Source: an uncultured Desulfovibrionaceae bacterium (GTDB taxonomy: Bacteria; Desulfobacterota; Desulfovibrionia; Desulfovibrionales; Desulfovibrionaceae). From it: a DNA stretch of 40,460 nt. The position numbers and the translations under genes are program-made. This document shows positions 1 through 40,460 of the stretch, piece after piece; position 1 is the stretch's first letter; each line of letters begins with the position of its first letter. The stretch covers positions 1 to 40,460 of the forward strand of contig CALUUT010000079.1 in assembly GCA_944324045.1 (NCBI GenBank). Reading direction: 5' to 3'. The notes beneath the pieces are model-generated. The model had not been told where the DNA came from and did no database searches. It worked only from the letters and a program-made list of their open reading frames with translations.

Positions 1-757
1 AAATCAGACTTCCCTGCGCCAAAGCTTCGCGCACAAGAACTTCAGGCAAAATTGTAATCCCAAGTCCGGCTTTGGCGGCTTCAATCAGGGCCAAAGAATT
101 AACGCTCGTCCACACCGGATGCGCCGCATGCCCTGAAAGATACAAAGCGCTGTCGAACGTGTCGCGGGTTGCGCTGCCTTTTTCCCTTAACAGCAGCTTT
201 TCCGCGCATAGCTCCTTTATGGTTAATACGCGCTTGCTCAAAATATATTCCGGAGCGCAGACGGCTTCCATACGGTACGATGCAAACGGCACGGCGACAA
301 ACGGCCCAGGCGGAAGAGCGCCTTCAATCAACGCGGCGTCGACGTCGCCGGAACGAAGCGCGTCAAGGGCGTTCCCCGCGCTGACCACATTTACCCTGAC
401 CGGCATGCCCGGATATTCCTTTGTAAAGTCTTTTAGTATGGCGGGCAACCAAAATGACGCTATCGTGATGCTTGACACAATCTGCAGCGGCGCTTCCTGT
501 TCCAGGCATTTCATATGCGCCTCAAGAACTTCATACGCTGACAGCACCGGAAGGAGTTTTTGCAGCAGCATGTCGCCGCATTTCGTCAGCCGCACATTTT
601 TGGATAAACGATCAAACAGCGCCGTCCCTGTTTTTTCTTCAAGCTCACGTATGGCGTGGGAAACCGCGGATTGCGTTATGTAAAGTTTTTTTGCCGCCTT
701 GGTAAAGTTTTCCGTCTCGCATACGGCCTTGAATATTTGCAAATGCCTGAACGCCAT
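1..757 (-). CDS. LysR-family transcriptional regulator (C-terminus beyond window)
   Basis: The minus strand reads through the left edge without a stop for about 252 codons. It begins MAFRHLQIFKAVCETENFTK and continues AAKKLYITQSAVSHAIRELE, a typical LysR N-terminal winged helix-turn-helix (residues 1-60). An effector-binding fold follows, with segments such as VDAALIEG and GLGITILPEVLVREAL. The ATG at 757 was chosen because AGGAG lies 9 bases upstream and an in-frame stop lies just before it. The gene is divergent from the CHR transporter pair starting at 882, the usual arrangement of a LysR regulator and its target. I infer control of that transporter; the inducer cannot be read from sequence. 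The last part of the effector domain lies outside the window. Confidence 0.93.
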   Translation of the reverse strand, partial: MAFRHLQIFKAVCETENFTKAAKKLYITQSAVSHAIRELEEKTGTALFDRLSKNVRLTKCGDMLLQKLLPVLSAYEVLEAHMKCLEQEAPLQIVSSITIASFWLPAILKDFTKEYPGMPVRVNVVSAGNALDALRSGDVDAALIEGALPPGPFVAVPFASYRMEAVCAPEYILSKRVLTIKELCAEKLLLREKGSATRDTFDSALYLSGHAAHPVWTSVNSLALIEAAKAGLGITILPEVLVREALAQGSLI

Positions 758-815
758 GCGCCATTGCTCCTAACCACCATGAATAAAATTAATCATTCTT
801 CGTACTTTATATCAT

Positions 816-844
816 TTTTAAAATATCAAAGCAAACCGTATACT
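816..844 (+). promoter_or_regulatory. Candidate promoter of the CHR transporter pair
   Basis: TATACT at 839-844 matches the -10 consensus in five of six positions. The matching -35 position (816-821, TTTTAA) is poor, which would fit activator dependence on the divergent LysR protein. The hexamer ATATCA occurs twice nearby (around 810-815 and 822-827) and may be part of a regulator site. A Shine-Dalgarno AAGGAG follows at 869-874. No transcript evidence is available. Confidence 0.35.
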
Positions 845-881
845 CCTCCCGCACATCCGCTCATAACTAAGGAGAGTCTAT

Positions 882-1454
882 ATGCTCAAAAATACACTGA
901 AAACCTGCGCATGGCTTTTTGGAATCAATCTTCTTATCAGCGCGTTCGCGTTTGGCGGAGGATATACGGTCATCCCCGTGATCAGAAAATATTTTGTTCA
1001 AAAGAAACGTTTAATGAATGACGATGAACTGATGGGCATGACCGCCATGGCGCAATCTTCGCCCGGCGCTATCGCAATCAATCTGTCAAGCCTTACGGGA
1101 TTCCGCGTGGGCGGCGTCGCCGGGGCCATTTCAAGCGCCATCGGCGCCGTCACGCCGCCGCTCATTATTCTTTCCGTTGTCTCACTGTGGTATGCAGCGG
1201 TTCAAAACAATCATGTCATTTCCATTATTTTCAAGGGAATGCAGGCCGGAGTGGCCGCGCTTATCGCTGATTTCGCGTCCTCAACCTATAGAACCATACT
1301 GAGGCAAAAATCATTATTTTTCACCGTAATGACTCCCGCTGTGGTCATTGCAAGCTTCATATTCTCAATCAATATCATATTGATTATCTGCATATGCATA
1401 TGTTTGTCGCTTATCCGGGCGCTTTTGAAAAACGGAGCAAAACATGACGGATAA
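882..1454 (+). CDS. chrA: Chromate transporter (CHR family), short-chain subunit 1
   Basis: A 190-residue hydrophobic protein and one half of a two-gene short-chain CHR transporter. The family hallmark near the N-terminus is FGGGYTVIPVI (about residues 24-34). It is followed by MAQSSPGAIAINLSSLTGF, matching the family's second conserved block, and then several membrane helices. Known CHR proteins export chromate or act as chromate/sulfate antiporters in the inner membrane. Short-chain forms occur as adjacent pairs with opposite topology that work together. AAGGAG stands 7 bases before the ATG. The 3' end overlaps the second subunit by 11 bases, so translation is probably coupled. The substrate is not proven here; sulfate-like anions are a reasonable alternative in a sulfate-reducing lineage. 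Confidence 0.92.
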   Translation: MLKNTLKTCAWLFGINLLISAFAFGGGYTVIPVIRKYFVQKKRLMNDDELMGMTAMAQSSPGAIAINLSSLTGFRVGGVAGAISSAIGAVTPPLIILSVVSLWYAAVQNNHVISIIFKGMQAGVAALIADFASSTYRTILRQKSLFFTVMTPAVVIASFIFSINIILIICICICLSLIRALLKNGAKHDG

Positions 1455-2001
1455 ACTTATACAGTTATTTCTTGCATTCTTGAAAATCGGCGCCTTCAGC
1501 ATCGGCGGCGGATATGCGGTTATTCCTTTAATCAGGGAACAGGTCGTGCTAAAATACGGATGGATAACGCAGCGCGTCTTCACGGACGTCGTCACGTTGT
1601 CTCAGATGACGCCAGGCCCTTTGGCCGTCAACACGTCCACTTTCGTCGGCATCCAAATTGCGGGCATTCCCGGCGCCGTCATTGCAACGTTTGGATGCGT
1701 CATTTCAGGCATTCTTATTTCCCTGTCCCTCTATGCGTTCTTTCGAAGATATAAAAAATCGGCATATGTGTTTGAAGTATTAAACAGTTTAAAGGCGACA
1801 TCGCTGGGGCTTATCATCTCCGCTGCCGCAACCATCGCGCTCTTAAGTTTTTTCAACGCCGCCTCTCTTGATTCAATCGAAACCACGGACTGGATTGCAA
1901 TCGCTATCTTTTCCATTTCAATAGTCTTACTGAAACTATGCAAAATAAGCCCTATACTATTGATATGCATAAGCGGCTTTTTGGGATACCTGGCATACTG
2001 A
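1444..2001 (+). CDS. chrA: Chromate transporter (CHR family), short-chain subunit 2
   Basis: A 185-residue membrane protein homologous to the preceding gene. It repeats the CHR signature: IGGGYAVIPLIREQV near residues 20-34, then LSQMTPGPLAVNTSTFVG. Further hydrophobic helices follow, up to a C-terminus ending GFLGYLAY. Its start lies inside the 3' end of the first subunit (11-base overlap). The pair forms one transcription unit ending at the hairpin at 2023-2061. The full-length CHR protein of other bacteria is a fusion of two such halves, so the two genes most likely build one heterodimeric inner-membrane anion transporter. Confidence 0.92.
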   Translation: MTDKLIQLFLAFLKIGAFSIGGGYAVIPLIREQVVLKYGWITQRVFTDVVTLSQMTPGPLAVNTSTFVGIQIAGIPGAVIATFGCVISGILISLSLYAFFRRYKKSAYVFEVLNSLKATSLGLIISAAATIALLSFFNAASLDSIETTDWIAIAIFSISIVLLKLCKISPILLICISGFLGYLAY

Positions 2002-2022
2002 AACCGCTCTTTCAGTCATGAT

Positions 2023-2061
2023 AAAAACGCGGGCGCCGGAGAACCGACAGCCCGCGTTTTT
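2023..2061. terminator. Bidirectional intrinsic terminator
   Basis: A perfect 12-bp stem (aaaaacgcgggc at 2023-2034, gcccgcgttttt at 2050-2061) encloses a 15-base loop. The A-run on one side and T-run on the other let it work for both the CHR operon (plus strand) and the cyclophilin gene that converges on it. Confidence 0.85.
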
Positions 2062-2089
2062 AAATACGTCGCTCAATGTTTTTACAAAG

Positions 2090-2662
2090 CTACTCCAGAA
2101 CAACGGCCTTTTCAATCACCACAGGCGTCACGGGCACATCTTCCATGCTTTCCACAGACTGCGTCCGGACTTTTTTAATCTTATCCACAACATCCCGGCC
2201 TTCCACGACTTCGCCGAACACCGCATACCCCCATCCGCTCTCGGTTTTTGCCGTGTGATCAAGGAAAGCGTTGTCGCTCACATTAATGAAGAATTCGGAA
2301 GTCGCTGAATGCGGATCGCTGGTGCGGGCCATGGCAATGGTGTACATTGTATTCTTCAAACCGTTATCCGCTTCATTTTTTATGGGCCGGCGCGACAATT
2401 TCGGCGCAAGGGACGGAAGCCGTCCGCCGCCCTGAATCATAAAGCCGTCAATGACCCGATGAAAAATCGTGCCGTTATAATATCCGTCGCGCACATACCG
2501 AAGAAAATTCGTCACTGTTTTTGGAGCCCGGGCATAATCAAGCTTCAGGACGATATCCCCCATGCTCGTTTCAAGCTTAACCCTGTACTCCTGCTGCGGC
2601 TGCGCAACCGCAGGCAGGCACAGCAGAAAAAATGCAATCAGCAATCCAGTCAGAAATTTCAT
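2090..2662 (-). CDS. Periplasmic peptidyl-prolyl cis-trans isomerase, cyclophilin type
   Basis: A 190-residue protein starting with a cleavable signal peptide ([20 protein letters not shown]), so it should act in the periplasm. The cyclophilin core shows [17 protein letters not shown] (active-site Arg in FHRV), then [20 protein letters not shown] and [15 protein letters not shown], all family landmarks. It catalyses isomerisation of Xaa-Pro peptide bonds during folding of exported proteins. A longer reading frame exists upstream, but the ATG at 2662 is preferred because it gives an intact signal peptide preceded by a GAGGG ribosome site. A terminator separates it from clpB upstream, so it probably has its own promoter. 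ppiA and ppiB both describe this family, so I give no symbol. Confidence 0.92.
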
Positions 2663-2707
2663 TGGCGCCCTCACTGAAAAAATACCGCGTTCAAACAGCC
2701 TGTGCCG

Positions 2708-2734
2708 GAAAAAAGGGCGCACAAAGCGCCCTTT
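2708..2734 (-). terminator. Intrinsic terminator of clpB
   Basis: On the minus strand AAAGGGCGC and GCGCCCTTT (2726-2734 and 2712-2720) form a perfect 9-bp stem with a 5-base loop. A T-run (to about 2708) follows. It sits 42 bases after the clpB stop codon and before the cyclophilin start. Confidence 0.8.
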
Positions 2735-2775
2735 CGCGGCTGCCTCACATATCATGAAACAGCTATAGTCAAAGC

Positions 2776-5379
2776 TTAACTGACTGTAAAGGTCAATTCC
2801 TCATTTTCCGAAACCCCCACGGTCAGCGTGGTTCCTTCAGGGATATCGCCGGCGATGATTTTTCGCGCCACAGGCGTTTCCACATGTTGCTGCAAATACC
2901 GGCGCAACGGTCTCGCGCCATAGACAGGGTCATAAGCGGCCTCGGCCATGAAATCTCTCGCTTCATCCGTGAGCTTCAGTTCGATTTTCTTGTCCGCAAG
3001 ACGCAGGCGCAGGCGCATAATCATAAGATCAATGATCTTTCCCACCTCTTTTTGCGTCAGAGGCTTAAACAGCACGGTTTCATCCACGCGGTTAAGAAAT
3101 TCGGGCCTGAAGTAGGTACGCAACTCCTCAAGAACCTTTTCCCGGACGCCGGGCTTGAATTCGCCGTTTCTGTCAATCCCGTCAAGCATGATCGGCGAGC
3201 CGATGTTCGAGGTCATGATGATGATCGTATTGCTGAAATTGACCGTGCGGCCATGGTTGTCCGTCAAACGGCCGTCGTCAAGAATCTGCAGCAAGATATT
3301 GAAAACATCCGGGTGCGCTTTTTCTATTTCGTCAAGCAAAATGGCGCAATAAGGCTTGCGGTGCACGGCTTCCGTCAACTGGCCGCCTTCCTCATATCCG
3401 ACATAGCCAGGATGCGCGCCTATAAGCCGCGAAACGGAGTGTTTCTCCATATATTCGCTCATATCGATGCGCACCATGTTATCCTGCGAATCAAACAGGG
3501 CTTCGGCAAGCGTTTTGCACAGCTCGGTTTTCCCCACCCCGGTCGGGCCAAGGAATATGAACGACCCAATCGGACGTCCCGGCTCGGAAAGCCCGGCGCG
3601 CGAACGGAGCACCGCTTCCGAAACGGCTGTTACCGCCTCATCCTGTCCAACGACGCGGGCGTGCAGCACATCGCTCAAATGCAGAAGTTTCTCGCGCTCG
3701 GTTTCCATAAGCCGCGTCACGGGAATGCCCGTCCAGCGCGCGACAATCGCAGCCACGTCGTCGACGCCGACCTCTTCTTTCAAAAGACGTTTTTCCTCTT
3801 TGACGTCCCCTTCCAGGCGTTTGAGCTCATTTTCAAGATTAAGCAGCTTCGAGTATTTCAATTCCGCCGCGCGGTTTAAATCATAACTGCGTTCAGCAGC
3901 CTCAATTTCCATGCGCGTGCGTTCAATGGATTCTTTTACCGCACGCAAAGCGTCAATTGAGCTTTTTTCCTTTTCCCACTGATTTTGCATGTCATGCTGC
4001 TTGTTCTTCAATTCCGCGACTTCGGCTTCAAGCTTTTCCAGGCGGTCATGCGATGCCGAATCCGTCTCCCGTTTCAGGGCTTCGCGCTCAATCTCAAGCT
4101 GCATGATCTTCCGGTTCACGGCATCCAGCTCGCCCGGCAGCGAGTCAATTTCCGTGCGGATATGGGCCGCGGCTTCATCAATAAGGTCAATGGCCTTGTC
4201 CGGAAGCTGCCTGTCCGTAATGTATCGTTTTGACAAAAGCACAGCTTCCACTATTGCGGAATCCGAAATGCGCACGCCGTGATGCACTTCAAAACGCTCT
4301 TTCAAGCCGCGCAGAATGGAAATGGCGTCCTCAACCTTTGGCTCATCCACGACCACAGGCTGGAAACGACGCTCAAGCGCCGGGTCTTTTTCTATATATT
4401 TCCGATATTCATCCGTCGTGGTGGCGCCGATGCAATGGAGTTCGCCTCTGGCGAGCATCGGTTTGAGCAAATTGCCCGCATCCATGGCGCCATCCGTTTT
4501 TCCCGCGCCCACAATTGTATGAATTTCATCAATAAAAAGAATAATTTGGCCGTCTGATTTTTCCACTTCGCCAAGAACGGCCTTGAGACGTTCCTCAAAC
4601 TCGCCCCGATATTTCGCGCCCGCAATCAGGGCCCCCATATCCAGGGCGAACAGTTTTTTATCCTTAAGCCCTTCCGGGACGTCGCCTTTCAAAATACGAT
4701 GCGCAAGACCTTCGACAATCGCGGTCTTGCCGACCCCGGCTTCGCCTATCAACACCGGATTGTTTTTGGTGCGGCGCGAGAGGATGCGAATGCAGCGCCT
4801 GATTTCCTCGTCCCGACCAATAACCGGGTCCAGTTTGCCGCTTCGCGCGTCGTCGACAAGGTCGCGGCCATATTTCTGCAACGCCTCATAAGAAGCTTCC
4901 GGATTGTCGGAAGTCACCCGCTGATTGCCGCGAATCTGAGCAATGGCCTCCAGCGCCTTTTCCCGCGTAATCCCCAACTCCATATTGATGCGGCCTATGG
5001 GCGTGGAAGTCGTTTCTTCCAGCAAAGCCAAAAACAGATGCTCCACGCTGACGTATTCGTCCTTCATATGCAGCGAAATATCCCGCGCGCGCACCAAAAC
5101 TTTCGCCAAACGCTGCGTCACCGCTATTTGATCCGGAAGCACGCCGGGACCGCCGCTCACAGAAGGCTTCTTCTTCAATTCCCTGGTTACGGCATCGGCG
5201 TATACCGTCGGATTCAAATTCATTTTCTCAAGAATGCGCCCGGTCACGCCTTTGTCCTGATTGACCAGCGCAAGCGCGAGATGCTCGGCGTCCACTTCCT
5301 GATGGCCATGGCGCAAAGCGATGGTCTGGGCTTCAGAAAGGGCCTGCCGCGATTTTTCTGTAAAATGTTGCATATCCAT
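2776..5379 (-). CDS. clpB: ATP-dependent chaperone ClpB
   Basis: An 867-residue AAA+ disaggregase, the usual ClpB length. The order is an N-terminal Clp repeat domain (1-150), a first AAA+ module with Walker A GEAGVGKT (about 212-219) and Walker B LFIDEIHT, and the long coiled-coil M-domain rich in Glu/Lys/Arg (about 410-530). The second AAA+ module has Walker A GPTGVGKT and Walker [13 protein letters not shown]. The C-terminal part ends [20 protein letters not shown]. The M-domain separates ClpB from ClpA/ClpC and fits protein disaggregation with DnaK. I chose the ATG at 5379 because GAGGA lies about 7 bases upstream. Upstream on the same strand, 167 bases away, is a J-protein, so the two are plausibly co-expressed in stress. 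I did not find a convincing heat-shock sigma-factor promoter. Confidence 0.97.
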
Positions 5380-5546
5380 AAAACTTCCTCCACATCGCAA
5401 TCAGAAATAATCAGGCCGCATGCGCAGCCTTTTCCGGACATACAAAAAAATAAACGCGCGTCCGGCGTCGCGTCTTTGGGAATACGTCGCCCACGCTCAA
5501 AAATCACAAAAGAGATTCTCCGCTTTCCCCCTGATTCTCTCGCTGA

Positions 5547-6539
5547 TCAGGCGCGCGGATTAAACGTGGATTTTTGCGCCAGTTGTTCCCACAATTCCTT
5601 TTCTTCCGCAGAGACGGTCTCCGGAACCCGGATCATCAGACGGACAATCTGGTCGCCTTTGTTTTTCCCGGTTCCCATGCCTTTATTGCGAATCCGCAGT
5701 TTCTTGCCTGAGGAACTTCCCGGCGCGACAGTCATATCCACATTGCCGTCAAGAGTCGGCACTCTCACCTTCGCTCCCAGCGCCGCTTCCCATGGAGCAA
5801 GCGGAAGATCATAAACGACGGTGGTTCCATCCTCTATCTTGAACAGCGGATGGTCGAAATATTCCACTTTTAAAAGCAAATCCCCGGTGGGGCCGCCGGA
5901 TGAACCAGGCATTCCCTGTCCGGCCAGACGTATGCGCGCGCCGCTCTTAATGCCTGCGGGAATAGCCACGTCCAGCGTTTTATTTTGCCCATCAATCGGA
6001 CTTTGCAGCGTAATCGTCTTTTTTCCGCCCCGGTACGCGTCTTCCAGGCTCAGCCTGATCTGCGCTTCCACATCCTGCCCGCGGCGCGCTCTAGGGGTCC
6101 GTTTTCCTTTGCCGCCAAAAGCGCCGAACTGGTCGGCCCCAAAATGCATTCCATCGAAATTCGTGGTAAAGGTCGCGCCGCCCTGGCCGCCGCGCTGACC
6201 AAAAAGCATCTCAAAAAAGTCGCTAAAGCCGCTTCCGCCAAAACCATGCACATTGCCCTGGAAGTTGCTGAAATCATAACCGCCGCCCTGGCCGGAAAAT
6301 TGCTGCCCATGCTGCCAATTCGGCCCAAGCTGGTCGTAGAGCTTGCGCTTTTCCTCGTCTTTGAGCACTTCATAGGCTTCATTGATTTCCTTGAATTTGG
6401 CCTCGGCTTCCTTGTCTCCCTGGTTCAGGTCCGGATGATATTTCCTCGCCAGCTTCCGAAACGCCTTGGCGATAGTATCTTGAGTGGCGCCGCGCTCCAC
6501 GCCGAGCACCTGATAATAGTCCTTGTATTCAACACCCAT
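5547..6539 (-). CDS. cbpA: J-domain co-chaperone, CbpA/DnaJ class II type
   Basis: A 330-residue protein with an N-terminal J domain (about residues 5-70) including the HPD motif ([10 protein letters not shown]) that stimulates DnaK ATPase. A Gly/Phe-rich linker follows (about 75-150, with repeats such as [20 protein letters not shown]). The C-terminal substrate-binding domains contain [19 protein letters not shown] and LRIRNKGMG. The four CxxCxGxG zinc repeats of class I DnaJ are absent, so it is CbpA-like. The ATG at 6539 is preferred over the in-frame GTG at 6551, which sits directly on the GAGGAG ribosome site. A perfect inverted repeat lies 50 bases upstream. It probably works with DnaK and the adjacent ClpB on damaged proteins. 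Confidence 0.93.
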
Positions 6540-6589
6540 ATCGGATACCACTCCTCATGAATGAATGTCTTGCAACATTCAATTTTGGG

Positions 6590-6618
6590 TCATGGCGCAT
6601 GCCGAACATGCGCCATGA
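6590..6618. promoter_or_regulatory. Perfect 12-bp inverted repeat in the cbpA upstream region
   Basis: tcatggcgcatg (6590-6601) and catgcgccatga (6607-6618) are exact reverse complements around the 5-base spacer ccgaa. It lies between cbpA (minus strand) and the deacetylase gene (plus strand), closer to cbpA. It does not match CIRCE or the HspR HAIR element. It could be an operator or an RNA hairpin in the cbpA leader; there is no T-run typical of a terminator. Confidence 0.5.
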
Positions 6619-6728
6619 ATCCCTTAACTGTCTTATAGTTAAATAATCAGCCGCTACCTATAGTCAAGACACGCTATTTGAAAAGACACGCTGTTTAACC
6701 TATCCCGAACAAAACAAGGCGTCAAACC

Positions 6729-7841
6729 ATGAGCAATAATTTGCCGGTCGCCATGTATCACATGGTCAATAACTGGCCCACCAAGCAGCTTGCGCTCTCT
6801 CCATCTCTTTTTGAAGAACACTGCCGCGCCCTCAAGGCGGGCCGCTGGCATACCGTCACGCTTGAAGAAGCGGAACATTATTTTCTGAAAGGTCAAAGCC
6901 TTCCGCGAAAATCCGTCTGGATAACCTTTGACGACGGCTATCTGGACAACTATGTGTATGCCTATCCCATATTGAAGAAATACGGATTGAAAGGCACCGT
7001 CTTTTGCGTCGTGGAGCGCATGGAAGCCGCCGGCGCGCTGCGCCCGACCATTCAGGATGTATGGGATGGGCATATCGGCAGCGATGCGCTTCCACGGGTT
7101 GACGCGCCATATGTGCCGCATGCGCTTGGCTTTGAAACCCGTTCGGATATGTTTTTAAACTGGGCGGAAGTCCGCGAAATGGACGCTTCCGGGGTCATAC
7201 AGATTGCATCGCATTCACTGACGCACGGGAATGTTTTCATCAATGCCGACTACAATGGATTTATTCAACCTGGTCCGCGGCATCGGGCCTTTGACCGGCT
7301 GGATTATCCCCGGCATATCCCCTGGGGACTTCCGAATTTCAGCACTAAAGGCGCATTGCGGTTTCGCGCGTTTTTGCCCTCGGACTATCTTCTTGAAGGG
7401 ATACAGGAAATTGTGCCGCAGGATAAGGCCCAGGCCTATCGCTTCTTCCAGGACGAAGCCAATGTAAACCGGCTGAAGGACTTTGTGGCCGGCATTCCCA
7501 AAGAAAAGCTGGGGCAGTACGAATCTGACGCGGCGCTGTCCGGCAGGCTCGAATATGATATGGTTTCCGGAAAAAAACGTCTTGAAGCCGAACTGAGACG
7601 TCCGGTGCGCACGCTTTGCTGGCCCTGGGGGCGCTATATGCCTGAGGCGCTGAATGCCGCAAAACAGGCTGGTTATCAGGTTCTGGTCACAACGGAAGCG
7701 GGAACGAACAGACCCATTGCGGATGCGGAACGGGTCGCGCGTTTTCATGTCAAGGCGCGTTCGGCGCGGGAAATGCTGTTTCGCTACACTATGCTGCAAA
7801 GCCCATTGCTGGCGAAAATATACGCCTCCATCCGCATATAA
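6729..7841 (+). CDS. Polysaccharide deacetylase (NodB-homology) family protein
   Basis: A 370-residue protein of carbohydrate esterase family 4. Motif 1 is WITFDDGYLDNY, with the catalytic and metal-binding Asp pair at residues 68-69. Motif 2 is SHSLTH, whose two His residues (162 and 166) complete the Asp-His-His metal site. A later motif LCWPWGRY and the segment AAKQAGYQVLVTTEAG match the end of the barrel. Between motif 2 and LCWPWG about 110 residues are inserted, longer than in compact NodB domains. No signal peptide is visible, so the product may be cytoplasmic. Such enzymes remove N-acetyl groups from surface polysaccharides or lipid-linked sugars. The gene faces a GT9 glycosyltransferase end to end, which suggests surface glycan or LPS work. 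Exact substrate unknown. Confidence 0.88.
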   Translation: MSNNLPVAMYHMVNNWPTKQLALSPSLFEEHCRALKAGRWHTVTLEEAEHYFLKGQSLPRKSVWITFDDGYLDNYVYAYPILKKYGLKGTVFCVVERMEAAGALRPTIQDVWDGHIGSDALPRVDAPYVPHALGFETRSDMFLNWAEVREMDASGVIQIASHSLTHGNVFINADYNGFIQPGPRHRAFDRLDYPRHIPWGLPNFSTKGALRFRAFLPSDYLLEGIQEIVPQDKAQAYRFFQDEANVNRLKDFVAGIPKEKLGQYESDAALSGRLEYDMVSGKKRLEAELRRPVRTLCWPWGRYMPEALNAAKQAGYQVLVTTEAGTNRPIADAERVARFHVKARSAREMLFRYTMLQSPLLAKIYASIRI

Positions 7842-7936
7842 TCCCCACTTCTCTTGCACGATTCGTATTCATGGCATTTTTAATTTCAGGGAAAAAACGC
7901 CTCGATGGTCCAACAAACCTGAAAGCGCCCTTCCGG

Positions 7937-8947
7937 TTACGTTGTCCGTTTTCTGATGGTTTCAGCGATGCCGCGAAAAACCTCTTCAGGAGCAATGCAG
8001 CGCAAACATTTCTGCGCCCGCGGGCAATGCATGCCGCCGTGAAGGGAACAGGGACGGCACGAAACCGCCCGTTCAAGAACAATATCCTCCGCGCCTTCCG
8101 GGTAAAACCCCCAATGCCTGGTCGTGGGGCCAAAAAGCGCCGTAACAGGCGCGCCCACGGCCGCGGCAAGATGCATGGGCCCGGAATCGCCGGTCACCAG
8201 TCTGTCGACAGCCCAAAGAACCGCGCACAGTTCCCGCAAAGACGTTTTGTTCACAAGATCGATGCCCGGAATGCCGTGACGTTCCTGTTCCGGAGCGCGC
8301 CCGACCACCGCCACATCCATGCCATGCTCATGGCAGAGCCCGGACAGCGTTCGCCAAAATTCCAGAGGCCATGCCTTGAGCGCATGCGTGGCAAAAGGAT
8401 GCATGGCAATCACAGGCCGTTCCCCGGCCTTTCCAAGAAGCGTGCGCGCCGTCGCCTTTTCTTCTTCAGAAATCCGGATATACGGCGATACTTCCGCCGC
8501 GGCCGGGCTCTGCGATTCCAAAGCCCGCGCATAGCGCTGGGAGACGTTGCAACGCAATAAGGCGTCGCCGAAAAAACGGCCCCCGCTTTGCAGAAATACT
8601 CTTCGTTCCAGGGATAATTTCGGATATCGCCTCACCGGCCCTTTCCACATCCCTCCCAAAAGCCGGGAACGCAGCGTCCCATGCAGGTCAAGAAGCCCCG
8701 CTCCCGCATATCTTCGGGCAATCGCGGAAAACGCCGTCAAAATTCGAGGAAACTGAAGCTCTTCACGCTTAAGCGCAATCACCTCGGTTACAGCCGGATG
8801 CCCATCGAACACGGAAGTGAAGCCTTCCCTGGAGACGACGGTAAAAGTCAGCCCCCGCGTCCTGTTCCAATAGCGCAGGGGCCCTGTCGTCAAAACCACA
8901 TCTCCCAACGCGCTCAATCGAAATACAACCCAGTGAAGCGGAAGCAT
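7937..8947 (-). CDS. Glycosyltransferase family 9 (heptosyltransferase-like)
   Basis: A 336-residue protein with the N-terminal FRLSALGDVVLTTGPLRYW block and the C-terminal nucleotide-sugar block TGDSGPMHLAAAVGAPVTALFGPT. Both are diagnostic of ADP-heptose:LPS heptosyltransferases (GT9). LLDLHGTLRSR lies between them. GT9 enzymes add heptose to the LPS inner core at the cytoplasmic face of the inner membrane. A Cys-rich stretch near the C-terminus (CRPC, HCPRAQKCLRC) is common in GT9 proteins of this lineage. GAGG lies about 7 bases before the ATG. It stands alone, convergent with the deacetylase. I cannot say which core position it modifies, so I assign no waa/rfa symbol. Confidence 0.9.
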   Translation of the reverse strand: MLPLHWVVFRLSALGDVVLTTGPLRYWNRTRGLTFTVVSREGFTSVFDGHPAVTEVIALKREELQFPRILTAFSAIARRYAGAGLLDLHGTLRSRLLGGMWKGPVRRYPKLSLERRVFLQSGGRFFGDALLRCNVSQRYARALESQSPAAAEVSPYIRISEEEKATARTLLGKAGERPVIAMHPFATHALKAWPLEFWRTLSGLCHEHGMDVAVVGRAPEQERHGIPGIDLVNKTSLRELCAVLWAVDRLVTGDSGPMHLAAAVGAPVTALFGPTTRHWGFYPEGAEDIVLERAVSCRPCSLHGGMHCPRAQKCLRCIAPEEVFRGIAETIRKRTT

Positions 8948-9408
8948 CTTCCCTCTTTATCAATAATTTCAATTTCTACCGGAAAAGGGGCGCGATTTTC
9001 TCTTTGGATATGCATTTCGGCCGCCTCTATTCATGGGCAGCGCCTGCGGGAGAAAATCGACGCAGTATGTGCGCATGGCCTATATCAGGTCAATTCTGTC
9101 TTGAAAAGCCTGATTCCCGACGCTTCACAACGCCGCACCGTCATCTGTCTTCCTCTGTGGTTTGATACCGAAGACCAAAACCCATATAGCCCCGCCCCGC
9201 GCCTTTTCTCGCAGGGCATCTGAGGGGCGCAAAGCCTGAGAGGAGATGCACGCCACTCCCAAGCGCAAACGCAAAGCGCCTCTTGGGCTCTGCTGCCTTA
9301 TTGCTTCTCCGGTTTTGATTTCCGCTCCCATCGCCGGACTTGCATACGCCTTCAGCTCGCCGTATACTTGCAAAAACCCTATTTTGACATTGCGAATGGA
9401 GCGCACCG
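8948..9408. other. 461-base intergenic region without a convincing gene
   Basis: This gap separates the GT9 start from fabD. Open frames on both strands here have no recognisable domain and look like chance readings. Two stem-loops are visible: GCATCT (9216-9221) with AGATGC (9244-9249), and CCCAAG (9258-9263) with CTTGGG (9282-9287), the latter with an inner GCGC/GCGC pairing. The octamer CGCAAAGC occurs in both. The region must also carry the fabD promoter. It may be an untranslated leader or a small RNA; nothing is certain. Confidence 0.4.
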
Positions 9409-10359
9409 ATGAAAAAAACAGCACTGCTTTTCCCCGGACAAGGTTCACAGGAAAAAAACATGGGACGCGATCTTGCCGAATCAGATCGCGATATCATGGA
9501 TATCTGGAAACGAGCCGAACGGGCAAGCAATATTGCTCTGCGTGAAATCTACTGGGATGGAGACGACGCGGCCATGACCGATACCCGCAACCTCCAGCCT
9601 GCGCTTACAGCCGCGAATTTGTCGCTTTGGCATGCGGCCTCAAAAAAGCTGTCTCCCGCCTGCGCCGCGGGACACAGCCTTGGAGAATTTTCCGCTATCG
9701 CCGCTTCCGGGGCCTTAAGCCTGGACGATACGTTCGAAATGGTCGCCCTGCGCGGGCAACTTATGGCCGACGCCGACCCCAGGGGAATCGGGGCCATGTC
9801 CGCCATAGTCAAGCTCAAACTCGAAACCGTGCGCGCGCTTGTGGAAGAAACCGCAAATGAAACCGGAGAACTGCTTATCATCGCCAATTACAATACGCCT
9901 CTTCAGTTTGTGGTCAGCGGGACAAAGGCGGCATGCGCCCATTGCGGCGAACGCGTCAAGGCCATGAAGGGACGCGCCATTTCTCTTGCCGTTTCCGGCG
10001 CGTTTCACAGCCCGCTTATGGAAGACGCCGCGCGCGAACTTGCGCGCGCGCTGGAAAAACGTTCCTGGAACAAGCCGGCGTTTCCCATATATTGCAATGC
10101 CCTGGGAACAGCGGTCAATGACGCCGAATCATTACGAGCCGCAATGCAAAAACAGATGACGTCTTCTGTTTTCTGGATCGACACAATATGCAATCAGTGG
10201 AAAGACGGCGTCCGGCGCTGGGTTGAACTGGGCCCCAAGGCCCTCCTTGTGAAAATGGTGAAACCCATCCTGGAAGACGTGCCCGGCGCGCTTTGTGAAG
10301 AAACCGCCCCGGACGCATGCGCCATATCCAGCAAGGACGACCTTGCGATGTTGCCGTAA
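9409..10359 (+). CDS. fabD: Malonyl-CoA:ACP transacylase FabD
   Basis: A 316-residue enzyme that moves malonyl from CoA to acyl carrier protein, supplying chain-extension units for fatty acid synthesis. The N-terminus LLFPGQGSQ is the oxyanion-hole block. The nucleophile is Ser90 in GHSLGE, and the catalytic His200 lies in SGAFHSP. The length is normal. The start codon ATG is the first of the conserved frame. Unusually it is not beside other fab genes but precedes a YiiX-like gene by 19 bases, so the two may share a transcript. A polyketide-type acyltransferase is the only alternative; nothing nearby suggests one. Confidence 0.95.
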   Translation: MKKTALLFPGQGSQEKNMGRDLAESDRDIMDIWKRAERASNIALREIYWDGDDAAMTDTRNLQPALTAANLSLWHAASKKLSPACAAGHSLGEFSAIAASGALSLDDTFEMVALRGQLMADADPRGIGAMSAIVKLKLETVRALVEETANETGELLIIANYNTPLQFVVSGTKAACAHCGERVKAMKGRAISLAVSGAFHSPLMEDAARELARALEKRSWNKPAFPIYCNALGTAVNDAESLRAAMQKQMTSSVFWIDTICNQWKDGVRRWVELGPKALLVKMVKPILEDVPGALCEETAPDACAISSKDDLAMLP

Positions 10360-10378
10360 TCCGCCTCGGGAGTCCGAC

Positions 10379-11029
10379 ATGAAAACTGCGTTTCCCCGAC
10401 GAGCCGGCCTTGCCGCGTTGACATTATGGCTGGCCCTTTGCATGATCGGCGTCTTTACTTCATTGGGAAAGGCCAAACCAGCTTATGAAAAACTTCAGGA
10501 CGGAGATCTTATTTTTCAGGAGTCAAATTCTCCGCAAAGTCTGGCCATAAAGCTGGCCACGAAATCGCAATATTCCCATTGCGGCATTATTTTCAAGGAA
10601 GGGAGCGAATATTACGTAAGCGAAGCGGTCCAGCCGGTGCAGACCATTCCGCTTAAAGAGTGGATAGAACGCGGGGTACAGCAACGCTATGTGGTCAAGC
10701 GCCTTAAAAACGCGGATACAGTTTTGACTCCCGCCATCGTAGCTGAAATGAAGCGCATAGCGCGCAGTTTCGAAGGCGCGCCCTATGATATCTACTTTGA
10801 ATGGTCGGATACGGCAATGTATTGTTCCGAATTTGTCTGGAAAATATACAACCGCGCGGCCGGCATTGAAATAACTCCTTTGCGGAAAATGAAAGAATTC
10901 AACCTGAATAATCCGCTGGTCAAATTCGAACTCATAAAGCGATATGGACAGGATATCCCGTATGAGCAACTTGCGGTCGCGCCAAGCGACATTCTGCATT
11001 CTCCGCTTCTTGAAACGGTCGAGGAGTGA
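10379..11029 (+). CDS. YiiX/YebB-like permuted NlpC/P60 (papain-like amidase) family protein
   Basis: A 216-residue protein with an N-terminal signal peptide or anchor (hydrophobic residues about 10-30). It then shows the permuted NlpC/P60 order: His67 in SQYSHCGIIF first and Cys149 in MYCSEFVWKIY later. In ordinary NlpC/P60 enzymes the Cys comes first. Members of this family (YaeF/YiiX group) are thought to cleave amide or ester bonds in the cell envelope, but substrates are poorly known. The frame is open further upstream, but the ATG at 10379 follows a CGGGAG ribosome site and gives the signal sequence. It follows fabD by 19 bases and ends before a strong terminator. Confidence 0.83.
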   Translation: MKTAFPRRAGLAALTLWLALCMIGVFTSLGKAKPAYEKLQDGDLIFQESNSPQSLAIKLATKSQYSHCGIIFKEGSEYYVSEAVQPVQTIPLKEWIERGVQQRYVVKRLKNADTVLTPAIVAEMKRIARSFEGAPYDIYFEWSDTAMYCSEFVWKIYNRAAGIEITPLRKMKEFNLNNPLVKFELIKRYGQDIPYEQLAVAPSDILHSPLLETVEE

Positions 11030-11050
11030 CCTTCCTGTTTATTCAAAATA

Positions 11051-11100
11051 AAAAAAAGCGTATGGCGCGGTCTGAATTGAGCCGCGCCATACGCTTTTTT
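11051..11100. terminator. Bidirectional intrinsic terminator
   Basis: Left arm 11051-11070 (A-run then gcgtatggcgcgg) pairs perfectly with right arm 11082-11100 (ccgcgccatacgc then T-run) around an 11-base loop. It serves both the fabD-yiiX-like unit and the converging liv operon. Confidence 0.9.
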
Positions 11101-11145
11101 CATTCCAGTACGCCGCCAGCAACCGGCGACTTCTAAAAATAATCG

Positions 11146-11871
11146 TTATCCGCCCAGATACGCCTTGCGCACTTCCGGATCCGTCGCCAGTTTCTCGCTG
11201 GGGCCTTCGGCGACAACCTGCCCCGTATCCAAAACATATCCCCTGTGCGCTGTTTTCAACGCCAAATGGGCATTTTGCTCAACGACCACAATGGTGAGCC
11301 CTTGCTTGTTCAGTTCGCTAAGCGTGCGGAACATTTCATGCATCAATAAAGGCGCCAATCCCATTGAAGGCTCATCCAACAAAAGAATTTCGCAATTCGT
11401 CATAAGCGCCCGGCCAACCGCAAGCATCTGCTGCTCTCCGCCCGACAATGTGTCGGCCCGTTGCGTGCGCCGCTCCGCAAGACGCGGGAACAACTCAAAA
11501 ATACGCCCCATATCCCGGTGCACATGCGGATCCTTTCTGCGATTCCAGGTCGCAATGACCAAATTTTCCATTACGGAAAGATTTCCGAAAATATGACGGC
11601 CTTCCGGAACCAAAGCCATGCGCAAACGATTCACCACCATGTGCGGCTTCACATCGACTATGGAATTGCCGTTGAGTTTAATGTCTCCTTTGATCAGCCT
11701 GGGCGCCTCAGGCGGCTGCAAACGCATAATGGCTTTCAGGGTTGTGGATTTTCCGGCCCCATTCGCGCCAATCAGGGTCACAATTTCCCCTTTGTTCACA
11801 TGAAAGGTGATTCCGTGTATAGCCTCCACATTCCCATAACCGGCATACAGATTTTCCACGCTCAGCAACAT
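11146..11871 (-). CDS. livF: Branched-chain amino acid ABC transporter, ATP-binding protein LivF
   Basis: A 241-residue ABC ATPase with Walker A GANGAGKST (about 35-43), signature LSGGEQQM and Walker B ILLLDEPSMGLAP. The C-terminus PEVRKAYLGG is typical of LivF. It is one of the two ATPases powering uptake of leucine, isoleucine, valine or related amino acids through LivH/LivM. Its start overlaps the end of livG by 10 bases, so translation is coupled. It is the last gene of livKHMGF and is followed by the terminator at 11051-11100. Confidence 0.95.
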   Translation of the reverse strand: MLLSVENLYAGYGNVEAIHGITFHVNKGEIVTLIGANGAGKSTTLKAIMRLQPPEAPRLIKGDIKLNGNSIVDVKPHMVVNRLRMALVPEGRHIFGNLSVMENLVIATWNRRKDPHVHRDMGRIFELFPRLAERRTQRADTLSGGEQQMLAVGRALMTNCEILLLDEPSMGLAPLLMHEMFRTLSELNKQGLTIVVVEQNAHLALKTAHRGYVLDTGQVVAEGPSEKLATDPEVRKAYLGG

Positions 11872-12638
11872 TGGGCAGCCTCTTCTCCAAGATACGCATT
11901 GATGACCACCGGATTAACCCGGATTTCTTCCGGGGTTCCGCGGGCGATAACTTTCCCGAAATCAAGCACCATGATGCGCGTGCACAAAGACATGACAAGC
12001 TGCATCTGATGCTCGATCATCCATATCGTAATGGGAAAATTGTCGTAAATCCAACGGATCAACCCTATCAACTCCCCAACGTCAGCGGAATTGAGGCCGG
12101 CCGCAGGTTCATCGAGCAACAAAAGCTTGGGCTCAAGCGAAAGGGCTCTCGTCAACTCCACGCGGCGCTGGAGTCCGTAGGGAAGATTTTTCGGAAACTC
12201 CGCCGCATATTCGGTAAGCCCCATTTTTTCAAGCATATTGCGGGATTTTTCTTCAATTTCCCGTTCCCGAATCCGATATTTTTTCGTGCGCAAAAAGGCG
12301 TCCAGCAAGCTGTAGCCAAGATTATGATGTTGGGCTATGCGGATATTGTCCAAAACGGTTAAATCCTTCCAAAGACGGATATTCTGGAAAGTCCGGGCCA
12401 TTCCAAGGCTCGTCACTTCGTTTGTCTTTAAACCGCGCGTGGGCTTTCCGTCAAAAACGACGGAGCCCTCCGTCGGCGTATAAAACCCGGACACCACATT
12501 AAAGACCGTCGTCTTCCCCGCGCCGTTCGGCCCGATAAGAGCCAAAATTTCCCGCTCCTCAAGAGTCAGGTTGAAATCCGTCAGCGCCTGAAGACCGCCA
12601 AAACGCTGAGTCAGGTGCTCCACTTCAAGAAGTGCCAT
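11862..12638 (-). CDS. livG: Branched-chain amino acid ABC transporter, ATP-binding protein LivG
   Basis: A 258-residue ABC ATPase with Walker A GPNGAGKTT (about 36-44) and the LivG-type signature LPYGLQRRVELTRAL in place of LSGGQ. Walker B is LLLLDEPAAGLN. The C-terminal extension VIARGTPEEIRVNPVVINAYLG is characteristic of LivG. It pairs with LivF as the second ATPase of the importer. AAAGG lies 8 bases before the ATG. The downstream livF start is embedded in its 3' end. Confidence 0.95.
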   Translation of the reverse strand: MALLEVEHLTQRFGGLQALTDFNLTLEEREILALIGPNGAGKTTVFNVVSGFYTPTEGSVVFDGKPTRGLKTNEVTSLGMARTFQNIRLWKDLTVLDNIRIAQHHNLGYSLLDAFLRTKKYRIREREIEEKSRNMLEKMGLTEYAAEFPKNLPYGLQRRVELTRALSLEPKLLLLDEPAAGLNSADVGELIGLIRWIYDNFPITIWMIEHQMQLVMSLCTRIMVLDFGKVIARGTPEEIRVNPVVINAYLGEEAAQCC

Positions 12639-12686
12639 AGTACGTACCTTTCATCCATTTCAAACGCGCAATCGCGATTTCTCCGC

Positions 12687-13763
12687 TTATTTTAATGTGA
12701 ACCAGCGCCGCAGGCGCGGGAATACATCCGTCAGTTCCCTGTTGCCCAGCAGTCCTTCCGGCCTGAATTGCATAAGCAAAATGAGAATAAGAGGAATAAG
12801 CACCCATTTCCAGACCTGGCTCAATTCAAACCCGTCAGGCAATACATGTATCGCATGCAACGCGCCGTCCACAGCCGGTATGGCGAAACGCAGCGCTTCA
12901 ACCAGCAGCGTGAACAAAATGGCGGCAAGCACGGAGCCGGAAAGCGAAGCCATTCCGCCCAGATACACCATGACCAGACCTTCGGTGGACTTGAGGATGT
13001 TAAAGGCCTGCGGATTGATATATCCGTACATGTGAGCGTACAGGCCGCCCGCCACGCCGGCAAGCCCGGATGAAACCATGAATGCGACCATTTTAACCCT
13101 GTCCGTGTTCACGCTCATGATTTTTGCGGCCACTTCGTCCTGACACACGGCGGAAATGCCTTTCCCATAGGTGGAATTCACAAGCCGGTACAGGATAAGC
13201 AACGAGATGCCCGTTACAATGATGACCCAGATAAGCATCCAAGGAATGTCAAGGGTATGCCGCATGGCGTTCATGACTTTTCGCATGCCCTGAAGACCGC
13301 GCGGTCCGCCGATGATATCAATGTTTTCAATAAGGGAAATAATGATATAGTTCGCCGCGATGGTGATAATCGCCAGATAATCCCCTCTGGTCCGGAAAGA
13401 AGGAAGCGCGACGACAAGCCCGAAAAGGGCGGCCACGATTCCCCCCACAAGCAGGATGAACAAAAAGAGCCACGGCGCAAGGTAAGGCGGCAGCAACGCC
13501 GCGCCGAGAATTTTATTGTTTGTAAAAAGCGTCACGGACAAAAAGGAAGCCGCATACGCGCCTATGCACATAAAGCCGGCATGTCCGCATGAAAATTCGC
13601 CCATATAGCCGTTCACAAGGTTCAGACTTGATGCAAAAATGATATTGATGCCGATAAACATGATAATCGTCAGCACATACTGATCAAGCATATCCATCTG
13701 AGCCGCGACGACAAGCAGCAGGCACACGACCAAAGCCAAGATATTAAGGGTATATTTTTTCAT
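12687..13763 (-). CDS. livM: Branched-chain amino acid ABC transporter, permease LivM
   Basis: A 358-residue inner-membrane permease with many hydrophobic helices. The LivM hallmark INIIFASSLNLVNGYMGEFSCGHAGFMCIGAYAAS appears near residues 39-73 (given here as the block around NLVNGYMGEFS), followed by the loop LPSFRTRGDYLAIITIA. The pore-associated segment AGVAGGLYAHMYGYINP comes later. It forms the translocation path with LivH. AAGGA lies 8 bases before the ATG. It is the third gene of the livKHMGF order. Confidence 0.94.
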   Translation of the reverse strand: MKKYTLNILALVVCLLLVVAAQMDMLDQYVLTIIMFIGINIIFASSLNLVNGYMGEFSCGHAGFMCIGAYAASFLSVTLFTNNKILGAALLPPYLAPWLFLFILLVGGIVAALFGLVVALPSFRTRGDYLAIITIAANYIIISLIENIDIIGGPRGLQGMRKVMNAMRHTLDIPWMLIWVIIVTGISLLILYRLVNSTYGKGISAVCQDEVAAKIMSVNTDRVKMVAFMVSSGLAGVAGGLYAHMYGYINPQAFNILKSTEGLVMVYLGGMASLSGSVLAAILFTLLVEALRFAIPAVDGALHAIHVLPDGFELSQVWKWVLIPLILILLMQFRPEGLLGNRELTDVFPRLRRWFTLK

Positions 13764-13784
13764 AGATCTGTCCTTTATATCCCC

Positions 13785-14702
13785 TTATATCTTGGTTGTA
13801 TGCGGCACGCCGAACAATCCTGTCGGCCGCCACCACAATATGGCAAGAAGGATAGTAAAGGCAAAAAGATCGCGGAATGTCGAAGGCAGAAAGGCCGCGA
13901 CCATAATTTCAATAAATGCGAGCAGGAACCCGCCGATGAAGGCCCCCCTGATATCGCCGATGCCGCCTACCACAGCGGCAATAAACGCTTTCCAGCCGAC
14001 CATGGCGCCCATATACGGGTCAAGGACGGGATAGGACATCGCAAAAAGCATGCCCCCAAGCCCGGCAATCCCCGACCCCAGGATGAAGGTAAACAAAATG
14101 ACGGTATCCAGCGGAATGCCCATCAGGGGAAGCGCGAATTTATCCCAGGAAACGGCGCGCATTGCCATGCCGATCTTTGTGCGCATGACGACGAATTGCA
14201 GGATGACGAAAACCAGAACAGCCGTGAAGATAACCCACAGCTTCAGGTTGGTGACCGCAATGCCGCCCAGCGTATACACTGTTTTATCTATAAGCTCAGG
14301 CAAACTGCGGCGGCTTGCGCCCAGAAGGGCAAGGTTGCCGTTTTCAAGGATAAGGCCGCACATCAGGGCCGTAATGACCACGTAAAGGCGATGGGCCCCC
14401 TTGCGCCGCAAAGGCTTATACGCAATCCGCTCAAGCAGCACTCCGACGCAGGACGTCAGAATCATCGTCAGGGGGATAGTCAGGGCAAGAACCGCGGTTC
14501 TGGACAAATCAAAGGGAACAGCGTCTCCCAAAAAAAAGGAAGCGACAAAAAAAGCAATGTAGGCGCCTACCATAAAGATATCGCCATGCGCAAAGTTTAT
14601 AAGCTGCAATACCCCGTATACAAGTGTGTACCCTAGTGCAATCAGGGCGTAAAAACTGCCCCATTGCAGGGCGTTGACCACATTTTGGAATAATGTTTCC
14701 AC
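13785..14702 (-). CDS. livH: Branched-chain amino acid ABC transporter, permease LivH
   Basis: A 305-residue membrane permease. It starts VETLFQNVVNALQWGSFYAL, runs into the LivH block LGYTLVYGVLQLINFAHGD, and ends near IMVAAFLPSTFRDLFAFTIL and WRPTGLFG. The GTG at 14702 is preferred: GGAGG stands about 9 bases upstream. The longer frame adds 57 residues of unrelated, non-hydrophobic sequence that is really the livK-livH intergenic region. It forms the channel with LivM. The 175-base spacer to livK contains hairpins that may lower expression of the downstream genes relative to the binding protein. Confidence 0.94.
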   Translation of the reverse strand: METLFQNVVNALQWGSFYALIALGYTLVYGVLQLINFAHGDIFMVGAYIAFFVASFFLGDAVPFDLSRTAVLALTIPLTMILTSCVGVLLERIAYKPLRRKGAHRLYVVITALMCGLILENGNLALLGASRRSLPELIDKTVYTLGGIAVTNLKLWVIFTAVLVFVILQFVVMRTKIGMAMRAVSWDKFALPLMGIPLDTVILFTFILGSGIAGLGGMLFAMSYPVLDPYMGAMVGWKAFIAAVVGGIGDIRGAFIGGFLLAFIEIMVAAFLPSTFRDLFAFTILLAILWWRPTGLFGVPHTTKI

Positions 14703-14877
14703 CTTGGGATTCCTCCAAATGACACCCGAAAAGCATATCTTCCGCACAATCCGGCCGGATGCGGATTGCGTCCGCCGGCCGGAGCGCCCTTCTTCGTTCT
14801 GAAACGAGACGGCCGCTCCGGCTTTAGATACATGCGTCATACGGCAAACGGCGGACAAAAACCGCATCGCCATTCAG
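14703..14877 (-). promoter_or_regulatory. livK-livH spacer with overlapping stem-loops
   Basis: gccggagcg (14778-14786) and cgctccggc (14814-14822) form a perfect 9-bp stem. An inner ttcgtt/aacga pairing (about 14792-14807) sits inside it. A second possible stem (gcgga/tccgc, 14761-14775, with flanking ggcc/ggcc) shares bases with the first. No T-run follows, so this is more likely an RNA-stabilising or attenuating structure that protects livK mRNA than a full terminator. Confidence 0.5.
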
Positions 14878-16035
14878 CTACGGACAAACGGACTCCGTAA
14901 ACAAGAACTCGCCCTTTTCTATGCGCACCACAACGGCGCACTTGATGGGATCGCCCTGTTCGTCAAAGCTCATGGTCCCCGTAATACCTTCAAAGGACTT
15001 GATATTCGCCATAGCGTCGCGAATGGCCGCGCGTTCGTCTTCAAGATTGGGCTTTACTTCGCCGACATCCTGAATGGCCTTTAATACCAGATTGACGGCA
15101 TCCCACGTCAAAGCTGCGATATCATCGGGCACATACCCGTATCTGGCCTTGTACTTTTCAATGAATTCCTTGGTCGCGCCCTGAGCGCCGGCCGCCGCAT
15201 AATGCGTGGAGAAGAACTGACCGTTGCACGGCTCGCCGCACAGGGACGCCAGTTCAGCCGAACCCCAGGCGTCAGACCCCATAAAGGGACCGGTATAGCC
15301 CAGGTCGCGCGCCTGAGGGACAATCAAGGCCACAAAGCTGTAGTTTTCAGGCAGGAAGATAAAATCAGGCTTGGCCGCGATGATTTTGGTAATCTGCGCG
15401 GAAAAGTCCTGATCCTTGGGGCCGTGGGATTCAAAGGCGACAACGCTTCCCGGGCCATGCTTCTTTTCCCAGGTTTCTTTGAAAAAGTCGGCCAGGCCTT
15501 TTGAATAGTCGTTGGAGACCTCGAAAAGAACGGCGGCGGTTTTAGCGTTGAACTGCTTTTCCGCAAAGTTCGCCGCTACCGGGGCCTGGAAAGGATCAAG
15601 AAACGCCGCGCGGAACACCCATGGACGGTCAAAGGTCACTTCCGGGTTTGTGGCCCACGGCGAAATCATGGGAACCTCGCTGTTATCGGCGACTTCGCCG
15701 GCCGGCACAGCCTGACGGGAAGACTGGGGACCGACAAGAGCCAGAACCTCATCGCGTTCAATAAGCTTCATGGTCACGTTGACGGCCGATTCCGGCTTGG
15801 ATTCGTTATCCTCATAGATGAATTCCAGAGGATATTTCACTCCGCCCACTTCCAGACCGCCGGCCGCGTTAATCTCATCTTTCAGGATTTCCGCGGCGAA
15901 CCGGGTGCCTTCGCCAACCTTCGGAATTTCCCCTGTAAGAGGAATCGGAAAACCGATTTTGATGGGTTCCACGGCAAAAGCAGCGCTGCCTATAAGCAGC
16001 GTGCCCATGGCCAATGCGACAAGCAATTTACGCAC
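14878..16035 (-). CDS. livK: Branched-chain amino acid ABC transporter, periplasmic binding protein LivK/LivJ
   Basis: A 385-residue secreted protein with signal peptide MRKLLVALAMGTLLIGSAAF and cleavage near AFA-VEP. The mature start EPIKIGFPIPLTGEIPKVGE fits the type I periplasmic binding fold of the Leu/Ile/Val family. LALVGPQSSRQAVPAGEVAD and the later SFEGITGTMSFDEQGDP are family landmarks. The start is a GTG at 16035 with AGGAGG 8 bases upstream. It captures the amino acid and delivers it to LivHM. As first gene of the operon it is expected to be the most abundant product. Ligand preference, including non-leucine ligands such as other amides, cannot be decided from sequence. Confidence 0.94.
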   Translation of the reverse strand: MRKLLVALAMGTLLIGSAAFAVEPIKIGFPIPLTGEIPKVGEGTRFAAEILKDEINAAGGLEVGGVKYPLEFIYEDNESKPESAVNVTMKLIERDEVLALVGPQSSRQAVPAGEVADNSEVPMISPWATNPEVTFDRPWVFRAAFLDPFQAPVAANFAEKQFNAKTAAVLFEVSNDYSKGLADFFKETWEKKHGPGSVVAFESHGPKDQDFSAQITKIIAAKPDFIFLPENYSFVALIVPQARDLGYTGPFMGSDAWGSAELASLCGEPCNGQFFSTHYAAAGAQGATKEFIEKYKARYGYVPDDIAALTWDAVNLVLKAIQDVGEVKPNLEDERAAIRDAMANIKSFEGITGTMSFDEQGDPIKCAVVVRIEKGEFLFTESVCP

Positions 16036-16144
16036 CTCTCATCCCTCCTTATTTTATAAAAGCGGATGCATTTCCGCATTTATGGGCAATCCAGCCGTCA
16101 AAAAATGCTTTTCCCGGATATATCTATGTATATCATATTATATG

Positions 16145-16173
16145 ACGATACATAAATAATTTTATGGAGTCAA
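16145..16173 (-). promoter_or_regulatory. Candidate sigma-70 promoter of livK
   Basis: On the minus strand TTGACT (16173-16168) is followed after exactly 17 bases by TATCGT (16150-16145). It lies about 110 bases upstream of the livK GTG. The -35 box is a 5/6 match and the -10 a 4/6 match. Confidence 0.45.
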
Positions 16174-16451
16174 AGATATTCTTATAAGAAAAAAACTGCA
16201 TCCCATGATTTTCAAATGTGAGAAAAGCCTTAATATTAAATTTTGAAAACTATTATCAATGAAATAAAGACGGGACTCTTCCGGTTCTTTTGTGCGGTTA
16301 GAATCCATAGTGCAGTGCCTGCTTCATGCAGTCGCCTGTTTTACAATTGCAAAGTCTTCTAAAAGCAGGCACAATCCAATGATAACAGCCATATGGCTTT
16401 CAAAAAACTTTCGCACTACGCAAAAGAATTGTCAATTTGAAATTTGTTTTT

Positions 16452-16460
16452 TGCTATAAT
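16452..16460 (+). promoter_or_regulatory. Extended -10 promoter element upstream of argS
   Basis: TGCTATAAT is a perfect extended -10 (TGn plus TATAAT), located about 205 bases before argS. The -35 position is weak, which is tolerated by extended -10 promoters. A closer alternative is TTGGCA (16563-16568) with TAGTCT (16586-16591) at 17-base spacing, but its -10 is poor. Confidence 0.4.
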
Positions 16461-16665
16461 AACTTTTTATAACACCGCAAAGACGCTCCAACGGCAAGCC
16501 GCCCCGCATGCTCCAATTCTCTCCGCCCAAAAACAGGCCACTTCGGCAGAGGCTCTTTAATCTTGGCAGCCGAAAAAAAAATTGCTAGTCTAGTCCGCTC
16601 GTTCAGGGAGCATCCTTGCATGCCTTCACTGAAACCATCACCCTACATGAGGACAGGAATACTAC

Positions 16666-18321
16666 ATGCGCGCCAAACAATACCTGCTTGAGCACCTTGC
16701 CCGCATCGTCGCGGATATGGGCCTGGCCCTGCCTGAAAAGCTTTCGATTGAATTTCCCAAAGACAAGAGCCATGGCGACTTGGCCACCAACCTATGCATG
16801 CTGCTGGCGAAACAGGCTCACATGCGCCCACGGGAACTCGCCGTACAGATAGGCGAAAAACTTGTCGCCGAGGATGCGTTCATCGCCAAAGCGGAAGCGG
16901 CCGGCCCCGGATTTTTGAATATCACATTTTCGCAGGGCTTCTGGCAAAAAACCCTGACCGACATCATTCATGAAGGCGACAGATTCGGCTCGTCGAACGT
17001 GGGGAACGGCCGCAAGGTTCAAGTTGAGTTCGTTTCCGCCAACCCGACCGGCCCGCTGCATATAGGGCACGGAAGAGGAGCCGCGGTAGGCGACAGCCTG
17101 GCCAGGGTGCTGCGGTTTGCGGGATACGACGTTTCAACCGAATATTATATTAATGACGCCGGGTTGCAAATGCGCATCCTTGGGGCTTCAGTATGGGTTC
17201 GAGCGCAGCAATTGTCCGGCCGGGATATTCCCTTGCCTGAAACCTACTACCAGGGCGAATACATCACGGATATCGCCCGCGAGCTTTTAAGGAAGAATCC
17301 CGCGCTCCCGGAAATGCCCGAAAAAGAGGGCACGGACATATGCTTTGAATATGCCATGAACGACATTCTGTCGGGAATCAAAAAAGACCTGGCCGACTTC
17401 CGCGTTCGCCACGATGTCTGGTTTTCAGAAAACTCGCTGGTTCAGACAGGGGCTGTGGACAGGGGAATCGAACGGCTCAAGGGTTCCGGTCTCGTCTATG
17501 AGGAAGATGGCGCGATATGGCTTAATACCATGGCCCTTGGCGACGACAAGAACAGAGTGCTGAAAAAGTCGAACGGCTATTTCACCTATTTCGCCTCTGA
17601 TATCGCCTACCATCATAACAAGTTCGAAAGAGGCTTTGACCTGGCCGTCGATATATGGGGAGCCGATCATCACGGATATGTCCCGCGCATGCGGGCCGCC
17701 ATGAAAGCGCTTGGCTACCCGGACGAAGCGTTTGACGTCATCCTGATACAGCTTGTCAATCTCTTGCGCGACGGCGTCCAGGTCGCCATGTCCACGCGCT
17801 CCGGACAATTCGTCACGCTTGCCGATGTCTTGAGCGAAGTCGGCGCGGATGCGGCCAGATTCATGTTTTTATCCAGAAAAAGCGACAGCCCGCTGGATTT
17901 CGACCTGGAAGTCATGAAACGTCAGAGCATGGACAATCCGGTATACTATGTCCAGTACGCCCACGCGCGCGTCTGTTCAGTCTTGCGCAAAGCGAAAGAA
18001 AAAGGAATCGCGCTTTCAGAAGATATTACTCCTGAAATGACGGCGCCTTTGGCCGCGCCTGACGAAATCGCCATTTTAAAACTTCTTGACGGATTTACCG
18101 ACGTCATATCCGGCGCAGCCCGCACGCTTTCTCCGCATCATGTCAGCTACTACCTTTTGGAATTGGCCGGCTCATTGCACAGCTATTATTCTTCATATCC
18201 GGTACTGAACGCAACGGATCAAAATATTGTGCAAGCCCGCCTTGCGCTTATGCGCTCCATTGGCATTGTCATCAGAAACGGACTTGACCTTTTGGGCGTA
18301 TCGGCGCCTGAAAGCATGTAA
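16666..18321 (+). CDS. argS: Arginyl-tRNA synthetase
   Basis: A 551-residue class I aminoacyl-tRNA synthetase that charges tRNA-Arg. The HIGH motif is at residues 132-135 within ANPTGPLHIGHGRGAAVGD. The KMSKS-equivalent loop is VAMSTRSGQFVTL. IWGADHHGYVPRM and the C-terminal anticodon-binding (DALR) domain ending RNGLDLLGVSAPESM complete the family pattern. The length is normal. AGGA stands just upstream of the ATG (ggacaggaatactac). A SPOR-domain gene begins 12 bases after the stop, suggesting one transcript. Confidence 0.97.
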   Translation: MRAKQYLLEHLARIVADMGLALPEKLSIEFPKDKSHGDLATNLCMLLAKQAHMRPRELAVQIGEKLVAEDAFIAKAEAAGPGFLNITFSQGFWQKTLTDIIHEGDRFGSSNVGNGRKVQVEFVSANPTGPLHIGHGRGAAVGDSLARVLRFAGYDVSTEYYINDAGLQMRILGASVWVRAQQLSGRDIPLPETYYQGEYITDIARELLRKNPALPEMPEKEGTDICFEYAMNDILSGIKKDLADFRVRHDVWFSENSLVQTGAVDRGIERLKGSGLVYEEDGAIWLNTMALGDDKNRVLKKSNGYFTYFASDIAYHHNKFERGFDLAVDIWGADHHGYVPRMRAAMKALGYPDEAFDVILIQLVNLLRDGVQVAMSTRSGQFVTLADVLSEVGADAARFMFLSRKSDSPLDFDLEVMKRQSMDNPVYYVQYAHARVCSVLRKAKEKGIALSEDITPEMTAPLAAPDEIAILKLLDGFTDVISGAARTLSPHHVSYYLLELAGSLHSYYSSYPVLNATDQNIVQARLALMRSIGIVIRNGLDLLGVSAPESM

Positions 18322-18333
18322 AAGAGAAATTCC

Positions 18334-19374
18334 TTGTCCCTTAAACTCTCGCGCAAATCATCCGGAAAAACCATTGCAGCCGTGGGCGGAGCTGTCAGTA
18401 CAGGCACTCTGCCCCGCGGCGGAAGCGTCGCGCCGAGAGGAAACGTCGCAAAAAATCAACGCTCGTCATACAGCGCCGCGCTCAGCGAAAAAAACAGCGG
18501 AGCTCTGATAAAAAAGATCAAAGCTCTGATCCGGCTTCCCTTGAGCATAAAAAAACAGCCGGCCGTATCCGGCGAAGCGTCCAGTTCCCATGAATCAATA
18601 GCCCAAGCGCAATCTCGAAAGTCCTTTGTTTTTGCGCTGAGCTTCGCCCAGCTTCTGGGAGTTGGGGCAATACTGGCCTTGCTTTTGATATGGGCCTTTT
18701 TCCTGGGAATCCTTATGGGACGGGGCATGGAAAATTCTCTTCCCATGCTGGCGGAAAATTCCCAGCAATCCGCTTTGCCGCAAAGCGACGCTACGCAATC
18801 CGCCGCGCCCGCGGACGGCGCCCATAACGCAAAGCCCTCCCAAAACGTCATTCTCATGCCGGAGGATTTGCGCTTTCTCAACGACCTTGAACAAAACCCC
18901 TCTTCAGCGGATGTGCTGACGTCAACGCCGCTTCCCACTGATATTCCCCAACTGACCGCCGTACAGCGAAAGGTGTCCGAAGCGTCCGTTCAAAACGCCA
19001 CTCCGCCTTTTGCCATGCAGCCCGAGCAACAGGAACGGCAGACGGCTTCGCCACAACAGACGGCGCCCCGGGAAGAAAACGACGACAGGACGACGGCGTC
19101 CCGGCCTCCGCAAAATCCGGCTCTTCCTCAATTCGAATATGTTTTTCAGGTCGCGGCAAGCACAGACATGCAATCTGTCCAGGCATTGCGGGCCAGACTG
19201 CAAAAAGCCGGTCTGCATGCGTCTGTCGAACACGCTGTAAAAAATAACGCTCCCCTGTACAGGGTTCTTGTTACGCTGCGCGGAAGCCAGAAAGATTCCC
19301 AGGCATTACGCGCCAGACTTGAGCAGTTGCATCTGCAAAACAGCTTTCTCAGATCAAAAAAGAATCTTCAATAA
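18334..19374 (+). CDS. SPOR-domain single-pass membrane protein
   Basis: A 346-residue bitopic protein. Residues about 1-95 are basic and cytoplasmic. A transmembrane helix lies at about 98-128 (FVFALSFAQLLGVGAILALL). A Gln/Pro/Ala-rich low-complexity linker follows to about 265. The C-terminal SPOR domain (about 267-340) contains YVFQVAASTDMQSVQALRARL and YRVLVTLRGSQKDSQALRARL. SPOR domains bind denuded septal peptidoglycan, so a role at the division site is likely. The start is uncertain: a TTG at 18334 with only a weak GAGA upstream is the longest sensible choice, and no in-frame ATG precedes the membrane helix. It follows argS directly. Confidence 0.85.
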   Translation: MSLKLSRKSSGKTIAAVGGAVSTGTLPRGGSVAPRGNVAKNQRSSYSAALSEKNSGALIKKIKALIRLPLSIKKQPAVSGEASSSHESIAQAQSRKSFVFALSFAQLLGVGAILALLLIWAFFLGILMGRGMENSLPMLAENSQQSALPQSDATQSAAPADGAHNAKPSQNVILMPEDLRFLNDLEQNPSSADVLTSTPLPTDIPQLTAVQRKVSEASVQNATPPFAMQPEQQERQTASPQQTAPREENDDRTTASRPPQNPALPQFEYVFQVAASTDMQSVQALRARLQKAGLHASVEHAVKNNAPLYRVLVTLRGSQKDSQALRARLEQLHLQNSFLRSKKNLQ

Positions 19375-19391
19375 TCCGGAACTCCCCTCAT

Positions 19392-20357
19392 ATGCTGACT
19401 ATCCTTATCGCCTTATGTATCGGCATCGGCATCGGTTATGCGTTGAAAAAACGCCCTGTGGTCATACATGCCGCCGACATATGCGCCAAGTGGCTGGTAT
19501 GTTTGCTCTTGCTGAGCCTGGGGCTCAGTATTGGCGGAAACGCTTCAATACTGGATCAATTCAAGGTGATAGGCGTCGCCACCTTGTTCATTTGCATAGG
19601 AAGCACAGCCGGCAGCGCGGTTGCAGGCTGGGGCATGTTCAAATTATTCTTTAAAAAGGATCAGGCCGCTGACCGCTTGCGCCAGACCGCAAACGGGGCC
19701 GGCCGTACTGCGCGCAACTCCGGCGCGGCCGTATCAGGCGCAGCCAAGGGCGCTCTTAAAAATTGCGCGCTCATTCTTCTCATGTTCATTATCGGCGTCG
19801 GCATCGGTTTGAGCAATGCGAAAATCCTCAAAAACATTCCTGAAAACTCGCCTGAAATCATTCTGCATGTGCTTTTGCTCATGGTGGGCGTCGGCATCGG
19901 CAGAGCGCCTCAAACGTGGCGTTCCGTAGGAAGCATGGGATTGAAAATATTTCTGGTTCCCCTGGCGGCAATCATAGGCTCTCTTGCCGGCGCCGTCGTC
20001 ATATCTCCCCTCATTCCAGAATTCAGCATCCCCCATATCCTTGCTGTGGCGTCAGGATTCGGCTATTACAGCCTCGCCAGCATCATTATTTCCGCCAAAG
20101 GCCTGTCCGTGCTCGGCACTATCTCGCTTTTATGCAATTTACTGCGTGAACTCAGCGCCATCATGCTGATTCCCATCATCTTGCGCGTCTTCGGCCCGCT
20201 GGGCACGATATCCGCCGCAGGAGCGACCTCCATGGACACGGCGCTGCCCTTCATCGCACAACAGACCAGCTCCAAATACGCCATTCTCGCCATAATAAAC
20301 GGCACGGTGCTGACGCTTGTCGTTCCATTTCTTGTCCCGCTGGTTCTCAGCCTGTAG
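19392..20357 (+). CDS. lysO: Lysine exporter LysO family membrane protein
   Basis: A 321-residue polytopic membrane protein of the YbjE/LysO (DUF340) family. It begins with hydrophobic MLTILIALCIGIGIGYALKK, contains paired homologous blocks (LLLLSLGLSIGGN and LLLMVGVGIGRAP), and has the diagnostic SGFGYYSLASI and AGATSMDTALPFIA. E. coli LysO exports lysine and the analogue thialysine. A basic linker of about 38 residues (86-123) splits the two halves and makes this protein slightly longer than the E. coli one. It starts 17 bases after the SPOR gene and is the last gene before a terminator. Export of lysine is inferred from family membership. Confidence 0.87.
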   Translation: MLTILIALCIGIGIGYALKKRPVVIHAADICAKWLVCLLLLSLGLSIGGNASILDQFKVIGVATLFICIGSTAGSAVAGWGMFKLFFKKDQAADRLRQTANGAGRTARNSGAAVSGAAKGALKNCALILLMFIIGVGIGLSNAKILKNIPENSPEIILHVLLLMVGVGIGRAPQTWRSVGSMGLKIFLVPLAAIIGSLAGAVVISPLIPEFSIPHILAVASGFGYYSLASIIISAKGLSVLGTISLLCNLLRELSAIMLIPIILRVFGPLGTISAAGATSMDTALPFIAQQTSSKYAILAIINGTVLTLVVPFLVPLVLSL

Positions 20358-20648
20358 ATGGAAAAGCACCTCAGGCAAACTTGCCGTCAAACGCCCTTTT
20401 CCCGCAGTCAAGCCGCCCGCATCTACTGCCTTGCGCCATGCTGCCAGACGGCATGTGCATGTTTAGGATATACGTATGGCTGTCCAATGCATGACACGAA
20501 AATTCAGGACCTGAAGGCTTATACCCCACCCCACGCTTTGAGCCCCTGGATGCCTGCTCCCGAGAGGGACGGAGTTCTTATATCCGACCTGAAGGTCAGG
20601 TGGCTCAAACCACAAAAAAATACAATCATAAAAATAAGTCTACGAAAA
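20358..20648 (+). ncRNA. Structured intergenic element after lysO (candidate small RNA or 3' UTR)
   Basis: No gene is visible in this stretch. It does hold nested complementary arms. An outer stem tttgagcc (20537-20544) pairs with ggctcaaa (20602-20609). Inside it are tccc-GAGA-ggga (20558-20569), with a GNRA-type tetraloop, and acctga-agg-tcaggt (20587-20601). GACCTGAAGG occurs twice (about 20508 and 20586). A terminator follows at 20649, so a defined 3' end is available. It could be a 3'-derived regulatory RNA of the lysO transcript or a relic of a mobile element end; I could not match it to a known family. Confidence 0.35.
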
Positions 20649-20684
20649 TAAAAAAGGCGGCTGTTTCAACAACCGCCTTTTTTA
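20649..20684. terminator. Bidirectional intrinsic terminator
   Basis: taaaaaaggcggctgtt (from 20649) pairs with aacaaccgccttttttat (to 20684) around a short tca loop, with one G-U pair in the stem. A- and T-runs on the two flanks let it end both the argS-SPOR-lysO unit and the converging TPR gene. Confidence 0.87.
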
Positions 20685-20701
20685 TCGAAAAAGCATGCCT
20701 G

Positions 20702-21388
20702 TTATTCTTTCTTGCCGCCCGGGATTTTCGCCCGCATCCTCTCCGCCTGGGCTCTGTAAAAATTCGCATCAGCCCCACTTTCAAATGTTTCCTTGGCCAG
20801 TAATTCATACGCGGTCGCGGCGCGCTCAAAATCGCCGGCTCTTTCAGCGGCCGCCGCAAACTGCAGGCGGACCAGAGGAATCAGCGGTTTTTCAACAGTA
20901 GTGGACAGACGCTCCAGCATGGCCACAGCGTCCGCTTCTTTGCCGGCGTCAAGCAGCGCGCCGGCAGCAGCCAGACGCGCGATGGAAGAAAGAGGCCCAG
21001 TCATGCGCTGTGCGGCATTGTCCCATAAACCGGCGGCCTGAGCATCTTTTTCCATTTCTTGCGCCGTGAGCGCCGATTCAAGGAAAATAGCGCCGGCCAT
21101 ACTATCCGGCGCCGACTTGCTGAGCGCCTCCAGTGTTTTTAACCGCTCTTCGCCTTTTTGGGTGACAATCGCCAACCCAAGATCAAAATGCGCCTGCTCG
21201 CGTTGCTTTGCGCTATGCCACTTCCAAATCCCCAATGCGGCTATGATGACCACGACAGCCACCACAACGCCGGCAATGGCCCGGGCATGATCTAAAAACC
21301 ATTGAAAGAGCGGCGTCGCTTCGCTTCCCACATCAGCCCGAAGGCTTTCCAGAAATTTAGGATCCTGCAAGTTGCCAGGTTGCGCCAT
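20702..21388 (-). CDS. Membrane-anchored tetratricopeptide-repeat protein (YfgM-like)
   Basis: A 228-residue protein. A short cytoplasmic N-terminus is followed by one transmembrane helix (about 38-56, Val/Ala-rich) and then a helical repeat region. That region contains AHFDLGLAIVTQKGEERLKT, AARLAAAGALLDAGKEADAVAML-type and FERAATAYELLAK segments. This matches the YfgM-type TPR-like family that sits with periplasmic chaperones or BamB in other bacteria. A longer frame extends to 21571, but the ATG at 21388 has GGAGG five bases upstream and starts the conserved part. It is divergent from proA. Its exact role is unknown. Confidence 0.8.
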   Translation of the reverse strand: MAQPGNLQDPKFLESLRADVGSEATPLFQWFLDHARAIAGVVVAVVVIIAALGIWKWHSAKQREQAHFDLGLAIVTQKGEERLKTLEALSKSAPDSMAGAIFLESALTAQEMEKDAQAAGLWDNAAQRMTGPLSSIARLAAAGALLDAGKEADAVAMLERLSTTVEKPLIPLVRLQFAAAAERAGDFERAATAYELLAKETFESGADANFYRAQAERMRAKIPGGKKE

Positions 21389-21720
21389 GTATCCTCCGAA
21401 AATACGTTGATTGTCCCTCAAACAGGGTTCTTCTTGTATCCAAAAATATCCGGCAGAACGAGCTTTCTCCCGTCCTGCAAAATCAGCAAACGCTGTTTTT
21501 TGTGCAATGAAGTCCACTCTTTTACGCATGACATGGCAAAAAGTAAAGAAGACTCCCAAACAGCGCGACATAACGCCCTTTACTGATTCCTAAAGGCCAT
21601 GCCGAACCCCATATGTGTCCGGCCGCACGAAGGGTTTTCGCTTTATTATTGATTTTTACCTCAAAATTAACCATAACAGCTTTGGCGTCGCATTCTTAAA
21701 GCAAGAACCCGGGAGAAACC
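21389..21720. other. 332-base divergent intergenic region (TPR gene / proA)
   Basis: No convincing gene is visible. It must contain the promoters of both flanking genes. The best plus-strand candidate is described separately (21649-21677). The minus-strand frame here is only an upstream extension of the TPR gene without family similarity. Confidence 0.5.
21649..21677 (+). promoter_or_regulatory. Candidate sigma-70 promoter of proA
   Basis: TTGATT (21649-21654) and CATAAC (21672-21677) are 17 bases apart, each a 4/6 match to consensus. They lie 44 bases before the proA ATG, whose own GGGAGAAACC ribosome site is at 21711-21720. Confidence 0.4.
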
Positions 21721-22995
21721 ATGAGCCTGAATGACTACCTTTTACGCCTTGGCAAAAACGCCAAACAGGCGTCGCGTCTCATGCGGGAGGCAAACGCTGA
21801 AAAAAAGAACCGCGCTCTGCGCATTCTTGCGGAGAGCCTGGAAAAAGAAAAAGAAGCCATTTTCAGCGCAAACGCGCAGGATATCGCCGCCGCGCGGCAG
21901 AATGGCCTTGACCAGGCAAAATTGAACAGATTGACCCTGACCCCGGAGATCATACATGAGATGGCGGCCGCATGCCGGCATGTCGCAGACATGCCTGACC
22001 CCATTGGGGCCCTTGACGCGCAGTGGCAGCAGCCAAACGGCATTCTTGTAGGCCGCATGCGCGTGCCTCTCGGCGTCATCGCCATGATTTTCGAATCCAG
22101 ACCCAATGTGGTCATCGACGCTTCAATTCTGTGCCTTAAGGCCGGCAATGCCGTTATCCTGCGCGGCGGCTCCGAAGCGCACCACTCAAACCAGCGCCTT
22201 GCTGCGCTGACGCATCAGGCCCTGGAAGCCGCGGGACTGCCCGCCGAAGCCGCTCAGGTGGTCAATGTCACAGACAGAGAAGCCGTGCGCGGCCTGTGCA
22301 AACTCAATAAATACATCGACGTCATCATTCCCCGCGGCGGCCCAAACCTCATCCGTCTGGTTTCCGAAGAGGCGACCATGCCGGTTCTGAAACACGACAA
22401 AGGCGTGTGTCATCTGTATGTTGACAAGGATGCGGACCTTGATATGGCCCTCAATTTGACCTTCAACAGCAAAGTGCAACGCCCGGCGACATGCAACAGC
22501 CTGGAATGCCTTCTTGTCCATGCGGATATAGCGTCCCGTTTTCTCCCCATGGTCGGGGAAAAACTTGGAAAGTCAGGCGTCATATTCAAGGCATGTCCCG
22601 CCGCCGCCGCTTTTTTGAAAGATCATGCGCCAAACGCGCAGATTCAGGACATGCAGCCGGAAGACTTCGGCAAGGAATATCTTTCCCTTATTCTGGCTGT
22701 GAACATCGTCCATGACATGGATGAGGCAATCGCCTATATCGACGAGTTCGGTTCAAATCATACTGAAGTCATATGCACCAATAATTATTCCCATGCCATG
22801 GACTTTCTGCGGCGCGTGGATGCGTCCATGGTCGCTGTGAACGCTTCCGTAAGACTGAATGACGGCGGCCAGCTTGGGCTTGGCGCGGAAATAGGGATCA
22901 GCACGACAAAACTTCATGCATACGGCCCCATGGGAATCAAGGAACTCACTACGACAAAATTCACCGTCATGGGAACAGGGCAGATACGTTGCTGA
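21721..22995 (+). CDS. proA: Glutamate-5-semialdehyde dehydrogenase (gamma-glutamyl phosphate reductase)
   Basis: A 424-residue NADPH-dependent reductase of the second step of proline synthesis, converting gamma-glutamyl phosphate to glutamate semialdehyde. Landmarks are MIFESRPNVVIDASILCLKAGN, the catalytic Cys258 in RPATCNSLECLL, and the C-terminal VNASVRLNDGGQLGLGAEIGIST. GGGAG lies upstream of the ATG. nadD starts one base after the stop, so the pair is co-transcribed. The partner kinase gene proB is not in the window. Confidence 0.96.
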   Translation: MSLNDYLLRLGKNAKQASRLMREANAEKKNRALRILAESLEKEKEAIFSANAQDIAAARQNGLDQAKLNRLTLTPEIIHEMAAACRHVADMPDPIGALDAQWQQPNGILVGRMRVPLGVIAMIFESRPNVVIDASILCLKAGNAVILRGGSEAHHSNQRLAALTHQALEAAGLPAEAAQVVNVTDREAVRGLCKLNKYIDVIIPRGGPNLIRLVSEEATMPVLKHDKGVCHLYVDKDADLDMALNLTFNSKVQRPATCNSLECLLVHADIASRFLPMVGEKLGKSGVIFKACPAAAAFLKDHAPNAQIQDMQPEDFGKEYLSLILAVNIVHDMDEAIAYIDEFGSNHTEVICTNNYSHAMDFLRRVDASMVAVNASVRLNDGGQLGLGAEIGISTTKLHAYGPMGIKELTTTKFTVMGTGQIRC

Positions 22996-22996
22996 T

Positions 22997-23701
22997 ATGA
23001 TTCCGTTACGCTACACGCAATGCACAGGCATAGCCATAATCGGCGGCACATTTAATCCGGTGCATATCGGTCATCTGCGCCTGGCGCTTGAAGTTTCTGA
23101 AGCCCTGGCGGGCGTCCGCACCGAACTGGTGCCCTGCGCCGTGCCGCCGCACAAAGAAAAAAAAGGCGTACTGCCCTTCAAACTTCGGCATGCCATGCTG
23201 CGCGCCTCCATAGAAAACCTGCCGAACATTTTTGTTAATGATCTTGAAGGAAAACGGGCGGGACCTTCATTTACCTATGATACGCTTGCGGCATATAATG
23301 AAGCGCTTCACGGAAAAAAGGAGAATATTTTCTTTTGCCTGGGGCTTGGGGATTTCATGCTGCTCAATACGTGGCATAAAGGGCTGGAACTTCCCGACTT
23401 GGCACAGCTCGTCATTATCCCACGCGGCCGGGAAAAACTGGAAGACTTCGCCCACACTGTCCGGTCCTTCTGGCCTGAAAGCAAAGAATGTCCCGGGGAG
23501 ACGCCTTTCACAAAGACGTGTCTTCTGCGAGATGGGAAAAAAGTCCATGCGCTTTCTTTGCCCCGTTTGGAACTGAGTTCGTCATTTATACGATCCCGCT
23601 GGAGAAGCGGACGAAATCTGGCTTTTTTAATGCCGGATCAGGCATTGCGCTTGCTTTATCAGCATAAAGATATTGTAATGCGTCACTGGAACAGCGAGTA
23701 G
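22997..23701 (+). CDS. nadD: Nicotinate-nucleotide adenylyltransferase
   Basis: A 234-residue nucleotidyltransferase that makes nicotinate adenine dinucleotide in NAD synthesis. The ATP-binding GGTFNPVHIGHLRLALE is at about residues 16-32, and PHKEKKGVLPFKLRHAML follows. The C-terminal SSSFIRSRWRSGRNLAFLMPDQ matches the S-x-x-x-I-R phosphate-binding block. The frame is open into proA, but the ATG at 22997, one base after the proA stop, begins the conserved region. It is translationally close to proA and followed 62 bases later by a TPR gene. Confidence 0.94.
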   Translation: MIPLRYTQCTGIAIIGGTFNPVHIGHLRLALEVSEALAGVRTELVPCAVPPHKEKKGVLPFKLRHAMLRASIENLPNIFVNDLEGKRAGPSFTYDTLAAYNEALHGKKENIFFCLGLGDFMLLNTWHKGLELPDLAQLVIIPRGREKLEDFAHTVRSFWPESKECPGETPFTKTCLLRDGKKVHALSLPRLELSSSFIRSRWRSGRNLAFLMPDQALRLLYQHKDIVMRHWNSE

Positions 23702-23763
23702 CGGCTTTCCTTCTAAAATAAACAGGAACCGCCGCACTATTTGATGAAAAGGATTATCGCGCC

Positions 23764-24594
23764 ATGCCCCCCCAGGCCGCTGCCCCACGAACCATAAAAG
23801 AAAATTTGGCGCGAGCCAAAGCCTACCTCAGACGCGACGAGTGCATCCGCTCTTTGGAAGCCGCCAAGACTGCAATTGATGCGTACATACCCTGCCTTCC
23901 CCGTCTTACCAGAGAAAACAGATTCAGTATTGAAGTCTTGATACTCGAATATGTGCGCGATCTCAACAAGCACCCCCATATCAGAAATGTTTTTCTATCG
24001 CGGAAAATAACAAAAGAACCCTTTATCGTTTTTGCCAGAGGCAAGGAAAACGCCTTGTCGTTGCTTCTTGAGGCGCTTCGGCAAACTCTGGAAAATGAAC
24101 GCGACAAGGAGGCAAAGCGAAAACAGGAGGAAGAAAAAAAACGAAAGGAAACTTTGCTGGCGACAGGGCAAAAGCTGCTTGACAATGGAGAATTTCCGCG
24201 CGGAAAAGCCGTGCTCAGACGTTATATGGAAGAATGCGGCAATGCGCCGGATGCTGTCCTGGATGTGGGGGAAAGGCTGCTCAAGGCGCAACTTTATATG
24301 GAAGCCGCCGATGTATTTGAAAAATCCATCGAGCTGTATCCCACTAACGTAAAAGGATATGCCGGGGCGCTCAAAGCGTATACAGAGATGAACGACTACG
24401 ACAACACGGAAAAAACATATATACGCACACTGCGGCAATTTGGAGCGCATCCGCGCACCCTGCTGAATATGGCCAAATTTTATTTACGGCACGGCAAAAA
24501 AGAAAAAGCATACGAGTTTGCTCTGCGCGCGTTGGACAAGGATCCCGCTCTTGCCGAAGCCAAAGAAATTGTGGAAACGGTCTACAGCCATTGA
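23764..24594 (+). CDS. Tetratricopeptide-repeat protein of unknown function
   Basis: A 276-residue soluble protein with no signal peptide. The N-terminal about 110 residues contain PRTIKENLARAKAYLRRDECIRSLEAAK, a TPR-like pair, and then a sequence with no family I recognise. A highly charged Lys/Glu/Arg coiled coil follows (about 115-135, EKRKQEEEKKRKE-like). Three or four TPR motifs reach to the end, such as AADVFEKSIELYPTN and KAYEFALRALDKDPALAEA. TPRs are protein-binding scaffolds. Seven consecutive C residues (23767-23773) lie directly after the start codon. It follows nadD by 62 bases and may share its transcript. No function should be assigned. Confidence 0.8.
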   Translation: MPPQAAAPRTIKENLARAKAYLRRDECIRSLEAAKTAIDAYIPCLPRLTRENRFSIEVLILEYVRDLNKHPHIRNVFLSRKITKEPFIVFARGKENALSLLLEALRQTLENERDKEAKRKQEEEKKRKETLLATGQKLLDNGEFPRGKAVLRRYMEECGNAPDAVLDVGERLLKAQLYMEAADVFEKSIELYPTNVKGYAGALKAYTEMNDYDNTEKTYIRTLRQFGAHPRTLLNMAKFYLRHGKKEKAYEFALRALDKDPALAEAKEIVETVYSH

Positions 24595-24807
24595 GCATAT
24601 CTCCAAATTAGGACAAAAATATAGCCATTTGCAACTATGCAATCAATTCCTTTTCTTCGTATACAGTCTCTCTTCATTAAACAAAAATTTGTCAGATATG
24701 CTTCATAGCGTAAATATATTTTTATTTTAAAATTATACTGTTCGACAACATGCAAATATTTTTTTTACATAGATTCAGTGCACATATTTTTCATCGTCCA
24801 CATATGC

Positions 24808-24835
24808 TTGACAAAATTTATATATCTCATAATAT
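24808..24835 (+). promoter_or_regulatory. Candidate promoter of the small Cys-rich protein gene
   Basis: TTGACA (24808-24813) is a perfect -35 box. TAATAT (24830-24835) at 16-base spacing is a 4/6 -10 match. The expected start point (about 24842) lies just before the palindrome at 24865-24880. Confidence 0.5.
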
Positions 24836-24864
24836 CAAATATTGTTATAATATGTGAAGCGTAA

Positions 24865-24880
24865 TCATCATAGATGATGA
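24865..24880. promoter_or_regulatory. Operator-like palindrome downstream of the promoter
   Basis: TCATCAT-AG-ATGATGA is a perfect inverted repeat with 7-base arms, placed about 25 bases after the predicted transcription start. The position suits repression by a dimeric regulator. The regulator is unknown. Confidence 0.4.
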
Positions 24881-24969
24881 AATCAGGGCCGTCATACAAA
24901 TATCAACCGCAAAATGTATAATCAAAATAGCCCGCCAGCCAGTTAAAACAAAAAACGGGAGTTGCTGCT

Positions 24970-25257
24970 ATGAAACGTATCCTTTTGAGTATGGGTTTTT
25001 GTATTTGCGTATTTCTGAGTACAGCGGCTTTTGCCCAAACAGAACAAGCTGCTCCGTCCACTGCCAATGCGGCGACGCCGTCTGATACGGCGGCCGTTTC
25101 CCAAAAAGCGTATTCAGGAAACAAACGGAATCATATTTTTCATAAATTGGGGTGCAGATACTACAACTGCAAAACCTGTACGGAACGGTTCGACACGCCT
25201 CAGGAGGCTCAGGCCGCCGGCTACATTCCATGTAAAATATGCATGAAAGCATCATAA
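24970..25257 (+). CDS. Small secreted Cys/His-rich protein with Ada-like metal-binding motif
   Basis: A 95-residue protein with a signal peptide (hydrophobic residues about 4-22, cleavage near AFA-QTE) and a low-complexity Ala/Thr/Ser linker to about 45. The compact domain has NHIFHKLGC, five Cys (62, 67, 70, 88, 91) and AAGYIPCKICMK. The pattern H-x-x-x-C ... AAGY-x-PC-x-x-C resembles the Zn-binding module of Ada and of the C-terminal tails of some secreted nucleases, here with an additional C-x4-C-x2-C cluster. GGGAG lies upstream of the ATG. It stands alone with its own promoter, palindrome and terminator. A periplasmic or extracellular metal-binding or thiol role is possible; function unknown. 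Confidence 0.82.
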   Translation: MKRILLSMGFCICVFLSTAAFAQTEQAAPSTANAATPSDTAAVSQKAYSGNKRNHIFHKLGCRYYNCKTCTERFDTPQEAQAAGYIPCKICMKAS

Positions 25258-25322
25258 GGCAAACGTCTTGACGGCGTTTATCCGTTTAAAGTTAAACCTC
25301 ATATTGTAATGACTTAATGACA

Positions 25323-25358
25323 AAGGCCGGGCAAATATATTTTGCCCGGCCTTCTTTT
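25323..25358. terminator. Bidirectional intrinsic terminator
   Basis: aaggccgggcaaa (25323-25335) and tttgcccggcctt (25341-25353) form a perfect 13-bp stem with a 5-base loop, followed by cttttat on the plus strand. It ends the small secreted protein gene and the converging ddh gene. Confidence 0.88.
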
Positions 25359-25411
25359 ATGAAAATACGCAAAGTAAGAGGTTGCCCGCTATGAAATGGT
25401 GCGACGTGATT

Positions 25412-26335
25412 TTACACCAGTCTTGCAATATGAGTTTCGCGCTCGCCGGGCAACAGCTTCACGACGGGAACATCGATAAGCGTATAGCATCCGGGAGCAA
25501 GCCTCGTTGCGGCGCGGGCGCACGAAACCAAAACCTGCGCCGTCAGCGCGGGGTTGTTGATACGCATGTCGAAACTCAGACGCTGATTGCTTGTCAACCC
25601 TGAAGCGCCTATGCGCTCCATCAGAACCCCATGCGAATGGTCCGCTGTAAGCGCAAGCTCCATCTCGCTTTTTACTTCCCGAACTTCCAAATCGTCGTGG
25701 GCAAAATACTCATCCGCCTTTATTCTTGCGCGCACCTCATCAAACCGTTCCCCTTCTTCAAGCAGAACATACACCAACCGGGAATGACGTCCGCCTCCGA
25801 CAGGTATGGTTATCGAAGTCGCGTCTTTGACGCCCTGAATGGCGCGAGCGGCGACCGAGTGCCCCATGGAACGGCCTCTTCCAAAATTGGTGAAGGTCGT
25901 ACCGCTGGGCGCCATTGCCTCAAAAAGGGCGCGCAATACGGAATCCGTTCCAGGGTCCCAGCCTGCGGCTGTAATGGAAACAGCGCTGTTTTTTGCGGCG
26001 GTTTCTCCAAGTTTCCGCACCAAAGCGGGAATTTCCGTATGAATGTCAAAACTGTCAACCGTATTGAACCCTTGCTCCAATAATGACGGAACATCCGCCG
26101 GCACATTTCTGGAAGGACCGCATACGATAACGGCATCCGGTTTCCCGACGGCGGCGACAAGGCTGTCCATGTCAGGAAAGTCGGGCAATCCGCGCAAATC
26201 AAAGGGACGCGTGCCCAGGGATTCCCGACGGCGCACAACGCCCAAGCACCGGCAATCAGGCGCAGCCTCAGCCGCTTCGATTGCATACCGGCCAATATTG
26301 CCAAGACCATAAACCGCAACGGTAAACTCTTTCAT
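25412..26335 (-). CDS. ddh: meso-Diaminopimelate D-dehydrogenase, type II
   Basis: A 307-residue NADP-dependent dehydrogenase. The Rossmann block is YGLGNIGRYAIEAAEAAPD (about 8-26). VDSFDIHTEIPAL, ITAAGWDPGTDS, FTNFGRGRSMGHSVA and MRINNPALTAQVLVS follow and match closely the shorter type II enzyme known from Symbiobacterium thermophilum, rather than the longer Corynebacterium type I. The enzyme reversibly aminates tetrahydrodipicolinate to meso-DAP, a one-step route to peptidoglycan and lysine precursor. The ATG at 26335 has AAGGA 7 bases upstream; a TTG codon precedes it. It stands alone between a terminator and a hairpin-rich gap. Type II enzymes can also act on some D-amino acids, so the physiological direction is unproven. 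Confidence 0.9.
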   Translation of the reverse strand: MKEFTVAVYGLGNIGRYAIEAAEAAPDCRCLGVVRRRESLGTRPFDLRGLPDFPDMDSLVAAVGKPDAVIVCGPSRNVPADVPSLLEQGFNTVDSFDIHTEIPALVRKLGETAAKNSAVSITAAGWDPGTDSVLRALFEAMAPSGTTFTNFGRGRSMGHSVAARAIQGVKDATSITIPVGGGRHSRLVYVLLEEGERFDEVRARIKADEYFAHDDLEVREVKSEMELALTADHSHGVLMERIGASGLTSNQRLSFDMRINNPALTAQVLVSCARAATRLAPGCYTLIDVPVVKLLPGERETHIARLV

Positions 26336-27015
26336 CAAAAATTCCTTTATGGTTTGAAACCGCCCCCTTCAGGGGGAAAAGATCTGTCGACAAAACGGCG
26401 AAGCCAATGAAATCCTTTTCCACAACCCCGCCCAAAAGGCGGGGGCACTCCGCACGTCCCCCCATCCGCCGGCTGCAAAGCCAGCCGACGGATGGGACGC
26501 CTACGGATTGCAACATAATGTTTCCTGATGCTATAAGAATCCTGTCATCCCCCCGCTTTTCCCGGGGGGCTTTTGGCAGCGGCAAGGACAGGCCGGCCGC
26601 AAGAGGGACTGCCGCCGCAACAAAACTTCTGCAGGGCGCATATCCAAATTGCCGCCGCAAGCATTCCTGCAATGGAGAAACGGCGCTGGCGCGAACGGAT
26701 GCGGCGCGCGACGCTTTTTACCGCATACATCTGCGACGGCATACCCTCAGCAAAAAACGCCTCGTGAAAAGCCCTATATCGTGTGCTCGCGCCGCTGTCC
26801 AGCCTTGCCGGAAAGGAAACATCCTTGATTCATATGGCGTCTTTGCTCATGGAATGCCGCGAGACGGCCGCATGTTGTTTTTTGTAGCGCGGCTTTTGAG
26901 TGCATTTTTTTGCACATAACAACGAGCAGAAACGGCTGCATTGCATATGACAGCGCATCGCATATGCATGGCGATTGCAAAAGCGCACACCCTTCTTGCC
27001 GCCTGGAGACGGCAT
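26336..27015. repeat. 680-base intergenic region with a cluster of GC-rich hairpins
   Basis: Four stem-loops lie in the first 235 bases. They are cccccttcaggggg (26363-26376), ccccgcc-caaaa-ggcgggg (26426-26444), a 15-bp stem with one mismatch (26461-26475 with 26482-26496), and ccccccg-cttttcc-cggggggg-like (26549-26569). None has a good T-run. From about 26600 to 27015 the sequence has open frames on both strands but none with a recognisable domain, plausible ribosome site or typical composition. I see no gene here. It could be REP-like repeats or a structured leader for ddh, which starts just to the left on the minus strand. Confidence 0.45.
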
Positions 27016-28734
27016 TCAGCTTTCATAGCGGTTGTCTTCAAGAGAGACGCTTTGCCCTGTGCTCTTTTCAATCCAGTTTTTTATATGGCGATGCGATTCT
27101 TTACGATTGGCGGCTTTCTTTTTAATCATCCGCCGGTCCGCCTCCACAAGCAGTTTGCTCAAGGGCGTATTCATGGAAACGACTCCAGCGACTCCAAATG
27201 AAATGAGAACAGGAATAGCATGCTCGCGTCTGTTGTGTTCGGCAAGATCGTCTTCAATATGCGCCAGTATTTCCCTGGCCTTGGCTTCAGGACAACCCGG
27301 CAGCAATATGACGAATTCATCGCCGCCCATTCGGGCTACGCAATCTGTCGCCCGCAACTGGTTGCGCAGCAGCATGGCGGCCTGCACAAGCAATTTATCT
27401 CCAGCCGCATGGCCCATATAGTCGTTAATCAGCTTCAATCCGTTGATATCGCACGAAATGACGCTGACCGGACGCACACGATTCCGTTCCATCCGTTCCA
27501 GTTCCAGATCACAGAATGCGCGGCTTCTCAAACCGGTCAAAGTGTCGTTTTTTACAAGATTTTCAAGCTGGTCACGATCATTTTGCGCAGTCGTGATATT
27601 GGTGTGCAGCCCCACAATGCGCGTGGCTCTGCCCCTGTCGTCTCGGTGGGTCACATACCCGCGTCCCAGTATCCATGCCCATGTCCCATCCGCGCATTTT
27701 AACCGGTACGTGCATTCAAACGTATCGCCGTATCGTGGCGATTCAACTATTTTTTCCTGAGGCGGCACTATTTTGTCATAGTCATCGGGATGAATTTTTT
27801 CTTTCCAGGCGTCAAGACAGCCTGGAAATTCCTCCGCGGTGTATCCCAGCATCGAAAGATAGCGCGGACTGAAATATACGCTGTTCGTTTGCGCATCCCA
27901 ATCCCAAAGACCATCCCCGGCCGCCTTTATGGCTGAAAGCAGACAACCGTCTTCTCCCTGCTCGAACTCCACATTCTTTTTAAGGGCTTCCGCATTTTGC
28001 AAACTGCCCGCCAGACTTGCCGCTTTTCCCTCTTTATCCCGTTCCATAACCGCGCCGCAAAGAAACACGCGCAGATATTGGCCATTCTCCAGACGAAGTC
28101 TGATCAAATCTTCTATGCAATCGCCAAATTGCGCATGGTCAATAATAAGCTGATAGCGGCAATTCGGCGATGTTCGCTCTTCCGGATGCAGGCGCTCTTT
28201 CCATTCATGCAGGCCCAAAACGCGCGGACCGGGCTCCGGATACCCCAAAAGCGCCGCACAGCCCGCGTCAATCTCGATGGTTCCGGCCTGCAGCGAACAG
28301 CGCCAGTATCCCGCCCTGCTTTGAGGCGACATTCTACGCGATGTGGTTATGGGCGGATAATACGGCGTCTGAGTCGAAGATACGTCATAGTGTCCCATTA
28401 CATGAATGGCTCGTCCCATGGAGTCCCTGTCAAGAACAATCATCTGTTCCTGAATGAAAATATCGTTGAACGGATAGGCCGTCTCAAGGACAGAGCCGGC
28501 CGCTCCGCTTAAAACGCCTTCACGAAGTTCATGGAGCGACGGAAGGCACGCCGGCGGGATTTGAGCCAGGAAGGCGCCCATGGTGTTTGGGATGTTTTTC
28601 CCCGCCAAGCCCAGTTTGCCGCACGCCCCTTTACTCAGAAAAAGTCTGTCCGTCGATATCCGCCATTCCCATAACGCTTCAGCCGATTCAAGAGGGATAA
28701 CATTCTTTTCCGGCATTTTTTCAACATCCGACAT
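27016..28734 (-). CDS. Diguanylate cyclase with three PAS-like domains and a GGDEF domain
   Basis: A 572-residue cytoplasmic sensor enzyme; no membrane helix is visible. Two divergent PAS-like modules lie at about 17-118 and 141-250 (ALWEWRISTDRLFLSK and GYWRCSLQAGTIEIDAG). A clear PAS/PAC pair is at about 265-385 (GDGLWDWDAQTNSVYFSPR, YRLKCADGTWAWILGRG). The GGDEF domain (about 395-560) has intact GGDEF at 470-474, so c-di-GMP synthesis is expected. The inhibitory I-site RxxD (RATD, 461-464) sits five residues before it, predicting product feedback. The ATG at 28734 was chosen because the longer frame overlaps the preceding gene; 28716 is possible. It lies 124 bases downstream of a glycosyltransferase gene on the same strand. 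Confidence 0.9.
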   Translation of the reverse strand: MSDVEKMPEKNVIPLESAEALWEWRISTDRLFLSKGACGKLGLAGKNIPNTMGAFLAQIPPACLPSLHELREGVLSGAAGSVLETAYPFNDIFIQEQMIVLDRDSMGRAIHVMGHYDVSSTQTPYYPPITTSRRMSPQSRAGYWRCSLQAGTIEIDAGCAALLGYPEPGPRVLGLHEWKERLHPEERTSPNCRYQLIIDHAQFGDCIEDLIRLRLENGQYLRVFLCGAVMERDKEGKAASLAGSLQNAEALKKNVEFEQGEDGCLLSAIKAAGDGLWDWDAQTNSVYFSPRYLSMLGYTAEEFPGCLDAWKEKIHPDDYDKIVPPQEKIVESPRYGDTFECTYRLKCADGTWAWILGRGYVTHRDDRGRATRIVGLHTNITTAQNDRDQLENLVKNDTLTGLRSRAFCDLELERMERNRVRPVSVISCDINGLKLINDYMGHAAGDKLLVQAAMLLRNQLRATDCVARMGGDEFVILLPGCPEAKAREILAHIEDDLAEHNRREHAIPVLISFGVAGVVSMNTPLSKLLVEADRRMIKKKAANRKESHRHIKNWIEKSTGQSVSLEDNRYES

Positions 28735-28858
28735 GCTTTTTCCGATCCCTAAACCATAACCGCTCTTGCAATCGTTCCCATAAAAAAACTTTTTCCAAGT
28801 CCATCCGCCGTCTCTTCTCAATATGCGCCCTTGCGCTTTCCGCCCTGGCGCATGATTT

Positions 28859-30139
28859 CTAGCCGGCATACTGCTTGCGCCACTCGTCCAAAAATAAAAT
28901 TCCGGTTTCCATGTCCGTCAATTCTCCCTGTCTGCCGCGCAGTGCCCACACGATATCCGCAAAAGCGGCATCCTGCGGCAATCCAAGCCCCTGAATGAGC
29001 GCATCCAGCTCCTGGCGCATCGCCAAAGGCAACGTTGAAGGCAAAATACGCCGCTCCCTGCCCCTGGGCCAGCCGTCGCGTGTTTGCCTGATATGGGCCA
29101 AAAGCGTCTGCATCCTGTGAACGTACGTATGTTCCGCCAATACTCTCTTGCGGGCCCGTTCCGCAATCTGAATTCTTCCGGCGTCATCATAAAGCCAGTC
29201 ATGAATCATATCCGAACATTCTTCAATGGCGTCAAAAACGACAAGCTCCGCATCAGGGCCTTCCAGGTTGAAAAGGTCCGGCATGAGACTTCTGCGATCC
29301 ACAAGCTGAAATCCTCCACAGGCGGCTATTTCAAACGTCCTGGGATTGACGAAATCGCCTTTGGAAACAAGCTGTCGCGCGTGAATGCTCGAATGCAGAT
29401 TCAAATTGATTTTTGTCGCATTGTAAATTTTAACGCACTCTTCAGGCGACACGCGCCTTCCTTTCTGCTGCACAAATTGCATCAGCGCCGCGTCGCCGTC
29501 CCATTCCGTTCCCCAGATTTTAAAGTCAAATCCGAAAAAATGCCTGAAAGCGCGCCGTCTGTTGGGATACCCCGCTCCCATAAACGAAACGTCCGCTCCA
29601 TATTGACGCGCCTCCAGCGGAGTCAAATCACAGGGATGATGCAGGGAAGGATGCGCCGCCATGGGCAAATACAAAAAATCGCGCACTCCGATGCGCTCCA
29701 GCTCCAGAGAGAAGGGTTCTTTTTGAATTACGGCAAACACGTCATACAAAGGCGCAAAGGCGCGCCAATATGTAAACACCTGCCAGTCTTCGACAAACCA
29801 CATGACGGTCAGCACACCGTCTTTGGAAAGCCGCTTAAGGGCGTTAAGGCTCATTGGGGCCTGGGCCAGACAGAGCACCATGTCCGGCTCGAAGGTTTCA
29901 ACTTTGGCCAAAACCGCCTGGGATACGAGTTGCAGAAAACCATTCTCCAGATATGCAAGTCTGTCGGAGGTCACTTTCAGGGACTTCAAGGCGGAAAACG
30001 CTGAATAAAATTCCGGGGCGGCGAACACTTCCACGCAATGGCCAAGCTCGCGCAGCGCTTCGGCGCAGTACCGGCCAACGGGCAAAGAGCCTCCGTACAT
30101 GGGCAAGACAACTAAAACGCGGATATGTTCATCCATCAT
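28859..30139 (-). CDS. CgeB-like glycosyltransferase
   Basis: A 426-residue protein with a GT-B-like layout. The N-terminal part reads VLVVLPMYGGSLPVGRYCAEAL, then DMVLCLAQAPMSLNALKRL and VMWFVEDWQVFTYW (DUF3880-like). The C-terminal half reads ADVSFMGAGYPNRRRAF, IYNATKINLNLHSS and NPRTFEIAACGGFQLVDRR, the acceptor-domain block of CgeB/YkvP-type glycosyltransferases. AAGGA precedes two adjacent ATGs (30139 and 30136); either may be used. It starts 8 bases after the GT9 gene upstream, so the two form an operon. Similar pairs in Desulfovibrio modify surface or flagellar glycans, but the acceptor here is unknown. Confidence 0.85.
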   Translation of the reverse strand: MMDEHIRVLVVLPMYGGSLPVGRYCAEALRELGHCVEVFAAPEFYSAFSALKSLKVTSDRLAYLENGFLQLVSQAVLAKVETFEPDMVLCLAQAPMSLNALKRLSKDGVLTVMWFVEDWQVFTYWRAFAPLYDVFAVIQKEPFSLELERIGVRDFLYLPMAAHPSLHHPCDLTPLEARQYGADVSFMGAGYPNRRRAFRHFFGFDFKIWGTEWDGDAALMQFVQQKGRRVSPEECVKIYNATKINLNLHSSIHARQLVSKGDFVNPRTFEIAACGGFQLVDRRSLMPDLFNLEGPDAELVVFDAIEECSDMIHDWLYDDAGRIQIAERARKRVLAEHTYVHRMQTLLAHIRQTRDGWPRGRERRILPSTLPLAMRQELDALIQGLGLPQDAAFADIVWALRGRQGELTDMETGILFLDEWRKQYAG

Positions 30140-30147
30140 GGTTTCCT

Positions 30148-31398
30148 TTAGAAAAGCCTGGAACAAGACGGCAACATCCAGTCGCGCTCCTTGAAAAAAG
30201 CCTGCGCCGAGCTTTGGGCGGCCGCATCGGGCGCTTCTTTCACGCCGAGCCATTCTCCAACAAGCGCCCGCATTGACGCCTGCCGCTGTAAAAACGGTTC
30301 CTGCTTTACGTGTAAAAGAGGACGGCACAGAACCCCAAGCGCGTCAAAACCGGTCGTCATGGGCAAAAGTCCCGGAACAGGCGCATCCGTCCGGCCTTTA
30401 AGCCGCGCCAAAAATTCCGGCGAAGAAAACGGCGCAAGGCATCGCGTTTCAAACGGACAGACGCGCGACTCCAGACAGGGAATGCATTGTACGGCGGCGT
30501 CCGGCACGGCTTGCCAAATGGTATGGCCTGCGCCATATGGACCGGTTTCAAAACACCAGGCTGAAGAAAGAAAAAAGGCTTCCACCGGAACCCCAAAATG
30601 GGCCGCCATATGCATAAGCCCGGTATCCGGCGACAAAAGCAGGTCAAGTCCGGCGACAAGCTCCGCAACATCCGCAAGAGATGTTTTTCCCGTCAAATCC
30701 GTCGCCTGACGCGCGACCATGGGAGAAAGCAAGCGCATCATCTGCCGGGCCGCCGGATATTCCTGCTCCGTGCCCAGCAAAAAAATCTTGCAGGCTCGGC
30801 CGCGGCGCATGCTCTGCCGCTCAAAAACAGCCTCCAGCGCAGGCGCAAGAACGGCCGGCGGCAGGGAACGCCGCGCAGCCCGTCCGGCAAGAACCACCCC
30901 GATTCCGCCGCCGTGCGGCATGGCCTCAGGATTCACATCCTGGGCGGGCAAGGGCGACGCATCAAAAAACGCCCAGTAATCCGCAAGGTTCAAAGGCGAG
31001 TTCCGACGCGTTTCCATCCAGCGAAAAGCCAGATCAACCCACTTGTCCCGCATGGGCTGCCCGTTTTCAAGCCAGTGCCCGCATACGCTTTCCGGCTCGA
31101 ACAACGTGGAAAGCGCAAGATTCATTCCTGAAAAATTAAGATTATACACACGCGCAAAACCTATTTCACGAAAAAGCGAAAAAAGACGCCGGTTGCGGGA
31201 AAAGGCTTCTTTTTCAGGAGCTCCATGCGCATAAAGACCATGCACCGCAGCAAAAGGAAAAATCAACTTCGCAAAAGCGGCAAGGGACGCATCCACGCAT
31301 ATATGAACTTCATGGCAACGCCGCAAGGAGTTCAAAAGCCGCGACGACTGCAGCACATCCCCCATGCGGGCGAGTTGCACGACCAGTATTTTCGACAT
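30148..31398 (-). CDS. Glycosyltransferase family 9 protein
   Basis: A 416-residue protein with N-terminal ILVVQLARMGDVLQSSRLLNSL and C-terminal LLSPDTGLMHMAAHFGVPVEAFFLSS, the two GT9 (heptosyltransferase-type) signatures. IGVVLAGRAARRSLPP lies between them. A Cys motif (CIPCLESRVCPFETRC) follows the second block. It carries about 90 further residues beyond the GT9 core, with no domain I recognise. The ATG at 31398 has AAGGAG 9 bases upstream. It is the first gene of the operon with the CgeB-like glycosyltransferase and possibly the diguanylate cyclase. The GT9 at 7937 is a separate, more ordinary relative. Confidence 0.88.
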   Translation of the reverse strand: MSKILVVQLARMGDVLQSSRLLNSLRRCHEVHICVDASLAAFAKLIFPFAAVHGLYAHGAPEKEAFSRNRRLFSLFREIGFARVYNLNFSGMNLALSTLFEPESVCGHWLENGQPMRDKWVDLAFRWMETRRNSPLNLADYWAFFDASPLPAQDVNPEAMPHGGGIGVVLAGRAARRSLPPAVLAPALEAVFERQSMRRGRACKIFLLGTEQEYPAARQMMRLLSPMVARQATDLTGKTSLADVAELVAGLDLLLSPDTGLMHMAAHFGVPVEAFFLSSAWCFETGPYGAGHTIWQAVPDAAVQCIPCLESRVCPFETRCLAPFSSPEFLARLKGRTDAPVPGLLPMTTGFDALGVLCRPLLHVKQEPFLQRQASMRALVGEWLGVKEAPDAAAQSSAQAFFKERDWMLPSCSRLF

Positions 31399-31545
31399 GA
31401 CCGCACGCTCCTTCAAAAAGGATAGCGTAACTTGCCGGTCGCGGCAAGCATCCGCTTTTTCCAAGCTTTCAGCCCGGTTTTCAAAAATGCCGCGCTTGCC
31501 CAAATTGGCCTTCCCACTCCGCATCTTTTGGGATATATATGGTTA

Positions 31546-32208
31546 ATGCGCTATTATCCGATTTTCATGAATCTTCAGGACTGCCGTTGCCTTGTAGTCG
31601 GCGCGGGAACTGTCGGCCTGCGCAAAATCCGCTCCCTTGTCGAGGCAAAAGCCCTGGAGATTCTTATCGTTGACCCAAAAGATTGCAAATTCCCGGAATA
31701 CCCTGGAATCATTCATAAAAAAAAATATTTTGAAGAACAGGATCTTGCGGGCCGCGCGCTTGTTTTCGCGGCTACGGACAGGCGGACGCTGAACTGCAAA
31801 ATCGCCGCTTTGTGCCGGGAGCGCGGCATCCTGTGCAATGTCGCGGACTCGCCGGCGGAAGGAACCTTCGCCACGCCGTCCCGTTTTTCTTCCCGGGAAC
31901 TGGATATGGCTGTGGGAACAAAAGGAGCAAGCCCGGCCATGGCCGCCCGCATTTGCAGGGAACTGGGCGCAGAGGCCGGAAACCGATATGGCCCCATGCT
32001 CCGTCTGATGGCCAAACTCCGGCCTTTAATTCTGGAACTTGAAATTCCGGCTGAAAAAAAGCGGCGCATTTTAAAGAAGCTCGCCCTTTCCAGGTTGACG
32101 GAGCTTTTATCCGCACATAAAACTGAAGAGGCGGAACGCCTTTTACGTTCGCTTGTTCCCGACTGCCTCCATACCAAAACCGGAGAACTGCTTCATGATG
32201 ACCAGTGA
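31546..32208 (+). CDS. Precorrin-2 dehydrogenase / sirohydrochlorin ferrochelatase-type protein (CysG N-terminal homologue)
   Basis: A 220-residue protein matching the N-terminal module of CysG (Met8/SirC type). It starts YYPIFMNLQDCRCLVVGAGTVGLRKIRSL, with the NAD-binding GAGTVG at about 20-25. It continues LVFAATDRRTLNC and ILCNVADSPAEGTFATPSRF, and RELDMAVGTKGASPAMAARI. It oxidises precorrin-2 to sirohydrochlorin, the branch point to siroheme and to the alternative heme pathway of sulfate reducers. The methyltransferase half of CysG is absent, as expected for a stand-alone form. The ATG at 31546 begins the conserved region; the longer frame lies in intergenic DNA. The next gene overlaps its end by 14 bases. 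Confidence 0.9.
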   Translation: MRYYPIFMNLQDCRCLVVGAGTVGLRKIRSLVEAKALEILIVDPKDCKFPEYPGIIHKKKYFEEQDLAGRALVFAATDRRTLNCKIAALCRERGILCNVADSPAEGTFATPSRFSSRELDMAVGTKGASPAMAARICRELGAEAGNRYGPMLRLMAKLRPLILELEIPAEKKRRILKKLALSRLTELLSAHKTEEAERLLRSLVPDCLHTKTGELLHDDQ

Positions 32209-33013
32209 GCTTTTAGCCATTCTCACTGTTTGTCTTTACGCTCTTGGAGCCGTATGCATTCTCGCCGGCACGCTTGCCCGGCGTAAAAGCGTCTGCGCCG
32301 GCGGAGAGATGCTGGCGTTATGCGGATTCATAGCGCACACCGTCTCTCTTGGGTTGGGTCTTGGGCAACAGTATCTTGGCAGTTTCGACAGGGGGTATCT
32401 TCTTCAGGTTCTGTCGTGGTGCCTCTTGGCCGTCGTCTTTCTGATCTGGTGGCGGTTGAAGCTTGCGATCTTGCTGCTTTTCGCCGTGCCCATCACCCTG
32501 GCGCTCTATGTTTTTTCCCTGCATATGGCAGGCAGCATACGCCAACTGCCCATGTCCATGGCAAGGCCGTTTTTTCTGCTGCACATAGGAACGCTGTTCA
32601 GCAGCCTGGCGTTTATGTCCGCCGGATTTGGAGCGGGCATCGTTTTTTTGATTCTGGAAAATAAGATAAAAAACAAGCAGCCTCTTTCCGGATTCCAGAG
32701 AGACTTGCCGGCGCTTGCGACCTTCGACAAAGTCAATAAAATTTCCGTGTTTCTGGGATTCCCTCTTTTCACAATCGGAATCGTTTCCGGCTTCATCTGG
32801 GCTGAAATAGTCTGGGGCCGCTCTTTTTCCGGAGACCCTAAAGAAATTGTTTCTTTAGGCATTCTCGCGCTTTACGCCGTATTCTTCCACCAGCGCATGG
32901 CTTTGGGCTGGCAAGGCAAAAAAACCGCCGCCATGGCCATTCTCATTTTTGTCGTCAGTCTTTTCTCGCTTTACGCCAATACCATCTTAAACACGCATCA
33001 CAGCTTTGCGTAA
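32195..33013 (+). CDS. CcsA/HemX-like membrane protein (cytochrome c assembly family)
   Basis: A 272-residue protein with about eight hydrophobic helices. The segment WAEIVWGRSFSGDPKE is a form of the tryptophan-rich WGxxWxWDPKE heme-handling motif of the CcsA/CcmC/HemX family. The aromatic content is high around YAVFFHQRMALGW. HemX-like proteins are encoded next to hemA in many bacteria and may control glutamyl-tRNA reductase levels or bind heme; CcsA proteins handle heme during cytochrome c assembly. ATGATG at 32195 overlaps the 3' end of the upstream gene. Its stop overlaps the hemA start (TAATG), so translation is coupled on both sides. The neighbourhood favours a HemX-like role. Confidence 0.85.
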   Translation: MMTSELLAILTVCLYALGAVCILAGTLARRKSVCAGGEMLALCGFIAHTVSLGLGLGQQYLGSFDRGYLLQVLSWCLLAVVFLIWWRLKLAILLLFAVPITLALYVFSLHMAGSIRQLPMSMARPFFLLHIGTLFSSLAFMSAGFGAGIVFLILENKIKNKQPLSGFQRDLPALATFDKVNKISVFLGFPLFTIGIVSGFIWAEIVWGRSFSGDPKEIVSLGILALYAVFFHQRMALGWQGKKTAAMAILIFVVSLFSLYANTILNTHHSFA

Positions 33014-34380
33014 TGCCTCCGATTATGGATCGCCAAATCTATACTGTAGGGCTCAATCACAAAACAGCCTCCGTGGAGATACGAGAGCGTTTCGCCCTTT
33101 CCGCGCCCTGCTTTTCTGAAGAATCCGCCATACCGCTTTCGCAGGATATTGCGGAAGTCGCTGTGCTTTCCACCTGCAATCGCGTTGAAATCACGGCTGT
33201 CGGCGCTTCCGCGAACGCCCCGGAAACCCTGCTGAATGCGTGGGCCGCCGCATGCCGCCACACGGTTGAAGAGCTTAAACCCTATGTGTATGTTTTGTCC
33301 GGAGCTGAGGCCGTGACCCACTTTTTTCATGTCGCGTCAAGCCTTGACTCCATGATTCTGGGAGAGCCCCAGATTTTGGGACAAATGAAAAGCGCCTACC
33401 GCCGCGCCGTTTCTCTGAAAACCTCGCGAGTCATCCTAAACCGTCTTTTCCATCGCGCCTTTACAGTCGCCAAAAGAGTGCGCACGGAAACCGGAATCGC
33501 TTCAAGCGCCGTATCCATAAGTTACGCGGCCGTCGAACTGGCAAGGCGCATATTCGGGGACATGCGCGCCTATACCGCAATGCTGATTGGAGCGGGAGAC
33601 ATGGCGGAACTTGCGGCGACCCATCTCCTGCACGCCGGGATTGCCCAGGTTCTTGTCGCCAACAGAACGCTTGAACACGCCCGGATTCTGGCCGGCCGGT
33701 TCAACGGCGAGGCGTTCGAGCTGACCGCGCTTTCATCCAGACTGCATGAGGCTGATATCGTCATAAGCTCCACAGGCGCCCCCGGTCTTGTCATAACGCC
33801 TGAACACATCAGAAACGTTATGAAAAAACGTAAGAACAGACCCATGTTCTTTATCGATATCGCCGTACCCCGCGATATTGACCCGGCAATAAACAAATTC
33901 GACAATGTGTATCTTTATGATATAGACGACCTGAAAGAAGTCGTGGAAACAAACATGGGACAACGCCGGGAAGAAGCGCACAAAGCCCAATCCATAATTG
34001 AGGAAGAATGCGGCCTCTTTCTTGAATGGCTGAACTCCTTGGCGCTCCAGCCCACCATCGTAAGCATAGTGGAACGCGGCAGACAGATTGCGCGCGACGA
34101 GTTTCTAAAGACCGCCAAACGACTGGGAAACCTTGATCAGAACACATACGACGCGGTTCAGGACATGCTTGAGGCTGTGGTAAAAAAAATGAATCATGAT
34201 CCCATAGTCTTTCTCAAGCAACAGTATGCCCTTGAAAAGGACAGCGGCGAACGGTGCATCGATTACGCCCAGAGGATGTTCAATCTGAACAAAGACCGCA
34301 AAAAAAGCCGCATGCACAGACGGACAGGATGTTTTTTCACCCCCCCCGCATTAACGGCGCGCAATAAGGAGTCCGCATGA
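33013..34380 (+). CDS. hemA: Glutamyl-tRNA reductase
   Basis: A 455-residue NADPH-dependent enzyme converting glutamyl-tRNA to glutamate-1-semialdehyde, the first committed step of tetrapyrrole synthesis in C5-pathway bacteria. Motifs are YTVGLNHKTASVEIRERFA, the catalytic Cys55 in LSTCNRVE, and EPQILGQMK. The NADP-binding IGAGDMAELAATHLL and a C-terminal dimerisation helix follow. It begins at an ATG overlapping the previous stop and ends overlapping the next start (ATGA). The last about 20 residues (HRRTGCFFTPPALTARNKES) fall outside the conserved family and contain an 8-base C tract (34340-34347). Confidence 0.95.
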   Translation: MPPIMDRQIYTVGLNHKTASVEIRERFALSAPCFSEESAIPLSQDIAEVAVLSTCNRVEITAVGASANAPETLLNAWAAACRHTVEELKPYVYVLSGAEAVTHFFHVASSLDSMILGEPQILGQMKSAYRRAVSLKTSRVILNRLFHRAFTVAKRVRTETGIASSAVSISYAAVELARRIFGDMRAYTAMLIGAGDMAELAATHLLHAGIAQVLVANRTLEHARILAGRFNGEAFELTALSSRLHEADIVISSTGAPGLVITPEHIRNVMKKRKNRPMFFIDIAVPRDIDPAINKFDNVYLYDIDDLKEVVETNMGQRREEAHKAQSIIEEECGLFLEWLNSLALQPTIVSIVERGRQIARDEFLKTAKRLGNLDQNTYDAVQDMLEAVVKKMNHDPIVFLKQQYALEKDSGERCIDYAQRMFNLNKDRKKSRMHRRTGCFFTPPALTARNKESA

Positions 34381-34712
34381 AAGCATACCGCATAGACGAG
34401 CTATCCCCGGCTGATATCCAAAAAATTACAGACAGACTGAACGACATGTCGCTTGGCTCCGAGCTGCAAAGCCTGTTCTGGCTTCCTGTGCCCGACGCCA
34501 TGCTGACCGCGGAACAAAAAGAACATAAACCTCTCTGCGGCCCCTATGCCATGGCGCTTGAAATCCTCGACGATGGGATAAGTCTGGAATTTCTGGTCCG
34601 GGCGCGAAACAAAATCAGTTGCCGGTGCGTGCGGTACGCCTCTGAAGAGCTGATTTTGCATATGATGAAGTATGTGGACGGCATGCTTCAGGACCTTCAT
34701 ATCCGGCTTTAG
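34377..34712 (+). CDS. Conserved hypothetical protein coupled to hemA
   Basis: A 111-residue soluble acidic protein with no signal peptide or membrane helix: MKAYRIDELSPADIQKITDR, then FWLPVPDAMLTAEQKEH and ISCRCVRYASEELILHMMKY. I do not recognise a family with confidence. A protein of this kind follows hemA in related Desulfovibrio genomes, as far as I recall. The start overlaps the hemA stop by four bases (ATGA), a coupling normally seen for genes of one process. It may be a small factor of tetrapyrrole metabolism or of the following tilS, which starts 21 bases downstream. Function unknown. Confidence 0.8.
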   Translation: MKAYRIDELSPADIQKITDRLNDMSLGSELQSLFWLPVPDAMLTAEQKEHKPLCGPYAMALEILDDGISLEFLVRARNKISCRCVRYASEELILHMMKYVDGMLQDLHIRL

Positions 34713-34732
34713 TCTTTCCGGAGCCAAAAGCC

Positions 34733-35764
34733 ATGCTCCCCAAGCTGCCTGAAACGCTTCCGGCGAAACTTCAGGATATGCCGCCTGAAGCCGCCCGTTT
34801 TTGTCTGGGAATAAAAAAATTCCTTGATGGTCTCGTTAAAGATTTTTCTGAAAAAAGACATGGACTGTCTTTGCTGCTGGCCGTTTCCGGCGGCGCGGAC
34901 TCTGTTTCCATGCTTTCCGCTTTTGCCTGCCTTTCCGCATCGTATGATATTTCCTTTGAAGTCTGTCATATTGACCATGGGCTTCGTCCCGAAGCGCGCG
35001 AAGAAGCCGCATGGGTCGCGGCGTTATGCCGAAAAATGCATGCGCCATGCCATATGCGCGATGCAAACGTGCGAAAATACGCGCGCGCCCGCGGCATGGG
35101 ACTGGAAGAAGCCGGGCGTTTTCTGCGGTATGAAGCGCTTGAGGCTGTGCGCAAAAAACAGGGCCTTCGCTGCATTGCTCTGGCCCACACTGCCAACGAT
35201 CTTGCCGAAGACATACTCATGCGCCTGATTCGCGGAGCGGGCTGGCCGGCGCTTGGCGGAATGCCCGCATATGACGAAAAAAGAAACATCATCCGGCCGC
35301 TGCTCTTCATGCCCCGTTCCCGCATCGAACATTTCCTGGACGCTATCGGCTTGCCGTTTCTTGAAGATCCAAGTAATCAGGACTTGTCGTTTTTCCGGAA
35401 TCGAATCCGTCATACGCTGATGCCTCTTTTTTTACGGGAAAACCCAAAATTCATTGAGCACATGACGGAACTCAGACTACAGGCGGAACAGGATCAAAAA
35501 TTCTGGGAAGACTTTTTGCCGGAACCGGATTCTTTTTTATGCCGTTCAACTTTGGACAATATGACTGAATCCGCGCGATTCAGGCTCTACAAGCGTCAGG
35601 TGGAAAATATGGGCTGCCATCCGACCGCTTCGGCGTTAAAAACCCTGGACAAAGCCTACCAGTCGGGAAAAGGCGGTCTGTGCGTCAAATTCGCAGGCAA
35701 AGGACAGGCCCATGTCAAAGCCAAAGGCATTGTTTTCATTCCATCGGAGCGTATTCCTGAATAA
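34733..35764 (+). CDS. tilS: tRNA(Ile)-lysidine synthase
   Basis: A 343-residue ATP-pyrophosphatase. The PP-loop SGGADS is at 52-57 (AVSGGADSVSM). HIDHGLRPEAREEAAWVAALC, ALAHTANDLAEDILMRLIRGAGWPALGGM, RPLLFMPRSRIEHFL and DPSNQDLSFFRNRIR complete the TilS pattern. It converts cytidine-34 of tRNA-Ile to lysidine so that AUA codons are read correctly; this is usually essential. The N-terminal 40 residues before the PP-loop are longer than in some relatives. It follows the small hypothetical gene by 20 bases and is the last gene of the hem-tilS unit. Confidence 0.94.
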   Translation: MLPKLPETLPAKLQDMPPEAARFCLGIKKFLDGLVKDFSEKRHGLSLLLAVSGGADSVSMLSAFACLSASYDISFEVCHIDHGLRPEAREEAAWVAALCRKMHAPCHMRDANVRKYARARGMGLEEAGRFLRYEALEAVRKKQGLRCIALAHTANDLAEDILMRLIRGAGWPALGGMPAYDEKRNIIRPLLFMPRSRIEHFLDAIGLPFLEDPSNQDLSFFRNRIRHTLMPLFLRENPKFIEHMTELRLQAEQDQKFWEDFLPEPDSFLCRSTLDNMTESARFRLYKRQVENMGCHPTASALKTLDKAYQSGKGGLCVKFAGKGQAHVKAKGIVFIPSERIPE

Positions 35765-35795
35765 CATTTATGGTTTCACGCAAAATATAAACGGT

Positions 35796-35864
35796 CATGC
35801 CTGTTCATTCCGCCGCCCGCATCCCGCAACCGCCGGAATGGACAGGCATGCCGATTGCGGCATG
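35796..35864 (+). promoter_or_regulatory. Alternative hairpins in the adk leader
   Basis: A 17-bp stem with one G-U pair joins 35796-35812 (catgcctgttcattccg) to 35834-35850. A second stem joins catgccg (35847-35853) to cggcatg (35858-35864). The two share 35847-35850, so they cannot be complete at once. No T-run follows either. They lie 24-90 bases upstream of the adk start and after the tilS stop. They may be a transcript-end structure of tilS or a leader switch for adk. Confidence 0.5.
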
Positions 35865-35887
35865 ACAAGCAACATGGAGGAGTATCT

Positions 35888-36559
35888 ATGAATATTCTTA
35901 TCTTCGGCCCCAACGGCAGCGGCAAAGGCACTCAGGGCGCCATCATCAAAAAAAAGTTCAATATAGCCCATATCGAATCAGGGGCCATTTTCCGCGAACA
36001 TATTTCGCAGGGCACGGACCTTGGCAAAAAAGCCAAGGCGTATATAGACCAGGGAGAACTGGTTCCCGACGATATCACCATCCCCATGGTGCTTGAAACG
36101 CTCAAGCAAAAAGGCGGCAACGGCTGGCTTCTGGATGGCTTTCCGCGCAATATGGTCCAGGCGCACAAGCTTTGGGACGCTTTGCAAAAAGCGCATATGC
36201 CGCTTGACTATGTCGTGGAAATCAAACTCCCGCGCGATATCGCCAAACAGCGCATCATGGGACGCCGTCTTTGCGTAAACGACAACAACCATCCCAACCA
36301 TATCGCCATAGAAGCCATTAAACCCGTTAACGGCAGATGCAGAATCTGCGGCGGCGAACTGAAGACCAGACCTGACGACCAGGATGAAGCCGCCATAAAC
36401 AAGCGTCACGATATTTACTATAATGAAGAAACCGGGACCATGGCGGCCGCGCACTTCTTCAAAAAACTGGCTGAAGAAGGAAAAACGAAATACCTCGAAA
36501 TCGACGGACGGGGAACGATTGACGAGGTAACGCAGGAGCTGGAAAAACAGCTTTGCTGA
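35888..36559 (+). CDS. adk: Adenylate kinase with a Desulfovibrio-type metal site
   Basis: A 223-residue AMP/ATP phosphotransferase. The P-loop is GPNGSGKGTQ (8-17) and the AMP-site block is DGFPRN (83-88). ESGAIFREHIS and the LID region (about 126-170) are clear. In the LID Cys129-X5-His135-X15-Cys151-X2-Cys154 reproduces, at the same residue numbers, the metal site reported for the Desulfovibrio gigas enzyme, which binds Zn, Co or Fe. GGAGGAG lies 6 bases before the ATG. It follows a hairpin-rich leader; the next gene is 189 bases away. This is the clearest taxonomic marker in the window. Confidence 0.96.
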   Translation: MNILIFGPNGSGKGTQGAIIKKKFNIAHIESGAIFREHISQGTDLGKKAKAYIDQGELVPDDITIPMVLETLKQKGGNGWLLDGFPRNMVQAHKLWDALQKAHMPLDYVVEIKLPRDIAKQRIMGRRLCVNDNNHPNHIAIEAIKPVNGRCRICGGELKTRPDDQDEAAINKRHDIYYNEETGTMAAAHFFKKLAEEGKTKYLEIDGRGTIDEVTQELEKQLC

Positions 36560-36748
36560 CGGCGGCTTTGCCACATCTGACGTTTCAAGCGAAAAAGGCG
36601 GCGTTCCTTTTCAATGCCGACCATTTTGCGCTTTCACGTTTTTCCGGCCTGACCGCGCGCTTTGGCGTCAGGGAGCATAAAAAGCGCCAAAAAGCATGCT
36701 GATTCGCCTCTATGCGGCCGGGCCGTTTTATCCGAAGGAGAGTAAGGC

Positions 36749-37540
36749 ATGATACAATCCGTGCATTTCACCTTTTTCAGCCCATCCGGAAAAACTCGCA
36801 GAACGCTGCAGAATATAGCGTCCGGCATACAGGGCACGCCCATTGTTGAAAAGGATATGACGTTGCCCGCGCAACGCGCCGTGGAAACGGAGTTTGACGA
36901 GAACACCCTTGTCGTCATTGGAATGCCCGTGTATTTCGGCAGAGTTCCGCATGTTTTTCATGCGGGGCTTCCCCTGCGCGGCCGCAACACGCCCGCCGTT
37001 TATGTCGCTGTTTATGGAAACCGCGACTATGAGGACGCTTTGATTGAGATGCAAAACCTTGGCGAACAAGCGGGGTTCATCTCCATCGCGGCGGCCGCGT
37101 GCGTCGCCGAGCATTCTCTTTGCCCCAGCATTGCGGCCAACAGGCCGGATGGCGACGACGCCGCAAAGCAGCGGGCCTTTGGAGAGCAGATTCTCAAACG
37201 CGCGAACGCCATATCCGAAAAAACGGAACGTCTCTCTCCTCTTAAGGTAAAAGGAAACGTTCCCTACCGGGAATATGGGACGTTGCCGGTTCCCGTCATG
37301 GACAAAAACCTCTGCATCGAATGCGGTCTTTGCGCAAGCATCTGCCCCGCAGGGGCAATCGCAAGAGGAACGTTCGAGGTCAATGCGGCGGCATGTCTCT
37401 CCTGCACCCGATGCATCAAAGCATGTCCCGCCGGAGCATGGGGACTTGAGGAAACGGCCAAACAGGCCGCCGCGGAAAAAATGGCTCATCTTGCAAAACT
37501 CTGCGCTGAACGCAGGGAGCCGGAATTTTTCTGGGCATAA
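36749..37540 (+). CDS. EFR1-type flavodoxin/ferredoxin fusion protein
   Basis: A 263-residue protein. Residues 1-170 form a flavodoxin-like domain with FTFFSPSGKTRRTLQNIA as the FMN phosphate loop and VVIGMPVYFGRVP as its second loop. Residues about 180-245 hold two 4Fe-4S cluster motifs, CIECGLCASICP and CLSCTRCIKACP. Proteins of this build (EFR1 family ferrodoxin) are thought to pass electrons between flavin and iron-sulfur centres in anaerobes; partners are unknown. AAGGAG lies 8 bases before the ATG. It starts 29 bases before mtnA (37570), so it may be co-transcribed with the methylthioadenosine genes. Whether it supplies electrons to that route is speculation. Confidence 0.88.
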   Translation: MIQSVHFTFFSPSGKTRRTLQNIASGIQGTPIVEKDMTLPAQRAVETEFDENTLVVIGMPVYFGRVPHVFHAGLPLRGRNTPAVYVAVYGNRDYEDALIEMQNLGEQAGFISIAAAACVAEHSLCPSIAANRPDGDDAAKQRAFGEQILKRANAISEKTERLSPLKVKGNVPYREYGTLPVPVMDKNLCIECGLCASICPAGAIARGTFEVNAAACLSCTRCIKACPAGAWGLEETAKQAAAEKMAHLAKLCAERREPEFFWA

Positions 37541-37569
37541 AAACCGCACTTTTCCCAAAAGGACCGAAC

Positions 37570-38697
37570 ATGTTAGTTGATGGCGTTCATTACCGTACAA
37601 TATGGATTGATAAAGACAGCGGCAAGCTCTGCATGATCAATCAGCTTGTCCTGCCCCACCGCTTTGAAATCGTTCAATGCGAGACCCATGCCGCCATGTG
37701 CGCGGCGATCAAGGACATGGTCGTACGAGGCGCTGGTCTCATAGGCGCATCCGCCGGATATGGAATGTGGCTTGGCGCGCTTGAAGCGCCTTCATCCTCA
37801 TTGTCTGAGTTTGATGAAGCCATGGTCCTGTTCGGCGACGCCCTCAAGGCCACGCGCCCTACGGCCAAAAACCTGGCCTGGGCTGTCGATCGGCAGCTTG
37901 CCGCCATAAAAAAGGGAACCTCAGTCAAGGAAAAAATTGCAATCGCCCTGAACACGGCGCAGGCCATAGCCGATGAAGACGCCGAATTCTGCCGCCGCAT
38001 CGGCGAGCACGGCAAAAAAATCATCCAGGAATTGGCCGGCGCCAAGGCAAAGACGAATCCCGGCGAGCCGGTCAATATCCTCACGCATTGCAATGCGGGA
38101 TGGCTGGCGTTTGTGGACTACGGCTCCGCGCTGTCTCCTGTTTTTGCGGCCCACGACAGCGGCATTCCGGTGCATGTATGGGTCGATGAAACCAGGCCGC
38201 GCAATCAGGGCGCAAACCTGACGGCCTGGGAACTCTCCCGGCACGGCGTCCCGCATTCTCTTATTGTGGATAATGCGGGCGGGCATCTCATGCAGCACAA
38301 CATGGTGGATATGGTGATAACCGGCGCGGACCGCGTCACCCGTTGCGGCGACGCGGCCAATAAAATCGGGACCTACCTGAAAGCCGTCGCCGCCAGGGAT
38401 TGCGGCGTTCCCTTCTATGTCGCGCTGCCTTCTTCCACATTTGATTTCGCCATGCGCGACGGCGTTGCGGAAATACCCATTGAGGAACGGGACGGCGCTG
38501 AAGTCCGTTTTGTTCAGGGCAAACTTCCCGATGGAAGCCTAGCGTCCGTGCAGATATGTCCTGACGACACCGGCGCGAGAAACTGGGGATTCGACGTGAC
38601 GCCCGCAAGACTCATAACCGGATTGATCAGCGAAAGAGGCGTCTGCCGCGCTTCGGAAGAAGCCATTCTTGAACTTTTTCAGGAGCACAGGCCATGA
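37570..38697 (+). CDS. mtnA: S-methyl-5-thioribose-1-phosphate isomerase
   Basis: A 375-residue enzyme of the eIF2B-like fold that turns methylthioribose-1-phosphate into methylthioribulose-1-phosphate. Landmarks are VVRGAGLIGASAGYGMWL (51-68), the catalytic Cys174 in THCNAGWLA, TGADRVTRCGDAANKIGTY with catalytic Asp254, and ALPSSTFD. AAGGA lies upstream of the ATG. The aldolase gene starts inside its last codons (ATGA overlap) and mtnP follows, so the three are one translationally coupled unit. Some MtnA enzymes also take 5-deoxyribose-1-phosphate, which is relevant to the finding below. Confidence 0.95.
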   Translation: MLVDGVHYRTIWIDKDSGKLCMINQLVLPHRFEIVQCETHAAMCAAIKDMVVRGAGLIGASAGYGMWLGALEAPSSSLSEFDEAMVLFGDALKATRPTAKNLAWAVDRQLAAIKKGTSVKEKIAIALNTAQAIADEDAEFCRRIGEHGKKIIQELAGAKAKTNPGEPVNILTHCNAGWLAFVDYGSALSPVFAAHDSGIPVHVWVDETRPRNQGANLTAWELSRHGVPHSLIVDNAGGHLMQHNMVDMVITGADRVTRCGDAANKIGTYLKAVAARDCGVPFYVALPSSTFDFAMRDGVAEIPIEERDGAEVRFVQGKLPDGSLASVQICPDDTGARNWGFDVTPARLITGLISERGVCRASEEAILELFQEHRP

Positions 38698-39320
38698 GTC
38701 ATGCCGCCATGCATGATGAAGGATACGTCAAATACCAGGCGCGGCACACCCTTGCGCCCGCTCCGCGGCATCCGCTTCTGGCGGCGCTTGACGCCGTGCG
38801 CACGGAACTTCACGACCTTGCCCTTATCGGAGCGTATCCAAACGGAATAGGATTTGGCAATCTCTCTTTTCGGACCAAAGGCAATCAGTTCATTATCAGC
38901 GGAAGCGGAACCGGCAGCCGGCGAATCCTTGGGGAATCAGGTTATTGTCTGGTAACGGCCTTTGACGTGGATGCAAACGCCGTGGAATGCGAAGGCCCGA
39001 TTCAGGCGTCTTCCGAGGCCATGACGCATGGCGCCGTGTATGCCGAAAATCCCGGAGCGCAATGCGTCATCCATGTCCACAGCCGCGCGCTGTTCGACCG
39101 TCTGCTTGCGCAAAACTGGCCGCATACGCCCAAAAGCGCCGCCTACGGAACGCCGGCCATGGCCAAAGCCATTGCGGAACTGGTGAAAAACAATCCCGCG
39201 GATCAGGCGCTCTTTGTTCTGGCCGGCCATGATGAAGGCATTGTGGCGTATGGCCCATCCATTGACGCCACCAAAAAACTGCTTATTACGACCGTTAAAG
39301 CTCAAGGAGCAAGCGCATGA
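38694..39320 (+). CDS. Class II aldolase/adducin family protein (probable methylthioribulose-1-phosphate aldolase)
   Basis: A 208-residue enzyme of the class II aldolase (fuculose-phosphate aldolase / AraD / MtnB) fold. IGFGNLSFRTKGNQFIISGSGTG (about 52-74) is the phosphate-binding region. EGPIQASSEAMTHGAVY carries the likely catalytic Glu. The metal ligands are the His pair in IHVHSRALF and the His in LAGHDEGIVAYG. Placed between mtnA and mtnP, its substrate should be methylthioribulose-1-phosphate. Two outcomes are known for this fold: dehydration (MtnB) or aldol cleavage to DHAP and methylthioacetaldehyde. I favour the aldolase because no mtnC or mtnD is nearby and the host appears anaerobic. 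Start and stop overlap both neighbours by four bases. Confidence 0.85.
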   Translation: MSHAAMHDEGYVKYQARHTLAPAPRHPLLAALDAVRTELHDLALIGAYPNGIGFGNLSFRTKGNQFIISGSGTGSRRILGESGYCLVTAFDVDANAVECEGPIQASSEAMTHGAVYAENPGAQCVIHVHSRALFDRLLAQNWPHTPKSAAYGTPAMAKAIAELVKNNPADQALFVLAGHDEGIVAYGPSIDATKKLLITTVKAQGASA

Positions 39321-40084
39321 ATGTAAAAATCGGAATTATAGGCGGCAGCGGCCTGGACAACCCGGATATCTTTTCCGATCCAAAGGACAAAGCCGTCTCT
39401 ACAATATGGGGAGAGCCTTCCGCGCCATTGCGTGAAGGAAAAATCGCCGGAATCCCTGTCGCCCTTTTGGGACGCCATGGACGCGAACACACCATTCCCC
39501 CCTCTCAGGTGAATTACAGGGCCAACATCCAGGCGCTCAAGGATTCCGGATGCACCCATATCCTTGCCACAACCGCCGTGGGCTCTTTGCGTGAGGAAAT
39601 TGGACGCGGAGATCTGGTCATTATTGATCAGTTCATTGACTTCACCAAACAGCGCAAAATGACCTTTCATGAACGCTTTGCTCCGCATGCCCCGGTGCAT
39701 ACCCCCATGGCGGAGCCGTTCGACGCGCGCTTGCGTCAATGCTTCATTGCCGGATGCCAAAACCGGGGATACCGTTTTCATCCTGCGGGAACCGTCATAA
39801 CCATTGAAGGCCCCCGTTTCTCCACCAGGGCTGAATCCAGAATGTTCCAGCAATGGGGCGCCGACATCATCAATATGTCCATAGCGACTGAAGTCGTTCT
39901 CGCGAATGAAGCGGGCATTCCTTATGCCGCTGTGGCCATGTCCACGGACTACGACTGCTGGAAGGAAGATGAGGCAAGCGTAAGCTGGGAAGACATTCTC
40001 AATGTTTTCAAGGCGAACGCCGCCAAGGTCACGACACTTCTTCAGGACTGCATCCCGATGGTCGCGGAACTGGAAAAAAAGTAA
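39317..40084 (+). CDS. mtnP: S-methyl-5'-thioadenosine phosphorylase
   Basis: A 255-residue nucleoside phosphorylase of the MTAP family that splits methylthioadenosine into adenine and methylthioribose-1-phosphate. It opens with KIGIIGGSGLDNPDIF. The phosphate-site segment is LGRHGREHTIPPSQVNYRANI. TAVGSLREEIGRGDLVIID, the EGPRFSTRAESRMFQQWGADI block and AVAMSTDYDCWKE complete the pattern. The DYDCWKE form is typical of MTA-specific enzymes rather than inosine phosphorylases. It overlaps the aldolase stop by four bases and closes the operon before a strong hairpin. Confidence 0.94.
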   Translation: MNVKIGIIGGSGLDNPDIFSDPKDKAVSTIWGEPSAPLREGKIAGIPVALLGRHGREHTIPPSQVNYRANIQALKDSGCTHILATTAVGSLREEIGRGDLVIIDQFIDFTKQRKMTFHERFAPHAPVHTPMAEPFDARLRQCFIAGCQNRGYRFHPAGTVITIEGPRFSTRAESRMFQQWGADIINMSIATEVVLANEAGIPYAAVAMSTDYDCWKEDEASVSWEDILNVFKANAAKVTTLLQDCIPMVAELEKK

Positions 40085-40094
40085 AAACCTGTCT

Positions 40095-40125
40095 GGCAAA
40101 GGGAAGGGCCGCCCTTCCCTTTGCC
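40095..40125. terminator. Hairpin terminator between mtnP and the comEC-like gene
   Basis: ggcaaagggaaggg (40095-40108) and cccttccctttgcc (40112-40125) form a perfect 14-bp stem with a 3-base loop. The plus strand lacks a T-run, but the minus strand has TTTTT a few bases later, so it acts best on the converging comEC-like transcript. Confidence 0.75.
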
Positions 40126-40208
40126 GTTCACCGGCGTCCCTGTCGCTGTTTCCTGGGCTCTTTCTTTTTCTACAAAAAAATTCCCCGGCTCCGTTTCTTT
40201 TTCGCGTC

Positions 40209-40460
40209 TCACTGCCGCCGCGCGGTCCGCACCTGAGCGCGTTCCCCGGCATGGTCCCACTCCACGGTGATCTGTCCGCTCATGGCGGTGGTAAGAAGCG
40301 ATATGCCGCGCGCGTCCAGGGCCTGGCGCACGACGGCGGAAGGAAAGCCCCAGGCGTTGCGAAAGCCGCAACTGGCTATGGCCGCATCCGGCCGCACCGC
40401 GTCGTAAAACGCCGGCGACATGCTGGACGCCGCTCCATGATGCGGCAGCACCAGGATTTC
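40209..40460 (-). CDS. comEC: ComEC/Rec2-like DNA internalisation protein, C-terminal fragment
   Basis: The minus strand is open to the right edge and only the last 83 or so residues are visible. EILVLPHHGAASSMSPAFYDAV, then AIASCGFRNAWGFPSAVVRQAL and ISLLTTAMSGQITVEW match the end of the C-terminal metallo-beta-lactamase domain of ComEC (PHHGS-like motif, then the SxGxxNxxGxP block). In naturally competent bacteria ComEC forms the inner-membrane DNA channel. Anaerobes without known competence also carry it. The stop at 40209 is followed by the hairpin at 40095-40125. A stand-alone MBL hydrolase is the alternative until the missing part is seen. Confidence 0.82.
   Translation of the reverse strand, partial: EILVLPHHGAASSMSPAFYDAVRPDAAIASCGFRNAWGFPSAVVRQALDARGISLLTTAMSGQITVEWDHAGERAQVRTARRQ

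Follow-up and report, generated by a model that had tools for sequence, protein, structure and literature searches.

The DNA analysed here, called the window throughout, is a stretch of 40,460 nucleotides from an uncultured Desulfovibrionaceae bacterium, whose gene content resembles that of a sulfate-reducing deltaproteobacterium. It contains an isolated gene for a small protein rich in cysteine and histidine, and the question is what kind of protein this is and what it might do. A first-pass annotation, made from the letters alone, had described it as a secreted orphan with its own promoter, terminator and operator-like palindrome, and had proposed a function in metal or thiol sensing.

The open reading frame comprises positions 24970–25257 of the plus strand and codes for 95 residues. 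A GGGAG (24957–24961, plus strand), read from the sequence as ribosome-binding-site-like, lies eight bases 5' of the ATG. Judged by eye, the N-terminus has a basic start, a hydrophobic stretch and a cleavage-like site AFA/Q. A low-complexity linker of Ala, Pro and Thr connects this signal-like start with a compact C-terminal domain (residues ~48–91) of the Ada metal-binding type, which contains C62, C67, C70, C88 and C91 as well as H55 and H58. The annotated layout is present in the sequence: a signal peptide (by eye), a linker and a domain with five Cys and two His, including the C-x4-C-x2-C cluster (C62-x4-C67-x2-C70). The gene also stands alone as claimed, since the upstream gene ends at 24594 and the downstream gene (25412–26338) is on the opposite strand. 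The gene and its domain are real.

Sites resembling a promoter and a terminator were found on either side of the frame. A TTGACA/TAATAT pair with a spacer of 16 bases (24808–24835, plus strand) contains the perfect -35 box that had been reported, and with this best partner matches the consensus in 10 of 12 positions. A perfect TATAAT with a TG one base 5' of it (24846–24851, plus strand) is an extended -10 alternative; both are consensus matches only. The reported terminator corresponds to a terminator-like hairpin of 13 pairs, 8 of them G-C (25323–25353, plus strand). Note that the region 24300–25900 contains seven promoter-like sites versus 2.9 (sd 1.7) in shuffles, and three terminator-like sites versus 1.9 (sd 1.3).

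Residues 40–91 match PF02805 (Metal binding domain of Ada, Ada_Zn_binding) with a marginal 23.1 bits at a cut-off of 23, and no other Pfam domain was found in the protein. At E 0.001, the gene is the single PF02805 match in the whole genome of 2,547,486 bases. For comparison within the bacterial family, 41 loci were used, namely the window together with 40 further places out of 114, taken chiefly for their high score and a contig of sufficient length; 39 of these loci match PF02805 at E 0.01 or better. Searched with phmmer against the PDB sequences, the single protein gave no match below E 0.41. A profile built from the protein plus 14 relatives placed four entries of the Ada N-terminal domain (N-Ada) first, with E-values from 2.3e-6 (1adn) to 5.7e-6, followed by ribosomal protein L4 with 8.8e-5. 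Matches to PHROG families had E-values of 0.035 or worse only.

In the structure model computed from 10 sequences, block-mean pLDDT values are 89–95 over residues 51–90 and 50–60 over the first 40 residues; for the whole protein the mean pLDDT is 74.1 and the pTM 0.49. Fold comparison yielded 1u8b (Z 5.1, 51 residues aligned, 2.6 Å), 1zgw (Z 4.9) and 1wpk (Z 3.7) and no others, these Z values being modest for a domain of 45 residues, and the tool cautions that a Z below 8 may reflect merely a common arrangement. N-Ada entries are the only fold matches with a probability above 0.06 or a Z of at least 2; the Foldseek probabilities are 0.72–0.98, with weak E-values of 0.17–0.46. The Ada N-terminal domain (1adn, 1u8b, 1zgw, 1wpk) is thus the best match in both profile and fold searches. 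Judged by profile and predicted fold, the protein is a free-standing copy of the Ada N-terminal type of fold, exported if its start is read correctly by eye. In contrast to Ada, it is secreted-looking, has only 95 residues and contains no further Pfam domain. It is a real, conserved protein, ordinary in kind, and its Pfam family is already established. The literature searched yielded no study on an HCCC version of this fold that is secreted and stands alone.

The four cysteines of Ada bind zinc. Ada takes over the methyl group of methylated phosphotriesters onto a cysteine of its own and so repairs them (PMC6818145), and it becomes active as a transcription factor once Cys38 is methylated (PMC10957082). 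When the proteins are aligned by profile, H58 (codon at 25141–25143), C62 (25153–25155), C88 and C91 (C88-x2-C91, 25231–25242; all plus strand) fall on positions 38, 42, 69 and 72 of the 1adn chain. These four are invariant in the 41 family loci, together with G50, N51, A80 and G84. Another 66 frames with the domain, a non-random sample of the phylum beyond the family, were also inspected (6 from loci of profile A2, 20 picked for varied frame length and the next 40 by rank); there, the His and the first Cys never vary, and the last two Cys hardly do. The aligned residues constitute an HCCC set that is a candidate metal site. Three of the four metal-site cysteines of Ada are thus kept, whereas a His replaces Cys38: in the alignment, His occupies this position in the window protein, in 41 of 41 family loci and in 66 of 66 phylum frames. 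The protein should therefore not perform the methyl-transfer reaction of Ada, and its domain is probably a metal site without the chemistry of Ada.

The remaining two cysteines behave differently. The pair C67-x2-C70 (25168–25179, plus strand) is complete in 33 of the 41 family loci and entirely missing in eight; a single Cys does not occur. Strict all-or-none coupling of the pair was considered and discarded, because it holds for the family loci but three proteins of the wider set have a single Cys. In this wider set, the pair is missing in a branch whose loop between C62 and C88 is two residues longer; note that the classes were assigned there by a regular expression that put at least two rows in the wrong place and overlooked four, and that the family figure was counted separately. 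In the sequences compared, the four-residue core is constant and C67/C70 is optional. The annotated Cys pattern consequently survives for H58, C62, C88 and C91, invariant in 41 loci, and fails for the extra pair, absent in eight of them. The Ada-like character that had been read from it is borne out by PF02805 above its cut-off, by the profile and fold searches and by the conserved core.

A second domain model, the sunset domain (NCBIfam NF051437), matches residues 50–87 of the window protein with E 6.7e-5, but its score of 22.8 bits (23.3 by genome search) stays below the cut-off of 27. A close relative from a viral contig (L116), which has all five cysteines of the domain, exceeds this cut-off with 31.8 bits. 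Four Firmicutes relatives (L004–L007), which in contrast to the window protein lack Cys, pass the model strongly with 46 to 55 bits; among them, L004 is above both the PF02805 and the NF051437 cut-offs and L007 passes NF051437 with PF02805 below its cut-off. Because L116 and L004 span the two models, the PF02805-like and sunset domains grade into each other, and the cysteines may disappear entirely. The name "metal binding" of PF02805 accordingly covers members without metal residues such as the Cys-free L004. According to NCBIfam, the sunset domain occurs in variants of the ribosomal proteins L4, L17, L20 and S2. The uL4 tail of C. acnes was not visible as density when the ribosome was mapped (PMC10085706).

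At E 0.001, relatives of the protein are patchily distributed over 80 of 288 family genomes and 16 of 44 genera. With profile A2 and the same threshold, 191 of 395 sampled genomes of the phylum match, a number that may include other PF02805 proteins. The C. acnes ribosome mentioned above, we assume, is PDB entry 8crx. In many proteins the domain is fused to a partner. The commonest one at E 0.01 is the SNase domain PF00565, which is found in 35 of the 66 phylum frames and in 3 of the 41 family loci; in nearly all of these fusions, with L163 as an exception, the Ada-type domain comes last. Such fused SNases share with the window protein the domain and in many cases the extra Cys pair, whereas in the window the domain is a gene of its own. 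Two plasmid-encoded matches are annotated as thermonuclease family protein. LptF/LptG was found in 6 of the 66 frames, an SRP54-type GTPase in 2 and TPR repeats in 1 (all at E 0.01). In the Firmicutes, the Cys-free domain of L007 is preceded by a DNA/RNA non-specific endonuclease (E 5.8e-29) that is unrelated to SNase, and in L004 the partner is a copper amine oxidase N-terminal domain. ArfC is a further partner; like LptF/LptG, the GTPase, TPR and the copper amine oxidase domain, it is no nucleic-acid enzyme.

Does the genome of the window possess a nuclease to which the domain could belong? SNase as such is near-ubiquitous (258 of 288 family genomes), which makes its co-occurrence with the domain uninformative. 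The sole SNase match of the genome at E 0.001 lies on contig C89 (14828–15121, L190). The protein is secreted-looking and ends with PPWQWRRRKR at the place where fused proteins run on into the linker and the domain. Its best BLAST matches among the SNases fetched are mostly domain-fused. In a tree of 62 SNases, it belongs to a group of 28 rows (support 99/99) together with 19 fused and 8 domain-free enzymes, its own branch being long and its placement flagged as unsure. The fused and solo labels were assigned by a regular expression: L140, which lies outside the clade, is labelled solo though the domain was found in it, L156 inside the clade was set to fused by hand, and L204 was dropped for unknown residues. 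The 8 domain-free members come from genomes without a domain match at E 0.001, not among the 80, which indicates that the nuclease can do without the domain. It is possible, judging from these sequences, that nuclease and domain have been split into separate genes in the genome of the window. The tail-less SNase is a natural candidate partner of the 95-residue protein. Under a crude gene model, no shared neighbours tie the stand-alone gene to a nuclease near the 40 relatives, and no neighbour of the window recurs there either (nadD at 22916–23701 left out). No Ada-type domain lies in the flanks of the conserved upstream TPR gene at 29 related loci.

The regulatory part of the original proposal was built on the palindrome TCATCAT-AG-ATGATGA (24865–24880, no strand assigned), which had been read as an operator. 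Its exact spelling is rare, 0.06 copies with at most two mismatches being expected in the window. When the intergenic stretch (30% G+C) is shuffled, 7.4% of the shuffles contain some perfect 7-base inverted repeat with a loop of 2, and 36.6% contain one with any loop of 0–8; as the palindrome was chosen after being seen, it is not clearly above chance. Among the 40 relatives, none has a copy within two mismatches between 500 bases 5' of the first start codon of the frame and the domain. The best match per relative has 3 mismatches in 6 cases, 4 in 10, 5 in 18, 6 in 5 and 7 in 1. Six of 40 loci with at most three mismatches exceeds the ~1.2% per locus observed for single-base shuffles, a control that disregards codon and word structure. 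The positions of these six sites differ widely, between 440 bases before and 283 bases after the first start, and two of the loci (L065 and L066) are near-identical. Only that of L077 is placed like the one of the window (87 versus 105 bases before the start). A regulon, for which the genome was to be searched, did not emerge either: within one mismatch there are seven sites including that of the window, and the other six, one of them perfect, all lie inside stop-to-stop frames of 264 to 815 codons. We conclude that the palindrome is probably accidental. The relatives are distant (36–52% identical in the best 30 matches) and the genus is represented by one genome, so that a recently gained or fast-changing operator is still conceivable. 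The first-pass annotation had staked its proposal on conservation of the Cys pattern and on recurrence of the palindrome upstream of related genes; the core Cys pattern is conserved, and the palindrome is absent upstream of these distant relatives. An RNA element comprising the palindrome or the leader was rejected as well. No Rfam family reached its gathering score; L20_leader, whose match covers the gene end and the terminator, scored 27.0 versus 58.7. The leader folds no more stably than shuffles (z +1.58).

Our preferred reading, to which we assign a probability of about 0.45, is that the gene codes for an exported, metal-held and non-catalytic binding module of the Ada fold, which plausibly grips nucleic acid and is supplied apart from the nuclease. 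The protein would be exported to the periplasm or the outside, as its sequence suggests by eye, and H58, C62, C88 and C91 would together bind a single ion, zinc or a similar one, by which the small fold is held in shape; C67 and C70 may form a disulfide or a second site in one branch. The domain would serve as a binding module that is sometimes attached to a nuclease and here separate, and the protein may assist the unlinked nuclease of the genome or act alone. Nucleic acid is the first-choice ligand because two unrelated nuclease families bear the tail and because sunset variants exist in the ribosomal proteins L4, L17, L20 and S2. A role confined to nucleic acid is hard to reconcile with LptF, the GTPase, ArfC and the copper amine oxidase domain, and the missing density of the C. 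acnes uL4 tail also counts against the reading. The reading would explain an orphan Cys-rich gene by a known fold and suggest a role for a widespread tail. If this tail grips nucleic acid, it would show by what means exported nucleases keep hold of their substrate and in what way the repair chemistry of the Ada fold was lost. A bolder version is distinctly improbable in our estimate: that the Ada fold, with a His ligand in place of Cys38, was recruited outside the cytoplasm to grip nucleic acid for exported nucleases of two or more unrelated kinds, and that two unlinked genes cooperate here in the periplasm.

The same partners can be read differently. SNase, LptF/LptG, the SRP54-type GTPase, TPR and, in Firmicutes, the copper amine oxidase domain and the endonuclease have only the tail in common, as would be expected of a metal- or disulfide-held module for anchoring or protein-protein contacts that keeps exported and membrane proteins at the envelope and to which the stand-alone copy docks. 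However, nucleases dominate the partners (SNase in 35 of 66), and a secreted copy that stands alone comes with no attached protein that it could anchor; we regard such an anchor as rather unlikely, with some weight left to it. The proposed sensing belongs to a group of functions, including a periplasmic metal buffer and a metallochaperone, in which labile cysteines would bind metal or react with thiols, with matching induction of the gene. A secreted-looking, Cys-rich protein with promoter- and terminator-like sites of its own would suit it, as would the additional C-x2-C that 33 of 41 family loci possess. Yet this pair is dispensable, no operator is conserved within two mismatches, no regulon was found, and the crude gene model gave no recurrent window neighbour near the 40 relatives. 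That the domain is often a mere tail of other proteins fits a structural module better than a sensor. No finding favours sensing over a metal site with a structural role, and where the domain is fused, the partner is most often a nuclease; a sensor or buffer is in our view unlikely.

The patchy distribution described above would also suit an envelope effector borne by a phage or mobile element, similar to a moron and retained after integration. Relatives are encoded at five loci in viral contigs, among them L118, where the gene for a phage integrase (PF00589, E 1.8e-22) lies ~1.4 kb upstream. However, viral contigs of this kind can hold host genes, no match was found among 50,697 phage records at E 0.01, and the surroundings in the window resemble, by eye, an ordinary chromosome. 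We consider this origin very unlikely. The binding module, metal-held and exported, remains the reading that we prefer.

Several relatives deserve mention in their own right. Two contigs of the viral collection encode secreted-looking relatives (L115, 2521–3141; L118, 2512–2814), the former amid frames that appear phage-like by eye. The LptF/LptG-family permeases with an Ada-type C-terminal tail are L133, which was scanned individually, and L134, L135, L168, L169 and L175. The SRP54-type GTPases that end in the domain, L148 and L188, are presumably FlhF-like, and the domain is probably used there in the cytoplasm. The SNase tail of L215 resembles the Ada-type domain by eye and has lost the core Cys pattern. 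One relative (L125 / L070) is a secreted-looking protein in which the domain occurs twice in tandem, the extra Cys pair being absent from the second copy.
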